In this document: in pieces, positions 1 to 64,000 of the stretch | How the letters are laid out: every line of letters starts with the position of its first letter | Position numbering within the stretch: the first letter of the stretch is position 1 | NCBI GenBank assembly: GCA_025359505.1 | Contig: JANYHH010000067.1 | Span: 18,508 to 82,507, forward strand | Source: Deinococcales bacterium | Lineage (GTDB): Bacteria > Deinococcota > Deinococci > Deinococcales > JAAFIG01 | Length of the DNA: 64,000 nucleotides | Reading direction: 5' to 3' | Notes under the pieces: model-generated | What the model was told of the DNA's origin: nothing | Seen by the model: only the letters and a program-made list of their open reading frames with translations | Database searches by the model: none | Program-made: the position numbers and the translations under genes

Positions 1-225
1 GACGAGCGAGCGCTGTTTCTGGCGATGGACAGCGCCTGCGTGCAACTGCCTGAGGACACCGAACTCGAGGTTTTCCACGCTCGAGTTGCACAGATCGGGG
101 CGCTGCACGGCTTAGATTTTCACTCGAGCGTCGCCCTGTGGACGCGCCTGACGTTCGCGCTGTTTGAACCGCAGGCTGAACCAGACTGCAACCTCGAGCC
201 GCGCACAGTTTTGAGCAGGCGGTGA
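1..225 (+). CDS. C-terminal end of a cut-off unknown protein
   Basis: An open frame runs from the window edge to a TGA at 223-225, giving at least 74 residues. It is rich in acidic residues and Leu, with no motif I recognise. Its stop overlaps the GTG start of the thioesterase gene (GTGA), so the two are probably translationally coupled and this is the upstream gene of the same operon. Its real start and identity lie outside the window. Confidence 0.5.
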   Translation, partial: DERALFLAMDSACVQLPEDTELEVFHARVAQIGALHGLDFHSSVALWTRLTFALFEPQAEPDCNLEPRTVLSRR

Positions 226-620
226 TTCAGTCGCGCTCCACGGTGCGCGTGCGCTACAAGGAAACCGACGCGATGGGCATCGCGCATCACAGCAATTACG
301 TGGTCTGGCTCGAGATCGGGCGAGTTGATTTCCTCACCGCCGCTGGTTTCCCGTACCGCGATGTCGAAAAGCGCGGCGTGCTGCTGGTCGTCACCAATCT
401 GGGTTTGAAATACCGTCGTCCAACCGTGTTCGATGACGAGGTGCTGATTACCACGCGGCTCGGTGGCTTGAAATCGCGCCTCGTTCGCTTTGAATACGCG
501 CTGGAGCGGGTCAGCGACAATGCGCTGCTGGCTGAAGCCTTCACCGAGCACATCGCCACTGATCTGGATAAACGCGCCATTCCGATCCCGCAATTCCTGC
601 GCGAATTGCTCGAGCCGTAA
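222..620 (+). CDS. Acyl-CoA thioesterase, 4HBT/YbgC hot-dog family
   Basis: This is a 132-aa protein of usual YbgC-like length. The N-terminus holds the hot-dog active-site signature YKETDAMGIAHHSNYVVW (about residues 11-28), with the Asp and the HxxxY arrangement typical of 4-hydroxybenzoyl-CoA thioesterase relatives. Such enzymes hydrolyse short or aromatic acyl-CoA thioesters in the cytoplasm; the substrate cannot be read here. The GTG start overlaps the preceding stop by 4 nt, which fixes the start. The vanW-like gene follows after 4 nt, so they form one operon. Confidence 0.85.
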   Translation: MIQSRSTVRVRYKETDAMGIAHHSNYVVWLEIGRVDFLTAAGFPYRDVEKRGVLLVVTNLGLKYRRPTVFDDEVLITTRLGGLKSRLVRFEYALERVSDNALLAEAFTEHIATDLDKRAIPIPQFLRELLEP

Positions 621-624
621 AAAC

Positions 625-1479
625 ATGGCTCGAGTCGCGCTCTCCAAACGCTTCCCAGTGCTGAGGCCCGCCATTGAGGAACTAAAAATCCTCGAGCGTC
701 ACTGGCGCACGCGGGGCAGCGCGTACCAGATCAGCCAGACCGCGCACACCTTGCCGCGCACGACCGTTTTCTCAGCCCATCACAGCTTGCTGCGTCGCCG
801 CTTGGGTGAGAGTGATCCCAATATGCAGCTCGGCAAGCTCCACAACCTGCGGCTCGCCGCGCCGAAATTCGCGCATTTGCGCCTTGAATCAGGGCAAACC
901 CTGAGCTTCTGGAAGATCCTCGGGAGAGCCTCGAGTCGCAACGGGTTTGTGGACGGCATGCTGATTGCTGACGGTCAAGCGATCAACGGCGTTGGCGGTG
1001 GACTGTGCCAACTGGCAAATTTGCTGTACTGGATGGCGTTGCACAGCCCGCTGACGATTCGTGAGCATCACCATCACAGTTTAGATTTGTTCCCCGACTC
1101 TGGGCGCGTCCTGCCGTTCGGCAGCGGCGCGAGCGTCTACTACAACTACATTGACCTGCAACTCGAGAACCCATGTTCGGACACGCTGGGCTTGCACGTC
1201 TGGCTGACCGACACGCACCTGCACGGCACGCTGTGGACGGACGCGGCCCACCCGCACTCGTACAAGGTGCGCGAGCGCGATCACTGCTTTTACCGCCGCA
1301 GTGATGGCGCGATTTACCGCAGCAATACCTTGGAGCAGCACCGCTTTGAGCGCCGCACTGGTCAATTGCTGACGCGTCGCGTCATCGCGCACAACGACTC
1401 GAGGGTGCTTTACATTCCGAGTGCTGACACCGTGATTCTGCCGTCTCGAGTGTTGAATGCATTAGAATCCCAGCCATGA
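625..1479 (+). CDS. VanW family protein
   Basis: A 284-aa protein matching the VanW family, with the conserved block GQTLSFWKILG and then NGVGGGLCQLANLLYWMAL near the middle, and a C-terminal region rich in His, Arg and Tyr. VanW is named for vanB-type vancomycin resistance clusters but its biochemical role is unknown, and most homologues are unlinked to resistance. The frame is open further upstream, but ATG 625, just after the thioesterase stop, is the natural start. No van genes lie nearby, so a resistance role should not be assumed. Confidence 0.85.
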   Translation: MARVALSKRFPVLRPAIEELKILERHWRTRGSAYQISQTAHTLPRTTVFSAHHSLLRRRLGESDPNMQLGKLHNLRLAAPKFAHLRLESGQTLSFWKILGRASSRNGFVDGMLIADGQAINGVGGGLCQLANLLYWMALHSPLTIREHHHHSLDLFPDSGRVLPFGSGASVYYNYIDLQLENPCSDTLGLHVWLTDTHLHGTLWTDAAHPHSYKVRERDHCFYRRSDGAIYRSNTLEQHRFERRTGQLLTRRVIAHNDSRVLYIPSADTVILPSRVLNALESQP

Positions 1480-1832
1480 AAGCATTGCAATACCTGCAAG
1501 TGTCGTTGCTGATCGGCGCGATTGTCTACCTCGCGGTTTTTCATTTTCGCAACATCACCAGCCCAGTCATTTTTGACATTCCGTTCGCTCCGCCATGGGG
1601 CGGCCCGGCCAGCCTCGCGCTGCTGCTTGGGTTTCTGGGCGGGTTGTTGTACGGGCTGCTGATCGCCGCGCCGCAACTCGTGCGCCGCAGTTTGATGCTG
1701 CGTAACCTCAATAAGCGCGTGCGCGACTTAGAAGCCGAGAACGCCAAGCTGCGCCCGGCCGCGCAAACGCCGCGCATTCCAGATCGCAACGGCGACCCGC
1801 TCGAGGAGATGCGCTCGCAAGGCAAGCTGTAA
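1476..1832 (+). CDS. LapA/DUF1049-like two-helix membrane protein
   Basis: A 118-aa protein with two hydrophobic helices (about residues 6-24 and 43-68) followed by a charged heptad-like segment (about 73-95) that could form a short coiled coil. This layout fits the LapA/DUF1049 family of small inner-membrane proteins linked to envelope assembly. The start ATG overlaps the vanW-like stop (ATGA). A TAGAAT box at 1463-1468, 7 nt before the ATG, suggests an additional leaderless transcript starts here. Confidence 0.6.
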   Translation: MKALQYLQVSLLIGAIVYLAVFHFRNITSPVIFDIPFAPPWGGPASLALLLGFLGGLLYGLLIAAPQLVRRSLMLRNLNKRVRDLEAENAKLRPAAQTPRIPDRNGDPLEEMRSQGKL

Positions 1833-1841
1833 GCTCGAGGG

Positions 1842-2306
1842 ATGAAACTGCCTCTGCTGACGCTGGTCGCAGTGCTGTTCACGAGCTGCCCCGACCCTCG
1901 AGAAACGGTGAATTTCGACACTGACCCTCGAGTGTTGCGCGGCTCGTGGAATTTCGTGCTGAGTGATGTTTTGAGCAATGCGGTGGTGAGTAGCCAAGCT
2001 GTGACCTTTACCCCGACTTTGGTTTCCGAAGATCGGTACACCGTCACTGCCTCGGTCACGCTCGAGGGCGAGGTTTACGCGCTTAGCGGCGGGGTCAACG
2101 GGCGCGATCTGAGATTCGTGCGCCCTCAGTTCACGCCCGCGCCACAAGCCTTTTTTACATTGACTGGGCAAAACACTGGCAAGACGTACTCGACTTGGAT
2201 TCCGGGTCAAACCCAAGTCAACGGCCGCTGGAGGTTTATTGGTGATTTATCAACCACTGAAAATGGCATTACGAATTATCATGAACTCGAGATCACTCGC
2301 AATTGA
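1842..2306 (+). CDS. Small predicted lipoprotein of unknown function
   Basis: A 154-aa protein with an N-terminal hydrophobic signal ending in the lipobox-like LFTSC (Cys about residue 16), so it is likely lipidated and surface- or periplasm-facing. The rest is rich in Thr, Ser and Val with alternating beta-like pattern. I recognise no family. It starts 10 nt after the LapA-like gene and probably belongs to the same operon. CTCGAG occurs several times in the gene, so its composition is native. Confidence 0.65.
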   Translation: MKLPLLTLVAVLFTSCPDPRETVNFDTDPRVLRGSWNFVLSDVLSNAVVSSQAVTFTPTLVSEDRYTVTASVTLEGEVYALSGGVNGRDLRFVRPQFTPAPQAFFTLTGQNTGKTYSTWIPGQTQVNGRWRFIGDLSTTENGITNYHELEITRN

Positions 2307-2336
2307 CAACCTCGAGCACGGCGTCACCCTCGAGCA

Positions 2337-3251
2337 TCACGCTTTTTGATTACGCTGTAAAATCTGAGAGATGAACACGCCGATGATCGTGATCGCCACG
2401 ATGATCGTGCTCAGCGCGTTGATGTCCGGCGTGATCCCGCGCTTGACCGAAGCGTAAATCAGGATCGGCAGGGTCTGACTGGTCGGGCCAGACGTGAAGA
2501 AACTGATCACGAAATCGTCAATGGATAATGTGAACGCCAGCAGCGCCCCAGCCATCACGCCGGGTAGCATCAGCGGCAGCACCACGAAGCGCATCGTGTC
2601 CAGCGGCCCTGCGTACAAGTCTCTGGCGGCTTCCTCGAGCGCCGGGTCAAGGGTAGCGAGGCGGCTTCTGACGACGATGGCCACGAAGGCAATCTGGAAG
2701 GTCACGTGCGCGATCACCATGGCGGGCAGACCCGGCTCGAAGATTGGGCTGACGACGCGCAGCACTTGGTACAGCAGCAGCAAGGATATGGCCATCACGA
2801 TGTCTGGCGTGACGACGGGAATGTACATCAGCCACGCGGTCAGTTTGGAGCCGGGGAAGCGGTAACGGTGCAGCCCGTACCCCAAGAGCGCCCCGAGCAG
2901 CGTTGCAATGATCGTGCTGATAACCGCCAAGACCAGCGTGTTCTGCGTGGCGAGCAGCAACTGCGCTCCCTCGAGACCGCCTTCGACGCTTTCATCACCG
3001 AAGATTTTGGCGTACCACTTCCAAGTGAAGCCGACCCAATCCAAGCGAAAGCGGCTGTTGTTGAAACTGAAAATCGCCACGACGATGATCGGCAGGTACA
3101 AGAAGCCGAACGCCAGAAACGCCGTCAGACTCAGGCGCTTACTGGCTTTACGCACCTGAAAGCGTCGCAGGGCAAAGTACCAGATTGCAAACAAGCCAAT
3201 CAGCACGATCAGCACGCCCGACCACGCCTCCAATAACTCGAGCGGCGTCAT
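2337..3251 (-). CDS. potC: Spermidine/putrescine ABC transporter permease, PotC type
   Basis: A 304-aa integral membrane permease with about six helices. The EAA loop reads EEAARDLYAGPLDTM, the usual contact for the ATPase, and the family segment LYLPIIVVAIFSFNNSRF is near the N-terminus. The frame extends upstream, but the ATG at 3251 (MTPLELLEAW) matches the family start. It is the last gene of a minus-strand potA-potB-potC set, though 241 bp separate it from potB. No potD binding protein follows; the next gene is on the other strand. Confidence 0.88.
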   Translation of the reverse strand: MTPLELLEAWSGVLIVLIGLFAIWYFALRRFQVRKASKRLSLTAFLAFGFLYLPIIVVAIFSFNNSRFRLDWVGFTWKWYAKIFGDESVEGGLEGAQLLLATQNTLVLAVISTIIATLLGALLGYGLHRYRFPGSKLTAWLMYIPVVTPDIVMAISLLLLYQVLRVVSPIFEPGLPAMVIAHVTFQIAFVAIVVRSRLATLDPALEEAARDLYAGPLDTMRFVVLPLMLPGVMAGALLAFTLSIDDFVISFFTSGPTSQTLPILIYASVKRGITPDINALSTIIVAITIIGVFISQILQRNQKA

Positions 3252-3492
3252 GCGATGCCTCGAGCCACATGGTGTCGGCTGGTACAGCGGTAAGCGATCG
3301 AATGTCGGCGGTTCTCGAGGATGCCCGGCGAGTGATGGTTCGTTTCTCGTGGAGGCGAGGTGTACCTCGCCCGCAGGGACAGGCCGCGAATCTCGAGCAT
3401 CAGGCAATCGGTTTTGACTTTTGCTCGAGTCACCCGCACCATATGGGTTGATCGTGTCACGGCGGCTCGCAGCCAGCAGCCAGAAGCTGACT
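3252..3492. other. Long potB-potC spacer without a gene
   Basis: This 241-bp gap interrupts an otherwise compact transporter set. It holds several CTCGAG copies but no convincing coding frame, because the frame that runs through it shows no family features. I see no clear terminator or promoter. Confidence 0.5.
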
Positions 3493-4437
3493 TCACAGCA
3501 GGTCACGCATCCCTTGCTCACCGACGCGCCTCGAGTACAGATACAGCACCAGCAGCGTTAAGCCCATCACCAGAAAGCTGATCGCCGCGCCGAACGGGTA
3601 ATCGCGTGACTGTCCGAATTGCTGCGCGATGGCGTTGCCGATCAGACTGGTTTTCGCGCCGCCAAGCAGGTCTGGCACGACGAACATCCCCAGTGCGGGA
3701 ATCGCGGTCAGGATGATGCCCGCGACCAAACCCGGTAGGGTTTGCGGGATCAGCACCTGAAAAAAAGCTTGGGTTTTGGTGGCGTACAAGTCCTGCGCCG
3801 CCTCCAATAAGCTCCAGTCGATCCGTTCCACCGCGCTGTAAAGCGGCAGCACGATGAACGGCAAGAAGATGTTGACCATGCCAACGTAAACAGCGAAATC
3901 GCTCGGGTACAGCCCGTCGCCGGGTTTGACGAAGCCCAGTGCCGCTGCCAATTGAGTCACGGGACTCGAGGGGTTGAAGACGATCATGAAGGCATACGTG
4001 CGAATCACCAAGTTGACCCAGCTCGGGACGATCACGAAGACCATCAGGCGGTCACGGGTGCGCGGTTCGTGACCAGCAATGAAAAACGCCAGCGGGTAGG
4101 CGATCAGCACGCAGAAGAACGTCGTCACCAGTGACACGATGATCGTGCGTCCGACGATCACCAAATACGCGGCGTCGTAGCCCAGTACGTCCCAACCCGC
4201 GAAGCGCACGTAATTGTCAAACGTCAGGGGCAGGGACGCATTGCCCAACTCGTCTCTCGTCAGGAACGAGTAAACGAGTAAAATCATCATCGGTAGCACC
4301 AAAAACAAGAAAATCCACAGCACGCCCGGCCCGGCCGTACTCGCCGCACGGGACAGCAACTGCGGCACGGTTAAGACCTCGCCGCCGACCGCTTCGACCT
4401 TCTGCTTGTCAGCGACTTTGCGAACAGGTGCGCTCAT
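3493..4437 (-). CDS. potB: Spermidine/putrescine ABC transporter permease, PotB type
   Basis: A 314-aa permease with six or more hydrophobic helices and the EAA loop LEAAQDLYATKTQAFF. ATG 4437 (MSAPVRKVADKQ) was chosen; an upstream in-frame ATG would add about 20 residues unlike the family. With PotC it forms the membrane channel for polyamine uptake powered by PotA. It lies 76 nt downstream of potA on the same strand. The substrate assignment follows family similarity only. Confidence 0.88.
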   Translation of the reverse strand: MSAPVRKVADKQKVEAVGGEVLTVPQLLSRAASTAGPGVLWIFLFLVLPMMILLVYSFLTRDELGNASLPLTFDNYVRFAGWDVLGYDAAYLVIVGRTIIVSLVTTFFCVLIAYPLAFFIAGHEPRTRDRLMVFVIVPSWVNLVIRTYAFMIVFNPSSPVTQLAAALGFVKPGDGLYPSDFAVYVGMVNIFLPFIVLPLYSAVERIDWSLLEAAQDLYATKTQAFFQVLIPQTLPGLVAGIILTAIPALGMFVVPDLLGGAKTSLIGNAIAQQFGQSRDYPFGAAISFLVMGLTLLVLYLYSRRVGEQGMRDLL

Positions 4438-4513
4438 GACTTCACCTCGAGCCTCGAGCAATGTCGTATCTGGAAAGGCGCACTGTGCTGCACCCACCCC
4501 TCGAGCCTGCGGC

Positions 4514-5659
4514 TCATGCCAGTCCCTCGAGCGCGACGACTTCTTGTAACCTCGAGCCGCTGCCCAGCACCACGATCAATTCGCTCGGCAGGTGCGCGTG
4601 CAAGGTATCGCCAATGTTGTAATCGGTGTGCGTGACGCCCGTGTTCATCGTGTTGATCTCGAGTTCGATGCCTGTACTGGTGCGGGCGCGGTACGCGCCG
4701 GTCGCGCCTTGGTAGATATCGTCGGTGACGCTGACCGACACGCAATTGCTGGCGCAGGCTTCGCGCATCAGTTGGATTTTCTCGGGGCGGATGCTGAGCA
4801 TCACTTCCTGACCAATCGCGGGCAGTGGATCGCGCACCTCGAGTTCACCAAGCTGCGTTTTCACCTGACCAGCCGCGCTGACGGTTCCCTCTAAGAGATT
4901 GCTGCTGCCCAGAAACTGCGCGACGTAGGCGTTGGAGGGGCGCTCGTACATGTCCTGCACGCCGCCGAGTTGCTCGATCACGCCTTTGTTCATCACCGCC
5001 ATGCGGTCGCTCATCGTCAGCGCCTCTTCTTGGTCGTGCGTCACAAAAATAAAGGTCAGCCCCAAACGGGCTTGCAGGCGCATCAATTCGACCTGCAAAT
5101 TGACGCGCAATTTCCTGTCCAGCGCCGACAGCGGTTCGTCTAAAAGCAGCACTTGCGGCTCGTTGACGATGGCGCGGGCGAGCGCGACGCGTTGACGCTG
5201 ACCACCGGAGAGCTGCGCGGGCTTTCTGGCGGCAAACTGCCCGATCTCGACGGTCTCGAGCGCTTGCATCACGCGGGTTTTCAGTTCGCTCGAGGCGACT
5301 TTTCGCATCCGCAACCCGAACGCCACATTGTCGTAGACCGTCATGTGCGGGAACAGCGCGTAGTTCTGGAAGACCGTGTTGACGCTGCGCTGGTTGGGCG
5401 GCAGTTTGCTGACTTCAGCCCCGCGCAGCAGCACCTCGCCGGAATCCTGAAACTCGAAGCCCGCGAGGATTCTGAGCAGCGTCGTCTTACCGCAACCGCT
5501 GGGCCCGAGCAGCGAAAAAAACTCACCGCGCCGAATCGACAGGTCGATACCCTTTAAAACCTCGACATCCCCAAACGACTTGCGAATGTTTTTGAAGTGA
5601 ACATCGACGCTTTCCTCGAGTTGTCGCTTTCGTCGTTCCCCGATATTCAATTCGGTCAT
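4514..5659 (-). CDS. potA: Spermidine/putrescine ABC transporter ATPase, PotA type
   Basis: A 381-aa ATPase of normal PotA length. Walker A is GPSGCGKT (about 52-59), the ABC signature LSGGQRQRVALARA, Walker B VLLLDEPLSALD, followed by a C-terminal TOBE domain that is usual in PotA and UgpC types. ATG 5659 was chosen over upstream alternatives; a TAGACT box ends 5 nt before it, so transcription may begin at the start codon. It is the promoter-proximal gene of potABC and energises import at the inner face of the membrane. Confidence 0.9.
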   Translation of the reverse strand: MTELNIGERRKRQLEESVDVHFKNIRKSFGDVEVLKGIDLSIRRGEFFSLLGPSGCGKTTLLRILAGFEFQDSGEVLLRGAEVSKLPPNQRSVNTVFQNYALFPHMTVYDNVAFGLRMRKVASSELKTRVMQALETVEIGQFAARKPAQLSGGQRQRVALARAIVNEPQVLLLDEPLSALDRKLRVNLQVELMRLQARLGLTFIFVTHDQEEALTMSDRMAVMNKGVIEQLGGVQDMYERPSNAYVAQFLGSSNLLEGTVSAAGQVKTQLGELEVRDPLPAIGQEVMLSIRPEKIQLMREACASNCVSVSVTDDIYQGATGAYRARTSTGIELEINTMNTGVTHTDYNIGDTLHAHLPSELIVVLGSGSRLQEVVALEGLA

Positions 5660-5928
5660 TGCATAGTCTACCGCGACCTGTAGCTCAACGCGCAATCTTC
5701 GCAGCGGGTTGTGGCGGCTCGAGGTTGCGATTTCGATGCGTGCGTGTGTGACAACCCGTCGGGGCTTGCGACTGACAAGTTCGCACCGATCCGTTTCGCA
5801 CAATCTCGCCCTCGAGCCGATTGAAAAGCGCAGGGCGTACACTCGAGCGCGTGACAGCCAGCGCCGCCCGTGTTATTCTGTTTTTAACGTAAAGACGGCT
5901 CGAGCCGTGACTTGAAACGAGGAGCTTC

Positions 5929-6918
5929 ATGACCCAACCCACCCCGAATTTCGACGGCGCGAACCGCCCCAAAACGCTGGAAAACTACGTCGGACAGCGC
6001 AAACTAAAATCTAAGCTCGAGGTCTACATCTCGGCCGCCCGCCAACGCGCTCAGGCTTTGGATCACACGCTTTTATTCGGCCCGCCCGGACTGGGCAAGA
6101 CCACGCTGGCGCACATCATCGCCAACGAACTCGGCGTCGGCATCAAAGTCACCTCGGGCCCCGCGATCGAAAAGCCCGGCGACCTCGCAGCCATCCTCAC
6201 CAATTCTTTGGAGGAAGGCGACGTGCTGTTCATCGACGAGATTCACCGCCTCGGGCGCGTCGCCGAGGAACACCTGTACCCCGCGATGGAGGATTTCAAA
6301 CTGGATATCGTGATCGGTCAGGGCCCGGCTGCCCGCAGCATTCAACTGCCGATTCCGCGCTTCACGCTGATCGGCGCGACCACCCGCCCCGGACTCATCA
6401 CCACGCCGATGCGAAGCCGCTTTGGGATCATCGAGCATCTGGAGTTTTACTCTCCTGAAGAGATTGCGATGTCGCTGATGCGCGAAGCCGTGCTGATCGG
6501 CATTGACATCAACCCGGACGCCGCTTTGGAGATCGGGGCGCGGTCTCGCGGGACGATGCGAATTGCGAAGAATCTGCTGAACCGCGTGCGCGATTACGCG
6601 CAAGTCGCTGGTGAAACGCTGATCTCGCAGGCTCGAGCGCAGGACGCGCTGGACAAAATGGGTTTGGACACGTCTGGTTTGAACGAGCGCGACCTGAAAA
6701 TGCTCGACGTGATGATCGCCAAATTTGCGGGTGGGCCCGTCGGTTTGGACACGCTGGCAACCGCAATCTCTGAAGACTCACTGACGATTGAAGATGTCTA
6801 CGAGCCGTACCTGATTCAACTCGGGTTCATCAAACGCACCGCTCGAGGGCGCATGGTCACGCCGCTGGCGTATGACCATTTGGGCTACGCGTTGCCGCAA
6901 GACATTCTGCTCGATTGA
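5929..6918 (+). CDS. ruvB: Holliday junction branch-migration ATPase RuvB
   Basis: A 329-aa AAA+ ATPase, full length for RuvB. Walker A is GPPGLGKT (about 51-58), Walker B LFIDEIHRL, sensor region LIGATTRPGLIT, and the C-terminal winged helix ends with the family pattern TARGRMVTPLAYDHLG. RuvB hexamers pump DNA through RuvA-bound Holliday junctions during recombinational repair. A good ribosome site (GAGGAG) precedes ATG 5929. ruvA and ruvC are not adjacent. CTCGAG is sparse here (three copies), as in other conserved genes. Confidence 0.97.
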   Translation: MTQPTPNFDGANRPKTLENYVGQRKLKSKLEVYISAARQRAQALDHTLLFGPPGLGKTTLAHIIANELGVGIKVTSGPAIEKPGDLAAILTNSLEEGDVLFIDEIHRLGRVAEEHLYPAMEDFKLDIVIGQGPAARSIQLPIPRFTLIGATTRPGLITTPMRSRFGIIEHLEFYSPEEIAMSLMREAVLIGIDINPDAALEIGARSRGTMRIAKNLLNRVRDYAQVAGETLISQARAQDALDKMGLDTSGLNERDLKMLDVMIAKFAGGPVGLDTLATAISEDSLTIEDVYEPYLIQLGFIKRTARGRMVTPLAYDHLGYALPQDILLD

Positions 6919-6938
6919 ACCGTCTCAAGCCACGAAAA

Positions 6939-6968
6939 AGCCGCTCGAGACGTGAAACTCGAGCGGCT
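6939..6968. terminator. CTCGAG-containing hairpin after ruvB
   Basis: AGCCGCTCGAG (6939-6949) and CTCGAGCGGCT (6958-6968) form an 11-bp perfect stem with an 8-nt loop. An A-run lies before it on the plus strand, so the U-tract of a classical terminator is present only for minus-strand transcripts. For ruvB it may act as a 3' stabiliser or weak terminator. Confidence 0.6.
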
Positions 6969-7098
6969 GGTTAATGGTCATGCTCGGGTTTAGCGGGTCA
7001 GCAGAATCGTTCGAGCAGCACAGTACAGGTGCTGTGAAAAACCAATATCATCTCGAGCCACATCACCCCGCCCCTCGAGTCTGCTGTACGCTGCGTTC

Positions 7099-7602
7099 AT
7101 GCGATTCGCGCTTGCTTTCCTGCTCGGGCTGCTCTGCGTCGTTCACGCCCAAACCATCAGCGTTAAAAACTGGCAGTCGCACCCCGCGATTCTCGAGATA
7201 CGCGGGATTTACGCAGATGTGAACACACTCATCGCGCAACAGAAACTGAAGCTCGAGGCAAAAACGTTCGGCTACTGCCCATCGTGGGACTTGGAGCGCA
7301 AGAAATACGCCACTGCGAACGGGATCGTGCGGCGCTACGTTAAAGCGGGCGGCAGTGACGACAGCGCCGTGACGTTTGACCACACCTACGACGCGCTCGG
7401 GCGATTGCGGTTCGTGCTGGTCAAAGCCGGAGCGGTCAACAACACACAGCTCGAGCAGCGCTGGTACTTTAACTCGAACGGCAAGTCGTTGTGGGTGGAT
7501 CGGCGGATGACCGGGCCCGGTTACACCTTTAGCGATGCGGACTTTTTGCGCGAGATGGTGTGGAACCCAAAGAAGGCTTTCACAGCCGCACCACCGTGCT
7601 GA
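7099..7602 (+). CDS. Secreted protein of unknown function
   Basis: A 167-aa protein with a clear Sec signal (MRFALAFLLGLLCVVHAQ, cleavage after the AxA-like HA-Q). The mature part has two Cys residues (FGYCPSW and the C-terminal PPC) that could pair. I recognise no domain. A TACGCT box at 7087-7092 ends 6 nt before the ATG, supporting a leaderless transcript and this start. It is monocistronic: a 530-bp gene-free stretch follows. Confidence 0.7.
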   Translation: MRFALAFLLGLLCVVHAQTISVKNWQSHPAILEIRGIYADVNTLIAQQKLKLEAKTFGYCPSWDLERKKYATANGIVRRYVKAGGSDDSAVTFDHTYDALGRLRFVLVKAGAVNNTQLEQRWYFNSNGKSLWVDRRMTGPGYTFSDADFLREMVWNPKKAFTAAPPC

Positions 7603-8134
7603 ACGTGTACTTACACCAAAGCCTCGAGCTTGCACGAGCTAGGAGTCGTGCGGCGCTCGAGCGCGTTATTTTAAGCAATTACCTTGTCTTTGAAGCACGA
7701 TTTCAGTTTTGTTGTTGGCCGCTCTCACCCCGCCGCTGCGCGTTTCGCCTTGCGAACATGGGTTCGACGGCCCTCTCTCGTTTCACGAAAGAGGGCAAAA
7801 TGTTGTGCAATGCGGCTCCCTTCTCTCGCCAGCGAGAGAAGGGTTGGGGATGAGAGTGGCGTCTAGAGCGACGTTTTTGCCGGATTAGACAAAACAGATT
7901 GCTGAAACGGATGCCGATGGGGTCGTGCGTCACAGCCATGCGTGCAAGGCGCGTTGCGAGTACGCGCTCGAGCGTCGCCGTTCACGAAGGGAACGAGCTA
8001 CCCCCTCTTGCCCCGACAACAGCACCTCACGGGCATGGGCGCTACTTCGCAGGGGGTGACTCGAGACTGTGCGACTCGAGAGCAACCTGTTTGCCTCTAC
8101 GGTCAACCTTTGCGGGTCGGGTACACTCCACAGC
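7603..8134. repeat. Gene-free region with interspersed repeat copies
   Basis: No coding frame is convincing here. At 7770-7855 there are inverted repeats of the type CCCTCTCTCG...GAAAGAGGG and CCCTTCTCTCG...GAGAGAAGGG followed by TTGGGGATGAGAGTGG. Positions 7743-7770 share TTTC-C-TTGCGAACATG-GTTCG with 15235-15261, and 7926-7945 match 15214-15233 at 18 of 20 positions. These look like copies of a short non-coding repeat family. A TACACT box at 8122-8127 serves the next gene. Confidence 0.6.
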
Positions 8135-9451
8135 ATGTTGCACGCCTCACTGCTGGGTCGCCTCGAGTTCACGCTGAACGGTTCCCCGCTTGCCTTGCCG
8201 ATGGGACGGGCGCTCGAGCTGCTGGTGTTTCTGGCGAGCAGCTCCCAAGGGCGCAGCACGGCGGATCTCGAGGCGATGTTCGGTAGCGTGTCCGATAGCT
8301 CGAGTGCGGGCTTAACTGATTACGCTGCGTTCCTTGAGTTTGATGCGGACGGCGTGCGCTTCACGGGCAGCAGCGATGTCGGTGCGTATCGCAGTTTGGC
8401 GAGTGACCTCAAAGGGCTTTCCAAGCTGCGCGGCAAATTCTGCCCGGACTTAACCTCGAGCAACACTGCATTTCAGGCTTGGCTCGAGGCTGAGCGCTTC
8501 GCGGTGCGGCGGATTTTCTTATCAGCCCTGCTGCAAAACGCCGCTCAACTCGCCGAGTCTGGGCGAGAGCGAGAAGGCAAAGCCAACCTCGAGTACGTGC
8601 AGCGCGAATCCGCCTTGCTGGAACCGCGCTTTCAAGCGGAGCTATGCCTCGAGTTGGCGCGGTATCACTGGCGTTTGAACCAGCCGGAGTTGACAGTGCG
8701 AATGTTGGAGGCGGCGCTGCCAAACTTGAGCGGTGCGGTGCGGGACGAGGCAATGGTCAACCTCGGTGCGGCACTGGTGCGCGTTGGTCAGCTCGCGGAC
8801 GCCGCGAGTTTGCTTGCGTCGGTGGTCAGCGGCGCGTCGCACGGCTGGGCGCTCGCGCACCGCGCTAACGCGCAGCGCTTCGCGGGACAGCTCGAGGCAG
8901 CGATTGCGACGGCTGACCTCGCGTATCACGCAGCCGCTCGAGATGAAGACGGTTTTCTGGCCGTATCGGCGCTGTGCGTCAAAGGTGAGGCGCTGCTCGA
9001 GTTGGCGATCGCTGCCAAGTCTGAACCGCTCGAGGCGACGATTGCCTTCGGCAAGGCCTTTGGCATCACCGAAATGCTCGGTGAGGAATCTTCAGCCGCG
9101 CCGCTGGCGGGTCTGGCGCACGCGCACGCGGTCTGGGGCAACCAGCAAAAAGCCTTGGAGCAGGCCGAGAAAGCCTTCAAGCGTGCTCGAGCCGCCAAAG
9201 ACAGTGCCAGCGTGATTCGCGCACTCCTAGCGCTGTACGCCACGACGCGGATTGGCAGTTTCGCCCGCAACGCACTCACTGAAGCGAGAAGCTTCAATCA
9301 CCTGCCGCTCGAGCTGCTGGCCACGCTGTGCGTTTTAGAGAAAGACCCTGACCCCGCCCTCGCCCAGCACGCGATCACCTTGGCGCGACAAACGGGCAAT
9401 GCAGCCTGTGAAACTCAAGCCATGCGTTTTCCCACCGTAGAATCACCGTGA
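8135..9451 (+). CDS. BTAD/TPR transcriptional regulator (SARP-like)
   Basis: A 438-aa protein. Residues 1-100 resemble the winged-helix of SARP regulators (LLGRLEFTLNGSPLALP opening, followed by LELLVFLASSSQGRS), then a BTAD-like helical block (AFQAWLEAERFAVRR) and TPR-like helical repeats to the end. ATG 8135 was chosen because TACACT ends 7 nt before it, the leaderless pattern seen all over this window. The winged helix seems shorter than usual, so DNA binding is uncertain. The stop overlaps the next ATG (TGATG). Target genes are unknown. Confidence 0.65.
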   Translation: MLHASLLGRLEFTLNGSPLALPMGRALELLVFLASSSQGRSTADLEAMFGSVSDSSSAGLTDYAAFLEFDADGVRFTGSSDVGAYRSLASDLKGLSKLRGKFCPDLTSSNTAFQAWLEAERFAVRRIFLSALLQNAAQLAESGREREGKANLEYVQRESALLEPRFQAELCLELARYHWRLNQPELTVRMLEAALPNLSGAVRDEAMVNLGAALVRVGQLADAASLLASVVSGASHGWALAHRANAQRFAGQLEAAIATADLAYHAAARDEDGFLAVSALCVKGEALLELAIAAKSEPLEATIAFGKAFGITEMLGEESSAAPLAGLAHAHAVWGNQQKALEQAEKAFKRARAAKDSASVIRALLALYATTRIGSFARNALTEARSFNHLPLELLATLCVLEKDPDPALAQHAITLARQTGNAACETQAMRFPTVESP

Positions 9452-10101
9452 TGAACCAACGCTCGAGTTTCACCTTTGCCGATGTCACCGTCGATTGCCT
9501 TGTCACGGGCCCCGTGCAGGAGAACACGTATTTGATTCGCCACATCAGCGGCGACGCCGTGCTGATCGATCCGGGCGACGACGCTGATGACATCCTCGAG
9601 CTGGTGCGCGTCACGGGCGCGAAGGTGCTGGCGATCCTGCTGACCCACGCGCATTTCGATCACATCGGCGCGGTACATGCCACTCGAGTCGCGCTGCACG
9701 CGCCGGTCTATCTGCATAAGGACGCGTGGACGCCGTACAGCCGGGCGCACATCTCGGCTGAGCGCTTCAACATTCCGTTCACGCAACCCGCAGCGCCAGA
9801 ATTCAAACTCGAGCTGGGCGCAGTGAAGTTTGGGGCGCTCGAGTTCACCGCGCTGTTCACGCCGGGTCACGCGCCGGGTCACATCGCGCTGTACTCAAAG
9901 AGCGGCTTCGTGATTTCTGGCGATGCGCTGTTTAAAAACACCGTCGGGCGCACCGATATTCCCGGCGCGGATCACGGGTTGCTGATTCGGCAAATCAAAT
10001 CTGAGTTGTACACCCTGCCGTTTGAGACGGTCGTGCTGCCCGGTCACGGCAGTGAAACGACGATTGGCGCTGAAATCGCTGAAAATCCGCACACGCGCTG
10101 A
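9451..10101 (+). CDS. MBL-fold metal hydrolase, glyoxalase II-like
   Basis: A 216-aa metallo-beta-lactamase-fold protein with the metal motif THAHFDHIG, a downstream FTPGHAPGH, ISGDALF and a final LPGHG, matching the short glyoxalase II-like branch. Typical reactions are thioester hydrolysis such as S-lactoylglutathione or an analogue. TAGAAT at 9438-9443 is 7 nt before ATG 9451; an in-frame GTG at 9448 is less likely. It is followed by methylglyoxal synthase, which suggests a role in methylglyoxal handling (inference). Confidence 0.85.
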   Translation: MNQRSSFTFADVTVDCLVTGPVQENTYLIRHISGDAVLIDPGDDADDILELVRVTGAKVLAILLTHAHFDHIGAVHATRVALHAPVYLHKDAWTPYSRAHISAERFNIPFTQPAAPEFKLELGAVKFGALEFTALFTPGHAPGHIALYSKSGFVISGDALFKNTVGRTDIPGADHGLLIRQIKSELYTLPFETVVLPGHGSETTIGAEIAENPHTR

Positions 10102-10163
10102 TGTTGCTCGAGGCTAACCTGCTCGAGACGACCCACGCGCTGACCTGATACGCTACGCCCACG

Positions 10164-10544
10164 ATGCCTCGAGCCTTGATCGCGCTGATCGCGCACGACA
10201 ACAAAAAAGACGACTTGCTGCGATTCGTCACCGACCACCTGCCGACCTTCGCCCGATTCCAGCTCTTCGGCACGGGCACGACCGCTCGGATCATCAGCGA
10301 TGGTACGGGGCTGGTCGTGCAGCGCTTGCTGTCCGGGCCGCTCGGCGGCGATCAGCAGATCGGCGCGGCGATCGCCGAGGACAAGGTGCTGGCGGTGTTT
10401 TTCTTTCGTGACCCGCTGACCGCCCAACCGCACGAACCCGATGTCAGCGCCTTACTTCGCATCTGCGATGTCCACGACGTGCCGCTGGCCACCAACGTCA
10501 GCAGCGCGACCGCGCTGTGCGACTGGCTCGAGTGCCGGATTTGA
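10164..10544 (+). CDS. mgsA: Methylglyoxal synthase
   Basis: A 126-aa protein of the MgsA family: opening [15 protein letters not shown], the phosphate loop FGTGTTA, and [13 protein letters not shown] with the catalytic Asp context. It converts dihydroxyacetone phosphate to methylglyoxal and phosphate in the cytoplasm, relieving sugar-phosphate stress. It follows the MBL hydrolase after 62 nt. A TACGCT box at 10149-10154, 9 nt before the ATG, may be its promoter element, so it may be transcribed separately as well. Confidence 0.95.
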
Positions 10545-10728
10545 AGCCTCGCCAGCACGGGGGGCGCAGCCACGTTGAAGCGTGCGCTACAGCCAACCTG
10601 TACGCGCCAATGCTGTAAAAAATGACTGTTGACTGCAATATGGCAGCTCGAGCCATTGCGCTCGTCAAATTTAATGCTCGCCAGACTTCACGAGGTTGCT
10701 GGTGAGCGCGAACCCTAGGAGGTTCCCC

Positions 10729-11751
10729 ATGAATTCACCGCTTCAAATCCTCGCTGTACCGCTCCAAATGCCCCTTAAGACCTTCAAGAAGGCGTACCTG
10801 TTCCCGAACACCGATAGCCTGATCCCGATTATCACCCGAGGCTATGACGCCAACTTCAAGCCGGACGATGCGTACCGCGCCACACTGCCCGACATGACCG
10901 AGACCGTCGGTGCGGTCGAGGGTGCGAACGTCGCCATTCAGCAAGTCGGCATTCACGGCTTCAAACTGCCGTTGCGTTTCACGGCTCAAACAGGGGAGAC
11001 GCTGACGCTCGAGGCCAAAGTCACCGGAACGGTCTCCTTGGAGGCGGATTCCAAAGGCATCAACATGAGCCGCATCGTGAGGACGTTCTACACGCACAAG
11101 GACGAGACCTTCACCTTGGAGACGCTGACGGGCATCCTGCGCGATTACCACACGCAGATTGGCGGTTTCCAAGCGCGGCTGCGCGTCGCTGTCTCGTACC
11201 CGATGCTGGTTCCCAGCCTCCGCAGCGGTCTCGAGGGCTACCAGTTTTACAGCGCGACCTTTGAGGGTACGCTCGATTCAAGCGGCCGCGTGCGGCGCTT
11301 CGTGGAACTGGACTTCGTGTACTCGAGCGCCTGCCCGTGCAGCGCAGAGCTAGCCGAACACGCCCGCGACGTGCGCGGCGCATACGCGATTCCGCACAGC
11401 CAACGCAGCAAAGCCCGCGTCAAACTCGAGGTTGCCGCAGGCGCGACGTTGACGCTCGAGGATGTGATCCTTCACTGTCGCAACGCGCTGCACACCGAAA
11501 CGCAGGTGATGGTCAAACGCGAGGACGAGCAGGCGTTTGCTGAGCTGAACGGTGCGTACCCCAAATTCGTCGAGGACGCGGCGCGGCTGGTTTTTGAACA
11601 GCTTCAAGCTGATGGGCGCATCCGCGATTTTCAAGTCGTGTGCAGCCATTTGGAAAGCCTGCACTCGCACGACGCGGTGTCGGTGATCTGTAAAGGCGTC
11701 GCGGGCGGGTACAGCGCGGACTTCACGGATTTCGGGCAGCTCACCTGTTGA
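10729..11751 (+). CDS. folE2: GTP cyclohydrolase FolE2 (type IB)
   Basis: A 340-aa protein of FolE2 (GCYH-IB) length. The active-site segment [15 protein letters not shown] contains the key Cys, and the downstream [13 protein letters not shown] and [14 protein letters not shown] are family hallmarks. It makes 7,8-dihydroneopterin triphosphate from GTP for folate and queuosine pathways. ATG 10729 has a strong AGGAGG ribosome site at 10718-10723, so the upstream in-frame start is rejected. It is a separate unit with a 184-bp leader region; I see no obvious zinc-regulator site there. Confidence 0.95.
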
Positions 11752-12112
11752 TCGGTTAAAGACTCGAGAGAGCGTTTTTGTGCTGTTGTAGGGGCGATCC
11801 TTGTGACATTGACTCCGACTTAATCAAAAAACCTGTGTTGCACAGCACATCACTGAGAGCAAGTCGAGCCTCGAGCGTCGCACGACCCTCTCCAGCACGC
11901 GGGAGAGGGTGGCGCTTCAGCGACGGGAGAGGGCTGCGACGCTTGCACGATCTTGCGCGGTCAAACTGTCGTGTCTCACGGCATCAGTGATGAAGTCGGA
12001 GTGTATGGGCGGGCGCTCATACTGACGAACCCATGCGAATCGACAGATCTCGAGAACCTTGACGATCAGGACGAAGCTCGAGGCGGTTGGCGATCACCTC
12101 GAGCCAGTACAT
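11752..12112. repeat. Gene-free region with short dispersed repeats
   Basis: No gene is seen. At 11788-11807 lies GTAGGGGCGATCCTTGTG, closely matched at 15313-15330 (GTAGGGGTGAACCTTGTG). At about 11884-11908 the arms CCCTCTCC and GGGAGAGGG form a hairpin, followed by another GGGAGAGGG copy. The pieces look like the same non-coding repeat class as in 7603-8134. Confidence 0.5.
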
Positions 12113-12811
12113 TTACTCGAGGTTGCTCACGTTAATCCAGCCGCGCTTGATGCCGTACAGCACGGCTTCGGTGCGGCTACCAACGCCAAGCTTGCTGAAA
12201 ATATTGGCCAAATGCACCTGCACGGTGCGCGGGCTGATGTCGAGCACCTTGGCGATCTCTTTGTTGGTGCTGCCCGTTGCGGCTGAGCGCATGACCTCGA
12301 GTTCACGCGGGGAGAGTGCGTCGTTGTCGTGATTCTGCGCCGCTTGGCTCTGGGCGCTGAAGCGTCCCAGCACCTTCTTGGCAATGCTCGGGTGCAGCAC
12401 GCTCTCGCCCTCAAAGACGCTGCGAATCGCGTGAATCAACTCTTCCTCACGGGCGTTTTTCATGATGTACCCAGCCGCGCCCGCTTCCAGCAGCGCGAAG
12501 ACATACGCGTCATCGTCGTAACTGGTCAGCACCAAAATGGCGACGCTCGGCGTGAGTTTCTTGATGGCTTGCGTGGCTTCGATGCCGTTCATGCCCGGCA
12601 TCGAAACGTCCATCAAAATCACGTCGGGTCTCGAGGCGCTCACCCACGCCAGTGCCTCGCGTCCGTCACTCGCCTCGCCCATCACTTCAATATCCGGGTA
12701 CGGCTCGAGCATTTCCTTCGTGCCTTTGCGGACAATCGGGTGATCGTCCACCAGCAGCACTTGAATGCGGCGCGTCGGAGCGCCGTCGGTGGAGTCGGTT
12801 GGCAAGGTCAT
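12113..12811 (-). CDS. NarL/FixJ-type response regulator
   Basis: A 232-aa protein: receiver domain (residues about 15-130) with the acidic pair in LLVDDHP, phospho-acceptor Asp in [13 protein letters not shown], Thr/Ser in LVLTSYDDD and Lys in YIMKNAREE; then a LuxR-type helix-turn-helix ([25 protein letters not shown]). It should bind DNA when phosphorylated. No histidine kinase is adjacent, so it is an orphan. ATG 12811 is 7 nt after TATGAT, and the earlier ATG overlaps that box, which decides the start. The divergent DUF4259-like gene begins 67 bp away. Confidence 0.92.
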
Positions 12812-12878
12812 GCCCGAAATCATACCTCACGTTGTCAATGGCGCTTTTGCAGGGGTTTTGCGCGTAAAATACCTAGGG

Positions 12879-13241
12879 GTGTCGATGATGCGATGGGGTT
12901 CCGCCAATCTCGAGAGTGACAAAGCGGTTCAGTACCTGCACACGAAGGTCATGGAGCCGCTCGAGTCGCAGATTCTGAGCGTGCTGAAAAACGACGTATA
13001 TGCCGATGCTGATGGGGACGGGTGCGCCACGATGATCGCGGTGGACGCACTCGCGGTTGTTTGTGCTTGTTTTAGCGAAACGACACGGATCAAAAAACGG
13101 AAACTGACGCAAATTCGCAAGCGGTACTTGGAGGTTTGGAGCCGAACGATCGACGAACTCGAGCCGGTCGAGGGTCACAAAGCAGCTCGCCAAGCGCATA
13201 TCCAAGCCAGCTTCGCCCGACTGCTCGAGCACGCCAAATGA
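12879..13241 (+). CDS. DUF4259-like small protein
   Basis: A 120-aa protein opening with MMRWGSANLESDKAVQYL, similar to the W-G-x-x-N-x-x-x-D-x-A-x-x-L start of DUF4259 proteins, whose function is unknown. A GTG at 12879 lies 8 nt after TAAAAT (12865-12870) and fits the leaderless pattern; ATG 12885 is the alternative start. It is divergent from the response regulator and ends 13 bp before the end of the convergent SAM-hydrolase gene. Confidence 0.6.
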   Translation: MSMMRWGSANLESDKAVQYLHTKVMEPLESQILSVLKNDVYADADGDGCATMIAVDALAVVCACFSETTRIKKRKLTQIRKRYLEVWSRTIDELEPVEGHKAARQAHIQASFARLLEHAK

Positions 13242-13254
13242 TCAAAACTTTCAC

Positions 13255-14091
13255 TCACCCCTCGAGCCGCCTGAGTTCCACCGTCCAACCCGTGCCGCTC
13301 GAGATGCTGTGTTCATTTGCGAAGCTCGAGCAGTTGATCCCGAGGCTGGCGTGCAGCAAGCTGTTGACGTACAGCAGGTGCGTACCTGCGTCGACGTGAC
13401 CGAAACTCGGGACGAAGTGCAGCACATCTCGGAAACGTTCTTGGTGATCGTGCAGCACGCGCACGCTGACCTGATCGCCGAGTTTTAAGCCAGCCGTCTC
13501 GAGCAGCGATTTGGGGATGTTCGTCCAGACGTTGCCGAATTGAATGTCCAGCACGGGAATTCCGCCGATGATTACACTGTCCTCAATACGCGGCTTGATA
13601 ACCTCGAGTTCGGTGATGATGGCTAAAGGCTCGCCCGCCTCCTCGAGCTGCATTGCGCCTGAAGCCAGCCGCGCCCCGACGAAGGCGTACAGGTCGCGCC
13701 CCAAAAAAGTGTAACTTTCGCTCGAGCCGGGCAAGCGCTGCGTGAGTTCGTTGAGGTCAAAGACATCACTCAAGCCGATGTCAGCGGCGATGAAGGTCAG
13801 CAGCCCGTTGTCCGGGCAGACGTAGACGCGACCGTCGTTGTCGCGGGCCGCCAGACTCTTGCGGTTCGTGCCGACGCCCGGATCGACCACGATCACGAAG
13901 ACCGTGCCGGAATCCCAATAACTGGCGGCTTGGCGCAGGCGGTACGCGCCTTCCAGAATGTTGAAGGCGGGAATCTCGTGCGTCAGATCAACGACGTTCA
14001 GAGCAGCGCTGACAGAATGCGCTACGCCTTTCATCGCTGCCACTGCGCCGTCTTTAATCCCAAAGTCGGTCAATAAAACGAGCGGTTTCAC
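13255..14091 (-). CDS. S-adenosyl-L-methionine hydroxide adenosyltransferase (DUF62)
   Basis: A 278-aa protein of the DUF62/SAM hydrolase family. The signature VLLTDFGIKDGAVAAMKG is at the N-terminus, VVDPGVGTNRK and CPDNGLLT follow, and a C-terminal beta domain binds the adenine. Family members split SAM to adenosine and methionine, using water or hydroxide, and relate to fluorinases and chlorinases. No halogenase residues can be claimed from sequence reading alone. Monocistronic on the minus strand, convergent with the DUF4259-like gene. Confidence 0.9.
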   Translation of the reverse strand: MKPLVLLTDFGIKDGAVAAMKGVAHSVSAALNVVDLTHEIPAFNILEGAYRLRQAASYWDSGTVFVIVVDPGVGTNRKSLAARDNDGRVYVCPDNGLLTFIAADIGLSDVFDLNELTQRLPGSSESYTFLGRDLYAFVGARLASGAMQLEEAGEPLAIITELEVIKPRIEDSVIIGGIPVLDIQFGNVWTNIPKSLLETAGLKLGDQVSVRVLHDHQERFRDVLHFVPSFGHVDAGTHLLYVNSLLHASLGINCSSFANEHSISSGTGWTVELRRLEG

Positions 14092-14260
14092 TGTTACACC
14101 CTCAAAGGATTTCGGCTAGCCAAGCGGGATGATTACCGTCGGCTGCACTCACCCCGATTTAGTCAGTCTAGCGCAGTTGTCGCGCTCGAGACAAGGATGG
14201 GAGGGCGCAGAGCAAAAAGCTCGAAAGTGCAGCAAACAGTGGTTCTCGAGCTGAATCGGT

Positions 14261-15106
14261 TTACGCGAACGGTGCGGTGACGCCTAGAGTTTTGGATATC
14301 GCGCCCAGCACCAAGCGCGGGTAGAGTTCCGCAACCGCGAAGGTCAGCAGTGCGAATCGCAGGAAGTTCCCGATGCCGCTGCGCTTGATGCTTTCGGGCA
14401 ACAGCAGGCTCGAGCCGACGTACAGCGCCAGTGCCAGCGCTAAGCCGCCCAGTGCGAAGGCGACTCGAGGCAAGGGTTTTGCGGGCGGTGTGAAGGTCGC
14501 ACTGGCGCTGAAAAAGCCCCACAGCACGCCGAACGTCCGCCCGTAATCCTCGGGCAGCAACGCGCTCAGTGCGCCCAGCGCGACCAGCAATCCAAACGCC
14601 ACGATGCCGTTGATACGTCCGACCTCGAGCCGCGTGGCGATGAAGGCCATGCCCGCCCCGAGTGCTAAACCCAACAGCACGTCGTCCAGAAAATGCACGC
14701 CCAAATACAGCCTCGAGAACGCGACCAGCAGCGTGACCACGATGCACGCGACCCAGATGATCGGACGTGAAATGTAAATCGCCAGCACACCCCAGAAAAA
14801 CGCGGCGTTTTGCGAGTGACCGCTTGGCAGGCCCGGCCCCGCAGCGGTGGCTTTGGCAGCGGCACTGGTGATTTCTGGCTCTAAAGTGAACGGGCGTGGC
14901 AGGTTGAAGCCGTATTTGAACGCGGTGTTGATGGCGACGCCCACGCCAAACCACAGCCCCAATTGCCGACCGACTCGAGGTGCGAGCATGAAGGTTAGGG
15001 TCAGAAGCGCGATGTAGCCAAATTCCGAACCGAGGTTGGTAATCAGTAAAAACACGCCGTCGAGCGAGCCATCGCCGCGAACCCAGCGAATGAAGTTTAA
15101 GTCCAT
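14261..15106 (-). CDS. PAP2-family phosphatase, integral membrane
   Basis: A 281-aa membrane protein with the three PAP2 motifs: K-x(5)-RP (KYGFNLPRP, about 64-72), PSGHSQN (94-100) and SRLYLGVHFLDD (131-142). Such enzymes dephosphorylate lipid phosphates such as phosphatidic acid or undecaprenyl diphosphate at the membrane. Several further helices extend the C-terminus beyond the core. A TATCGT box ends 5 nt before the ATG, so a leaderless start is plausible. A 170-bp spacer separates it from the SAM-hydrolase gene. Confidence 0.9.
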   Translation of the reverse strand: MDLNFIRWVRGDGSLDGVFLLITNLGSEFGYIALLTLTFMLAPRVGRQLGLWFGVGVAINTAFKYGFNLPRPFTLEPEITSAAAKATAAGPGLPSGHSQNAAFFWGVLAIYISRPIIWVACIVVTLLVAFSRLYLGVHFLDDVLLGLALGAGMAFIATRLEVGRINGIVAFGLLVALGALSALLPEDYGRTFGVLWGFFSASATFTPPAKPLPRVAFALGGLALALALYVGSSLLLPESIKRSGIGNFLRFALLTFAVAELYPRLVLGAISKTLGVTAPFA

Positions 15107-15391
15107 TCGTCACGATACCGCAGGCGCTAAAATAACGCGCATCGAAGCGTCTCGAGTCCGTCCAAACCTCACAGCCCGAGGTGGCATTGTCGCCGCGTTG
15201 GCCGGGCGAGGCATGCGTCACACCCATGTGTGCGTTTCACTTTGCGAACATGAGTTCGGCGCACAACGCCCCTGCGAAGTTCAATCGAGAAAGCTCCTAC
15301 ATGCGATTGCTCGTAGGGGTGAACCTTGTGTTCGCCAGCCATTGCGCGACCACCACGCTCGAGATGCGATTCCTCCCCGAGGAATGCCCAC
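15107..15391. repeat. Spacer before mobA with dispersed repeat segments
   Basis: This gap contains 15214-15233 (matches 7926-7945 at 18 of 20 positions), 15235-15261 (similar to 7743-7770, core TTGCGAACATG) and 15313-15336 (GTAGGGGTGAACCTTGTG, similar to 11788). Three repeat pieces sit in one spacer, so it is probably an accumulation of non-coding repeat elements. I see no gene. Confidence 0.5.
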
Positions 15392-15958
15392 GTGAGCCAG
15401 CTACGCATTTCCGGTTCGGTGCTGGCGGGTGGTCGCTCGAGCCGCTTCAAAACCGACAAAGCCCTGCACGTCTGGCATGACAAAACCCTGCTTGAGCACG
15501 CGCTGGGTTCGCTGATCGGTTGCTTTGAACGCTTCGTCGTCGGCGGCAATTACCAGCTTGACGGGATCGCGGTCTACCCAGACCTCGAGCCGCACGCGGG
15601 CAGTCTGCGCGGGTTGGCGCGGGCGCTCGAGTTGGCACGGTGCGAGCGCGTGGCGGTCACGGCCTGCGATATGCCCAATCTCACCAGCGCGTACTGGAAC
15701 TGGCTGATGACCATGATGCCGTGCGACGTATTGATCCCGCGCAATGCGAGCGGCGACCTCGAGCCGCTGGCAGCGATCTACTCCAAAGCCTGCCTGCCGT
15801 TCGTGCAGCGCAACCTCGAGCGGGGAAGGTTGAAGATGACGGGCTGGTGGGATGCCAGTTTGAGCGTCACGGTGGTCGACTGGACTGTGGTGCAATCGCA
15901 GTTCGGGGAAGACGTGTTTGTGAACGCCAACACACCTGATGCTCTCGAGCCGCGCTGA
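15392..15958 (+). CDS. mobA: Molybdenum cofactor guanylyltransferase
   Basis: A 188-aa nucleotidyltransferase with the MobA N-terminal loop VLAGGRSSRFKTDKAL, a LRGLARALELA segment, TACDMPNLTSAY holding the metal Asp, and LEPLAAIYSKACLP. It attaches GMP to molybdopterin to form the guanine dinucleotide cofactor. GTG 15392 with GAGGA about 9 nt upstream was chosen; the longer frame has no family match before it. No other moa or mob genes are adjacent, though modA lies 14 kb away. Confidence 0.88.
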   Translation: MSQLRISGSVLAGGRSSRFKTDKALHVWHDKTLLEHALGSLIGCFERFVVGGNYQLDGIAVYPDLEPHAGSLRGLARALELARCERVAVTACDMPNLTSAYWNWLMTMMPCDVLIPRNASGDLEPLAAIYSKACLPFVQRNLERGRLKMTGWWDASLSVTVVDWTVVQSQFGEDVFVNANTPDALEPR

Positions 15959-16089
15959 GTTTGCCTGCCCTCGAGCTGATGTGAGCGTGACTTCATCCGA
16001 CTTCCATCTTCGGGGTCTACGATCAAATCAGTTGCCAATCACAATTGCTGGTCGGGCAACGCAAATTGAAGCGAGACAAGGGAGTCAAT

Positions 16090-16473
16090 ATGGGATTACT
16101 GGATGGACTGCTGACAGGTGTGGCTGGCGCGGCGATTTTCGGTGCGGTTTCCAAGCTGGTGAACGATCACGGTGGTGTGCAGGGAATGATGAACACGTTC
16201 TCGCAAAAGGGTCTGGGCGGCGCGGTCGAAAGCTGGATGGGTACGGGGCCCAATCAAGCCGTCACGCCAGACCAGATTCATCAGGCGCTCGGGGCGGACA
16301 AAGTTGCCGAACTGGCCCACCAAGCGGGCGTCACGCCACAAGAAATGAGTACGCACCTCGCCAATACGTTGCCCAAAGTCGTGGATCAACTGACGCCGAA
16401 CGGTACGGTTCCACCAGCGCCGACTGCGCCCGGTGCAAACCCGCTGGACGCGATCAAGCACCTGTTCGGTTGA
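16090..16473 (+). CDS. YidB/DUF937 family protein
   Basis: A 127-aa protein starting MGLLDGLLTGVAGAAIFGAV with the later QKGLGGAVESWMGTGPNQAVT block and VTPQEMSTHLANTLPKVVD, the YidB hallmark. The family is widespread and functionally uncharacterised. GGGAG lies just upstream of ATG 16090. The tail is Pro/Ala-rich before the closing DAIKHLFG. It is followed after 50 bp by the HhH gene, possibly co-transcribed. Confidence 0.85.
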   Translation: MGLLDGLLTGVAGAAIFGAVSKLVNDHGGVQGMMNTFSQKGLGGAVESWMGTGPNQAVTPDQIHQALGADKVAELAHQAGVTPQEMSTHLANTLPKVVDQLTPNGTVPPAPTAPGANPLDAIKHLFG

Positions 16474-16523
16474 ATCTCGAGCGCACGCACCTCGAGCCAT
16501 TCGCGCATGGAAGGTGGGATCAC

Positions 16524-17093
16524 ATGAAACGTATTCGTGATTTGCTATTGGCGGCCTTGATCGTTCCCGCACTGATGGTCGGGACACTGCTCCAAACCAC
16601 CGCCCCGACACTCGCCCAAACCGCCAGTGCCAGCGCCACCGTGGATGTCAACACCGCCACCACCGTGCAACTCCAGACTTTGCCGGGCGTCGGGCCCGCC
16701 ACGGCTGATGCGATCATCAAAGCCCGCCCGTTCAGCGACCTCAAAGATTTTCAGGCCCGCGTCAAAGGACTGAGCGCGGCCGACATCGCCAAACTCACGC
16801 CGCTCGTGACCTTCAGCGGCGCAGCACCCGCGACTGGCTCGGGTAGCGGCAAGAGTGCGACGGCTGCTGGGACGGACGCCAAAATCGCCGCGCTTAAAAA
16901 AAGCGGCAAGATCATCAACGTCAACACCGCCAGCGCCGCCGACCTGCAATTGCTGCCGCACGTCGGTGACAAGACGGCTGCGGAGATCATCAAGAACCGT
17001 CCGTACAAAGATTTGAACGACCTAAAAACCAAGGTCAAAGGCATCGGCGATAAGAGCGCGAGTGACCTCGCGCCGTTCATCAGCTTCAAGTAA
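16524..17093 (+). CDS. Secreted double helix-hairpin-helix protein, ComEA-like
   Basis: A 189-aa protein with a signal peptide (ending TAPTLAQ, about residue 32) and two helix-hairpin-helix modules: VDVNTATTVQLQTLPGVGP (about 40-58) and INVNTASAADLQLLPHVGD (about 131-149), joined by a Gly/Ser/Ala linker. ComEA-type HhH proteins bind double-stranded DNA outside the membrane during natural transformation. Two modules and no transmembrane anchor differ from classical ComEA. The comEC channel is not nearby, so a competence role is only possible. A GGTGGGA ribosome site precedes ATG 16524. Confidence 0.75.
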   Translation: MKRIRDLLLAALIVPALMVGTLLQTTAPTLAQTASASATVDVNTATTVQLQTLPGVGPATADAIIKARPFSDLKDFQARVKGLSAADIAKLTPLVTFSGAAPATGSGSGKSATAAGTDAKIAALKKSGKIINVNTASAADLQLLPHVGDKTAAEIIKNRPYKDLNDLKTKVKGIGDKSASDLAPFISFK

Positions 17094-17164
17094 ATTTTAT
17101 TGCAGTACGGATTGGCTCGAGTACGGTCACTCGAGCCAAATTTTCGCACCAACCTCGAGCCGCG

Positions 17165-18343
17165 CTACGCTGCTTTCCACATCCGAGCCGCCTCGAGCCG
17201 CTTGTCGATGCTCGGATGGTCGTGCAGCCAGATTTCGACCCAGCGCGGCGGGTTTGGATCGGTCAGGTTTTCACTGGCCAGCACGCGAAACGCAGCTTCG
17301 AAAGCGGGCTTGTTCTGGGTGATTTGTAGCGCGTACCGATCGGCGCGGTACTCCATGCGGCGCTTGTAGGCGTTAATCAACAAGCTCGCCAGTTGCCCAA
17401 TCAGCGTGAACGACAGCATCAGCAGCGGCAATGTGGCGATGTCTCCCGCGCCCTGCAAGCCAAACTGCGTGCCAACGCTGGTGAACAACCACTGCGCGAC
17501 CGCGATCACGACGATGATCTGAACAGCGCTCATCACGACCAGCACGGGCACATCGCGGTGAATTTTATGGCCCAACTCGTGCGCCAGTACGACCTCGACG
17601 CCAGCGGGATCAATTTTCTCAAGTAATGTGTCGGTGATGATGACTTCCGTGCCGACGCCATCGGGTGACAGCATCGCGTTCATGCCCTTGGTTTTGGCGC
17701 TGACTTCTAACTTGCTGACCTTGCTCAGGCGCACGCCCGCTTTGCCGAACACGTTCCTGATCCGCCCCTCGAGATCGGGATCGGCAATCGGACTGGATTT
17801 ATGGTTCAGCCGCGCCAGTTTCGGTGCGAAGAACAACATCGCGCCGAACAGCAAAGCGATCAATCCCAGTGCCAGTGGAAACCAGAGGTCTGGAAAGCTC
17901 CTAAAAATCGTGTACAACCCCAAAAATAGCACGCTCGAGATCGCTGTACCGACCGCCACACCTTTGAGCTGATCGACCAGCCAGCCACTGAAATTTTGCT
18001 TCAGCAGCCCAAAACGCTTGCCTTGCACGTACCCAAAGTAAACCTCGAGCGGGAATTCTAAGAGCGCCGCTAGCAGCCCAAAGACCAAGATGAACGCCAG
18101 CGTGGGCAGCAACGCGTTGCCGCCGAGGGCGTCGCGCAGGGTGCTGGACGCGCCAGTCACGGTGAACAGCGTCAAAAAAACGAGGCTCAAAGCGAGACTG
18201 ATGATCGCGCTCAGTACTTTCAGGCGTTCCCTTGACTGGGCTTGAGCGAGTTTCTCACCGCTCAGCACGGCACTGACCTCGAGCGCGTTGTCCTCGAGCG
18301 CGTTGTCCTCGAGCCGAATGTTGGAATTGCTGGGCTGATTCAT
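17165..18343 (-). CDS. M48-family metalloprotease
   Basis: A 392-aa membrane protease. The zinc motif HELGHKIHRD lies near residue 254, with a distal YRADRYALQ that supplies the third ligand region (ExxxD). Hydrophobic segments occur before and after the catalytic part, as in HtpX and Ste24 relatives. ATG 18343 has GAGGAG upstream and defines the start. Near the N-terminus a 15-nt unit is duplicated, encoding LEDNALEDNALE. It is divergent from the TVP38 gene with a 100-bp gap. Confidence 0.88.
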   Translation of the reverse strand: MNQPSNSNIRLEDNALEDNALEVSAVLSGEKLAQAQSRERLKVLSAIISLALSLVFLTLFTVTGASSTLRDALGGNALLPTLAFILVFGLLAALLEFPLEVYFGYVQGKRFGLLKQNFSGWLVDQLKGVAVGTAISSVLFLGLYTIFRSFPDLWFPLALGLIALLFGAMLFFAPKLARLNHKSSPIADPDLEGRIRNVFGKAGVRLSKVSKLEVSAKTKGMNAMLSPDGVGTEVIITDTLLEKIDPAGVEVVLAHELGHKIHRDVPVLVVMSAVQIIVVIAVAQWLFTSVGTQFGLQGAGDIATLPLLMLSFTLIGQLASLLINAYKRRMEYRADRYALQITQNKPAFEAAFRVLASENLTDPNPPRWVEIWLHDHPSIDKRLEAARMWKAA

Positions 18344-18443
18344 ATTGATGAACTCCTCGTGCAGCACTGTAATGTTGAGCCGATGATCTCGAGCGTGTTC
18401 CGTGCCACGCTGAGGCGCTGGATTGGGCTGTTACGCTGCTTGG

Positions 18444-19220
18444 ATGCCTCGAGTTCCCACGCTACCAGCCAAGTTTACGCTGCCCGCCATCGCGTGGGCT
18501 TACCTCGCACTGATCGCGGGGATGTTGCTCAGTTACGCCCTCGTTCCAGCGGTGCGAGCAGCGGCGCTCGAGGCGTATCGCCTGCTCGCCAGCGATGACC
18601 GCACTGCGTTGCAGATCTGGGTGCAGGGTTTTGGCTGGTGGGGCCCGGTGCTGATCGTGACCTTGATGATCGCGCAGACGCTGCTGTCGTTCGTGCCGAT
18701 GATTCTGGTGCTGCTGGTCAGTGTGATGGCGTATGGGCCGGTGTACGGCGCACTGCTCGGGTGGTTCGGGGCGATCATCGCGGCGCTGCTGGGCTACGGC
18801 ATCGGGCTGGTGTTCGGCGCTCGCCTTGCCGAGCGTTTCGTCACGCTCAGCCTCCGCGCCTTGATCGAAACCAACGTCCAGCGCTACGGCGCGTGGGCGA
18901 TTCTGGCGTTGCGGCTTTCGCCGCTCGTGCCATCCGATGGTGTCAGCTTCGTCGCGGGGTTGGTTCGGATGCGCGTCTGGCCGTTCACACTGGCGACCAT
19001 CGCGGGCGTCACGCCGATTGCCGTAGCCGTGGGATATTTCGGCTCGAGCATCGAGCGTTTGCAGCTCGGGATCGTGGTCATCACCGCGCTGAGTTTGATT
19101 GCACTGGTCGCGTTCGTGCTGTTCGACCGCGCTAAACGAAACGCAGTACCTGAAGACATTGCGAACGCCGACCTCGAGCCAAACAAACCAGAGGAGACTC
19201 GAGCGTCAATTGAGGCTTGA
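18444..19220 (+). CDS. TVP38/TMEM64 (DedA-like) membrane protein
   Basis: A 258-aa integral membrane protein. The central VTT/SNARE-associated domain includes FGARLAERFV, then YGAWAILALRLSPLVPSDGVSF and VAGLVRMRVW, typical of TVP38/TMEM64 proteins thought to scramble or move lipids. ATG 18444 is 6 nt after TACGCT (18432-18437), fixing the start. The 3' end overlaps the convergent DUF309 gene by 89 bp. Confidence 0.85.
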   Translation: MPRVPTLPAKFTLPAIAWAYLALIAGMLLSYALVPAVRAAALEAYRLLASDDRTALQIWVQGFGWWGPVLIVTLMIAQTLLSFVPMILVLLVSVMAYGPVYGALLGWFGAIIAALLGYGIGLVFGARLAERFVTLSLRALIETNVQRYGAWAILALRLSPLVPSDGVSFVAGLVRMRVWPFTLATIAGVTPIAVAVGYFGSSIERLQLGIVVITALSLIALVAFVLFDRAKRNAVPEDIANADLEPNKPEETRASIEA

Positions 19221-19539
19221 ATGCCTGATCCCCCAGCGCCCGCAGCACCTCGAGCTTCAATACCTCTACGTCGATGCCATCTCGAGCCGCGTAATCGTTA
19301 CCGATCCCCCCTAACCGCCGCAGGGCTTTGTCGTAATTGCGTTGCCCGCCCAATGCGTTGTCGTAATGCCAGCGTTTGTGCAGCGCGGCTGCCAGCAGAA
19401 TCAGTCCCTGCACGTAACTCGCCTCACGCAGGTCTCCGCTCGCCTTGGCTGCGTTCCACGGTACTTCCCAGACCTCGTGGGCTTCCCAGTATTCGCCGGC
19501 GTTGAACAGCCGCGCCCCGCTCATCATCTCGAGCCGCAT
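19132..19539 (-). CDS. DUF309 domain protein
   Basis: A 135-aa protein whose core GARLFNAGEYWEAHEVWE followed by YVQGLILLAAALHKRW is the DUF309 signature (a small helical bundle of unknown function). ATG 19539 shares its A with the TGA of the upstream TPR gene (TGATG), so the genes are coupled. The C-terminal 89 bp lie antisense to the end of the TVP38 gene, and the last 20 or so residues look family-unlike, so the gene may have been extended by loss of an earlier stop. Confidence 0.82.
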   Translation of the reverse strand: MRLEMMSGARLFNAGEYWEAHEVWEVPWNAAKASGDLREASYVQGLILLAAALHKRWHYDNALGGQRNYDKALRRLGGIGNDYAARDGIDVEVLKLEVLRALGDQAFKPQLTLESPLVCLARGRRSQCLQVLRFV

Positions 19540-20297
19540 CAGCGCACGCTCAGTGCGTCTAAGGCGTCCCGTGCGATTTGCATGTTCGGGTTCAGCGACA
19601 GCGCCGAGCGGTACGCGAGCCGCGCCGCGTCGAAGCGTCCCAGTTGCTCGAGGGTGCGCCCGCGAGTGAACTGCGCTTCTGCATACGCCGGGTGCTTGGC
19701 GTAACCCAGCGCAAACAGCGTCACGGAGCGCTCCAGCACAGGCTCGGCGCGTTCCGGCTCGCTTAAACTCAAGTAAATCACGCCCTGATTGAGCCACCCG
19801 AACGGTTGCGAGGCATCAATCCGCACCGCGCGGCGATACGCCTCGAGCGCTTGACGCAAATCGCCGCTGCGCCACGCGATCGCCCCCCAGTCCATCGCAA
19901 AGCGGTACGTTTCCTTGATGCCGGACGCCTTCGGATCGCCGCCTGCGGCCACGCGCAGATTGCTCAGGGCCAATTGGGTCTTCCCCTGCGCGGCTTGCAC
20001 CAAGCCCATCTGCCAGTAATACTCTGAACGCGGCGAGCCAGCGCGAAAGGCAATGCTGATCTGATCGGCCGCCCTCCCCAGATTGACCACGCCGCCAGAC
20101 AGGTAATACGCTCTCGAGAGCAGAAAATGCGCTTCGGTATCGCCGGGTTTGACGCGCAGGTGCGATTCTAAACGCGGGATCACGCTGAGAAAATCACCTT
20201 GCTCCAAACGATTTCTCAGCACGCTCAGGTCAGCAGTCGCTTGAGCCAACACGCTCGAGACGCACAAGATCAGCAGGATCAGCAAACGTTGGGGCAT
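19539..20297 (-). CDS. Exported TPR-repeat protein
   Basis: A 252-aa protein with a Sec signal (LLILLILCVSSVLAQ) followed by TPR-like helix pairs, for example YWQMGLVQAAQGKTQLALSN and GWLNQGVIYLSLSEPERAEP. It probably works as a periplasmic or cell-surface scaffold. It sits between Hsp20 (5 bp away) and DUF309 (1-nt overlap), so the three form an operon. No specific partner can be named. Confidence 0.75.
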   Translation of the reverse strand: MPQRLLILLILCVSSVLAQATADLSVLRNRLEQGDFLSVIPRLESHLRVKPGDTEAHFLLSRAYYLSGGVVNLGRAADQISIAFRAGSPRSEYYWQMGLVQAAQGKTQLALSNLRVAAGGDPKASGIKETYRFAMDWGAIAWRSGDLRQALEAYRRAVRIDASQPFGWLNQGVIYLSLSEPERAEPVLERSVTLFALGYAKHPAYAEAQFTRGRTLEQLGRFDAARLAYRSALSLNPNMQIARDALDALSVR

Positions 20298-20302
20298 TGA
20301 AC

Positions 20303-20689
20303 TTACCCGCTGCCCACGGTGATCGTGTCGCCCAATTTGCGAAAGCGAATCTCGAGCTGCCCAGCGCGGTACTGCGCGACTGCCGAGCCGGGTTCGACCG
20401 CCACGGGAATCTCGAGTTCGCGCTGAAAATGCCCGGTTGGCCGTTCACTGTGCAAGGCTGAGCCGTAACGCTGCGCCTCGCGCCCGCCACTGACGGCGAT
20501 CCGCTGCCCGTCGTGGGCGATTTCAAGCGTCGTGATCTCCAAGCCCGGCGCGTCCATCACCAGCAGCAGATCCGAGCCTGACTCGTACCAATCGCTCGCG
20601 GGTCGCCAACCAGCCGATTGACTGATCTGCGTCACGCGCTCGCGGATTTTGGCGAGTTGTGAGAGCGGTTGCCACGTCTGCAAATCCAT
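20303..20689 (-). CDS. Hsp20/alpha-crystallin family small heat-shock protein
   Basis: A 128-aa protein with an alpha-crystallin domain (about residues 30-120): LLLVMDAPGLE, the strand IAVSGGRE and the closing LEIRFRKLGDT. The C-terminal I-x-I/V tail may be ITV in TITVGSG. It should hold unfolding proteins without ATP. TAGCAT ends 6 nt before ATG, a leaderless promoter. No CIRCE element or sigma-32-like site is visible. Confidence 0.8.
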   Translation of the reverse strand: MDLQTWQPLSQLAKIRERVTQISQSAGWRPASDWYESGSDLLLVMDAPGLEITTLEIAHDGQRIAVSGGREAQRYGSALHSERPTGHFQRELEIPVAVEPGSAVAQYRAGQLEIRFRKLGDTITVGSG

Positions 20690-20780
20690 AGCCAGATGCT
20701 ACACCGCCTCACTTGAGCTTTGCCGGCTCGAGTGAACAGTTTTGGTTAGCGCTCGAGCTTGGAAATCGATTGAACAAATC

Positions 20781-20810
20781 GTAGGGGCTTGCCACTGCAA
20801 GCCTCTACAG
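20781..20810. repeat. Inverted-repeat element GTAGGGGCTTGC
   Basis: GTAGGGGCTTGC and GCAAGCCTCTAC form a 12-position stem with one G-T pair around CACT. The GTAGGGG opening resembles the segments at 11788 and 15313, suggesting one dispersed family. It lies in the 191-bp gap between Hsp20 and pyrophosphatase genes. Confidence 0.5.
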
Positions 20811-20880
20811 CCGCGCAGCCCGATGCCAACAACATCACGAGACTCGAGGCTTTGACGAAAGCCCCGAGCAGCGCCTCAAC

Positions 20881-21417
20881 CTATTTCTTGGCGTCTTTAG
20901 CGCGTTGCATCGCCTCGAGCACGATCTTCATCGCTTCGCCCTTGTCGCGCCAGCCTTTGGTTTCCACGCTTTTACCTTCCAAGGATTTGTACTCGGCGAA
21001 GAAGTGTTCGATCTCCGCCAGTCTGTGCTGCTGCACGTCTGCCAGCGTCACGCGGTCATCCCAGCGCGGATCGTTGGCGGGCACGGCCAGCACCTTTTCG
21101 TCGTCGCCCTTGTCATCCTGCATCACCAGTACGCCAACGACCCGCGCCTCGACCATCACGCCGACGTGAAAAGCGTGCGTGCTGAGCAGCACGACATCCA
21201 GCGGATCGCCGTCGCCGCCGAGCGTGCTGGGGATGAAGCCGTAATCACCGGGGTAGGACATGCTGGCGTACAACACGCGGTCGAGTTTAATCACTCCAAA
21301 CTCTTTGTCGTACTCGTATTTATTTGAAGAGTTGCGCGGCACTTCGATGATGACGTTGACGATTTCCGGAGCGTCCTTGCCAGCGGGAATTTCGTAAAGA
21401 TTCATTGGTGTTTGCAT
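20881..21417 (-). CDS. ppa: Inorganic pyrophosphatase, family I
   Basis: A 178-aa soluble pyrophosphatase. The metal-binding signature GDGDPLDVVLL and the upstream KYEYDKEFG and SYPGDYGFIP segments match family I enzymes. It hydrolyses PPi to phosphate and pulls biosynthetic reactions forward. ATG 21417 has AAAGGA upstream and is preferred to the first in-frame ATG; starting at MNLYEIPAG is the other option. Its upstream region carries a 34-bp tandem duplication. Confidence 0.95.
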   Translation of the reverse strand: MQTPMNLYEIPAGKDAPEIVNVIIEVPRNSSNKYEYDKEFGVIKLDRVLYASMSYPGDYGFIPSTLGGDGDPLDVVLLSTHAFHVGVMVEARVVGVLVMQDDKGDDEKVLAVPANDPRWDDRVTLADVQQHRLAEIEHFFAEYKSLEGKSVETKGWRDKGEAMKIVLEAMQRAKDAKK

Positions 21418-21423
21418 GGTGTC

Positions 21424-21491
21424 CTTTGTGGCTCGAGGCAATCTTGAGCCGGATTAACTTTGTGGCTCGAGGCAATCTCGAGCCGGATTGA
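21424..21491. repeat. 34-bp tandem duplication upstream of ppa
   Basis: Units 21424-21457 and 21458-21491 are 34 bp each and differ at two positions: CTTGAG versus CTCGAG in the right arm, and the last A/G (TTAA versus TTGA). In the second unit GGCTCGAG and CTCGAGCC form an 8-bp hairpin with a 5-nt loop; in the first the T gives a G-T pair. The unit ends 6 bp before the ppa start. Confidence 0.85.
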
Positions 21492-21551
21492 CATGGTGAC
21501 GCGGCGTATGGGAGCAGGGCAAGTGCGCTCGCTCGAGGTAAAGTCTACTTC

Positions 21552-22484
21552 GTGTTAAAGATTCCCGTGCTGGCTGGCCCGACCGCCAGCGGCAAAACCG
21601 CGCTGAGTTTAGAGCTGGCGCAACGTTACCCGCTCGAGGTGATCTCAGCCGACGCGATGATGGTGTACCGTCAGCTCGATGTTGGCACGGCCAAACCCAC
21701 GCGGCTCGAGCGCGGTGAAGTGCCGCATCATTTGATCGACATCGCCGATCCGAACACGGATTTCAGCGTGACCGAGTGGGTTGTGGCGGCCGAGGGTGCG
21801 ATTGCGGAGGTCGTTGAGCGCGGACGCATTCCGCTGGTTGTCGGCGGCACGGGTTTCTACATCCGCGCCCTGTCGCAGGGTCTGCCGAGCGCCCCGCCGA
21901 GCGACGCAAACGCCATGCAGCGGCTCGAGGTTGAACTCAAGAAGCAGGGTTTAGACAGCATGATCGCTGAACTGGGTGCGGTCAGCCCGAGCGACGCGGA
22001 GCGCACGCAGCGCAACCCGCGCCGCGTCCTGCGGGCGTTGGAGATTCTGCGCGGCACGGGTCGCGCCCCCGCGACCTTTGAGCCTCGAGCACCGCGTTTT
22101 TCATTTGAGAAGTTCGTGCTGCTGCCCGATAAAGCGCTGCTCGAGACGCGGATCGCCGCTCGCACGAGTGCCATGCTGAGTGGCGGTCTGCTCGAGGAGG
22201 CGCGGGGGTTGCTCAAAGCCTTCAGCCGCGATGGGCGGCGGGCGACGAGCTTTCAGGCCATCGGTTACAAGCAAGCACTCGACCACTTACTGGGCGTGCC
22301 AGACGATGCGGGCGTGGTGCAACACATCAGCTTGGAGGAAACAGAGCGGCGCATCAGCCTCGCCACACGGCAGTACGCCAAGCGCCAAGCGACGTGGTTC
22401 GCCCGCGAGCCGGACGCGCAGATTTTTCGCACTTTGCCCGAGATCAAATCAGCCCTCGAGACCGCGCTCAGAGCATGGTGCTAA
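21552..22484 (+). CDS. miaA: tRNA dimethylallyltransferase
   Basis: A 310-aa MiaA with P-loop [10 protein letters not shown], the [19 protein letters not shown] segment that holds the catalytic Asp, and the [12 protein letters not shown] signature. It transfers dimethylallyl to A37 of tRNAs reading UNN codons. The GTG start at 21552 is 7 nt after TAAAGT (21539-21544). The stop codon TAA at 22482-22484 is also the first three bases of the TAAAAT box for the next gene. Confidence 0.95.
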
Positions 22485-22495
22485 AATCTTGCCTT

Positions 22496-22909
22496 ATGGA
22501 GCGCAGAATTCGGGTTTTGATTGCCAAACCGGGCTTGGATGGTCACGACAGAGGCGCGAAAATCATCGCCCGCGCCCTGCGCGACGCAGGCATGGAAGTG
22601 ATCTATACGGGCTTGCGGCAGACCAGCGCGATGATCGTGGGCGCAGCCGTGCAGGAGGACGTGGACGCGATTGGGCTGTCGATCCTCAGCGGGGCGCACC
22701 TGCATTACTTCAAGGAAATCAAAGCCTTGCTCGAGGAGCGCAGCGCGACAGACATCCTGCTGTTTGGCGGTGGCATCATCCCCGAAAGCGATGTTGCGAC
22801 GCTCGAGGCGCTCGGCGTCCACGGAATCTTCACGCCGGGCACGAGTACGGGCGATGTCGTAGAGTTTCTGCAAAAGGCCGTGCCGCAGCGCTGGGCGCAG
22901 CTTTCGTAA
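22496..22909 (+). CDS. Cobalamin-binding domain protein, methylmalonyl-CoA mutase C-terminal type
   Basis: A 137-aa stand-alone B12-binding domain. The motif D-x-H-x-x-G is in [13 protein letters not shown], the second motif S-x-L is GLSILSGAH and the third is GGGIIP. This matches the small subunit of acyl-CoA mutases such as methylmalonyl-CoA or isobutyryl-CoA mutase. The catalytic large subunit is not in the window. TAAAAT at 22482-22487 is 8 nt before ATG 22496, and its TAA doubles as the miaA stop. Confidence 0.92.
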
Positions 22910-23059
22910 ACGCAGTCAGAATCGCTGCTCGAGTCTCATAGCTCGAGTTACCGTCATAGACGGTGTTTGAGCTGGGAAGCCTTGGTTGACCTCGAGCCAA
23001 GCCTCATCCACCCGTTTGGTGTGCAGCAGCGCTTTTTTGGGCGTGTAAGATAACCCACC

Positions 23060-23887
23060 GTGTTCGGCAACCTCTTCCAGCAATCGCTCAAGGCTCGCCC
23101 TCGAGTCGAGTACGTCAGTGAGTATTTTTTCAGGCCCATCGCGCATCTGTGCGTGCTGGTGTTACTGCCGCTGCGCGTCGCCCCGACGTGGCTGGTGGTG
23201 TTTCACACTTGCCTCGGGGTTTTGGCGAGTGTACTGATCGCGGGCGGTCAACTGATTTGGGCGGCTGCGCTGATTCAGATTAAAACCGTGCTTGACAACG
23301 CGGACGGGCAATTGGCTCGAGCATCAAACATGACATCGGAAACGGGACGGTACTTGGACACCGAGGGCGATTTCATCGTCAATGCGGCGCTGTTCGCTGG
23401 GTTAGGTGCGTTCACGGGGTACTGGGGAATCGCGCTGCTGGCGTTTGCGGTCTTCACGTTGCTGCTGTCCATCGACTTCAACTGGGAGTACCAGTACCGC
23501 ACCGAGCGCGGCGAGGGTTTCCGCGCCTCACCAGACTCGAGCCGTGAGAATCAGGTTGTGCTGCGGGGCTTGCAGCACTTTTACGACATCATCTTCAAAC
23601 CGCAAGACCTGTGGATCAGGCGCGTGGCTGAAATGCGGTTCGCTGCTCTGTACGCCCGCCATCCGAACGCCGATGCTCGAGCCGCTGCACGCTTGGCGTA
23701 CTTTGATGCCGACAGCCTGCTGGTGCTGGCGAACCTCGAGTTGAGCACGCAACTGCTGATTCTGGGGATCTGTCTGGTGCTGGGTGCACCAATCGTTTTC
23801 CTGTGGTTCGTGCTGCTGTGCGGCGCGGTTGTGCTGTTGCTGCAATTGCGCCGCGAAACCCGAGCCGTGGCCGTATTGCGCGGCTGA
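23060..23887 (+). CDS. CDP-alcohol phosphatidyltransferase family membrane enzyme
   Basis: A 275-aa membrane protein with the family motif DG-x2-AR-x8-G-x3-D-x3-D, visible in ADGQLARAS...TGRYLDTEGD (about residues 80-102). Family members join a CDP-alcohol to another alcohol to make phospholipids or soluble phosphodiesters. The third and last Asp are in place; the substrate is unknown. GTG 23060 is 8 nt after TAAGAT. An N-terminal soluble stretch precedes about six helices. Confidence 0.88.
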   Translation: MFGNLFQQSLKARPRVEYVSEYFFRPIAHLCVLVLLPLRVAPTWLVVFHTCLGVLASVLIAGGQLIWAAALIQIKTVLDNADGQLARASNMTSETGRYLDTEGDFIVNAALFAGLGAFTGYWGIALLAFAVFTLLLSIDFNWEYQYRTERGEGFRASPDSSRENQVVLRGLQHFYDIIFKPQDLWIRRVAEMRFAALYARHPNADARAAARLAYFDADSLLVLANLELSTQLLILGICLVLGAPIVFLWFVLLCGAVVLLLQLRRETRAVAVLRG

Positions 23888-23927
23888 ATGCAGCATTGCC
23901 CTCGCTCGAGCGCGTAGGCTTATTCGT

Positions 23928-24362
23928 GTGAGTGAACCTGTTGTCAAAAAATACCCGTTGCCCGCCGTCGCCGCGCTGATCGCTGGCCCATCGGGACGCG
24001 TGCTGATCGTGCAAACCCATAAGTGGAGCGGCTACTGGGGCGTGCCGGGCGGCAAAGTCGATTACGGTGAGGACATCCTGACCGCACTGCGCCGCGAGAT
24101 GCGCGAAGAGGTCGGTTTGGAGATCCGCGATGAGCAATACGCGTTTCTGTCCGAAATCATTGAGGACAAAGATTTTCACAAACCGATGCACTTCATCAGT
24201 TTGGAGTACGTCGCCCGCAGTGATTCTGAAAAGACAGTCTTCAACGAGGAGATCGCGCAAGGCGCGTGGGTGACGCTCGAGCAGGCACTCACGTATCCAA
24301 TCAACTCCTACACCAAGAAGCTGCTCGAGTGGTGCGTTGAGAATGGCTTCCCCAATGGTTAA
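23928..24362 (+). CDS. Nudix hydrolase
   Basis: A 144-aa Nudix protein with the box GG-x5-E-x7-REVGLE-type, seen as GGKVDYGEDILTALRREM followed by REEVGLE. It hydrolyses a nucleoside diphosphate derivative, substrate unknown. The start is GTG 23928, 7 nt after TAGGCT (23915-23920); the longer frame upstream is Cys-rich and unlike the family. The stop overlaps the following SDR start by 8 nt, so the pair is co-translated. Confidence 0.9.
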   Translation: MSEPVVKKYPLPAVAALIAGPSGRVLIVQTHKWSGYWGVPGGKVDYGEDILTALRREMREEVGLEIRDEQYAFLSEIIEDKDFHKPMHFISLEYVARSDSEKTVFNEEIAQGAWVTLEQALTYPINSYTKKLLEWCVENGFPNG

Positions 24363-25062
24363 AACTGTATTGGTGACGGGCGCAGTCAAGGGCATTGGTC
24401 GCGCTATTGCGCTGAAACTTGCCCGTGAAGGTTTCGACATCGCCATCCACTACCGCGCCTCGAGCGATGAAGCGCAAGCGGTCAAGCTTGAGTGTGAAGC
24501 GCTGGGCGTAAAAGCGGTGAGGCTCAGCGCTGATCTTCGTGACTCGAGTGAAGCGCAGACGCTGGTCTCGAGTGCTGCCGCTCAGTTGGGTGGGCTGGGC
24601 GTGCTGGTCAACAACGTCGGCAACTACGTGCGGAAGCCGCTGGCTGACCTGACAGTCATTGATTGGCGCGAGATGCTGGACTCCAATTTGAACGCCGCTT
24701 TTTACACCTGTCACGCGGCGCTGCCAATTATGCGCTCACAGGGCTACGGGCGGATCGTAAACCTCGGCTTCGCGGGAGCGCAGAACCTGATCGCCCGCCC
24801 AAACATTTTGCCGTATGCGATTGCGAAAACCGGCATCATTTTACTGACCAAAGCCATCGCGCAATCCGAAGCGGCGCACGGCATCACCGCCAACGTCGTC
24901 GCGCCGGGCGTGATCGAAAACAGCGTCTCCAAGCCGCTCGAGTTAATCCCAATCGGCAGGCTGGGGACGCTCGAGGAATTGAGCGATGCGGTCTGGGGCT
25001 TCGTCAACTCGAGTTACCAGACGGGACAACTGCTCGAGGTCGCGGGCGGGTTTAATCTGTAA
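24355..25062 (+). CDS. Short-chain dehydrogenase/reductase lacking the usual catalytic Ser
   Basis: A 235-aa SDR with the cofactor loop TGAVKGIGRAIA, the NNVGNY stabilising motif (NNxG) and YAIAK as the YxxxK pair. Thirteen residues before the Tyr, where Ser normally sits, the sequence reads GFAGAQNL, with no Ser. The enzyme may use another residue or have altered chemistry, as in some FabG-like and pterin-reductase relatives. ATG 24355 overlaps the Nudix stop and has no separate promoter. Confidence 0.85.
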   Translation: MVKTVLVTGAVKGIGRAIALKLAREGFDIAIHYRASSDEAQAVKLECEALGVKAVRLSADLRDSSEAQTLVSSAAAQLGGLGVLVNNVGNYVRKPLADLTVIDWREMLDSNLNAAFYTCHAALPIMRSQGYGRIVNLGFAGAQNLIARPNILPYAIAKTGIILLTKAIAQSEAAHGITANVVAPGVIENSVSKPLELIPIGRLGTLEELSDAVWGFVNSSYQTGQLLEVAGGFNL

Positions 25063-25070
25063 CAGTCAAC

Positions 25071-25385
25071 CTATGACGCTGCACCGATGACCACGCCGAC
25101 AAACTTGGCTTCCCATAAACTCGGCTCGAGCGCCGCATCGAACGCGGCTTGCGACACGGGCAGAATCGACAGCTCGAGCAGGGGTGTGCTGAAGCGCAAT
25201 GCGACGGGTTCGACGCGCAGCAGCTCGCGCATCTGATTCACGACCGAATCGCGCAGCACCAGCAACAACTCAAGCTGATCGGCTTGGGTTTGCGGCATGG
25301 CGATCAGTGATTCGTACCGCGCCCCATAGTGCCCGCGCAGTGCAGCATTCACCTCGAGCAGCCGCGCTTTCAAATCGGTTTCCAT
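25071..25385 (-). CDS. Hypothetical 104-aa protein
   Basis: A small protein with a predicted N-terminal helical half (residues 1-55) and a C-terminal half of likely strands. I recognise no family. TACACT ends 8 nt before the ATG, which supports a real leaderless gene. It is convergent with the SDR gene, 8 bp apart. The composition, including CTCGAG copies, is native. Confidence 0.6.
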   Translation of the reverse strand: METDLKARLLEVNAALRGHYGARYESLIAMPQTQADQLELLLVLRDSVVNQMRELLRVEPVALRFSTPLLELSILPVSQAAFDAALEPSLWEAKFVGVVIGAAS

Positions 25386-25425
25386 ATCGGCAGAGTGTAC
25401 GTTGATGGCTAAAAGGCTGCTGTGT

Positions 25426-25693
25426 TTCGGTTTTGGATCACCTAGCGTACACAGCGAGGCTTTAACAGCTCAAGTTGCTCGGGCATGAGTAGCACAGGGG
25501 ATTGTTGGGAGAATGCTTTTGTCGAGGCATTCTTTGCGACGTTGAAACTCGAGTTGAGCTTGGAATCATCAACCGGGTCTCGAGCGGTGACGCGAGGCGT
25601 GATTTCTGATTGGTTTGCTGATACGACGATCAGAGGCTGCATTCAACGCTGAGTTTTAAATCACCAGTGAAACTCGAGAAGCTTTGGTTTTGA
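25426..25693 (+). pseudogene. Decayed IS3-family transposase C-terminal fragment
   Basis: Three frames together read like the end of an IS3-type OrfB integrase. GSPSVHSEALTAQVA comes first; a frame change leads to STGDCWENAFVEAFFATLK (25494-25550), containing the last catalytic Glu region; another shift gives LHSTLSFKSPVKLEKLW to a stop at 25693, equal to the family's HSxLGYxSPxxFE ending. Internal frameshifts show it is dead. It already carries two CTCGAG copies, so it has probably been resident a long time. Confidence 0.8.
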
Positions 25694-25808
25694 GGGCAAA
25701 AGCTGGACTCGATCTCCACAGTCCGCAAAGCCTCGATAAACCTACCAGTACGTTGGGCGATGCGGCGCTGTTCGGTACATCAACATTCATCACCGTACCG
25801 CTGCCGAA

Positions 25809-26912
25809 TTAGCTTTCCGCTGCGAACGCTGCCGGGTCAACCCCGTGATTGATCCACGTTGCTGCGTCTCGAGCGGTCGTGACATCTGGTGGGACGCGAA
25901 TCATGTATTGCCTTTGCGTACTCGGGCAGGTCATGCTGAGCAATTGAATTGGCTCAACGTCTACATCGCGTTCAATGCGGTGAAGCGCGTATTCGCGCCA
26001 CTCATCGCGCTTCACCGCGTTAAGGTCTCGAGCAATCGCGTCGTAACCAACGGTTTCAATGATAAGGCGTCTGATCTCGGCGTTTTCCTCGTCAAGTAGC
26101 CACTCGGCTTTCCAGTGCGTCGTATGCACGTGGTAACGCACGTTCTCGAGCGTCACGCCGCCCAGCGCCCAGACGCTCCAACCGTCCGCGTATTGTACGG
26201 CAGGTTCGCCATCTGCGTGTATCACTGGCTCCAGCGCAGTGTTCCAGCGAATCGCAATTGGGGCGCGACTAATCAGTACCGTGTCGTCAAAAGGAATCAT
26301 CCAGCCCGCGCCCGCCTTAACATATTCTTTGCAAGCCTCGAGTTTGTCGTGTGCATTGGCATCGTATTGCACGCCGATCTCGGCGCAAAAGTCGTAATAC
26401 CCATAGGTGTACGCGTCCATATGCGACATATACCAGAGTGAATCTCCGAACGTAGTCTCAAGTTCAAGCTCGAGCGAAATCTCGAGCGAACTCCGAAGTG
26501 AATTCGTGACTGCACCTAAGATTGAACTCCCAAGCGAAGCCCCGAGCGAACTCCCGAGCGAAAAACGGAGCGATCCTAGGAGAGTACGCCGGATTGAAGT
26601 TCCGAGCGAAGTCTCGAGCGAATCATGGAGCGAAGTCTCAAGCGAATCATTGAGTTCATCCCCGAGTTCGCTTGGGTGTAAACTGTTCTTAAGTGCTGAA
26701 AATCCCAGCGCCCACGTCATCGGCGAATCAAACCAGATGACTGTGGGTGCGTCTTTGCCGATGAAGCTGTACATTCGCCGGATCGCAGCCTCGGCTCGTG
26801 GCTCATCGGTACTTGTCGCACTGCCCACGTTGAACCAGAATTTCTTCACTTCCAACAACCGAGCATCCTGCGCGGGTGTGAGCGCTTCAATCACGAACGG
26901 GCGCCCACCCAT
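25809..26912 (-). CDS. DUF6745-like protein with serine-leucine repeat stretch
   Basis: A 367-aa protein. Residues about 85-150 are tetrad-like repeats (SLETSLHDSLETSLGTS, SLGSSLGASLGSS and so on) encoded by repeating GAGCGAA-type DNA at 26455-26660 on the plus strand. After the repeat comes a soluble domain rich in Trp and Tyr (YADGWSVWALGGV, WKAEWLLDEENAEIRRLI). The layout resembles DUF6745 proteins, which carry similar xSLx or xSVx repeats; their function is unknown. The start overlaps the small partner's 3' end by 26 nt. Confidence 0.6.
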   Translation of the reverse strand: MGGRPFVIEALTPAQDARLLEVKKFWFNVGSATSTDEPRAEAAIRRMYSFIGKDAPTVIWFDSPMTWALGFSALKNSLHPSELGDELNDSLETSLHDSLETSLGTSIRRTLLGSLRFSLGSSLGASLGSSILGAVTNSLRSSLEISLELELETTFGDSLWYMSHMDAYTYGYYDFCAEIGVQYDANAHDKLEACKEYVKAGAGWMIPFDDTVLISRAPIAIRWNTALEPVIHADGEPAVQYADGWSVWALGGVTLENVRYHVHTTHWKAEWLLDEENAEIRRLIIETVGYDAIARDLNAVKRDEWREYALHRIERDVDVEPIQLLSMTCPSTQRQYMIRVPPDVTTARDAATWINHGVDPAAFAAES

Positions 26913-27192
26913 CTGGGCGATACTCGCGTTGAATCCTCACCGCGTAGTCCCCTTGAGGGATGACCAGTGCGGCGTGCTCATCGTGCGATAGCACCGCGTT
27001 GTCACTCGAGACGCGCAGGTACGTCGTGCCGTCCCACTCGAGCAACGCAGCTTTGCCGCTCGTGATGCGGTGGCCATGCCCCGTGACTTTGCCCAACGCG
27101 AGCGTCAAATGCTCGAGCGGCGCGGCGGTGCTTGGAATGGCGAGGGGTGAGAGGATGACATCTCCTTGGCGGACATTGACAATGTTTTTCAC
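26887..27192 (-). CDS. Small partner protein of the DUF6745-like gene
   Basis: A 101-aa protein. It opens NVRQGDVILSPLAIP and then carries GKVTGHGHRI and HDEHAALVIPQGDY. From memory, small proteins of this type sit beside DUF6745 genes in several phyla, with unknown role. GTG 27192 has GAAGGAG 6 nt upstream, so it uses a ribosome site unlike most of its neighbours. It is the first gene of the two-gene unit. Confidence 0.6.
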   Translation of the reverse strand: MKNIVNVRQGDVILSPLAIPSTAAPLEHLTLALGKVTGHGHRITSGKAALLEWDGTTYLRVSSDNAVLSHDEHAALVIPQGDYAVRIQREYRPDGWAPVRD

Positions 27193-27672
27193 GCGACTCC
27201 TTCGTTGGTTAAGATCTGATTGAACCCAAACAACTCCCAGCGAATTCTTTTACCGTTTCAATCAACTCTGGCGTCGTGACTGCGTGCGAATTAAGCTTGT
27301 TTTTCAATATACTCTCCTAGGCGATAGCGCTCGGTGCGCGGCGGTGGCCGATGGTGCGGTGACTTGCGCCACCCTGCCAAGCCCTTCGATTTTCTTGGCG
27401 GGTCATGCCGCTGCTCGGCTGATGTCGGTGTCAGCGCCGATCATCAAATTTCCTTAGAGTGCTTGCATCTAAAAACCTCCAAATGGGTTGCCCACACGCG
27501 GTATTCCCAAGACCCGTTTCAATAGAATATGCGTCTCATGCGATTCGCGTTGCTTCTGCATACACGCTACAAAAACCTCGCCTCGAACATCTTGGGACGC
27601 GTGATGGCAGTAAGCTGGAAATAATCGGATAAGAGGGTCTCAGTGGCATGCCTCTACGTCGACCACCTGCGT
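27193..27672. other. 480-bp gene-free stretch without CTCGAG
   Basis: No convincing gene. A 32-codon frame beginning at 27538 after TAGAAT is too short and unlike anything I know. CTCGAG is absent from about 27120 to 27825, unlike the surrounding DNA. It could be relatively recent foreign sequence next to the tRNA genes. Confidence 0.5.
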
Positions 27673-27701
27673 TTGACAGCCTTTGCCTGCGCTGGTACAC
27701 T
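27673..27701 (+). promoter_or_regulatory. Consensus-like promoter for the tRNA genes
   Basis: TTGACA at 27673-27678, a 17-bp spacer and TACACT at 27696-27701 make a strong sigma-70-type promoter. Transcription would start near 27708, about 37 nt before tRNA-Gln. Confidence 0.8.
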
Positions 27702-27744
27702 CCTCGTCGCTCGACAAGCCGTTTTCGAGTCAAGTTGTGTGCGT

Positions 27745-27818
27745 TGGGGAATCGTCTAACGGCAGGACGACGGTCTCTGAATCCGTTAATCAAGGTTCGA
27801 ATCCTTGTTCCCCAGCCA
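27745..27818 (+). tRNA. tRNA-Gln (CTG anticodon)
   Basis: The 74-nt cloverleaf has acceptor arms TGGGGAA (27745-27751) and TTCCCCA (27808-27814), T-loop GTTCGAATC and encoded CCA at 27816-27818. The anticodon loop CTCTGAA gives CTG (27777-27779), reading CAG. The anticodon stem has a T-T closing pair, which is common in tRNA-Gln. Promoter 27673-27701 lies upstream and tRNA-Glu follows after 50 nt. Confidence 0.95.
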
Positions 27819-27868
27819 CAAACACGCTCGAGATCCTTGTCCAAGCCTCGAATGTGTAGAAATCAGAC

Positions 27869-27945
<77 letters not shown>

Positions 27946-27947
27946 AG

Positions 27948-27980
27948 GAAAACCCGCGTGTGAAGCGCGGGTTTTCTATT
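27948..27980 (+). terminator. Intrinsic terminator of the tRNA unit
   Basis: GAAAACCCGCG (27948-27958) and CGCGGGTTTTC (27966-27976) form an 11-bp stem with a 7-nt loop, with the U-run inside the descending arm. It closes the tRNA-Gln/tRNA-Glu transcript directly after the CCA of tRNA-Glu. Confidence 0.88.
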
Positions 27981-28138
27981 GACTGCCACGTGTTTCTCGA
28001 GGCGTCTGGACTTCCCGTGTCCTCGAGATCGGCGTACTGATAACGGCATGATTCGGTTAACTCACGCTTACATCACAGACGCACTGAATTGCGACTAATT
28101 CTTACTCTGAAGTTACCGAACTCAGTAAACTGCTGGGC

Positions 28139-29176
28139 ATGAAAACCTCGAGCAGCGAAGCCTTCACCTTCGATGACGTGCTGATCCTGCCCGCGCCGCA
28201 CAGCCGCGTCAAATCGCGCAAAGAGGTCAGCACCGCGATGCAGTGCGGGCCGTTCAAATTGGAACTGCCGATCTTCACCGCCAGCATGGCGGTCTTCGAT
28301 ACGGATTACGCGGGCACTGGCGCTCCGAACTCCACGTTTGCTCGAGCGGTCGCAGCGGCGGGCGGTGTGCATATCCAGTCGCGGGGGATGCCGCAAACCT
28401 CGTTTCACTCGAGGTTTGCGATGGTTTCAACATTGGCGGCCGAGGGTCTGCCCGTGGGGATCGCGGTCGGGCTGGACGAGTACTTTGAGCACAAGGCTGT
28501 GCTGATGGCGCTGAACGGCGTCATCGTCAGCATCGACATTGCCAACGGTGCGATTATCGAAGACGAGGACGTGATCGACTGGCGCAACGAGCGCAATCTG
28601 CTGATGGTCGGTAACTTCGGCACGCCGAGGGCCGTGCAGCGTTTCGGCGGCGCGATGCAGCGCCTGATTCAAAAATACAGCGTTGGCAGCGGCAGCGCTT
28701 GCACGACGCGGGGCGTCACGGGCATCGGCAGCCCGAACGCGTGGCTGGTCGAGCAGGTCAGCGGCAACAGCAGCCACTGGCTGTGCATTGATGGTGGCAT
28801 CAAAGGCACGGCTGATTTCTGCAAAGCCGTGGCGCTCGGGGCTGATCTGGTGATGACGGGGCGACCGTTCAGCGCGGCCAATGAGACCTGCTCACCGATC
28901 TTTGAAACTTCTGCTGGGCGCTTCAAAGAGTATTTCGGCATGGCCAGCGCAAGGGCCAAGGGCAACACGGAGTTCGTCGAGGGCGCTCAGGGTCGCGTGC
29001 GCTTTGAAGAGGAAACCGTCGCGCAGGTCTTCAAAGTTTTCGAGCAGGCGCTTCGCAGCGCGATGAGTTATGTTGACGCGCTGACCTTAGACGAGTACCG
29101 CCGCAAAGCCGAGGTGATTCGCGTGACGAGCAGCACGCAGCTCGAGAATTCGACGCGCTTAGATGCGGGCGTTTGA
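28139..29176 (+). CDS. GMP reductase/IMP dehydrogenase-family enzyme, CBS-free
   Basis: A 345-aa (beta/alpha)8 enzyme of the IMPDH/GMPR family without a CBS pair. It opens with FTFDDVLILPAPHSRV and has the catalytic-Cys loop GSGSACTTRGVTG near residue 188 and CIDGGIKGTADFCKA downstream. The lack of CBS domains and the TTRxxTG loop suggest GMP reductase (GMP to IMP) rather than IMPDH. TAAACT is 7 nt before ATG 28139. It stands alone. Confidence 0.85.
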   Translation: MKTSSSEAFTFDDVLILPAPHSRVKSRKEVSTAMQCGPFKLELPIFTASMAVFDTDYAGTGAPNSTFARAVAAAGGVHIQSRGMPQTSFHSRFAMVSTLAAEGLPVGIAVGLDEYFEHKAVLMALNGVIVSIDIANGAIIEDEDVIDWRNERNLLMVGNFGTPRAVQRFGGAMQRLIQKYSVGSGSACTTRGVTGIGSPNAWLVEQVSGNSSHWLCIDGGIKGTADFCKAVALGADLVMTGRPFSAANETCSPIFETSAGRFKEYFGMASARAKGNTEFVEGAQGRVRFEEETVAQVFKVFEQALRSAMSYVDALTLDEYRRKAEVIRVTSSTQLENSTRLDAGV

Positions 29177-29202
29177 CCGACTCGAGATCACGCTGGTTGG
29201 GA

Positions 29203-29991
29203 TTACTTCGCGGGTAAAAAGCCCCATTTCAGCAGAATCGCCTGACCTTCGCTGCCGCGCACGAAGTCCACGAACGCTTGCGCGGCAGCGGTATTACTCG
29301 AGGCTTTCAGCGTGCCAATCGGGTACGAGGCGACGATGTTGTAGCGCGTGGGAATGGCGATTTGAATGACGCTCGGTGCGAGGATCGGTGTGACATCGGT
29401 GGTGTAGACCACGCCCGCGTCGGCTTCGCCGAGTTGGACTTTCAGCGCGACTTGCCGGACATTGGTTTCCTCGGAGACGACGTTTTTCAGCACGTTGGCG
29501 GCGTAGTTCGCGCCGTAGGCTTTGGACTGCTCGAGGTTCGCAAACACTTGGCGGGCGTAGCCGCCGACCGGCACGGTCTTATCGGCGATGACCAACTTGA
29601 TGCCCGCTTTTGCCAAGTCGCTCAGCGTTTTGACGTTGCCTGCACCTTTTTTGGGGACGATTACGACCAGACGGTTCTTGGTGAAGATGCCCGCGCCCAC
29701 AACCAAGCCAGACTTGACGAGCGGGTCAAACTGAGCGGCGTTGGCACTGGCGTAGACATCAGCTCTCGCACCGTTCTCGAGCTGCGTGCGAAGGATTTGC
29801 GAACCAGCGAACTGAAAGCTGGTTTTGCCGCCTGTTTTGGCATCGAACGACTTGCCGATTTCCGTGAAACTATCGGACAAGCTGGCGGCGGCGAAGACCG
29901 TCAGGTTCGCGCCAGTTTGACTCGAGGCGGGTTGGCTGGCCAGTGCGATGGTCAGCGCGATGGGCAGCGCGAAGATCTGGGTGCGACGCAT
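29203..29991 (-). CDS. modA: Molybdate ABC transporter substrate-binding protein
   Basis: A 262-aa periplasmic protein with a Sec signal (ASQPASSQ) and the ModA opening LTVFAAASLSDSFTEIG, plus FQFAGSQILRTQLENGA and VYTTDVTPI, which line the oxyanion pocket. It should bind molybdate or tungstate. The permease and ATPase genes modB and modC are not adjacent, so partners must be elsewhere. AGGAG precedes the ATG, so this gene uses a normal leader. Confidence 0.92.
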   Translation of the reverse strand: MRRTQIFALPIALTIALASQPASSQTGANLTVFAAASLSDSFTEIGKSFDAKTGGKTSFQFAGSQILRTQLENGARADVYASANAAQFDPLVKSGLVVGAGIFTKNRLVVIVPKKGAGNVKTLSDLAKAGIKLVIADKTVPVGGYARQVFANLEQSKAYGANYAANVLKNVVSEETNVRQVALKVQLGEADAGVVYTTDVTPILAPSVIQIAIPTRYNIVASYPIGTLKASSNTAAAQAFVDFVRGSEGQAILLKWGFLPAK

Positions 29992-30076
29992 GGCACTCCT
30001 GTGTAGCTCGAGGGTCGATTGAGTTTTGCCCTCGAGCTGCGGGCGTTGACCAACTCGCAGAGATTTGAGATTTTGA

Positions 30077-30517
30077 TTACAGACTGAAACTCGCGCCAGC
30101 GCGGATGCGCCAACCGAGTGGATCGCTGAGCAACACGCCGCCCTCGAGAAACGCGCTCAGCCCAAGAATCAGGCTGTAACGCAGTCCGCCGACCGCGCCG
30201 ACACTGAAACTGGAATTGGACAGCGCGAAGTTGACTTGCGGCCCGCCGTAAACCGTGACAATGCCCAGATTGACCGTGCCCAGCACAGCCGCTCCCAAAC
30301 TGACGACGGCGCTCGAGCCGAGGTCGAGATTGCCTTCCAAGCGGGCGTCCACGCCGATGAACAGCGCTTTCACGACGTCGTTCGCGCCGACCATCAGGCT
30401 GAATTGCGGCGTGGGGCCGTTCGTCAAACCAATCGCCGCGCCGACGGTGAAGCGCTGCGCGTGGCCGGTGCAGCTCAGGGCGATGATGGAAGCGAGGATG
30501 ATCAGAAGTTTTTTCAT
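30077..30517 (-). CDS. Exported beta-barrel-like protein, unknown role
   Basis: A 146-aa protein with a signal peptide (LLIILASIIALSCTGHAQ). The Cys at about residue 16 could be a lipobox, but AxA cleavage is equally likely. The mature part is short alternating hydrophobic strands rich in Gly and ending in a Phe-Ser-Leu, reminiscent of small outer-membrane barrels. AAAGGA lies before the ATG. Family unknown. Confidence 0.6.
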   Translation of the reverse strand: MKKLLIILASIIALSCTGHAQRFTVGAAIGLTNGPTPQFSLMVGANDVVKALFIGVDARLEGNLDLGSSAVVSLGAAVLGTVNLGIVTVYGGPQVNFALSNSSFSVGAVGGLRYSLILGLSAFLEGGVLLSDPLGWRIRAGASFSL

Positions 30518-30639
30518 GGGTTAAATCCTTTCAAACTTCGCCCTCGAGCCGCTTGTCACGAGCCTCGAGCGCTGCGTCCTGTGGTGACGATAGCAGGAAT
30601 TGGAGTTGGAGCGCTGCGGGGTTTGTCGCGTAGCCCGTC

Positions 30640-30695
30640 TTGACAGTCGGTTGACCCGCGTTCTATTGTTGCAAACGCTTATCTAAACGTTTGCA
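30640..30695 (+). promoter_or_regulatory. LacI-type operator with promoter upstream of the sugar regulator
   Basis: TTGACA (30640-30645) and TATTGT (30664-30669) are separated by 18 bp. Directly downstream, TGCAAACG (30670-30677) and CGTTTGCA (30688-30695) form an 8-bp inverted repeat containing the AAACG half-sites usual for LacI/GalR operators. Bound repressor would block promoter clearance, so autoregulation of the following lacI-family gene is likely. Confidence 0.75.
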
Positions 30696-30750
30696 GAACC
30701 CTTGTGCGCCGCGTCTTTTTCGCGTCGCTCCTTTCGAAAGGAGTCAATTC

Positions 30751-31698
30751 GTGTTGCGCCGCCCGACCATCAAAGACGTTGCGAAGATCGCTGGGGTCAC
30801 GTATCCCACGGTTTCACGCGTGCTGTCGGGCAAGCCTTACGTCGCGCCCTTGACCCGCGAGCGCGTGATGCGGGCGATTGAGGACTTGGGCTACAAGCCT
30901 TCGGCGGCCGCCCGCAGCATGGTCACGCAGCGCACCTTCACCGTGGCGATGCTCGTGCCGCATCTGGCGGACGCCAATTTCGGAGCGCTGTTCGCGGGCG
31001 CGGAGCGCGAAGCGCGACTGCAAGGCTACAGCGTGCTCGTCACCGATTACGACGCGGCTCTGGAGCCGCACGGACTGCTCAGTGAACACCGCGTGGACGG
31101 CGCGATTTTCGTCGAACCCGAACGGGCGGCCACATTAGAGCCGCAAAGAATTGGCATTCCGAGCGTCGTGCTGGACGACGTGCCGGTCGATAACGTCGGC
31201 GGCGGAAAAGCACTGGCGGCGCACTTGCACGGTTTAGGACATCGGCGGGTCGCCTTGGTCGGCGGGCCAGCCGACGACCTACACGCCAGCGCTCGGCTCG
31301 AGGGGATTCGCTCCGTCTTCGCGGACGCGTCGTGGTTATCGGGCGATTGGGGCGCGGAAAGCGGTTATCGTTTGACGCCGCAAGCCTTGGCGCTGGGCGC
31401 GACCGCGATTCTCGGGGCGAATGACTTCAACGCCCTCGGGGTGCTGAGGGCGCTGTACGGGCTTGGTTTGAGTGCGCCGAACGACATCAGCGTCACGGGT
31501 TTTGACGACGCGCCGCTGGCTCAGTACTTCACGCCGCCGCTGACGACGGTTCATCAGCCGCTCGAGCATCAGGGCGAGCGGGCCGTGCGGGCGCTGTTAA
31601 ATAAGCTCGAGGGTCGCCCGGTCAGCGCGGCTCCGACGCAAACCTTGGAGATTGTCATCAGAGACTCCACGGGGCCACCAGCGCGGCGCGTACTATAA
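30751..31698 (+). CDS. LacI-family transcriptional regulator
   Basis: A 315-aa repressor. The N-terminal helix-turn-helix IKDVAKIAGVTYPTVSRVL is classical and the rest is a periplasmic-binding-protein-like sensor domain (VTGFDDAPLAQYFTPPLTTV near the end). GTG 30751 with AAAGGAG upstream was chosen; the longer frame starts inside the operator. It precedes a sugar ABC transporter and probably controls it. Its stop TAA lies inside a perfect TATAAT (31694-31699), which may be the transporter promoter; no clear -35 is visible. Confidence 0.92.
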   Translation: MLRRPTIKDVAKIAGVTYPTVSRVLSGKPYVAPLTRERVMRAIEDLGYKPSAAARSMVTQRTFTVAMLVPHLADANFGALFAGAEREARLQGYSVLVTDYDAALEPHGLLSEHRVDGAIFVEPERAATLEPQRIGIPSVVLDDVPVDNVGGGKALAAHLHGLGHRRVALVGGPADDLHASARLEGIRSVFADASWLSGDWGAESGYRLTPQALALGATAILGANDFNALGVLRALYGLGLSAPNDISVTGFDDAPLAQYFTPPLTTVHQPLEHQGERAVRALLNKLEGRPVSAAPTQTLEIVIRDSTGPPARRVL

Positions 31699-31799
31699 TC
31701 GGCAGCACTCACACAGTTCACTGTTTTCGGCTTGGCGTCTCACGGCGTCGCGGCATTCGCTCTCGCCCTAGTGTTTAGGAGAATGAAAAGGACGTACAC

Positions 31800-33137
31800 A
31801 TGAAACTCAAGCAAGGCATGATGTTGTTGATCGCAGGCGGTGCGGTGGCCGGTGCGATCGCGTTGGCGCAGGCATTCAACGAACCCAAGTACCAAGCCGC
31901 GCCGAAGGGCGAGATCACCTTGGAGTACTGGTCTTGGGTTCCAAAGATGGAAGAGCAGGCTGCGCTCTTCACGAAGCAGTACCCGAACATCAAGGTCAAA
32001 GTCGTCAATGTCGGGGCTGGGCAGTCGGGCACATACCCGAAGCTTCAGACGGCGATCAAGGCCGGTACGGGCGCTCCAGACGTGGCCCAAGTCGAGTTTG
32101 GTTACATCCCGTTCTTCGCCAGCACCGGTGGCTTGGCTGACCTGACCAAGTACTTGCCGAGCGATGCCAAGAACTACTTCGTGCCTTGGACATGGAGCCA
32201 AGTCTCGCAGGGTAAAGCCGTTTACGGCATCCCACAAGACCAAGGCCCGTTTGCGATGATTTACCGCAAAGACATTTTTGACAAGTACAAGATTGCTGTG
32301 CCAACCACGTGGAACGAGTACGAAGCGGCCGGCAAGAAGCTGTTTGAAGCCAGCGGCGGCAAGGTCAAAATTGGTAATTTCTTCAGCACCTTCGCCCCGT
32401 GGTTCACGGCGCTGGCGTGGGCCAACGGCGCTCAGTTCTGGAAGCTCAACACCGACGGCAGCTACACCCAGACCCTCAACAGCGCCGCCGCCAAGCAGGT
32501 CGCCAATTACTGGGGCCGCTTGCTCGAGAAGAAGTACGTCTCCACCTTGGGGGCTTTCAGCGCCGACTTCTGGAACGCCGTTTCCAAGGGCGAGGTCGCC
32601 ACGAGCATGGAAGCCGCGTGGGGAACGGGTTCGTTCGCTGGCAGCTTAGAGAAAAACCCGGGTGTCGGAGCCGAGTACCGCGTCGCGCCACTGCCACAGT
32701 GGAAGAAGGGCGGCACGGCCAGCGGCAACTGGGGCGGCAGCACAGCCGTCGTCACCACGCAATCCAAGAACCCAGAAGCAGCCGCGCTGTTTGCCTACTG
32801 GCTGATGAGCAGTAAAGCCAGCGTCGTGCAGGGTTGGAAAGGCGCGGGCGTGTTCCCAGCCGCTTCGGCCGGACTCGATCTGCCAGAGCTGTCGGACAAG
32901 ACCAGCAACCCCAGCAAATTCTTCGACGGTCAGAACGTCGCGGCTGTTTACAAAGAAGCCGGCAAAGGCGTCAACACGCGCTTCCAGTGGTCGCCATGGG
33001 CCCCAACTGTGGACGCCAGCTTCCAAAAGCAAATGGATTTGGCGGTCAACGGCAAGCAGAGCTTCGCCGACGCACTCGACAACTGGCAGGCCGAGACCCT
33101 GACCAAAGCCAAGGCTGACGGCTACAACGTCAAGTAA
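31800..33137 (+). CDS. Sugar ABC transporter substrate-binding protein 1
   Basis: A 445-aa extracellular binding protein (MalE/UgpB-like, family 1) with an N-terminal export signal ending about ALAQAF and the segment ITLEYWSWVPKMEEQAALF. AAAAGGA lies upstream of ATG 31800. Codon use is strongly biased and CTCGAG nearly absent (one copy), as expected for an abundant protein. The ligand is unknown, likely a carbohydrate. A strong hairpin follows the stop. Confidence 0.9.
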   Translation: MKLKQGMMLLIAGGAVAGAIALAQAFNEPKYQAAPKGEITLEYWSWVPKMEEQAALFTKQYPNIKVKVVNVGAGQSGTYPKLQTAIKAGTGAPDVAQVEFGYIPFFASTGGLADLTKYLPSDAKNYFVPWTWSQVSQGKAVYGIPQDQGPFAMIYRKDIFDKYKIAVPTTWNEYEAAGKKLFEASGGKVKIGNFFSTFAPWFTALAWANGAQFWKLNTDGSYTQTLNSAAAKQVANYWGRLLEKKYVSTLGAFSADFWNAVSKGEVATSMEAAWGTGSFAGSLEKNPGVGAEYRVAPLPQWKKGGTASGNWGGSTAVVTTQSKNPEAAALFAYWLMSSKASVVQGWKGAGVFPAASAGLDLPELSDKTSNPSKFFDGQNVAAVYKEAGKGVNTRFQWSPWAPTVDASFQKQMDLAVNGKQSFADALDNWQAETLTKAKADGYNVK

Positions 33138-33145
33138 AGCTGTTC

Positions 33146-33184
33146 GGCTCGAGGGGTGGGGCTTGAAGCCTCGTCCCTCGAGCC
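33146..33184 (+). terminator. Intercistronic hairpin after the binding-protein gene
   Basis: GGCTCGAGGG (33146-33155) and CCCTCGAGCC (33175-33184) make a 10-bp perfect stem with an inner small hairpin (GGCTTGAAGCC). No T-run follows, so it more likely stabilises the upstream mRNA or reduces readthrough into the permease genes, as the malE-malF spacer does in enteric bacteria. Confidence 0.65.
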
Positions 33185-33252
33185 TCGCGGACTTACTGGT
33201 TTGACCTGTTGATGCTCGAGCCTTCACGCTCGAGGGCGGAGACTGACAACAC

Positions 33253-34128
33253 ATGAAAAACAATCGGTTGACCCCTTATTTGTTCCTCGCGCCGTTTTTA
33301 CTGGCGTTCAGCTTATTTTTTATTTTGCCCGTACTGTACTCGGTGTACCTGAGTTTCTTAACGAGGGTACGCAATGGCTTCGCGCCGCCGACTGAGGTCT
33401 TTGGCGGTTTCGCCAATTACGCAAGGGTTTTCACCGATGGCGATTTTCTAGCTTCGTTTTTCAATATCTTTTTGTTCGGCGCGATCCAAGTACCGCTGAT
33501 GCTGATCTTCGCCACGGCCTTCGCACTGATTATCGATGAAACGCAGGGCTGGCTGAGCAAGGTTTTTCGCACCGCGATTTACATCCCGTACACCATTCCC
33601 GGCGTGATCGCGGGCTTGCTGTGGGGCTTTTTGTACAGTAGGAATTTGTCACCGCTGAATTACCTGCTCAGCAACAATGGTGGCACACCCGTAAATTTCT
33701 TAGACTCGAGCCTGCTGCTGTTCTCGATTGGCAACATCGTCACGTGGACATGGACGGGTTACAACTCGGTCACGCTCTACGCGAATCTGCAAAACGTCTC
33801 CCGCGAACTGTACGAGGCGGCCGCGATTGACGGAGCGACCGGCTGGAACGTCGTGCGTTACATCAAACTGCCGCTCCTTCGCCCAGCGCTGATGTTGACG
33901 CTGATTTTCAGCGTGATCGGCACGGCGCAGATTTTCAGTGAACCGTTCGTATTGCGCGGCATTGGGTTCGTGCCAGTCAACATCACGCCCAACACGTACA
34001 TTTACCAGATCGCCTCGCAAGACGCCAATTACTCGTATGCGGCTGCATTGGCGGTCGTGCTGGCACTGGTGACGTTCGCGTTCAGCGCCTTTTTCTTACG
34101 GTACGTCAACAGGAGCCAAAGCGTATGA
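33253..34128 (+). CDS. Sugar ABC transporter permease, MalF type
   Basis: A 291-aa permease with six helices and the EAA loop [21 protein letters not shown]. It starts after a 115-bp spacer containing the hairpin and overlaps the next permease by 4 nt (ATGA). It forms one half of the import channel with the MalG-type partner. No ATPase gene is in the operon, so a shared MsiK/UgpC-like ATPase elsewhere is implied. Confidence 0.92.
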
Positions 34129-35018
34129 CCCAAGAGCCGATGACCCTGCCCGTCGCTGTAACGCGCCCAGTGAAACCGGCCGTGAAACGCAACTCGCCTT
34201 GGCTGGCCGTCGTGATGGTTTTGGCGCTGATGTACTTTTTACTGCCGCTGTATTGGGTACTGGTCAGCATCACCAAGGACAACTCGCAGCTCAATACGAC
34301 GTTTGGCTTGTGGTTCGCGCAGCCTTGGCACTTATGGGAAAACATTGTGCAGCTCGGCACGCAAGACGGCGGCATCTTTTACCGCTGGATGCTGAACAGC
34401 TTCTTCTACAGCTTCTCGAGCGGTGCTTTGGCCACGATGTCGGCTGCCATGGCTGGGTACGCGTTCTCAAAGTTTAACTTCGCTGGGCGCGGCTGGATTT
34501 TCAGCGTGATCCTCGGGACGATCATGGTTCCGTCGACCGCGCTGACACTACCGATCTTTTTGCTGATCAATAACATTGGTCTGGCCAACACGCCTTGGGC
34601 GGTAATTTTGCCGCAGATGGTCAATCCATTTGGACTGTATTTGATGCGCGTGTTCTGGGATAACGGCTTTCCAACCGAGTTGATCGAAGCCGCGAAGATC
34701 GACGGCGCGAGCGACTGGCGGATTTTTTGGAGCATGGGCTTGCCCTTGGTGCGCGGTGGCTTAATCACGGTGTTTCTCTTCACCTTCGTGGCCGCTTGGA
34801 ATAACTTCTTCCTGCCGCTGGTGGTTTTGAACAACAACGAGCAATTCCCGTTGACGCTGGGCTTATCGGTCTGGAACAACACCAACACCGGGCGCACGCC
34901 GCAGTACACGATGATTATCTTGGGTGCGCTCGTCAGTATTCTGCCGCTATTAACCGCGTTTTTCACGCTAGGGCGCTACTGGCAGGGTGGACTGACGACT
35001 GGCGCGACGAAGGGCTAA
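34125..35018 (+). CDS. Sugar ABC transporter permease, MalG type
   Basis: A 297-aa permease with the EAA loop [21 protein letters not shown] near residue 185 and typical six-helix layout. The N-terminal 25 residues are a cytoplasmic Pro-rich extension. Its start overlaps the MalF-type stop (ATGA). Co-expressed with the two binding proteins that flank it. Confidence 0.92.
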
Positions 35019-35058
35019 AACCTTTTCATTGCGTGAACTCGAGTAGATTAGTAGCTTC

Positions 35059-36315
35059 ATGTGGCGCTTCTTCGTTTCGTTGGTACTCGCGGCTGCGTTT
35101 GTGGTCGCCGCCGCTCAAGAATCGCCGCAACTCGAGCCGATCGAGTTCTGGACGTGGCAACCGAGCGGCCCCGATCTGGCTGAGGATTACGAACTGAGCA
35201 GCAACAACCAGCGCGTGGTCGTCAGGCGCTTCTCGAGCGGCGCGGAAACCTACCAAGCGCTGCTGAATGCGATGAAAACTGGTTCAGCGCCTGATGTGGT
35301 GCGCCTCGAGTACGCGTTCCTGCCGCTTTTACAGCGTGAAAACGCATTGCTTGACTTGGAGCCGACCCTGCCTGAGACGGCGGCTGCGGATTTCCCCGCG
35401 TGGGCTTGGAAAGAAGTCAGCGTCGGACGCGGGGTTTACGCGCTGCCAGTGGACAGCTCACCCGTCGCGCTGGTTTACCGCAGCGATCTTTTAGAGCGTT
35501 ACAAGTTGACTGTTCCGACGACGTGGGCGCAGCTCGCCAAGGTGGCTGAGCAGATCTACACAGCCTCTGGTGGAAAAGTCAAACTCTTCAACGTGGACAG
35601 CCGCTCGAGCCTTTGGTGGCTCGCCCTGACGCAAGCCAGCGGCTCGAGACCTTGGTTGGCAGAGCCGCCGCGCTCTTACACCCAGCGGCTCGAGGATGCC
35701 CCGGCGCGGCAAGTCGCTGCGGCGCTCGCGCCGCTCCTCAAACGCGGGCGCGTGACGGTCTTTGCAACGGGGAGCTTGACTGAAGCCCGCGCACTGCGCG
35801 ATGGGACGCTGGTGATGAGCGCCATGCCCTTATCGGCTGCGGTGTCGCTGGCTAAAGTCTTGCGCGTCCCCTCGAATGGAGCCAAGTACCGCATTGCCGC
35901 GCTGCCCACGGGCGGAAGTGCTGATTGGGGCGGCTCGAGTTGCGCCGTGACCGCGCAATCGCAGCAACCACTGGCGGCGACGCAGTTTTGCTTGTGGCTG
36001 AGCCGCGACCTTGGAGCGCAGCTCAAAAGCTGGACGAGGGACGGCTTCCTGAGCGTCATGCCAACCTTCAGCCCAGACACACCGCTTGCACTGCGCGGCT
36101 TCTACGGTGGGTTGGATGTCGGCTCGGTGTTTGGCAAGCTGCGCGGCTCGGTGCAAGCGCAAACGTGGGTTCCGTGGCTGCCACTGACCGATGCGGTCTA
36201 CCGTCAGCTCATGCGCGATGTCTTGGCTAGAAAGCTGACGCTGACCCAAGCCCTCGAGCGTTGGCAGGCGACAGTACTGTTTGAAGCCAAGAAAGCCGGG
36301 TTCAACCTGCGTTAG
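35059..36315 (+). CDS. Sugar ABC transporter substrate-binding protein 2, diverged paralogue
   Basis: A 418-aa exported binding protein with signal (VVAAAQ) that is clearly related to protein 1. Compare IEFWTWQPSGPDLAE with ITLEYWSWVPKMEEQ, ADWGGSSCAVTAQSQ with GNWGGSTAVVTTQSK, and the endings EAKKAGFNLR and KAKADGYNVK. It has more CTCGAG than protein 1 and ordinary codon use, so it is probably expressed less. A TAGATT box lies 9 nt before the ATG, hinting at its own promoter. The gene ends overlapping the convergent transporter gene by 14 bp. Confidence 0.88.
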   Translation: MWRFFVSLVLAAAFVVAAAQESPQLEPIEFWTWQPSGPDLAEDYELSSNNQRVVVRRFSSGAETYQALLNAMKTGSAPDVVRLEYAFLPLLQRENALLDLEPTLPETAAADFPAWAWKEVSVGRGVYALPVDSSPVALVYRSDLLERYKLTVPTTWAQLAKVAEQIYTASGGKVKLFNVDSRSSLWWLALTQASGSRPWLAEPPRSYTQRLEDAPARQVAAALAPLLKRGRVTVFATGSLTEARALRDGTLVMSAMPLSAAVSLAKVLRVPSNGAKYRIAALPTGGSADWGGSSCAVTAQSQQPLAATQFCLWLSRDLGAQLKSWTRDGFLSVMPTFSPDTPLALRGFYGGLDVGSVFGKLRGSVQAQTWVPWLPLTDAVYRQLMRDVLARKLTLTQALERWQATVLFEAKKAGFNLR

Positions 36316-37015
36316 TGGTCAGTTTGAACGGGTTGAAATCAGTGCCCACATCGTAGTGATCCATGCCCTCGGCGCGTTTCAAGCCCCGCACCACCGCGTA
36401 AGTCACGGGCGTGAGGATCACCTCGAGCGCGACTTTGTACAAGTAATTGGTTTGAATGATGTTCCACAACACATCGCCGGGTAAGGCGTTCGGGCCGATG
36501 CCAAAAGCGATGAAGCTAAAAGCGAGCGTGTCCGCGCCCTGCCCGAGCAACGTGCTACCAATCGTGCGCGTCCACAGCCAACGCCCTTTGGTCATGACCT
36601 TCATCTTCGCCAGCACGTAGGCATTTAAAAATTCGCCAATGAAGAACGCCACCATACTGGCGGCGACAATTTGCGGCACGAACCCCAGCACCGTTTCAAA
36701 CGCGCCCTTCGTCGGACTCGAGGCGTCCGTGGGCAGAATTCCGACCAGTGCAAAAACGAGGCTGGTCAGTAAGTTCATCAGAAGCGCGAACCAGATCACA
36801 CGCCGGGAGCGCTGATAGCCGTAAACCTCGGTCAGGATATCACCGAAAATGTAGGTCAGTGGAAACAGGAACGTGCCGCCATCGAAGACGGGTTTCCAGC
36901 TTCCGAGCGTCACGGTTGCTAGTTTGGTGCTGGCGATGTTGCTGACGACCAGCACAACCGCGAAACTCCCGAGGATCAAGTCGTAATACTTCAGTCTGAG
37001 CGGCGAGGACTGCAT
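36302..37015 (-). CDS. Queuosine precursor transporter, YhhQ/VUT family
   Basis: A 237-aa membrane protein with about six helices and the family segments VVSNIASTKLATV, FGDILTEVYGYQRSRRVIWFA and the C-terminal TNYLYKVALEVILTPVTY. YhhQ-family proteins import preQ0/preQ1 for tRNA queuosine. TAGACT ends 7 nt before ATG 37015, so the transcript is likely leaderless and no preQ1 riboswitch is expected upstream. The earlier in-frame ATG is rejected for that reason. Confidence 0.9.
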   Translation of the reverse strand: MQSSPLRLKYYDLILGSFAVVLVVSNIASTKLATVTLGSWKPVFDGGTFLFPLTYIFGDILTEVYGYQRSRRVIWFALLMNLLTSLVFALVGILPTDASSPTKGAFETVLGFVPQIVAASMVAFFIGEFLNAYVLAKMKVMTKGRWLWTRTIGSTLLGQGADTLAFSFIAFGIGPNALPGDVLWNIIQTNYLYKVALEVILTPVTYAVVRGLKRAEGMDHYDVGTDFNPFKLTTNAG

Positions 37016-37121
37016 GGCTGCGAGTCTACGCTTTGGGATCACCTCGAGAAATCACGAGTTTGAGCTTATCTCAAAACTTAGACTCGAGTCTAAGTAAATC
37101 GGCTTTGCTCGAGAGGTGCGT

Positions 37122-37148
37122 AAAAAAACCAGCGGCTCGAGCCGCTGG
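37122..37148 (-). terminator. Intrinsic terminator of the 53-aa peptide gene
   Basis: A 20-nt perfect palindrome (37129-37148), CCAGCGGCTCGAGCCGCTGG, is followed on the minus strand by seven T residues (A-run 37122-37128). It ends a minus-strand transcript coming from the peptide gene 23 bp upstream. CTCGAG sits at the centre of the hairpin. Confidence 0.85.
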
Positions 37149-37170
37149 TATGATATACATGTGAGGTAGG

Positions 37171-37332
37171 TTAGCTGCCTCCACCGAACGCAGTCGCACC
37201 GCTTGCCATTACCGTTGTGCTCGAGTGAGCGTTGGTAGCACCGCCGCCACCAAAAGCAGTTGCTCCTGACGCAAGAGCTGTGAAGCCGAGGACGAGTGAA
37301 GAAGCGACGATGAGCTTAATAAGGATTTTCAT
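37171..37332 (-). CDS. 53-aa secreted peptide with two identical decapeptide repeats
   Basis: This short gene encodes a signal-like N-terminus (MKILIKLIVASSLVLGF, then TALA) and a mature part that begins SGATAFGGGG. The decapeptide ASGATAFGGG is present at residues 21-30 and again at 43-52, just before the final Ser. The two copies (nt 37243-37272 and 37177-37206) use different synonymous codons at 7 of 10 positions, a sign of selection on the peptide. It has a dedicated terminator 23 bp downstream. Its ATG is 32 bp from the divergent regulator start. A signalling peptide is my inference; it could also be a secreted glycine-rich structural peptide. Confidence 0.75.
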   Translation of the reverse strand: MKILIKLIVASSLVLGFTALASGATAFGGGGATNAHSSTTVMASGATAFGGGS

Positions 37333-37364
37333 AATGTTGGACGAAGAGTACGAGATCGGACAAT

Positions 37365-39335
37365 ATGTCTGACTTAATTCCTCTTAGCTCGCATTTGGAG
37401 TTGTTGTATCAGAACTCCAGATATGCAGATGGTGTGAACTTCTACGAGGCTTCAGGTGTTACAACGCCCCGAGAAGATCGTTTCGGTGGACTCTGCCTGT
37501 GGTCGTTAGGAAAATACGAAGAGGCAAAAATCCCACTTTACAAATCAATACAGCGTGGTTATGCAGATGCAACTGTTGACCTGATAGGAATTCACTTACA
37601 ACTTAACGAGTTCACTGAGGCTCAAGAATGGATTGAGCTAAGTTGGAAACTTGAGTTATCACCGCTCAACAGAATCGAAATATTGATCTCTGAAAGCGAT
37701 CTTTATGTGAAGCTCGGCAAAAGTAGGCTTGCGGTTAAGGCATTAAAGAAAGCTTGGATACAAGCAAATATTACTACCGACCCCGCAAACTCGATTTCTC
37801 GCGTAGCGCAGTCTCTGGCGGTTGCGTTACAAAGCCTTGGCGAGGATTCAAAGGCAATCGAATATTTAAATAAAGCAATCTTGAAATCAAACGAATTCTG
37901 GAAAACAATTCTCCGAATTACCTTGGCTAATTCACTCATGTCTACTGGTGACTTGGTTAAAGCGCAGTTAAATCTCCAAAGCACACAAAAAGCTAGTGAA
38001 TCAAATGGGGTTATCTCTGCATATCACCTGATTGCAGATGGGCAATTTTCAGTTATTTGCAAGCAGTTTGATCAATCAGTTGCTCGTTCTGCAACAGCGA
38101 TACAAGCATCAGAGAAAATAGATAACAGGCAGTTTCAGCTCGAGTCTCGAGCATGGGCGTCAGCCACGCACATTGCCACTGGCAACCTCGATCAAGCTCG
38201 AGCCGTACTGATGCCGCTCGCTCACCTCGAGCTTGCCCCAGCGGAGGAGGCGTTGCTGAAACTCCGTCAAGGCGTGCTGCATCTGGCAAGTAGCGACATG
38301 ATCGCTGCTCGAGCTGCTTTGGAACACGCAGTTTCACACTTTTCCACGTTGGAGCACAAGCGCGAATTAGGCTGGTCAATGCTGCGCCTCGCGGAGTTCC
38401 ATCTGGTGACTGGCGATCCAACGCTCGCCAATCAAACGCTGGAGCGTGTTTCTGATGTCGCTAATGAAGTTGGTGGCACGGCGTTCTTGGTGTCGGAGTT
38501 GAACCTGATGGGTTTGGCAACTGTCACGAAGCTCTCAGAGGTCGCCTCTGTCTACGCCATGCACGCGCTCGCCCCGACCCTCGAGCCGGGACGACTGGTG
38601 TCTATCCCGCTGGATTCCAGACCGCTGGTGCGGCGTTTGCGCGTGATTACGCTGGGCAAACCCATGCTGCTGGCGGGCGACCGCAACGTCACGCCGCGCC
38701 TCAATAAAGCCATGGAACTGATCTCTTACCTCGTTTTGCACCCGCAAAGCAGTCTGGAACGGATTTTAGACGCGGTTTTCCCGGACAGTGATGCTAAAGC
38801 TGCCGCAAATTACTTTCATCAGATTCGTCACAAGCTCACCAGAGACGTGCCGGAATTGCGTGTCGCGCAAGATAAGCAAACCAAACTCTACGCAATTGAT
38901 ACTGGAACTATTCCTTTAGAGAGCGATTACGAGGATGTCGTTAAACTCTTAAATCACGCCACGCAAAATGAACTCCACCAAGCGCTCGAGATTTATCGCG
39001 GTGCATTTATGCCGCATATCGAGAGCGAATGGGCTGAGGAGGTCAGAAATAACGTGGAATGGTTACTGGTTCGCTCTGGATTGCGCGTCGTGCAGGATTT
39101 GTACGACCGTGGAAACTTCGAGGATTGCCGCAAACTCACTGAGAAACTGCGGAAAGTCGCGCCGCTCGATGCCGGTCTGGGCGAGCTGTTGGTGCGTGCC
39201 ACGAACGAAATCGACGGTTTGCTGGCTGCTAAGCGCACGCTGACCGATGTCGAGAAGTATTTCAATGCCGAAGTTGGCGAGTTGCCACCGGGACTAGAGA
39301 GTTTGAAACGCGATTACAAGCTCAACATCAACTGA
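37365..39335 (+). CDS. TPR regulator with C-terminal winged helix and BTAD
   Basis: A 656-aa protein. Residues 1-410 are TPR-like helical repeats, about 425-515 a SARP-type winged helix (LRVITLGKPMLLAGDRNVTP, HQIRHKLTRDVPELRV) and 530-600 a BTAD region (HQALEIYRGAFMPHIESEW). This order is the reverse of a standard SARP. The gene is a mosaic: up to about 38140 (residue 258) it is AT-rich with no CTCGAG; after that GC-rich with dense CTCGAG. It is divergent from the peptide gene with a 32-bp gap, which makes it a candidate peptide receptor (inference). Confidence 0.75.
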   Translation: MSDLIPLSSHLELLYQNSRYADGVNFYEASGVTTPREDRFGGLCLWSLGKYEEAKIPLYKSIQRGYADATVDLIGIHLQLNEFTEAQEWIELSWKLELSPLNRIEILISESDLYVKLGKSRLAVKALKKAWIQANITTDPANSISRVAQSLAVALQSLGEDSKAIEYLNKAILKSNEFWKTILRITLANSLMSTGDLVKAQLNLQSTQKASESNGVISAYHLIADGQFSVICKQFDQSVARSATAIQASEKIDNRQFQLESRAWASATHIATGNLDQARAVLMPLAHLELAPAEEALLKLRQGVLHLASSDMIAARAALEHAVSHFSTLEHKRELGWSMLRLAEFHLVTGDPTLANQTLERVSDVANEVGGTAFLVSELNLMGLATVTKLSEVASVYAMHALAPTLEPGRLVSIPLDSRPLVRRLRVITLGKPMLLAGDRNVTPRLNKAMELISYLVLHPQSSLERILDAVFPDSDAKAAANYFHQIRHKLTRDVPELRVAQDKQTKLYAIDTGTIPLESDYEDVVKLLNHATQNELHQALEIYRGAFMPHIESEWAEEVRNNVEWLLVRSGLRVVQDLYDRGNFEDCRKLTEKLRKVAPLDAGLGELLVRATNEIDGLLAAKRTLTDVEKYFNAEVGELPPGLESLKRDYKLNIN

Positions 39336-39525
39336 TTTTATCCTCACGATGACTGGCTGTCTATTGAAGCCTTTCGTGCTCAGTGAGTTCGCGCCCCCTT
39401 TTCTGTAAACGTTTTCAACCTTTAGCCGCCTGTCTGAAACGTATCGTGGAATTTGAACACGCACCAAGTTGGTTCTGAACTTCCGTATCAAGAATCTTGT
39501 TTTACGCTAGTGCCGTGGGGGAATT

Positions 39526-40569
39526 TTGTTCAATTTTCGACATCTGCAACCCGAGTTGCCTCTTGGATTGGATGACGCGGTGAGCGCCGATTCAGCCGTT
39601 GGACAACTGACTGTCGGGATTGTCACCCCGAACGTCTGGGGCTTTGACATTGAGCGGGCCGCGATGCGCTTACTCGGGGTGCGGAGCGCCACGACCTTAG
39701 AGGGTGAGGACGTGGTGGGGATGTGCTCAGATGGTTTTTTTGATTGCCTGATCGTTGAGCTGCAAAACCCGTTGACGATCATGTTCTGCAATGACATCAA
39801 AAGCGATCCGTACACCAACTTGCCGATGATCGTCTTGGTGGACGAGGTGACGCAATCGCTCGCGCCAGAGGCCTACGGGCTGGGCGTGGACAACGTAATG
39901 ACCTTACCGGTCAATCCAGAAGCGCTTGCTATGCGGGCGCTGCGCTTGTGCGAACGTCACCGCGAGCAGCGTGCTCTGGAGAACCCGATGGGTGTTTTGG
40001 CGGCAGTCTCGAGAACCGTGGAGAAGCACGATCCGTACACGGCCGGTCACATCGAGCGTCTGCGTGCGATCAGCGGCCACGTGGCTCGCAGCGTCGGCTT
40101 GCAACGCGCCGAGGTCGAAGCGGTGCGGGTGGCTGGACTCTTGCACGATATTGGCAAGATTGCCGTGCCCGGCGAAATCTTGCGAAAGCCCGGTGCGCTT
40201 GATGCTCACGAATGGACGTTGATTAAACAACACCCTGTTCACGGTGCGGACATCGTGGCCACATTGCGCCAAGGTGACGTGATCGCGCCAATGGTGCGTT
40301 CGCATCACGAGCACTGGAACGGCAAGGGTTATCCCGATGGCTTGGGCAGTACCGATATTCCAATCGGCGGGCGCATCATCGCGGTTGTGGACGCCTTCGA
40401 CGCGATGACCACCGACCGACCGTACAGAAGCGCCCTGACGCTCGAGGAAGCCCGCCGTAGGCTGTCTGAGGGTGCGGGAACGCAGTTCGACCGTAACATC
40501 GTCACGGCATTGCTTGATCTCAGCCCAAGGGTATTAGAGAAACGCTGGGAAGACGCGTTGTCACTCTGA
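39526..40569 (+). CDS. HD-GYP domain phosphodiesterase with receiver-like N-terminus
   Basis: A 347-aa protein. Residues about 25-140 resemble a receiver domain without a clear phospho-Asp; then the HD-GYP domain with LLHDIGKIAVPGEIL and HHEHWNGKGYPDGLG, including the diagnostic GYP. Such enzymes degrade cyclic di-GMP. TTG 39526 is the first in-frame start, with GGGGGA only 3 nt upstream; a later start is possible. Its relation to the upstream regulator is unknown, but both are on the same strand 190 bp apart. Confidence 0.85.
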   Translation: MFNFRHLQPELPLGLDDAVSADSAVGQLTVGIVTPNVWGFDIERAAMRLLGVRSATTLEGEDVVGMCSDGFFDCLIVELQNPLTIMFCNDIKSDPYTNLPMIVLVDEVTQSLAPEAYGLGVDNVMTLPVNPEALAMRALRLCERHREQRALENPMGVLAAVSRTVEKHDPYTAGHIERLRAISGHVARSVGLQRAEVEAVRVAGLLHDIGKIAVPGEILRKPGALDAHEWTLIKQHPVHGADIVATLRQGDVIAPMVRSHHEHWNGKGYPDGLGSTDIPIGGRIIAVVDAFDAMTTDRPYRSALTLEEARRRLSEGAGTQFDRNIVTALLDLSPRVLEKRWEDALSL

Positions 40570-40782
40570 CAATCGCTATTCAATCAAACCAGACCTAGAA
40601 ACAAAGGTTGCGTCCACCGCTCATGCGTGTGAGACGCGTTTTTTATGCTGTGAACTCGAGTCTCGAGCGGATTTGACTGCCGAGGTGATTAAGGCCGATT
40701 AAGTGTTTTTGGTTCGATCAAATCGGGTGCTCGAGCTAGAAACGCTTTTAACGCTGTCAAGCACAGCTTGAAAATTACGTTA
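40570..40782. other. Intergenic, no gene seen
   Basis: The 213-bp space between convergent genes shows no coding frame. It contains a short inverted repeat (GCGTGTGAGACGCG with a T-run, 40626-40643) that may terminate HD-GYP transcription, and a few CTCGAG copies. Confidence 0.4.
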
Positions 40783-41382
40783 TTAAACTTGGTCTAATAA
40801 CGCCAGTAACTCCTCGATCACGAACGCGGTCATGCCCCAGATGTCCACCCCTTGCCAGTCGTAATGCAAAATCTGGCGCGGTTTTTCCACTCCAACCGGC
40901 CAGCGGCCGCCCGGCGGCGGCTCGAGGCGAAGGTCAACGCGGGGGGTGATCTGTCGCAAATCTGCTAATGGCACGCGCAGCAGCGCGGCGACCTCGCCCG
41001 ATTGCGGCTCGAGGGAGGCGTCTGCTGCGATGACACCCAGCACGGGCGTGACCTGAAAGCCTTGCGGCGTCCAGACATCGTGCATCAAACCCAGCACCCG
41101 CACCGCACTCGGCTCGAGCGCGATCTCTTCAAACGCTTCGCGCAGTGCGGCTTGCATCGCGTCCTCGCCCGGCTCCAACTTGCCACCGGGGAAAGCGATT
41201 TGACCCTGATGGGTCGGCAGCGTCGCGCCGCGCTGCGTCAAAATCAACTCTGGGCGTGGGCCAGAGGTCACGGCGACCAGCACGGCTGCGCGACGAAAGT
41301 CTGGGATGCTCAAGCTGCGCCGACTTCGTTCAATCAACAGCCGCTCGAGCCTGTCGGGGTTCACGGGCTGACTTTGAGTCAA
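40783..41382 (-). CDS. CoA pyrophosphatase-type Nudix hydrolase
   Basis: A 199-aa Nudix protein with the CoA-pyrophosphatase pattern LTQRGATLPTHQGQIAFPG just before the Nudix box (GGKLEPGEDAMQAALREAF, then EEIALEP). NudL-type enzymes cleave CoA to 3',5'-ADP and phosphopantetheine. The start overlaps the mazG stop by 4 nt, so it is the second gene of a mazG operon of nucleotide-cleaning enzymes. Confidence 0.88.
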   Translation of the reverse strand: MTQSQPVNPDRLERLLIERSRRSLSIPDFRRAAVLVAVTSGPRPELILTQRGATLPTHQGQIAFPGGKLEPGEDAMQAALREAFEEIALEPSAVRVLGLMHDVWTPQGFQVTPVLGVIAADASLEPQSGEVAALLRVPLADLRQITPRVDLRLEPPPGGRWPVGVEKPRQILHYDWQGVDIWGMTAFVIEELLALLDQV

Positions 41383-41996
41383 ACCGCGTCTCGCACTCGA
41401 GCTGATAACCGCTCCCGCAGGGCGACTTCCGGGTTGACGCCCAGATCCCGCGCCCAGTTGATGACCGCCTCGAGCACATCACTAACGCCCTCGGTAGTCT
41501 CATTTGCACGCTGAACAGCGTCCACGACCGCCGCCCTCGAGCCATGTGGAGATTCTAAAATCTTGTGAATCTCCGCCCCCCGCGCCAATGCTCCCAATGC
41601 ACTCGGCACACGCTCGAGCGGATGGACGGGCGGTTTGCCAGCCCGCTCGAGCGTCTTGATCGCGTTCCAATTCGTGACGACTTCATCGGCGCTGCTGGCA
41701 CTCACCTCGCCAAAAATGTGTGGGTGACGGCGAATCAGCTTTTCCACGATCTGCGTTTCGACCGTCTGATACGAAAAACTACCCTGCTCCTCGGCGATCA
41801 CGCTGTGAAACGCAACCTGTAACAACACGTCGCCCAGCTCGCCCGCCAGTTCCGTTGGATCGCCACCAATCGCGTCCACCGCTTCGGCTGCCTCCTCGAG
41901 CATATAGATTTTTAGGGATTCGTGCGTCTGCTCCCTGTCCCACGGGCAACCATCTGGGGCGCGAAGTTGGCGCATGACCTCGAGTAAACGCTGCAT
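41379..41996 (-). CDS. mazG: MazG nucleoside triphosphate pyrophosphohydrolase
   Basis: A 205-aa protein carrying the MazG signatures: LRAPDGCPWDREQTHESL, then YMLEEAAEAVDAI and ELAGELGDVLLQVAFHS with the metal-binding Glu and Asp residues. It splits (d)NTPs to NMP and PPi. TAAAAT ends 6 nt before the ATG, a leaderless start. Length fits a MazG with partial second repeat. Confidence 0.95.
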   Translation of the reverse strand: MQRLLEVMRQLRAPDGCPWDREQTHESLKIYMLEEAAEAVDAIGGDPTELAGELGDVLLQVAFHSVIAEEQGSFSYQTVETQIVEKLIRRHPHIFGEVSASSADEVVTNWNAIKTLERAGKPPVHPLERVPSALGALARGAEIHKILESPHGSRAAVVDAVQRANETTEGVSDVLEAVINWARDLGVNPEVALRERLSARVRDAV

Positions 41997-42058
41997 GCGC
42001 TGATTTTACTCGAGGGTCAGCGATTCAATTGTCCGATTTCAAAGTTCGGTCGATGCGT

Positions 42059-42814
42059 TCATGCGATCTCGAGAATCGTGCGTTGCTGAACCCAATCGTC
42101 ACTGATGACCTGCCCATCGGAGAGCTTGACGCACCGCTGGGCGAATGCCCCGACTCGAGGATCGTGCGTGACGAGCACCACGGACGCGCCCTGCTCGTGC
42201 AATTGATCAAACAGCGAAAGGATTTCGTCGCCGCCCTCTTTTGACAGGTTTCCCGTCGGTTCGTCTGCTAAGAGCACCGTCGGCTCGGTGACCATCGCTC
42301 GAGCAATCGCCACGCGTTGTTGTTGCCCACCCGAGAGTTGCATCGGGTAGTGTCCCATGCGGTCGCCGAGTCCGACCGCTTCCAAATAGGCCCGCGCTTG
42401 CTCGCGGCGCACGCGGGCAGCGATGCGAGCGTAAACCAGCGGAACCTCGACGTTCTCGAGCGCCGTCAACTCTGGGAAGAGGTTATAGGCTTGGAACACG
42501 AAACCGAAGTGCTGGTTGCGAATTCGCGCCAGTTCCGCGTCGGGCAGCCGCGTGATGTCATAACCCTCGAGTTCGTAGCTGCCCTCGGTGGCGACATCGA
42601 GCGCCCCGAGAATCTGCATCAGCGTGCTTTTTCCAGAACCCGATGAACCCATGATCGACACGAACTCGCCACGGTCAATCACCAAATCAACGCCGTTCAG
42701 CGCAGCGACCACGCCGTCACCGATGGCATAGCGCTTGACGATCCCCTCGAGCCGGATCATCGAAGGTTGTCCATCTTTGGGTACGGATTGCTGCGTTGCT
42801 GCTTCTAGGCTCAT
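42059..42814 (-). CDS. ABC transporter ATPase, MacB/LolD type
   Basis: A 251-aa ATPase: Walker [10 protein letters not shown] (about 56-64), signature [15 protein letters not shown], Walker [12 protein letters not shown]. The final N of that motif is typical for MacB/LolD-type exporters. The start overlaps the adaptor gene (ATGA). It likely drives the two FtsX-like permeases encoded upstream in the same operon. Confidence 0.9.
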
Positions 42815-44367
42815 CGTAGTTCTCCCCCTGCGGACACTTGGATCTGTGCTTGGTCTTTGAAGGCTTCGACGCTCGAGGTGATCACGCGAGTGCCTGCTGA
42901 TAGCCCCGAGGTGATTTCGATCAGGTTGGCGTTCGATGCGCCGAAACTCACGTCGGTTCGGCTGGCGCTGCCGTCTGGCGCAAGGACATACGCGATGCGT
43001 TCGCCGCCCGTGGTGATGAACGCGCCGCGCGGCAGGGTCGGTACGTCGCGCCTACGCCCGACGGTGATCTCGAGGCTCGCGCCCGAATTGGGTCGCGGCG
43101 GTGTGGTCGCACCTGTCGCTTGGTTTGAAAACAGTAGCCGCACCGTCACGTTGACCGTCGAACCGTTCGCGGTTTTAACCGCCTGCGCCGCCATGCGAGC
43201 GACTTTGCCAGTGAACGCCTGATTGCCGACCCGGATTCGCACCATCTGCCCCGGTTGCACCCGCGCCGCCGAGAGCGCATCCACGCTGCTCTCGACGATT
43301 AATTGCGACAGATCGGCGAGGGTCAGCAGTTTGGCGGACACGGCGATATCTTGCCCGACCCGGATCGGCAGCGCCACCACGCGACCCGCGAAGGAAGCCC
43401 TGACGCTGAGGTTCTCGAGCTTCGCCGCCGTGCGCTTTGAATCCTGCTGGGCGTCGCTCAGGTTGCGCTGCGCGATCTCGAGGCTCAGGCGACCCGCCGC
43501 TCGAGCGTCGCGCAGTGCCAACGCCAGATTGTCGGCTGACCGTTGCACCGCCTCGAGTTTCTGCCGCGCCGCGTCAACGTTGATTCGCGCCTCACCACCC
43601 AGCGCGTACAGCGATTCGAGGCGGGTCAGCTCGAGCGTGAGATTCACCGCGCTTGAGCGAGCATCACCCAACTTCGCGTTCGCCTCGCGCTCGGATTGCT
43701 GGGCGGACAACCGCGCTTGCGCCAACGCGTCCGCGTTTTTGCTGACGGTTTTCTCACTGTCGCGCAGGGCCTGCTCGAGATCAGGTGAGAAGAGTTTCAC
43801 CAGCACTTGACCCGCTTTCACGTCCTGCCCTTCTTTCACCAGCAACGCCTGCACGGTCGCTGCAACCTTGGCGTTCACGTCCAGCACGTCTCTGGGGGCG
43901 ACCGTGCCGCTGCTCGAGACCGTCTCCTCGATGGTGCTGTTGGTGACGGTCGCGGCCGTGAATTGACGCAGCACGTAGACAGAGTTCTGCGGGCGCAGCA
44001 CCATGAATGGCACGATCACCAACGCGCTCAGCACCGCCACCGCGAACAGCAGCAGTGGCCACTGACTGCGCTTGCGCTCAGCCTTCAATTTCTCTGGCTT
44101 GCCGATGATGCTTTTGTTCAGCGCTCCGCGAATCGGTAGTGTCCCACGGCTTGGCAAGGCTCGAGTCGCCGCTCGAGGTGAGCTTTGTGGGTCGGTGAGG
44201 GTTGGCGGCTGCTTCGCGTCCAATGCTGATGGCTGCCGTGGCGGGGCGACGGATGGTTTCGGCTTCACGTCGTCTGAACTCGAGCGCACGCCACCGAGCT
44301 TCGGCGGTGCGCCCGCCTTCAGTGTTTTGGGCGGAATGCCACGCGGTTTGTGATCGCGGTCACTCAT
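42811..44367 (-). CDS. MacA-like periplasmic adaptor protein
   Basis: A 518-aa protein. About 95 residues of Pro/Lys-rich cytoplasmic N-terminus precede a single transmembrane helix (LLLFAVAVLSALVIVPF), then biotinyl-lipoyl halves (VKEGQDVKAGQVLVKL) flanking a long coiled coil (about 215-310) and a beta-barrel end. It should bridge inner-membrane MacB to the outer layer. The long N-terminal tail is unusual for MacA. Start and stop overlap its neighbours by 4 nt. Confidence 0.85.
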   Translation of the reverse strand: MSDRDHKPRGIPPKTLKAGAPPKLGGVRSSSDDVKPKPSVAPPRQPSALDAKQPPTLTDPQSSPRAATRALPSRGTLPIRGALNKSIIGKPEKLKAERKRSQWPLLLFAVAVLSALVIVPFMVLRPQNSVYVLRQFTAATVTNSTIEETVSSSGTVAPRDVLDVNAKVAATVQALLVKEGQDVKAGQVLVKLFSPDLEQALRDSEKTVSKNADALAQARLSAQQSEREANAKLGDARSSAVNLTLELTRLESLYALGGEARINVDAARQKLEAVQRSADNLALALRDARAAGRLSLEIAQRNLSDAQQDSKRTAAKLENLSVRASFAGRVVALPIRVGQDIAVSAKLLTLADLSQLIVESSVDALSAARVQPGQMVRIRVGNQAFTGKVARMAAQAVKTANGSTVNVTVRLLFSNQATGATTPPRPNSGASLEITVGRRRDVPTLPRGAFITTGGERIAYVLAPDGSASRTDVSFGASNANLIEITSGLSAGTRVITSSVEAFKDQAQIQVSAGGELR

Positions 44368-45581
44368 ACTTCCCTCAACGCATCCATCGGTTTGAGTCTC
44401 GAGGCGAGTGCGGCCGGGTACAGCCCGAGGGCGATGCTGACGAACAGCATCAGCGCGATCACCTGCGCGGCGACGACTGGGGAAAACGTCAGACCTTTGG
44501 CGAACAAAAACGCGCCTGTCGATTGTTGCAGAATCGGTAAAACCGCTGCCGTCAGCACCGTCCCCGATATGGTTCCTAGAACTGAGATCACCAGAGCGTA
44601 GGCGAGCACTTCGATGACAATCGCACTGCGGGTCGCGCCCAGTGCGCGACGCATCCCGATCTCGCGGGTGCGTTCGGCGATGTCCACGAGCTGAATCGAG
44701 AACACACCGACCAACGAGGCGATCAGCATGATGATCGCAAATCCAGTGAACAGCAGCGCCTGCGGATCGAATCTCGGGTCTTCAAAAAAAGAGGTTGTGC
44801 TGGTGGTCGTGTAGACCGCCCCCTTGAACTCCCTGAACAAGTCGTCGCTCTGAAAGAGTTTGCGGGTCGCCTCGAGCGCTTGACCTCGCGCCGATGATCG
44901 CAAGCCGAGTTTAGCCTTGACGATCAAGGTCACCGGAGGATCGGAAAACCGACTCGAGACGCGCGGGAACGGCTCGTAAACGTAGGTCTGCGTCGAGGCC
45001 GTCTCAGTGACGAGCGGGTCTTGAAACACGCCGACCACCTGACGCGGCGCGTATGGCGCGGGCGAGAACCCGGATGTGAACTGCACGATTTGCCCGACCG
45101 CTTCCCCCTGCCCGAACACGGCTTTCGCCACGGATTCCGCGATCAGCAGCGGCACTGTGCCGCGCTGAAGGTCTGCCTCGGTGAAAAAACTTCCCCTGAT
45201 CAGTCTCGGCGGGTTGATATTGAAATACGCCGGATTGACGGCGGCGCTGCTGAAGACCTTGAAGCGCTGCCCGCCGCGCTCGAGGTACGCGGGGAAGGCT
45301 TGCGCGTAGCCCTCGACCGCTTCGGCGTCGGGAATCAACGGTTTGTACTTGCCCAGATCATCGCTCGAGAAAAGCTGATAGGCGATGGCGTTCGCCGAGC
45401 TGACCTCGCCAGCGATCACGTAGAACACGTCGCTCGGCAGGGTCGCCAAGTTTCTGGCTTGCAGCAACGTCAGCGCCAGCGTCACCGCCAGCGATCCAAG
45501 TGCCACGGCCAGCACGGTCAACGCGCTGCGAAGTGGTCGCCGCAGCATTCGTTTGAAGGTGGCTCGAATCAGGGTTAACAC
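44364..45581 (-). CDS. MacB-like FtsX-domain permease 1
   Basis: A 405-aa protein with one N-terminal helix, a large periplasmic (MacB_PCD) domain and three C-terminal helices, the FtsX part with VDIAERTREIGMRRALGATR. That REIGMRRALGA motif is typical. The start is followed by MLTLIRATFKRMLRRPLRS. It overlaps the adaptor gene by 4 nt. Exported substrate unknown; the operon has two permeases, possibly forming a heterodimer. Confidence 0.9.
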   Translation of the reverse strand: MLTLIRATFKRMLRRPLRSALTVLAVALGSLAVTLALTLLQARNLATLPSDVFYVIAGEVSSANAIAYQLFSSDDLGKYKPLIPDAEAVEGYAQAFPAYLERGGQRFKVFSSAAVNPAYFNINPPRLIRGSFFTEADLQRGTVPLLIAESVAKAVFGQGEAVGQIVQFTSGFSPAPYAPRQVVGVFQDPLVTETASTQTYVYEPFPRVSSRFSDPPVTLIVKAKLGLRSSARGQALEATRKLFQSDDLFREFKGAVYTTTSTTSFFEDPRFDPQALLFTGFAIIMLIASLVGVFSIQLVDIAERTREIGMRRALGATRSAIVIEVLAYALVISVLGTISGTVLTAAVLPILQQSTGAFLFAKGLTFSPVVAAQVIALMLFVSIALGLYPAALASRLKPMDALREV

Positions 45582-45656
45582 AGGGATTCACCTCTTTACA
45601 AGCAACCGATGTCTCCAGACGCGTGATGACGGTTCAATGCGGCAGCATCACGCATT

Positions 45657-47000
45657 TTACCCGCGCAATGCCTCAGCGGGACGAATTCTCGAGGCGATCC
45701 ACGCCGGGTACGCGCCGAAGATCAGGCAGATGACGAGCGCGATGCTCAAACCGAAGGCAAAGTGAGCCGGGTGAAGGGTCAAGTCAACGCGCGTTCGCAG
45801 CGACGCCCCCGCGTTCAAGGTGGCTTCCAACCCCGCCCCAATCCCGAACGCGAACAGCACCCCGAGCAGACTGCCCGCCACGCCGAGCAGCAGCGACTCG
45901 AGCAAAAACGCCTCGAAGATCGTGCGGCTGCTCGCGCCGAGCGCCCCGGAAATACCGATGGCTCGCGTGCGAACCAGCACCCGTGCCAGCATCAAATTGG
46001 TGATGTTCAGCGCCGCGATCAGCAAACCGCACGAGGCAAACAACACAGTGATCAGTACCGCGCTGCGTGAAGCGTTCAAGTTAGCCGTGATCTGGTCTCG
46101 AGCCGCATTGACGATGACTCCAGACTGGAAACGCTTCGCCCAGTAACGGCTCAGTTGCTCTCGAGCCTGATCGAACTGACCTTCCCGAGCGATGAATTTC
46201 AGTTCGCGCAGGCTGGAAAGACTGAAATCGTCAATCCCCCACGGCATCAGCCCGACCACGCCTTGAGTTTGCCACTCGTTGACGAACCTGAACTCCTCTC
46301 GAGCAGTGACGTACTGCGGTGTGGCGAACACGCCGACCACCGTATAACTGTTGCCGGAGACGGAGCGCATCGTCTGCCCGATGACTTGCTTTGAGGAATA
46401 CTCAGCCGTTGAACCTTGAGCTGTGGCTGGTTGCGCTGCGGACACGGCCGTTCCAAAGCGGCGACGGGCGAACCAATCCGAAATGGCGATCACCCGCTTG
46501 CGGTCGCGGAAATCGCTTGTGCTGGGCCAACTCCCGGCCAGCAACTTCAACTGCGTGGCTGCGATGTACGCAGGGGACACCGCCAACAAGTTGACCAGCG
46601 GCGCTCGAGCGCCAGCCGCTCCCCCACTCGGCTCCTGAATCCCGCTGTAATCCGCGAGGAACGCGTATTCCAACGCTGGGCACGCCTCCAAGGTTTTTTG
46701 CAGATCCGCTTCCTCGAGCGCGACTGCGTTTTGGTCGGCATTGCCGATGGTGAAGACCGGATTGATGCCCGCACTGGTGTAGAAGCTGCGGTAATCGCTG
46801 CTCGAGGTTCCAACCACGAATGAACGCGCTTCGACACTCTGACTGAGCGCACTTTGCTGATCTAACTTATTGAATACGACTGCCAACATCACCGTCTCAA
46901 TACCGACAGCGAGTGCCACGACCAAAACGATGATCGCCGACTCGAGCGGGCGCAGGCGCAGTTGACGCAGGCAAGCGGTGATGAGATCGAGTGGTTGCAC
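45657..47000 (-). CDS. MacB-like FtsX-domain permease 2
   Basis: A 447-aa permease with the same layout (N-terminal helix, periplasmic domain, three final helices). The FtsX segment VRTRAIGISGALGASSRTI is weaker than in permease 1. GTG 47000 with TTTGGAG upstream was chosen; an ATG 45 nt earlier is in frame. First gene of the exporter operon, with 75 bp to the next permease. Confidence 0.82.
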   Translation of the reverse strand: MQPLDLITACLRQLRLRPLESAIIVLVVALAVGIETVMLAVVFNKLDQQSALSQSVEARSFVVGTSSSDYRSFYTSAGINPVFTIGNADQNAVALEEADLQKTLEACPALEYAFLADYSGIQEPSGGAAGARAPLVNLLAVSPAYIAATQLKLLAGSWPSTSDFRDRKRVIAISDWFARRRFGTAVSAAQPATAQGSTAEYSSKQVIGQTMRSVSGNSYTVVGVFATPQYVTAREEFRFVNEWQTQGVVGLMPWGIDDFSLSSLRELKFIAREGQFDQAREQLSRYWAKRFQSGVIVNAARDQITANLNASRSAVLITVLFASCGLLIAALNITNLMLARVLVRTRAIGISGALGASSRTIFEAFLLESLLLGVAGSLLGVLFAFGIGAGLEATLNAGASLRTRVDLTLHPAHFAFGLSIALVICLIFGAYPAWIASRIRPAEALRG

Positions 47001-47123
47001 GCGTTGCTCCAAAGGATGTGGTGAACGAAGTTGCTGTCGCTGCAAGAATCAAAACTCTTGAGTGCGTCTCAATTGCGTGTAGCAGGCAGGTTAATGCTTT
47101 ACTAGCGCCTCGAGTGAACCAAG

Positions 47124-48026
47124 TCAACTCTTCATTAGCAGCGCTTCGATTTCAGCCCGGTGCGGCAAGCTCGGTTGTGCCCCTGCCTTGGTACACGCCA
47201 GCGCCCCAGCCGCGACACCGCGCTTGATGGCTGCCTCGAGCGATAAGCCATCGCAAAATCCAGCGCACAACGCGCCGATGAACGCGTCGCCTGCGGCCGT
47301 TGTGTCCACCACTTGCACCACGGGGCTGGGGACGTGACCCTCGGCGTCCAAACTCGAGTACACCGCGCCGCCCACGCCGAGCGTGACGATCACGGTTCCG
47401 ACCATCTCGCGCAAGTCCCGCGCTACAGCCAGTGCCTCCCGCGCCGATTGCGGTACGGTTCCGCCGAGCATTCCCGCCTCGGTCTCGTTGACGATCAGCA
47501 CGTCGATGTCGCGCAGTTGCTCACTTGACAGCGGCATGGCGGGCGCGAGGTTCAGCACGACTTTGACCCCGCCCTGCTTGGCGAGTCCGGCCGCTTTGAG
47601 CACGATCTCCAGCGGCGTCTCGAGCTGCATCAGCAGCACTTTCGACCACGCGAGCCGCGACGGATTGAGGTCGCTGACCGTCACCTGCGCGTTCGCGCCG
47701 CTTGACACGATAATCGAGTTCTGACCGCTTGGATTGACCGCGATGAACGCCGCCCCGCTCGAGCCGCTGACCGTTTTCACGAGCGTCGTGTCGATCCCCT
47801 CGCGCCCCAAGTTTTCACGCATCGTCGCGCCCGTCGCGTCGCTGCCGACGCAACCGATCATCCGCACGCGCACCCCAGCCCGCGCCGCCGCGACCGCCTG
47901 ATTCGCGCCTTTGCCGCCCGCGTGGGTTTGCACGTCGCCGCCCAGCACCGTTTCGCCGGGGACGGGATGGTGCGCCACGCGCACCACGTAATCCAGATTG
48001 ATGCTGCCAAGAACCGTGATGTCCAT
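47124..48026 (-). CDS. rbsK: Ribokinase
   Basis: A 300-aa PfkB-family kinase. The N-terminal signature GGKGANQAVAAARAG and the C-terminal VDTTAAGDAFIGALCAG with the catalytic Asp are those of ribokinase. It phosphorylates D-ribose at O5. TATACT ends 6 nt before ATG 48026, and CTCGAG lies inside the spacer. It is not next to a ribose transporter, though a sugar ABC operon is 12 kb away. Confidence 0.9.
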   Translation of the reverse strand: MDITVLGSINLDYVVRVAHHPVPGETVLGGDVQTHAGGKGANQAVAAARAGVRVRMIGCVGSDATGATMRENLGREGIDTTLVKTVSGSSGAAFIAVNPSGQNSIIVSSGANAQVTVSDLNPSRLAWSKVLLMQLETPLEIVLKAAGLAKQGGVKVVLNLAPAMPLSSEQLRDIDVLIVNETEAGMLGGTVPQSAREALAVARDLREMVGTVIVTLGVGGAVYSSLDAEGHVPSPVVQVVDTTAAGDAFIGALCAGFCDGLSLEAAIKRGVAAGALACTKAGAQPSLPHRAEIEALLMKS

Positions 48027-48142
48027 AACTCGAGTATATGGCGGGTGAGCCTATTGACTTCTGATTTGCTCGAGCGGTGGTCGAACCCCGAAGCCTCGAG
48101 CGTCGTGCAACCAATCACTGATAATTCGCGTAGTCTGAAGGC

Positions 48143-48592
48143 ATGAAAGGTTTCTTGATCGGGTGCGGAGTCGTTGCATTGCTGCTGATTGGCGTCGTGA
48201 CCATCGGGGGGTTCTGGGCGTGGAACAAGTTCGGCCCGCAAATCACGCAGGGCGTGCAGAGCATCCAAAAAATTCAAACTGAGCTTCAAAAAGTCGTGCC
48301 AAACGTCGGTAGCATCAACTTCAACATCGCTACCGTCAATGGCAAATCGACCGCTCGAGTCAGCGCGGCCGTGCCATTTGACCCGATGGTCGGCGATCAG
48401 CCCGCCAAAGTCGCGGGTGACATGCTGCGCGTGATCCGCCAGAACCTGCCCGCTGGGGCGTTGCCCGCGACCGCGCTCGAGATTCGGCTGTACCGCGAGC
48501 GCAGCTCCGGCGGCAGCAAAACGGTACAGGAGCGCACGTTCACGTTCGACCTGACCAAACCGCTGCCTGCACAAGTCACTCCGAAAAGCTGA
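48143..48592 (+). CDS. Single-pass membrane protein of unknown function
   Basis: A 149-aa protein with one N-terminal transmembrane helix (GCGVVALLLIGVVTIGGFW) and an exported domain. I know no family. TAGTCT (48131-48136) is 6 nt before the ATG, supporting the start. It ends 1 nt before the stop codon of the convergent TetR gene. Confidence 0.65.
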   Translation: MKGFLIGCGVVALLLIGVVTIGGFWAWNKFGPQITQGVQSIQKIQTELQKVVPNVGSINFNIATVNGKSTARVSAAVPFDPMVGDQPAKVAGDMLRVIRQNLPAGALPATALEIRLYRERSSGGSKTVQERTFTFDLTKPLPAQVTPKS

Positions 48593-49195
48593 TTACTTCT
48601 GAAACCCGCCCAGCAACATCGCGCAGTACAACTCCGCGACTTCTCGAGCCGATAAGCGCCCATCAGGGCTGAACCAGTGGTACGTCCAGTTCGCGCTCGA
48701 GAGCGACAGTACACTGGCCATTTTCAAATCCAAGTCGCGCCGAAAATGCCCGCTCCGCACGCCCTCCTCGAGAATCTGACGGTAGACCCGTTCTATCCCG
48801 CGCCTGCGCTCGGCGATCTCCTCGGTTTTGGTGATCGGCAGGTGCTTCCACTCGTGAAAAAAGACCGTCACCCAGTCCTTGTTGCGGGCGATCACATTGA
48901 AATGCGCTTCCAATGCCGCCCGCAGTTTCTCTGGCGGTGATAGGCGGCTGTCACGGATTGGCTCTAAAGCCGCGTCAAATTCGTCGGCGGCGCGGTGAAC
49001 GATCTCCCACAGCAGCTCCTCTTTGCTGGAGATGTGCGCGTACAAACTGCCGCCCTGCACGCCGAGCGCCTTGGCGAGGTCGCGCATGCTGGTCGCGTGA
49101 TAACCCAGCTCAGCAAACAATTTACCGGCAGCGCGGTAAATCTGCTCTTTGCGCGACGGTAGGGTCTGCACGTTGAGGCTCGAGGAATCCTGCAT
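48593..49195 (-). CDS. TetR-family regulator
   Basis: A 200-aa TetR protein, with the helix-turn-helix YHATSMRDLAKALGVQGGSLY around residues 30-50. The C-terminus has EWKHLPITKTEEIAERR, a pattern seen in TetR_C regulators of fatty-acid metabolism (FadR/FabR-like groups). ATG 49195 is 7 nt after TAGAAT, which settles the start. The KAS III cluster ends 146 bp upstream, so control of that cluster is possible. Confidence 0.85.
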   Translation of the reverse strand: MQDSSSLNVQTLPSRKEQIYRAAGKLFAELGYHATSMRDLAKALGVQGGSLYAHISSKEELLWEIVHRAADEFDAALEPIRDSRLSPPEKLRAALEAHFNVIARNKDWVTVFFHEWKHLPITKTEEIAERRRGIERVYRQILEEGVRSGHFRRDLDLKMASVLSLSSANWTYHWFSPDGRLSAREVAELYCAMLLGGFQK

Positions 49196-49341
49196 TGCTG
49201 ACATTCTAAACGGTAGAAGCGGCAAAAACCGCGCTTGTGCCTCGAGCGGAGCTTGAGTCTCGAGATTTGAATCGTCGTTCAAGCGTTGCACAGCTCGAAC
49301 GGCAGAAAAGCCCTTACGAAAAGCCCCGCTGATCGAGCCAT

Positions 49342-50328
49342 TCAGATCGTCAGTGCCACCGCCCCAATCGTCAACCCAGCGGCCGTTCCCGCCAGCACCA
49401 CGCGCTGGCCGCGCTTGATTTGACCAGCCTCGAGCGCTTCGCACAGCGCCAGTGGGATGCTGGCGGCGACGCAATTGCCTCTGAGCGCAATGTTGGTCAC
49501 GACTTGCTGCGCTGTAAATCCGAGGCGCGTGCTGACGGCTTCAATCCCGTGACGGCTGGCTTGGTGTGGCACGAACGCGTCCACATCGGCTGGCGTCCAC
49601 TCGAGGCTGGATAAAAAAGCGTCCATGAACGGTTTCATGTGCGTCAATGCGTGCCTGAAAATTCCCGGGCCGTCCATGCTGAAATAATTGAGGTCTGGCT
49701 GATCCTGCGTGTGCTGCGGGCGGTGTAGCGTACCAGCACCCTTGAATTCCGTCAGGTGCGCGGCGCTCGAGAAGGTCTGAAAACGTGCGCTGTGCAGGCC
49801 CGCGCCGCTGTTCGAGCGCGTCAGCACGATCGCTGCGCTGGCGTCACCGAACAATGTCGCGGTGCTCGGCTCGGATGGATCGACGCTGCCGGACGGAATC
49901 TCGGATGAGCAGATCAGCACGCGTTCGTATTGACCGAGGGCGATGCTCTGCGCGGCGCTGTGCAGCGCGAATAGAAAGCTCAGACAGGTGGCGTTCAAGT
50001 CCCAACAGGCGCTCATCCCGTCTGGCGCACCCAGCGCGAGTTGCACCAGCGCCGCCGTGCAGGGAATCGCCTGTTGCGGGGCGCTCGAGGCGACGATGAT
50101 CGCGTCCAAGTCGGACGGCTCGAGGTTGGCGCGTTGCAGGGCGACTCGTGCGGCGCTGACCGCCATTGAAACCGTTGTCTCGTGCTCTGCGACGCGGCGC
50201 TCGAGCACACCCGTGCGCCGCCCAATCCAGCCTGCTGGTAAGGACAGCCGAGTCTCGAGTTCGGCGTTGGTGACGGTGCGGCTCGGCAGGTACGAGCCGA
50301 TTCCAGCGATGGTCACAGGCAAAAACAT
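49342..50328 (-). CDS. Beta-ketoacyl-ACP synthase III-like condensing enzyme
   Basis: A 328-aa thiolase-fold enzyme with the full triad Cys115 (DLNATCLSFL), His255 (VPHQAS) and Asn285 (ALRGNCVAASIP). The spacing is that of FabH/OleA-type enzymes. It condenses two acyl thioesters to a beta-keto product. It is the last gene of a five-gene minus-strand operon, 5 bp from the adenylation gene. The linkage to an adenylating enzyme and an extended SDR resembles olefin (ole) clusters more than fatty acid synthesis. Confidence 0.9.
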   Translation of the reverse strand: MFLPVTIAGIGSYLPSRTVTNAELETRLSLPAGWIGRRTGVLERRVAEHETTVSMAVSAARVALQRANLEPSDLDAIIVASSAPQQAIPCTAALVQLALGAPDGMSACWDLNATCLSFLFALHSAAQSIALGQYERVLICSSEIPSGSVDPSEPSTATLFGDASAAIVLTRSNSGAGLHSARFQTFSSAAHLTEFKGAGTLHRPQHTQDQPDLNYFSMDGPGIFRHALTHMKPFMDAFLSSLEWTPADVDAFVPHQASRHGIEAVSTRLGFTAQQVVTNIALRGNCVAASIPLALCEALEAGQIKRGQRVVLAGTAAGLTIGAVALTI

Positions 50329-50333
50329 GATGT

Positions 50334-51689
50334 TTATCGTATCAGTCGCGTGACGCGGCGACGCTTTACATTGAGCATCTGTACGGGAATGCCAATCGTC
50401 ACACTCAACCGCGCAGCGCGAATCCCGTAACGCCCCAGTTCATTCTTAAGGCTCTGCTGAACCGACGCGATTGCTGCGCTTTCAACACCGGGCGCGACCT
50501 CGAGTTGCACGCTCAGTTCGTTGGGTATGAGTTGCTGAGCCGCGTACTCGAGGATGCTGGGGGACGCCAGCAGCACGGCGCGGCGGATCGTGTCGGGGTA
50601 AACCGGCCGCACCGCGCCAGTCAAGTCCAAAAACTCGAGCGTGTCATCCATCCGCCCTTCGATCGCTGCCAGCCTGCGCCACGAATTGCCGCACGGACAC
50701 GGTGTGCTCTCGAGTTGACCAGTCTCGAGGAGTTGAACCGTATCGTTCAAGCGATACCGAATGATCGGTTGCGTGCGTCGCCACAGGTCGGTGATGATCG
50801 GCGTGAAGCGCGGCTGCTCGAGGGGTGAAGCCTGCGGTACTGGCTCGAGTTGCAGCGGCTCGAGTTGCACGGCGACGATATCTTCCATCAGATGCAAATG
50901 CCCGCAGCGGCACGAGACCGCGATCAGCCCTTCGGTCGCCTGATAAATCTGAGCGACTATCACGCCAAAACCCTCCTCGAGCCGCGTCTTGTCTTGCGGC
51001 TCCAAGGTTTCGGCGACCGCAATGATTTGGCGCGGCGCGATGCGCGGCTTTGATTTGAGTAACGCCAGCAGCAGCGACGGCGGCGCGACCAGCACGGTCG
51101 GTTGCAGCGTCTCGAGCCTACTCACCGCCTCGAGCGGCGGCGTCATCAGGTCGAAATACGAGAAACGCACGCGCCCATTCCCGATGCGCTCGTAGAGATT
51201 TGAGTTCGCCCGCAGGAAAAACGCGATCCGCTCGCCGTGCAGCAGCGACTCGAGCAACGGGCGATGCAGCGCTCTGGCGAGGATCGTCCCCGCCCACGCT
51301 GTACTTTCCAACTGGCTGACCAGAAATGCGCCGCGATGCCCGCTCGTGCCGCTCGAGAGTCCGACGGTCAGCCCGCCAATCTGCGGCGCGAAATCGCGCT
51401 CGCGCTCGGCTTTTAAGGCTATCTCGAGCGCCGAATCTTTGCTGATGCCCGCTGTGTTAAAAGCATTGAAGTTGTCCATCATCGCTCGTTTGTCCACGGT
51501 CGGCAGCGAGCGCCAATCGGTCAGGTCATGTTCCGCCCACAAGTCGCGGTAGAAACTGGAATGTTCGCCAACCCAGCGGGTCATCTCGAGTGCTTTCTGG
51601 TGCTGGAACTCCTCGAGCGCTGCGCCGCTCAAATTTCGCCAGCGCCGCGTCGCGCCCCAGTACGCTTTCAAGATCTCGAGCCTGCTCAC
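50334..51689 (-). CDS. PaaK/F390-synthetase-like adenylating enzyme
   Basis: A 451-aa AMP-forming enzyme of the phenylacetate-CoA ligase/F390 synthetase group. The P-loop is LSSGTSGHRG, and TEGLIAVSC with YRLNDTVQLLE mark the nucleotide site. A CxCG and CPCG pair may bind zinc. The ending KRRRVTRLI is basic. It likely activates a carboxylic acid. Overlaps the MBL gene by 4 nt. Confidence 0.82.
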   Translation of the reverse strand: MSRLEILKAYWGATRRWRNLSGAALEEFQHQKALEMTRWVGEHSSFYRDLWAEHDLTDWRSLPTVDKRAMMDNFNAFNTAGISKDSALEIALKAERERDFAPQIGGLTVGLSSGTSGHRGAFLVSQLESTAWAGTILARALHRPLLESLLHGERIAFFLRANSNLYERIGNGRVRFSYFDLMTPPLEAVSRLETLQPTVLVAPPSLLLALLKSKPRIAPRQIIAVAETLEPQDKTRLEEGFGVIVAQIYQATEGLIAVSCRCGHLHLMEDIVAVQLEPLQLEPVPQASPLEQPRFTPIITDLWRRTQPIIRYRLNDTVQLLETGQLESTPCPCGNSWRRLAAIEGRMDDTLEFLDLTGAVRPVYPDTIRRAVLLASPSILEYAAQQLIPNELSVQLEVAPGVESAAIASVQQSLKNELGRYGIRAARLSVTIGIPVQMLNVKRRRVTRLIR

Positions 51690-52510
51690 AGCGCGACCGA
51701 TTCGCCGCTTTTGACCAGCGCTGCGACTTGCGGGCAGTGCGTCGGCAGCAGCCTAACCGCTGGATGCTCGAGGTGAAAACGGTGGAGTTTCCCCAGCGTC
51801 TCGAGGGTCTGTTTCGCGTTGTCGAACGCAATGTGCAAGGGCAGTGCGTCCGGCGGGTGATTGTCGCGGATCGCCCGCATTGACCACGCGCCATCGGCGA
51901 CCAGCAATACGTTTTCAGTCGGTAAATACGCACCGATCTGACCGCGTGCGTGACCGGGCAGCCTCACCAGCCGCACCATGCCATCGCCGAACAGGTCGTG
52001 CGCCCTGCCGAACGCCCCCAGCGGCGCGTCTGCAAAGTCCTCGAGTATCCATGCTCGAGTTTCAACATCTGCGGGCAGCAGATCTGGTACGAAGGCGTGG
52101 CGCAGCGCCCGCCAACCGCGCAATCGGCTGACGTTGAGGGCAGCGCGAGTCAAGACGATTCGCGCTGCCGGGAAATCGCACAGTCCGCCGATGTGATCCG
52201 CGTGCAGATGCGACGCGATTACGAAATGCACGTCACGCGCATGGAAGCCCAGCCGCTCGAGCTGCGCGGCGGCGCTCCACTCGGCCAACGCAGTCACGGG
52301 GGTGAGCCGCCCGTACAGACTGAACGGGAATGTCTTGAACGCCTCCAACACACGCGGCGCGTAGCCCGTGTCGAACAGCACCAAGCCCCGCGTCGGATGC
52401 TCGAGCAACATGCAGATCGCGGCCGCCGTCGTTGGATGTCTGGCCGCGCCGCGCAGCAGGTGATGCTCGCTCGCCGCGCAAAAACCAGTGTTGAGCAAGT
52501 GAATTTTCAC
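51686..52510 (-). CDS. MBL-fold metal hydrolase of the KAS III cluster
   Basis: A 274-aa metallo-hydrolase with HLHADHIGG as the metal motif, VRLPGHARGQIG and LLVADGAWS. It resembles the AHL-lactonase/quorum-quencher layout, but substrate is open. Within this cluster it may cleave a thioester or lactone intermediate. Four-nt overlaps link it to both neighbours. Confidence 0.85.
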   Translation of the reverse strand: MKIHLLNTGFCAASEHHLLRGAARHPTTAAAICMLLEHPTRGLVLFDTGYAPRVLEAFKTFPFSLYGRLTPVTALAEWSAAAQLERLGFHARDVHFVIASHLHADHIGGLCDFPAARIVLTRAALNVSRLRGWRALRHAFVPDLLPADVETRAWILEDFADAPLGAFGRAHDLFGDGMVRLVRLPGHARGQIGAYLPTENVLLVADGAWSMRAIRDNHPPDALPLHIAFDNAKQTLETLGKLHRFHLEHPAVRLLPTHCPQVAALVKSGESVAL

Positions 52511-53475
52511 TTCATCCCTTTCAGCGAAGCGATTGTTTGCTCGAGACCATCGTCAATGGTCACCTGTGCGCGGTAGCCCAACTCTAATGCGGCTCGAGTC
52601 GTGTCATAGGTCTGCGTGCGGGCCAGAATCTGCGCGGTGTAGCGCGTCAAGCGCGGCTCGCGCCGGGTGACGAGGGCGATCGTCTCGAGCGTGCGGGCTA
52701 GCCTGAGCGCAACTGGTAGCGAGATCACGGGTAGCTTTGACGAGATGCCTAATCCCGCTAATACGCGACCGATCACGTCCCACAACCGCACGCGTTCAAA
52801 GCCCGTGATCGTGTATGGCACGGGCTGAGCCGTGAGCGGCGACTCGAGCGCCAGCAGTACCGCCCGCGTCGCGTCTGAAATATGCGTCAACTCGATCATG
52901 TTTTGCCCGTTCCCAATCCGTGGCAGGCGACCCGCTCGAGCGGCGGCAACGATCCGTGGCAGCAGTGACGTGTCGCCGACGCCGTAAATCGCTTTCGGGC
53001 GCAGGATCACGCACGGCATTTGGCCAAAACGCAGGTTTTGTTCCGCCACGCATTTCGTGTGCGCGTAGTGCGAGCTAAACCTGCGCGGGTACGGCGCGTC
53101 GTCGGGTAGGTTGATTGCGTCGGAATCATCAAAAACCACTGCCGGAGATGAGATGTACACCAAGCGCCCGACACCCTCGAGTTGACAAGCTTGGCTCACC
53201 ATCCTCGAGCCGATCACGTTGCTGCGCCAGAACGCCGCCCGTTGCCCCCACGGGCTGCTGAGTGCCGCCGCGTGAACCACAGCATCGCAGCCCCTGAAGG
53301 CGGTTCGCAAGGTTTCAACGTCGGTGATCTCGCACTGCACGGTTTTCATCGGCATTGCCCCGAGCTTGTCGGGCTGGCGTCCCAACGCAACGACTTCGAC
53401 ACCCAGATCGTGCAGTGCTTTTGCCACGTGACCGCCGAGAAAACCCGTCGCGCCCGTAATGGCCACCCGTCTCAC
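52507..53475 (-). CDS. Extended SDR (OleD-like NAD-dependent epimerase/dehydratase)
   Basis: A 322-aa extended SDR with the cofactor motif TGATGFLGG near the N-terminus, YISSPAV and the catalytic YAHTK. Similar 3-beta-hydroxysteroid-dehydrogenase-like SDRs work with OleA and OleC. GTG 53475 overlaps the ATP-grasp stop (GTGA), which decides the start over the longer frame. Confidence 0.85.
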   Translation of the reverse strand: MRRVAITGATGFLGGHVAKALHDLGVEVVALGRQPDKLGAMPMKTVQCEITDVETLRTAFRGCDAVVHAAALSSPWGQRAAFWRSNVIGSRMVSQACQLEGVGRLVYISSPAVVFDDSDAINLPDDAPYPRRFSSHYAHTKCVAEQNLRFGQMPCVILRPKAIYGVGDTSLLPRIVAAARAGRLPRIGNGQNMIELTHISDATRAVLLALESPLTAQPVPYTITGFERVRLWDVIGRVLAGLGISSKLPVISLPVALRLARTLETIALVTRREPRLTRYTAQILARTQTYDTTRAALELGYRAQVTIDDGLEQTIASLKGMK

Positions 53476-55727
53476 AAGCCCCGCGCTTTCAAAAGCGGTA
53501 CGGCCACCCACGTCATCAGCCCCTCGAGCAAGAAAAAAGCGGCTCGAGTCTTCAGCGGTCGGTGCGCCGCGTAGACCGCGAGGTACTCGAGTTCAGCCTC
53601 GCCGCCGCGACTGCGTTTGAAGCGGCCCACGCCGCTCGAGGCGTGCAGGTCTAGCCCGCGATCATGCGCCTGCTCAGAAATGATGCTCGAGAGCATTCGG
53701 TACAAGCCAGTCTGCGCGGGCAGTGCGGTGTCGTACCCGAGAATCGGCACGGTCAGATAGCCGTGCTGCGCGTAACAGCCGATCACACCGTCCATTATCG
53801 CATTTCCCGCGTCGCCCTCGCGCTCCAAAGCGGTGAACTCGAGCAAGCCTGTGCGGGCGGCGCTTTCAATCATCGCGGACGTGAAGCGCGGATTGTGACG
53901 CGAGTATTTCCGGATGTAGAGCAGGTCGTAGAGCGCCGCGATGCGCTGACACTCTAACGCGCTCGGCTGCGCGATGCGCCTTACCGTGTACGCGCTGCGC
54001 TCGAGCAGCTTGGCGTCCTGCTTCACATCGCGTTTTCGCTGGTACGCCCCGTCCCTTGTCGGCACGAAGGTCACGCTGCGGGCGGGAATCAGGCGGTAGC
54101 CCAGCTCAACCAAAAACTCTGGCAGCCTCGAGTCGCGCCCGTGAACGCTGCGAAAGGCGATGGTGCTGCGCGGGTGCAGACGTTTCAAGTCTCGAGTGAT
54201 CTGTGCCAGTTGCTCGAGGGTGAAAGCTGGGTGCAGGTTGGTCGAGAACAGCGCGTTGCTTATCGCAACCATGTCATCCACTTTGCCGTAATCCAATACC
54301 GCGCCCAGCGCGTGAAGCAGCCCGCGCAAGACCGCCTCGAGCCTTGAGTTGCCCAACTCAGACAGTTCATCCAATGCGTAATCGACGTAATGCGTGCGCG
54401 GCGAGACGACGTAAGCGTTCTGCTGACCGGCTCGAGCGATCGTGATCGGCAACTCGAGCGAACCCGCGTGCAGCAGCGTCAACTCGCAGTTCACATTCTC
54501 GGCAAACGCCTGCGTGCCACGCACTCGAGCCTCGTTAACGAACGCCGTCCAAGCGCTCGAGGGTGAATTGTCCGTGCTTTCGAGCGCTTCGCCGTTCCAT
54601 TCGAGATCGCGGGTCGTGACGGCGATTAAATTGCAGCGCAGCCTGATCGCCTCGAGCAGATTGTAGGTCAGCACGCGCAGGGTTTGTGAAATCGGCAGTG
54701 GGTCACTCGCTTCGCGCAGCACGTCGCGGCTATTGCTCCAAGCTGATTGCCACGTGTTGAATTTGTCCAGCTCGAGGATGCTTGGCAGTGCGTACAGCAG
54801 CATCGGCACGCCGAGTTTCGCGGGTTGCCCAGTGGCGATGATCGGCGCGGGCAAGTCCTCCAGATACGCCCGCTCGAGCTGATCGCTGATTGCAAACAGG
54901 TGAGCGCCACTGGTCGCCCTCGGGTTGCATTCCAAAACGCTCAAACCCTGCGGCGTGGCGATCATGTCCAGCCCAAACTGCCCCGATCCCAGATGCGTTG
55001 CGAGTCGCGCCGCGATCTCGAGCGCTGCCCCGAAGCGCGGGTCATCGCTCGGCACTCGAGCGAAGCTGACAGACGCCCCGCGCCCCGCTCGCCAGCCTGA
55101 TTTATACAGCGTGAAGGCCGTCAAGTGTCCATTGTTTGAAACGGCGAAAACGCAGCACTCCTCGCCAGCGACGAACTCCTGCGCCAGCCACGGTTGCGCC
55201 CGGGTGATGCGCGGACGTTCGCGTAACTCTGAAAGCAAGACCGTCTGCGCTGCGAACCTCGAGTACGCGGGTTTCAGTATCCAACGCGTTTGTTTGGGTA
55301 GCGCGTCCAGATCCTGCTGCGTCTGCAACAAGCGGGTGTGCGGCGTGCGGATGCCCAGCGACTCGAGCAGTGAAAAGAAACGCCATTTGTGGTGCAGCCC
55401 GTGCAGCACCGTAATCTCGGGCGCGAACACGGGCAGCGCAGCAAACTCGGCTCGGGTCGCCGCCAGTTGCAGCCAGAAGACCTCCTCGCAGGTCGGCACG
55501 ATCAAATCAACCTGCTTGAGTTGCGCGATTCTGGAGATTTCACGCGCAAACTTGATCGGCTCGAGGCGCGGCTTCGGCACGATGAAGGCTTTTGTCACCG
55601 CGTTTGAAACGCTCGTCAGGTTGACCGTGCTATCGGCGCTGAAGACCGTGTGACCGCCCCGCGCAAAGCAGCGGGCCAGTTCCAGCGTCACTGGAGCGCG
55701 AGCGCCCGTCAGCAGGACTCGAGCCAC
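53472..55727 (-). CDS. ATP-grasp ligase fused to a C-terminal acyltransferase-like domain
   Basis: A 751-aa fusion. The N-terminal ~350 residues are ATP-grasp: VLLTGARAPVTLELARCF, the WILKPAYSRFA loop, AQEFVAGEECCVFAV and SVLECNPRATSGAH as the metal site. The C-terminal part (about 480-730) looks like an acyltransferase fold, with FRSVHGRDSRLPEFLVELGY and a final Tyr/Arg-rich core. GTG 55727 has GGAGG 6 nt upstream, so the earlier ATG is rejected. First gene of the five-gene operon. The fusion order and partner are unusual to my knowledge. Confidence 0.75.
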   Translation of the reverse strand: MARVLLTGARAPVTLELARCFARGGHTVFSADSTVNLTSVSNAVTKAFIVPKPRLEPIKFAREISRIAQLKQVDLIVPTCEEVFWLQLAATRAEFAALPVFAPEITVLHGLHHKWRFFSLLESLGIRTPHTRLLQTQQDLDALPKQTRWILKPAYSRFAAQTVLLSELRERPRITRAQPWLAQEFVAGEECCVFAVSNNGHLTAFTLYKSGWRAGRGASVSFARVPSDDPRFGAALEIAARLATHLGSGQFGLDMIATPQGLSVLECNPRATSGAHLFAISDQLERAYLEDLPAPIIATGQPAKLGVPMLLYALPSILELDKFNTWQSAWSNSRDVLREASDPLPISQTLRVLTYNLLEAIRLRCNLIAVTTRDLEWNGEALESTDNSPSSAWTAFVNEARVRGTQAFAENVNCELTLLHAGSLELPITIARAGQQNAYVVSPRTHYVDYALDELSELGNSRLEAVLRGLLHALGAVLDYGKVDDMVAISNALFSTNLHPAFTLEQLAQITRDLKRLHPRSTIAFRSVHGRDSRLPEFLVELGYRLIPARSVTFVPTRDGAYQRKRDVKQDAKLLERSAYTVRRIAQPSALECQRIAALYDLLYIRKYSRHNPRFTSAMIESAARTGLLEFTALEREGDAGNAIMDGVIGCYAQHGYLTVPILGYDTALPAQTGLYRMLSSIISEQAHDRGLDLHASSGVGRFKRSRGGEAELEYLAVYAAHRPLKTRAAFFLLEGLMTWVAVPLLKARGL

Positions 55728-55801
55728 GCGCTGCCTCCAAACTCGCTCATCGTTCGCCCGATCATCGCACATGGGACGCTAGGGCCTGATAACATCATCA
55801 G

Positions 55802-56257
55802 GTGTTCGAGGCGCTGTTCCGAAATCAACTGCTGTGGACGGCGATTGCCGCCTCGACTTCCGCGCAAGTCATCAAGGTCTTGCTGATCCTGATTTTCGAG
55901 CGCAAGTGGCAGCCCTTGCGCGTGCTCGAGACGGGTGGGATGCCATCGTCGCACACCGCGTCGGTCGCGGCGCTCAGCACGGCGTGTGGTTTGGAATTTG
56001 GGTTTGAGAGTCCGTTCTTTGCGTTGTCCGCAATTTTTGGCATGATCGTGATGTACGACGCGACCGGCATTCGCCGCGCCAGCGGGATGCAAGCCGAACT
56101 CCTCAACGACCTCGTGGCGGAGTTGCGCCAGTTGCTGACCGAGGGCTTTGCGCCCAAGCCGCTGAAAGAACTCTTGGGTCACACCTATCTCGAGGTTTTC
56201 GTTGGTCTACTGCTCGGGATTGGTGTGGCGACGCTTTCCTACGCGCTGTTCAGATGA
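55802..56257 (+). CDS. Divergent PAP2/DUF212 membrane protein
   Basis: A 151-aa membrane protein with ETGGMPSSHTASVAAL, the shortened phosphatase motif of DUF212 (acid phosphatase/vanadium haloperoxidase-related). Function unknown, likely in lipid dephosphorylation. GTG 55802 is 6 nt after TAACAT. It is divergent from the ATP-grasp gene, and ends exactly where the convergent binding-protein gene ends. Confidence 0.88.
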   Translation: MFEALFRNQLLWTAIAASTSAQVIKVLLILIFERKWQPLRVLETGGMPSSHTASVAALSTACGLEFGFESPFFALSAIFGMIVMYDATGIRRASGMQAELLNDLVAELRQLLTEGFAPKPLKELLGHTYLEVFVGLLLGIGVATLSYALFR

Positions 56258-57010
56258 TTATTTCTCAATGATCCATTGCTCCAAGAGCCGCGTGTACTCG
56301 GGACTCGAGCGCAAGTCAAGAATGGCTTTGTTGAGCGTGGGCAGCAGGTCTGAGCCGCGCTTGACGGCGATCACGTAACGTTCGACGGTCAGGGTCGCAC
56401 TCATGCGCCCGTAGGTGCTGGGTTGCTTGCCCATTAAATACTCGAGGCTCGGGGCGTCCAGAATCATCGCGTCGACCTTGCCGCCGCGTAACTCTTTTAA
56501 GCCCTCACTGACGCTCGAGTAAACCTTCAACTTCGCGCCTTTGGGTTTGAGTTGCTCGTCGGCTGCCAGAAAACCAATCGTGTTGGCCCGCACGCCGACG
56601 ACGCGCCCGCGCAGGTTTGACAGCGCGAATTGGCTGGGGTTGCCGCTTTTGACGGCGTAAACCTGTGAGTTGTCAAAATACGGCTGGCTGAAGGCTGTGC
56701 CTTTCCAGTTCGTACTGGTGGCGATGCCGCTGATGGCGATGTCGACGCGCCCAGAGTTGAGCGCCGTCGGGATCATCTCCAGAATGGTCGGCTGCGTGAC
56801 CAGTTTGACACCGATGCGCTTGGCGATCGCGCCCGCTACGTCCACGTCGAAGCCGACGATGTTGCCGCGCTCGTCTCTGGATTCAAATGGCGCGAATTGC
56901 GGGTCTGTGCCGAGCACCATCTGCCCCCGAGTTTTCAGGTCATTCAGGCTCGAGGCGAGGACGGAGATGCTTAACAGGGCGGTCAGTGCAAAGGGGAGGA
57001 GTTTAGTCAT
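56258..57010 (-). CDS. Amino-acid-type ABC substrate-binding protein
   Basis: A 250-aa exported binding protein (signal ending LASSL) of the type-3 family, with LGTDPQFAPFESRDERGNIVG and GFDVDVAGAIAKRIG. It resembles polar amino acid receptors such as HisJ/GlnH. No permease or ATPase lies next to it, so it works with an unlinked or shared transporter. It is co-directional with the TetR gene 31 bp upstream. Confidence 0.88.
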   Translation of the reverse strand: MTKLLPFALTALLSISVLASSLNDLKTRGQMVLGTDPQFAPFESRDERGNIVGFDVDVAGAIAKRIGVKLVTQPTILEMIPTALNSGRVDIAISGIATSTNWKGTAFSQPYFDNSQVYAVKSGNPSQFALSNLRGRVVGVRANTIGFLAADEQLKPKGAKLKVYSSVSEGLKELRGGKVDAMILDAPSLEYLMGKQPSTYGRMSATLTVERYVIAVKRGSDLLPTLNKAILDLRSSPEYTRLLEQWIIEK

Positions 57011-57041
57011 GATGGAAACGGCGTGCAGATTAACTTATCTG

Positions 57042-57584
57042 TCAGCTAGATTTGCCAAAACCGACCATCAATGCTGTTAGACCCGTTGCGAAGCCAGCTT
57101 GCGGCCCGCTCGCGCCGAACGCGCCCTGGCGCTCCAAGCTGACGAAGCCGTGCAGGAACGCCCACAGTGCGACGGCGGCGGCGGTGTCATCGTCGCGCTT
57201 CGTGACGGCGCTGCTGAGCTTCAGCACGGTGTTCCATAAGGCTTTGGGTGCACCGGTCATTGGTTGCGGCTGCATCATCAGCGCGTACAGCGCTGGGTGC
57301 GCGTGGGCAAATTCGCGGTAGCGCTCAGCGGCTTGTCGCAGGCGTGCTGCTGGCGTCCCCTCTGCGATCTCTTTGAGCATCGTTTGCAATTGCACCGCGC
57401 CGTGCGCGACCAGCGCCGCCTCGAGCGTGGCGCGGTCGGCGTAGTGACGGTACAAACTGGGGGCTTTGATGCCCAAGGCTTCGGCGAGCGAACGCATCGT
57501 CAATCCGTCCGCGCCGCCCGATTCGAGCAGTTGCAGCGCGGACTCGAGGATCGCGGCGGGCGTGGTTCTGGTCGGGTACGGCAT
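57042..57584 (-). CDS. TetR-family regulator (WHG-type C-terminus)
   Basis: A 180-aa TetR protein, with helix-turn-helix LTMRSLAEALGIKAPSLYRH (about 29-48) and a C-terminal WAFLHGFVSLE segment of the TetR_C WHG type. It is divergent from the DUF4260 gene; the intervening palindrome at 57601-57623 is its likely operator. Confidence 0.88.
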   Translation of the reverse strand: MPYPTRTTPAAILESALQLLESGGADGLTMRSLAEALGIKAPSLYRHYADRATLEAALVAHGAVQLQTMLKEIAEGTPAARLRQAAERYREFAHAHPALYALMMQPQPMTGAPKALWNTVLKLSSAVTKRDDDTAAAVALWAFLHGFVSLERQGAFGASGPQAGFATGLTALMVGFGKSS

Positions 57585-57600
57585 TGCCTAACACTGTAAG

Positions 57601-57631
57601 TCTTGACAAGGCTTGGGTCAAGATATAGATT
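57601..57631 (+). promoter_or_regulatory. Promoter with overlapping TetR-type operator before the DUF4260 gene
   Basis: TTGACA (57603-57608) and TAGATT (57626-57631) are 17 bp apart, with only 6 nt from TAGATT to ATG 57638: a full-consensus leaderless promoter. The arms TCTTGAC (57601-57607) and GTCAAGA (57617-57623) form a 7-bp inverted repeat covering the -35 element, as expected for TetR repression. Confidence 0.78.
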
Positions 57632-57637
57632 GTCGCT

Positions 57638-58018
57638 ATGAAAACTAATAACGTTAGTCTTCGATTCTCGCCCTCCACCCAAACCTTACTGCGTCTCGAG
57701 GGACTGCTCGAGTTCGCCGCTGCGATTGCGCTCTACGCGCATCTTGGTGGCAACGGCTGGATTTTTGCGGCGCTGGTGCTGACGCCAGATGTCGCTATGC
57801 TTGGGTATCTGCTGAACACTCGAGTCGGCGCGTTTTGCTACAACCTCGCCCACACCACCGCGCTGCCGCTGGCACTAGCCATCATCGCGTTCTTGACGGG
57901 TGCGACGACTGCGCTGCTGCTGGCGCTGATCTGGATCGCCCACATCGGCATGGATCGCAGCGTCGGTTACGGCTTCAAATCACCCGATAGCTTTAAAAGC
58001 ACGCACTTGAGCCGCTAA
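57638..58018 (+). CDS. DUF4260 membrane protein
   Basis: A 126-aa protein with three or four hydrophobic helices and the family ending HIGMDRSVGYGFKSPDSFK. The family function is unknown. Divergent TetR gene and operator suggest repression by a small molecule. Its TAA stop is part of TAAACT, the box for the following gene. Confidence 0.88.
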   Translation: MKTNNVSLRFSPSTQTLLRLEGLLEFAAAIALYAHLGGNGWIFAALVLTPDVAMLGYLLNTRVGAFCYNLAHTTALPLALAIIAFLTGATTALLLALIWIAHIGMDRSVGYGFKSPDSFKSTHLSR

Positions 58019-58028
58019 ACTTCGGCAG

Positions 58029-58703
58029 ATGATCCAACGCATCCAATCGACCCTCGAGCCACTGCGAGACTCAACCCGAGCGGTTGCGATGGCGGCGTAC
58101 ATGAAGCATCACTTCACGTTTTTGGGCATCCCGATGCCCGCTAGGGTCGCCGCGCTGAAACCGATCTGGAAAACGTGGCAACCCACGCGGCTCGAGTTAC
58201 TGGAGCTGGTTACAGACCTGTGGGCGCTGCCGGAGCGCGAGTATCAGTACGCGGCACTGACCGCGCTCGAGCGGCACTGGACGTTGCTCGAGGCTAGCGA
58301 TCTCGAGGGGCTGTGCGTGTTTGTGGCATCTGAGAGAACTTGGTGGGACACGATTGATTGGTTCGCTAGCAACATCGCGGGCGGCATGGTGCAACGCGGT
58401 AAAGATCACGACGACTCGAGCCTCGCGGAATTGATGGATGCGTTTTCCGTTCATTCAAACCAATGGTTGAGGCGCATCGCCATTTTGCATCAACTGCGCT
58501 ACCGCGAACGCACCGATGCCGAACGGCTTTTTCGTTACGCCATTGAAAACAGCGGTGACTCGAGCTTTTGGATCAGGAAGGCGCTCGGCTGGGCGCTGCG
58601 TGAGTACGCCAAAACCGACCCGAGCGCGGTACTCGAGTTCGTTGAGCGTCACGATGACGTGTTCTCGAAGCTGACCGTGCGCGAGGCACTGAAGCACTTA
58701 TAG
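58029..58703 (+). CDS. AlkD-like DNA alkylation repair protein
   Basis: A 224-aa HEAT-like repeat protein with the AlkD hallmarks: WWDTIDWFASNIAGG, containing the Trp/Asp surface, and SSFWIRKALGWALREYAKTDP. AlkD-type glycosylases remove 3- and 7-alkylpurines without base flipping. TAAACT (58016-58021) is 7 nt before ATG 58029. Confidence 0.92.
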   Translation: MIQRIQSTLEPLRDSTRAVAMAAYMKHHFTFLGIPMPARVAALKPIWKTWQPTRLELLELVTDLWALPEREYQYAALTALERHWTLLEASDLEGLCVFVASERTWWDTIDWFASNIAGGMVQRGKDHDDSSLAELMDAFSVHSNQWLRRIAILHQLRYRERTDAERLFRYAIENSGDSSFWIRKALGWALREYAKTDPSAVLEFVERHDDVFSKLTVREALKHL

Positions 58704-58762
58704 CAGTGCTGGCTCGAGCGCGAGAATTGCTGATCGTCCATGCGTTGGCAGCGCCGTCCCAG

Positions 58763-58882
58763 TTGACTCGAGATGGGTTGCAGTGCTACCTTTTCAGACG
58801 TGAGCCAGCGTTTCAACAACACGACGACGATCTAAGCGGCAGATGCATTTGTCTGTCGCTCCCGCCCTGTGGCGGGTTTTTT
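58763..58882 (+). promoter_or_regulatory. Promoter and terminator-like leader upstream of asd
   Basis: TTGACT (58763-58768) and TACCTT (58787-58792), 18 bp apart, would start a transcript near 58799. Its leader has a 9-bp hairpin (58835-58843 with 58852-58860) directly followed by a CCCGCC/GGCGGG stem (58861-58876) and TTTTTT (58877-58882): an intrinsic terminator 26 bp before the asd start. It may be an attenuator for asd-lysC, or may simply end alkD transcription. Confidence 0.6.
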
Positions 58883-58908
58883 ATTGACTGGGATTCAAGG
58901 AGAGCGTG

Positions 58909-59922
58909 ATGAAACTAGCGATTGTCGGAGCCAGCGGAGCGGTCGGTCACGAACTCTTGGGCGTCTTGGAGAAATCCAGCCTGAACTTTAGTGAGTTGCG
59001 CCTGTACGCCAGCCCGCGCAGCGCGGGGAGCATCCTCGAGTGTCGCGGGCAAAAAATCACGGTCGAAGTCATGCCCGAAGGTGCGATCGACGCCGACGTG
59101 ATCCTCGCCAGCGCGGGCGGGGGCATCTCCAAAACCCAAGCGCCGATCTGGGCGGCGGCGGGCGCGGTCGTGATTGACAACTCGAGCGCGTTTCGTTACG
59201 AAGATACCGTGCCGCTGGTCGTGCCGGAGATCAACGGCGACGTGCTGCTCGAGTCAGATTGGAAAGCGGGCGGCATCATTGCCAACCCAAATTGCACCAC
59301 AGCGATTCTGGTGATGGCACTCGAGCCGCTTCATAAGGCGTTCGGTATCAAACGCGCCATCGTCAGCACCTATCAGGCGACCAGCGGCGCGGGCGCGAAG
59401 GGCATGCAGGAGTTGGAGCAGCAAACTCGCAATTCACTCGAGGGGAAACCCGTTGTGAACGAAGTTTTCGCGCATCCGATTGTCTTTAACTTGATTCCGC
59501 ATATCGATGCGTTCCTTGATAACGGTTACACTAAAGAAGAGATGAAAGTGCTGTGGGAGACGCACAAAATCATGCGTGCACCGCAGATCAAACTCAGTTG
59601 CACCGCCGTGCGAATCCCCACGATGCGGGCGCACAGCGAAGCGGTGACTTTGGAGTTAGAGCGACCTGCGACGCCACAAGCCGCACGGGCATTGCTCGAG
59701 GCGGCGGCGGGCGTGGATGTGGTGGACGATCCAGCGACAAAGCGCTACCCGATGCCACTGACCGCCAGTGGTAAATACAACATCGAGGTCGGGCGGATTC
59801 GCTCAAGCTTGGTATTCGACGGCGGGCTTGACCTGTTCATCTGCGGCGATCAGCTCTTAAAAGGGGCGGCGCTGAACGCCGTGCAGATCGCCGAGTATCT
59901 GCAACAACACAATAAAATTTAA
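58909..59922 (+). CDS. asd: Aspartate-semialdehyde dehydrogenase
   Basis: A 337-aa Asd with nucleotide loop [11 protein letters not shown], the active-site [13 protein letters not shown] (Cys about 128) and [11 protein letters not shown]. It reduces aspartyl phosphate in the lysine/threonine/methionine route. ATG 58909 has AAGGAGA upstream; GTG 58906 is the alternative. First gene of an operon that includes lysC. Confidence 0.97.
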
Positions 59923-59952
59923 CCCGAGCCGATGACTTGCTGAGAGGAACAG

Positions 59953-60459
59953 ATGAACCCAGAACCGAGCGCTCGAGTGTTTGAAACCCCGTACTCAAAT
60001 TTGCTGACGCAACCGACGCTGAGCGGCGCGATTGCTGACCTCGAGACGCTGCTGAGCGCCGCGTATCCACAACCGCAGCTCGAGCCTCGAGTGGGAACTT
60101 GGAGCAACGTGCAAATTTTGGGGCATCTGATCGACAGCGCCGTCAACAACCACGCCCGTTTCGTGCGGGCGCAGATTCCGGCGCACCTGACCTATGCGTA
60201 CTTGATCGTGCCGGGCTACGCGCAGAACGACTGGGTGAATATCGGGCAGTACGACTCGAGGAATTGGGCTGAATTGCTGGCGTTGTGGCGGGCGCTGAAC
60301 GGGCAGATTCTGCACGTGATGAAGCACGTGAATCCCATCAGCCTGTTTGTGCCGTGCATCATCGGTGACAGCGAGGCGCAGCCGCTCGAGGCGATGATGA
60401 TCGATTACGTCGGTCACACGCTGCATCATTTACAATCGATCTCAGGAGTGTCCGCATGA
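59953..60459 (+). CDS. DinB-superfamily protein
   Basis: A 168-aa four-helix-bundle protein with GHLIDSAVNNHARF and GHTLHHLQSI, the His pattern that binds a metal in DinB/YfiT proteins. These act as thiol-dependent or unknown transferases. The gene lies between asd and lysC and overlaps lysC by 4 nt, an unexpected partner for amino acid genes. Confidence 0.85.
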   Translation: MNPEPSARVFETPYSNLLTQPTLSGAIADLETLLSAAYPQPQLEPRVGTWSNVQILGHLIDSAVNNHARFVRAQIPAHLTYAYLIVPGYAQNDWVNIGQYDSRNWAELLALWRALNGQILHVMKHVNPISLFVPCIIGDSEAQPLEAMMIDYVGHTLHHLQSISGVSA

Positions 60460-61853
60460 TCGTGATGAAGTTTGGTGGGACATTGATGGGCAGCGCCGAC
60501 GCAATCCAGCACAGCGCCAGCCTCGTGACCTCGAGCGTCAAGGCAGGAACGCAAGTTGTCGTCGTGCCGAGCGCGATGAGCGGCGTGACCGACTCGCTCC
60601 TGAAAATCGCCTCGAGCGCCGAAAATGGGGAAATTGCGTTTGCGGCTGACGAGATCGCCAGCATCAAAACTCGTCACATCACCACGGCACGGGCGTTGGG
60701 GGCTGCTAGCGACTCGAGCGCGGTGGCGAAGCTCGAGGGAATGTTTAGCAGTTTAGAGCAGACCGTGAATGGCATTTACTTACTGCGCGAACTCAGCAAG
60801 CGCAGTCGCGACCTGATCGTGTCTTTCGGCGAGCGGCTGTCCGCGCCGCTGATGACGGTCGCGCTCGAGAGTCTGGGCGTGACCGCGCACGATTTGACGG
60901 GCGGGCAGGCGGGGATTCTGACCAACAATGCGTTCGGCAACGCCCGCCCGCTGCCCGCGACGTATGAGCGCATCCCGCAGCGTTTGAACGGCCTGTTCGA
61001 GCAGGGCATCACGCCGGTCGTCACCGGCTTCATTGGCGAGACTGACAAAGGCGCGATTACCACGCTTGGGCGCGGCGGCAGCGATTACACCGCGACGATC
61101 ATCGGCGCGGCGCTGAACGCAGATGAAGTCTGGACGTGGAAAGACGTAGACGGCGTGATGACCAGCGATCCGCGCATCGTGAGTGACGCCCAGAACCTCG
61201 AGTTTTTAAGTTACGCCGAAATCATGGAAATGGCGTACTTCGGCGCGAAAGTGCTGCACCCGCTGGCGGTCACGCCGCTGCAAAAGAACAACATTCCGCT
61301 GCGCGTCAAATCGGCTGCCGATCCTAGCTTTCCCGGTACGCTGGTGACGGCCAACGCGACACCGCTGAAAAACGTCGTCAAAGCCGTCACTGCCGTTCGC
61401 AACGCCTGCATCATCGACATCGGCGGCGCGGGCATGGTTGGCGCAGCCGATGTCACCGCGCAGATTTTCAACATCCTCGCTAACCTCGAAGTTGGCGCGG
61501 TGATGATCTCGCAGAGCAGCAGCATGGCCAATATCTCGTTGGTGGTGCAGCAAAATGATGGCAAGCGCACGCTCGAGGCGTTGCAGCGCCAGTTTGCCGA
61601 CAGTGAACAGGTTCGCACGATTGAATTCTGGGAGAAAATCAGCGTCGTGGCGATTGTCGGTGACGGCATGCGCGGCGCGAGGGGCGTCGCGGCGAAGCTT
61701 TTCAGCGCCGTGGCAAACGAGGGCATCAGTATTGACATGATCTCGCAAGGATCATCCGAGCTGAACATCTCGTTTGCGATTGACGACGAGTTCACCGTGC
61801 AAGCCGTGAAAGCGATTCACGCGGCCTTTCACTTGGACAAGCTCGAGCCATGA
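60456..61853 (+). CDS. lysC: Aspartate kinase
   Basis: A 465-aa monofunctional aspartokinase, ThrA/LysC-like. The N-terminal MKFGGTLMGSADAIQ, VVVVPSAMSGVTD and the GRGGSDYTAT catalytic segment are present; two ACT domains fill the last 150 residues, implying feedback inhibition. ATG overlaps the DinB stop. Together with asd it starts the aspartate amino-acid family. Confidence 0.97.
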   Translation: MIVMKFGGTLMGSADAIQHSASLVTSSVKAGTQVVVVPSAMSGVTDSLLKIASSAENGEIAFAADEIASIKTRHITTARALGAASDSSAVAKLEGMFSSLEQTVNGIYLLRELSKRSRDLIVSFGERLSAPLMTVALESLGVTAHDLTGGQAGILTNNAFGNARPLPATYERIPQRLNGLFEQGITPVVTGFIGETDKGAITTLGRGGSDYTATIIGAALNADEVWTWKDVDGVMTSDPRIVSDAQNLEFLSYAEIMEMAYFGAKVLHPLAVTPLQKNNIPLRVKSAADPSFPGTLVTANATPLKNVVKAVTAVRNACIIDIGGAGMVGAADVTAQIFNILANLEVGAVMISQSSSMANISLVVQQNDGKRTLEALQRQFADSEQVRTIEFWEKISVVAIVGDGMRGARGVAAKLFSAVANEGISIDMISQGSSELNISFAIDDEFTVQAVKAIHAAFHLDKLEP

Positions 61854-62326
61854 ACCCGCAGCGTGTGCTCGAGCTTCAACCTCATGTCGGCGCGGGCCCG
61901 GTGCTTTTCGGTATGAATCCTCAAGCGGTCATCTCGAGCCTCGCGGCGACTGGATTGCAGCCGACTGGTTCGCGCAATGCTGAACTGATCTACTTCGCAG
62001 AGAACGCGTTGCAAGTCGAGTTCATTGATGGTTTGGCGTCGTTTATCGGACTGGCGAGCACTGCGCTGTTCGAGGTGCGTTTGTACGGTATCGACCCGTT
62101 TGACACCTCCGCCCGAGAAGTGTTTCAGCTCATCGCAGACCACGAACCCGAGCCGCACGGTTACGACCGCGCAGGCTACGTGTTCCCAACGACGATTCTC
62201 ACGTTGTACGAAGCGGATCAGCAATACGACCGATTGAAAGGCAAACGCGCCATCTGGGGACAAATCGGGCTTGGCGACAAGCGATATCTCGAGGTCAGCA
62301 ACCGTCTGGAAGGCAACCACCGATGA
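61850..62326 (+). CDS. Hypothetical 158-aa protein in the lysC operon
   Basis: A soluble alpha/beta protein: a helix-rich beginning (LELQPHVGAGPVLFGMN) followed by strands and a Tyr-rich stretch (HGYDRAGYVFPTTILTLYEADQQYD). I recognise no family; it resembles the small helper proteins often linked to toxin-immunity loci, but that is a weak impression. Overlaps lysC by 4 nt. Confidence 0.6.
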   Translation: MNPQRVLELQPHVGAGPVLFGMNPQAVISSLAATGLQPTGSRNAELIYFAENALQVEFIDGLASFIGLASTALFEVRLYGIDPFDTSAREVFQLIADHEPEPHGYDRAGYVFPTTILTLYEADQQYDRLKGKRAIWGQIGLGDKRYLEVSNRLEGNHR

Positions 62327-62369
62327 TCCATGCACGAATCTGGTTTGACCGCTCGAGACTCGAGGCAAT

Positions 62370-62933
62370 GTGAAAGCCGCGATTGCGCTGCTGCTCGAAG
62401 GGAACGCGCACGCGGCCGTGCGTCGCGTGGCGCTCGAGTTGCACGGGGCGGGTTTTGGGCTGTCGGCAGCGCAACTTCCAGCGCACGTATCGCTAAAGCA
62501 ACCGTTTGACATCCCCAACCTGAGTGAAGTCGAAGCCTTTTTTGACGGATTCGCAGCCAGCCTCGAGCCAACTGATTTGACGTTGCCCAGCCTCGAGTTT
62601 TGGCACATCGACGGCGTGGTGATTGCGTACTTGGATGTTTTGGAAGATGCGGTGCTGCGACCAATTCACAACCGCTTGAACCTAGAACTCGAGGCGCAGT
62701 TCGGGTCTGTCCCCGCCCCGTTCGACGGTGAGGCATACCATTTTCACGCCACGGCCGTCATCGACCACGCGAACGACGCCACACTTGAAGCAATGGAATC
62801 TCGAGCGGGCGAGCGTTTCGATATCCGCACGACGGTGAGTAGCTTGGGGTTGTTTATCTTCACCGACGGTGATTTCGCGCTCGGTTCGTATGTCAGCTAC
62901 AAAACCCTTGCTCTGGAATCGGTGAACCCATGA
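62370..62933 (+). CDS. 2'-5' RNA ligase/phosphodiesterase-family protein
   Basis: A 187-aa 2H phosphoesterase with the two HxT/S-like motifs AHVSLKQPF and HFHATAVI in a symmetrical fold. Family members split cyclic phosphates or 2'-5' RNA bonds. GTG 62370 is preferred. It follows the hypothetical gene by 43 bp and overlaps the GNAT gene by 4 nt. Confidence 0.82.
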   Translation: MKAAIALLLEGNAHAAVRRVALELHGAGFGLSAAQLPAHVSLKQPFDIPNLSEVEAFFDGFAASLEPTDLTLPSLEFWHIDGVVIAYLDVLEDAVLRPIHNRLNLELEAQFGSVPAPFDGEAYHFHATAVIDHANDATLEAMESRAGERFDIRTTVSSLGLFIFTDGDFALGSYVSYKTLALESVNP

Positions 62934-63511
62934 ATTACCTCGAGCCGATCACCTTGACCGGGCAGCACATCCGCCTCGAGCCGCTGCAACCCGCACGACA
63001 CGCACCCCTGATGTTCCAGCATTTCGAGGCTCGAGTGATGGATTTTATGGGGCGCGGGGATGCGGGTGTCTCGAGCGAGCGCGACTTGTCAGTGCACCTG
63101 CAAATGCTTAACGACCGCCCGCAACGCATCAATTGGGCGGTTGTCGTCATCAGCTCCGGCGCGGTTGCCGGGCGCATTTCGTATTCGGAGGTTAAAGAAA
63201 CCGACCAGTGGCTCGAGATTGGCACAATGTTGATGCCCGCGTTCTGGGGTGGCGCTGCGAACCCTGAAAGCAAGCTGTTGCTGATGACTCGAGCCTTCGA
63301 GGTGCTGGGCGTGGGCCGCGTGCAGTTCAAAGTCGACAGCCGCAACGAGCGCTCGCAAGGCAGCATGGCGAAACTCGGCGCGGTGCGTGAAGGTGTGCTG
63401 CGCGATTACCAGATTCGCAGCGACGGCTACGTCCGCAGCAGCGTCGTGTACAGCGTGCTGAAAAACGAATGGCAGGCCGTCAAACGAAATCTCGAGGCTC
63501 GAGTGCGATGA
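62930..63511 (+). CDS. GNAT acetyltransferase, RimJ/RimL type
   Basis: A 193-aa acetyltransferase with the RimL opening ITLTGQHIRLEPLQPARH, and a core VQFKVDSRNERSQGSMAKLG that positions the acyl-CoA. Possible substrates are ribosomal proteins or small molecules. Overlapping starts and stops join it to both neighbours. Confidence 0.88.
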   Translation: MNYLEPITLTGQHIRLEPLQPARHAPLMFQHFEARVMDFMGRGDAGVSSERDLSVHLQMLNDRPQRINWAVVVISSGAVAGRISYSEVKETDQWLEIGTMLMPAFWGGAANPESKLLLMTRAFEVLGVGRVQFKVDSRNERSQGSMAKLGAVREGVLRDYQIRSDGYVRSSVVYSVLKNEWQAVKRNLEARVR

Positions 63512-63600
63512 ACTTCACCTGCCCAGCTTGCGGATTTGGCGGGTTGAAGTTCCAGCCGTGGCGCACGGCAACGCGAAAAGGGCACGATATGACTTGGTGA
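63508..63600 (+). pseudogene. Truncated zinc-ribbon protein
   Basis: A 30-aa frame opens MNFTCPACGFGGLKFQPW, the start of small CPxCG zinc-ribbon proteins whose second CPxCG pair follows about 15 residues on. Here the frame ends early (KGHDMTW) with no second pair, so the gene is broken. ATG overlaps the GNAT stop. Junction with the toxin remnant is about 63600. Confidence 0.6.
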
Positions 63601-63619
63601 CTCGAGGGTCACGAGTGGT

Positions 63620-63805
63620 TCAACGCTTGCGAGATTTCCCTTTGTACGCTTCGCCGCGTTTTTCAATATCTGTCACTGAAATAACGACATCTGGTAGTGG
63701 TACATCGAAGTACACGCGCAGATTGCCGACTCGAAGTCGGAATGCTCCAGAATACCCAAGGCCAAGAAACTTCACATCACCATGTGCAGTCAACGCAAGG
63801 CTTAA
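63620..63805 (-). pseudogene. RelE/ParE-type toxin, C-terminal remnant
   Basis: Reading the minus strand, the frame gives GYSGAFRLRVGNLRVYFD, then VVISVTDIEKRGEAYKGKS and a stop at 63620. This is the RelE-superfamily pattern G-x-x-x-RLRVGxxRV and its closing IxxRxxAY. The N-terminal half is missing because the ISAs1 element begins at about 63806. The rest of the toxin and its antitoxin should lie beyond the element. Confidence 0.75.
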
Positions 63806-64000
63806 CAGGGCTTGTTTAGGGCAAACGCACCAAGTAACTTGCTAGCTTGAGTGCATGAAAAACAATTCTATTCCCAGCATCATCGAACACTTCCAAGACT
63901 TCCCTGACCCGCGCCGCGAACACCCCAGCAAGCTTCACAAACTCATTGACATCATCGTCATCGCCTTGTGCGGTTTACTCGCCAAATGCGAAACTTGGGA
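63806..64000 (+). mobile_element. Left end of an ISAs1-family insertion sequence
   Basis: From CAGGGCTTGTTTAGGGC (63806 on), a plausible terminal inverted repeat, the element continues past the window edge. The transposase starts 49 bp inside. It interrupts a RelE-type toxin gene. The exact left boundary and any target duplication cannot be proven without the right end. Confidence 0.7.
63855..64000 (+). CDS. ISAs1-family transposase, N-terminal part
   Basis: The frame from ATG 63855 gives at least 48 residues: IIEHFQDFPDPRREHPSKLH and then LIDIIVIALCGLLAKCETW. The DPR-x-x-x-x-x-x-H-KL and LCGLLA stretches are the hallmark N-terminal domain of ISAs1 transposases (DDE type). The catalytic part lies outside the window. 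There is no CTCGAG in it, consistent with recent arrival. Confidence 0.9.
   Translation, partial: MKNNSIPSIIEHFQDFPDPRREHPSKLHKLIDIIVIALCGLLAKCETW

Follow-up and report, generated by a model that had tools for sequence, protein, structure and literature searches.

We suggest that a short, putatively exported peptide and the divergently transcribed regulator beside it form a one-component peptide pheromone (quorum-sensing) system in Deinococcota, in which a TPR domain would act as sensor and a SARP-type domain as output, and we consider this reading likely. The pair lies in a 64,000-nucleotide stretch of DNA from a Deinococcales bacterium (the window), and the pairing of peptide and regulator is real and conserved. 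What can be read from sequence is the pairing itself, a conserved double repeat in the peptide, SARP-type repeats at the peptide promoters of several relatives and, from profiles together with the predicted fold, the joined TPR and SARP architecture of the regulator. The features of the locus are collected in Table 1.

Table 1. Features of the peptide-regulator locus, in window coordinates.
Feature	Position	Strand	Evidence
Propeptide gene, 53 aa, predicted secreted pheromone precursor	37171..37332	-	ORF with ATG, homologues, recurrent position
Predicted Sec signal sequence MKILIKLIVASSLVLGFTALA with putative cleavage behind Ala21	37270..37332	-	fixed signal-peptide rule
ASGATAFGGG copy 1, residues 21-30, directly at predicted cleavage site	37243..37272	-	
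ASGATAFGGG copy 2, residues 43-52, C-terminus	37177..37206	-	
Intrinsic terminator of peptide gene, hairpin 37128-37149 plus T run	37122..37149	-	folding
Possible -10 element TACTCT, 12 nt before peptide ATG	37345..37350	-	
Receptor/regulator gene, 656 aa, N-terminal TPR superhelix plus C-terminal SARP-type domain	37365..39335	+	Pfam TPR, AlphaFold2
TPR half, residues 1-400, proposed peptide-binding sensor	37365..38564	+	predicted fold
Winged helix plus BTAD, residues 419-656, SARP-type activator domain	38619..39332	+	predicted fold
HD-GYP-type HD-domain protein, possible output	39526..40569	+	PF13487, E 8.8e-40

The original prediction, made from the letters of the window, described a peptide with two copies of ASGATAFGGG, one at a likely signal cleavage site and one at the C-terminus, and the translation of the ORF, MKILIKLIVASSLVLGFTALASGATAFGGGGATNAHSSTTVMASGATAFGGGS, bears this out. 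A comparison of codons likewise upholds its statement that 7 of the 10 codons are not the same in the two copies, synonymously in every case and with TCA and AGC for Ser among them, and the ORF coordinates place the TPR regulator divergently, 32 bp from the peptide ORF, as described. The palindromic terminator assigned to the gene is indeed perfect, and the stretch 37110-37175 folds at -19.2 kcal/mol (z -4.47), with 0 of 200 shuffles as stable. No Shine-Dalgarno match was seen at the window's peptide gene. Export of the peptide is predicted by a hand-made rule that asks for an ATG, a length of 25-90 aa, a positive N-region, a hydrophobic core and a cleavage motif, in an ORF at most 300 bp upstream on the opposite strand.

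When the window peptide was used as a query in a very large protein set, in a search that depends on shared 5-residue words, four homologues of 54-55 aa were found, 71-90% identical to it. Both ASGATAFGGG copies are letter-identical in all five peptide versions, and the spacer and signal sequence are variable. The peptide is therefore conserved in relatives, the lack of which would have refuted the original prediction, and it does not resemble a widespread structural protein, as the four homologues found all share the two-repeat type. One peptide homologue (P0022) and one receptor homologue (P0002) may lie on the same contig, the longest contig being 4,702 bases for each. Among the four genomes of the window's own family, a search with the peptide gave no convincing homologue elsewhere (best other E 0.06), so that the peptides are recognised by position and architecture and not by sequence.

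With its two copies split by a spacer, the window peptide has the form of a multi-copy propeptide, whose unit would be the pheromone. The suggestion that the repeats are multiple copies of one signal has parallels in three other loci, where the unit may likewise be a pheromone. On the Deinococcus aetherius plasmid pDAETH-1 (peptide WP_264778045.1), the same plan, in which the first copy adjoins the predicted cleavage site and the second ends the peptide, is built from an unrelated motif (predicted cut between AQA and GGAHDFGQRAPAQTERTVQPGGGAHDFGQ), and 6 of 8 codons differ synonymously between the copies, as counted by eye. A further unrelated motif follows the two-copy plan on pDAETH-2 (cut between ASA and GSKDFGQKAPISADGSKDFGDR). 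The third locus (G007, L041:3365-3832) has tandem genes that diverge from a TPR regulator; they encode two near-identical 75-aa precursors, and LPSNDGWITIE occurs three times in both. Predicted mature parts are 7-10 residues long in several loci (APSGAGTF, NPGTGGFGG, GPGTGLGGGL, GATYSQR). Some additional ORFs were also observed near these genes. On pDAETH-2, a second annotated ORF of 44 aa (L082:2477-2611) lies behind the peptide gene, overlaps it by 4 bases and ends in DFGDR, as does the peptide itself; at L013:998-1116 a second, broken copy of the peptide gene lies behind the first, with its signal start and tail (ending in AHADPYSTGLGSGGASARP) in different frames; and on Deinococcus ficus pDFI1 a 67-aa ORF without a signal sequence (L075:2486-2689, WP_027464026.1) lies upstream of the receptor and carries YPVGSARLTG twice.

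The pairing was sought across the Deinococcota, in 111 genomes of the phylum and in Deinococcus plasmids. The window receptor alone, as a query, found no relative in genome contigs; a 3-row receptor alignment recovered the named relatives. The named records with receptors are Meiothermus granaticius NBRC 107808, a Thermaceae MAG, a Trueperaceae MAG, an uncultured Meiothermus and a Deinococcales MAG, and from these the phylum of the remaining genomes is presumed. Four genomes of the window's family hold 10 receptors of this type, including the window's, each with a divergent ORF of 33-53 aa upstream that has the signal-peptide pattern and a short tail. In the 111 genomes, 16 of 17 full-length receptor matches (E below 1e-140) face a divergent signal-peptide ORF, and the pairing, whose absence from relatives would have refuted the original prediction, recurs across the phylum. 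The one exception, L023, has no peptide ORF by the rule within 600 bp. The comparison is with 9 of 147 non-receptor genes that pass the rule (14 stretches with 155 genes, 8 of them receptors; Fisher p 5e-15), a control drawn from the window's family only and with crude start codons. All 20 listed modules pass as well, but since they were picked for having a peptide, 16 of 17 is the fair count.

The rule was drawn up with the first examples already known, and the Deinococcus plasmids, collected later, serve as an independent test. A tblastn search with the M. granaticius receptor matched 12 Deinococcus plasmids, of which 10 were analysed and two weak partial matches left out, and 6 of the 10 receptors pass the rule versus 0 of 43 other uncut annotated genes (p 9e-6). 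At two plasmid receptors (L080, L083) the rule found no peptide within 600 bp, and a D. gobiensis plasmid has a candidate peptide that was seen by eye and fails the rule. Receptors that lack a peptide, here and in the genomes, speak against the pheromone reading. No phage record had a receptor.

The 111 genomes gave 41 receptor matches in all. Besides the full-length receptors, a second, more distant family has a divergent ORF in 3 of 3 cases (L041, L044, L055), and a partial match (L042) also has a peptide. Eleven matches belong to a shorter TPR-winged-helix type, the Trueperaceae type, which lacks a full BTAD, since it matches the receptor model only to position 515-548 of 645. Nine of these loci (L028, L029, L031-L034, L037-L039) share a conserved 33-aa divergent peptide, MKN(T/S)GKRIF..., that ends in SQR, SSR or ATR and lies 304-471 bp away, with predicted mature heptapeptides such as GATYSQR, GVHFSQR and GAFASQR. 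Within 600 bp, the rule found no peptide at the other two (L035, L036), at the related L040 and L052, or at L053, L054 and L056, which are of other make-up; L030, L043, L045 and L046 are pieces at contig ends and stand outside the peptide count. In the window's own genome, L006 has no divergent signal-peptide ORF by the rule, and L007 reaches the edge of its stretch and is likewise outside the count.

Short ORFs are common, and with 9 of 147 control genes passing the rule one might take the peptide for a chance ORF beside an ordinary regulator. We give this practically no credence: the four homologues keep both repeat copies letter for letter, and for that reason the window peptide is not a product of chance. 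The terminator at the window's gene, the Shine-Dalgarno matches at most of the others and the recurrence of the pairing argue in the same direction.

The AlphaFold2 model of the receptor has a mean pLDDT of 88.2. A Pfam scan of the protein matched TPR repeats and gave no match to BTAD, to a NOD/ATPase domain or to a LuxR-type HTH domain; of 10 aligned relatives, five have a BTAD (PF03704) match at E <= 0.1. The last 238 residues are predicted to fold like SARP domains, including that of AfsR, and the SARP order of an OmpR-type winged helix followed by BTAD is found in this predicted fold, with the Pfam BTAD match in relatives only. An N-terminal HTH was also sought with Pfam (E <= 1) in the window receptor, and no HTH family was found; the TPR helices begin at model residue 10, and one of the 10 relatives has a weak HTH_PafC match (E 0.026). 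As a side observation, the last residue of receptors L005, L008-L015 and L021-L027 is Asn, which is invariant in the 10-row family alignment and mostly kept in a wider one.

The TPR half, which is the least conserved part of the receptor among 18 homologues, resembles MalT domain III, Rap, NprR and AimR in its predicted fold. Foldseek alone returned mostly eukaryotic TPR proteins, with MalT at rank 36, and re-alignment of its matches by VIA put MalT first and RRNPP receptors high. Human APC/C subunits and MalT score as high as Rap, however, and the fold match is unspecific. TPR superhelices bind many things, and this counts against reading the half as a peptide sensor.

In SARP promoters, direct repeats lie 11 or 22 bp apart and the last repeat is 8 bp from the -10 element, according to the portion of the source used here (PMC10936776). 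When the 150 bp ahead of each of 17 peptide genes were matched against themselves, an offset of 11 gave the best self-match of 30 offsets (6.53 of 9) and an offset of 22 the second best (6.18 of 9); shuffles reached 5.42 +- 0.22 at offset 11, with 0 of 300 as high. When TANNNT was required 7-9 bp after the repeat, offset 11 averaged 5.09 in 22 modules, against at most 3.45 for the other offsets from 8 to 25 and 2.47 +- 0.34 in shuffles (0 of 500 as high). Left out of these 22 as redundant or partial were M. granaticius beside G033, G080 beside G078, QL22 beside D7000, and G025. A SARP-type operator is thus found for the group, although no more than 6 of its 22 modules reach a score of at least 7 of 9. 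Clear cases are M. granaticius, with ACCCAATACGC ACCCAATACGC CCCCCTTT TAGGGT, and Deinococcus sp. D7000, with CCTAAACGGGA CCAAACCGG GGGGGGCC TAGCCT. The window's peptide promoter has no 11-bp repeat: its best score is 5 of 9 at offset 11 and 3 of 9 with the required -10 spacing, and no pair reaches at least 7 of 9 at offsets 10, 11, 12 or 22. The SARP-type output that had been proposed is accordingly favoured by the predicted fold and by the repeats at several relatives' peptide promoters, but finds no counterpart at the window's own.

Translation signals divide the same modules. A Shine-Dalgarno match is present at 15 of 20 listed peptide genes. In all seven modules of the 22 that are without one, the window's included, a TANNNT ends 5-12 nt ahead of the start codon ATG, and one of the 15 with a match has TANNNT within 14 nt of it. 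From this arrangement, the transcripts of the seven peptide genes may be leaderless or nearly so.

If the peptide is the ligand of the receptor, the two should vary together, as the original prediction had proposed, and the mature parts do follow the TPR half. In a partial Mantel test, which is a liberal test, on 23 modules (QL22, G080 and G025 left out) with cleavage sites placed by eye, mature-peptide similarity tracks the TPR half when the DNA-binding half is held constant (partial r 0.34, p 0.001). The reverse control, mature peptides against the DNA-binding half, is not clear (0.14, p 0.13), and signal parts track the DNA-binding half (0.33, p 0.001) but show no such relation to the TPR half (-0.17, p 0.94). 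When the set is reduced to 16 non-redundant receptors, the mature peptide gives 0.37 (p 0.0135) with the TPR half and 0.01 with the DNA-binding half.

The same result bears on the possibility that the peptide is an effector, namely a small secreted peptide with an antimicrobial, surface or matrix role, whose gene would be activated by the SARP-type regulator next to it, while the TPR half of that regulator would respond to some other cue. The promoter repeats point no further than to the peptide gene as a target of the regulator, secreted peptides rich in Gly can be structural, and neighbouring HD-GYP and GGDEF-EAL genes would suit surface behaviour. We nevertheless regard such an effector as unlikely, given that the mature parts co-vary with the TPR half, that at 7-10 residues in several loci they are short for a structural or pore-forming peptide, and that doubled or tripled short units recur with unrelated motifs. 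It could also be argued that the letters strictly show no more than a hydrophobic segment and a tight linkage of the two genes, and that the small protein is an unprocessed, membrane-held microprotein that touches the regulator from inside, like an anti-activator. We think this quite improbable: the conserved part is not the helix but the Gly-rich tail after a canonical cleavage motif, and doubling of that tail would be unexpected for an anchor.

The genes nearby offer hints of second-messenger outputs. In all four loci of the clade to which the window's receptor belongs, an HD-GYP-type HD_5 gene, which may take part in c-di-GMP turnover, comes after the receptor. M. granaticius and L048 have a GGDEF-EAL gene behind the peptide gene, and in L061 and L062 the receptor is followed by histidine kinases. 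PF00496, a family of oligopeptide-binding proteins, is matched 14 times in the window's genome, and a control search was positive in 11 of 14 genomes, so such proteins are common. A separate observation on the window is an excess of CTCGAG (438 in positions 1-64000, 25.5 expected from dinucleotide shuffles), which is frequent by eye in the family's other loci too and which we take to be a HIP1-like over-represented palindrome.

SARPs are known to regulate secondary metabolism, and the peptide might then be the precursor of a modified natural product, with its enzymes elsewhere and the SARP as pathway regulator. The nearest parallel is NosP, a SARP that responds to nosiheptide and an intermediate, products of a peptide pathway that alter its binding to DNA; in the excerpt of that source on which we draw, neither a TPR sensor nor an exported pheromone gene is named for NosP (PMC10972967). 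The domain scan of ten neighbouring proteins found no modification enzyme, and the peptide has a Sec-type signal instead of a RiPP leader; a natural-product precursor is in our view very improbable.

Returning to the pheromone reading, we propose that the peptide would be exported by the Sec route and cut after Ala21, and that the precursor would release two copies of an SGATAFGGG-like peptide. The short mature peptide could re-enter cells, perhaps by way of the oligopeptide-binding proteins, and would bind the SARP-type activator next door through its TPR half; the activator may in turn switch on the peptide promoter, which would close a positive loop. As outputs, the second-messenger or kinase genes close by are plausible, with HD-GYP here and GGDEF-EAL in Meiothermus.

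Peptide quorum sensing via cytosolic TPR receptors is known from Bacillota, the home of the RRNPPA systems Rap-Phr, NprR-NprX and AimR-AimP; the present system belongs to another phylum. Its likeness to them is a TPR superhelix of the Rap/NprR/AimR kind, by predicted fold and not specific, together with the adjacent propeptide gene with a Sec signal, found by the hand-made rule as counted above. Rap has no HTH, and the DNA-binding members have theirs at the N-terminus, whereas here a SARP-type winged helix with BTAD is C-terminal. The system probably works like RRNPPA, but we do not file it as a member, because the N-terminal HTH of the DNA-binding receptors was looked for and is absent. The receptors, at 613-658 aa across modules, also exceed the 250-500 aa window of a strict RRNPPA search, which, in the part of the source used, covered Firmicutes and viruses (PMC10075063).

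The domain order is likewise reversed relative to the SARP activators AfsR, ActII-ORF4 and DnrI and to EmbR: the TPR comes first and SARP last (residues 419-656 of 656), so that the window receptor has no N-terminal SARP domain as in AfsR. It also differs from them in having no NOD/ATPase domain in the Pfam scan and in having a divergent peptide gene as its apparent target. MalT combines an ATPase with a LuxR-type HTH and senses maltotriose; the TPR half of the window receptor resembles MalT domain III in predicted fold, and the receptor has no match to either of the other two domains. For the precursor, the closest likeness is to Phr3T and Phr105, from Rap systems of Bacillus subtilis phages, which have a signal sequence, a pheromone copy, a spacer and a second copy at the C-terminus and are processed, as the passages used here describe, to several mature pheromones that bind receptors (PMC11343458). 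Their sequences are unrelated by eye, and the first copy of the window peptide stands directly at the predicted signal-peptidase site.

Two large RRNPP-type surveys dealt, in the portions used, with Firmicutes, and one of them, the strict search cited above, also with viruses (PMC10075063). A survey of thermophiles that included Meiothermus reports, in the text available from it, no complete peptide-based two-component system (PMC6022435). Among the matches listed from the open-access literature, no title or abstract described the pairing for Deinococcus or Meiothermus, or SARP/BTAD with RRNPP or peptide ligands, and no open-access paper was found with SARP and RRNPP together as whole words. 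Our best reading is a peptide pheromone system with a SARP output, which would be new for this phylum.

We lean towards a broader view as well, that the Deinococcota have a peptide quorum-sensing class of their own, in which a Rap-like TPR domain is joined to a SARP, each receptor activates its divergent pheromone gene through 11-bp repeats, pheromones of 7-10 residues are mostly Gly-rich and in some precursors present in two to three copies, and the output is often through cyclic-di-GMP enzymes. Predictions are ready in named species (Meiothermus granaticius NBRC 107808, with its receptor and peptide on NZ_QWLB01000073.1, and Deinococcus aetherius ST0316), with exact candidate peptides, among them APSGAGTF for the former and GGAHDFGQ for pDAETH-1 of the latter, and, for some, exact operators. 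If true, the same sensing principle would have been joined to another activator, in Thermaceae, Trueperaceae and Deinococcus, and also on plasmids.
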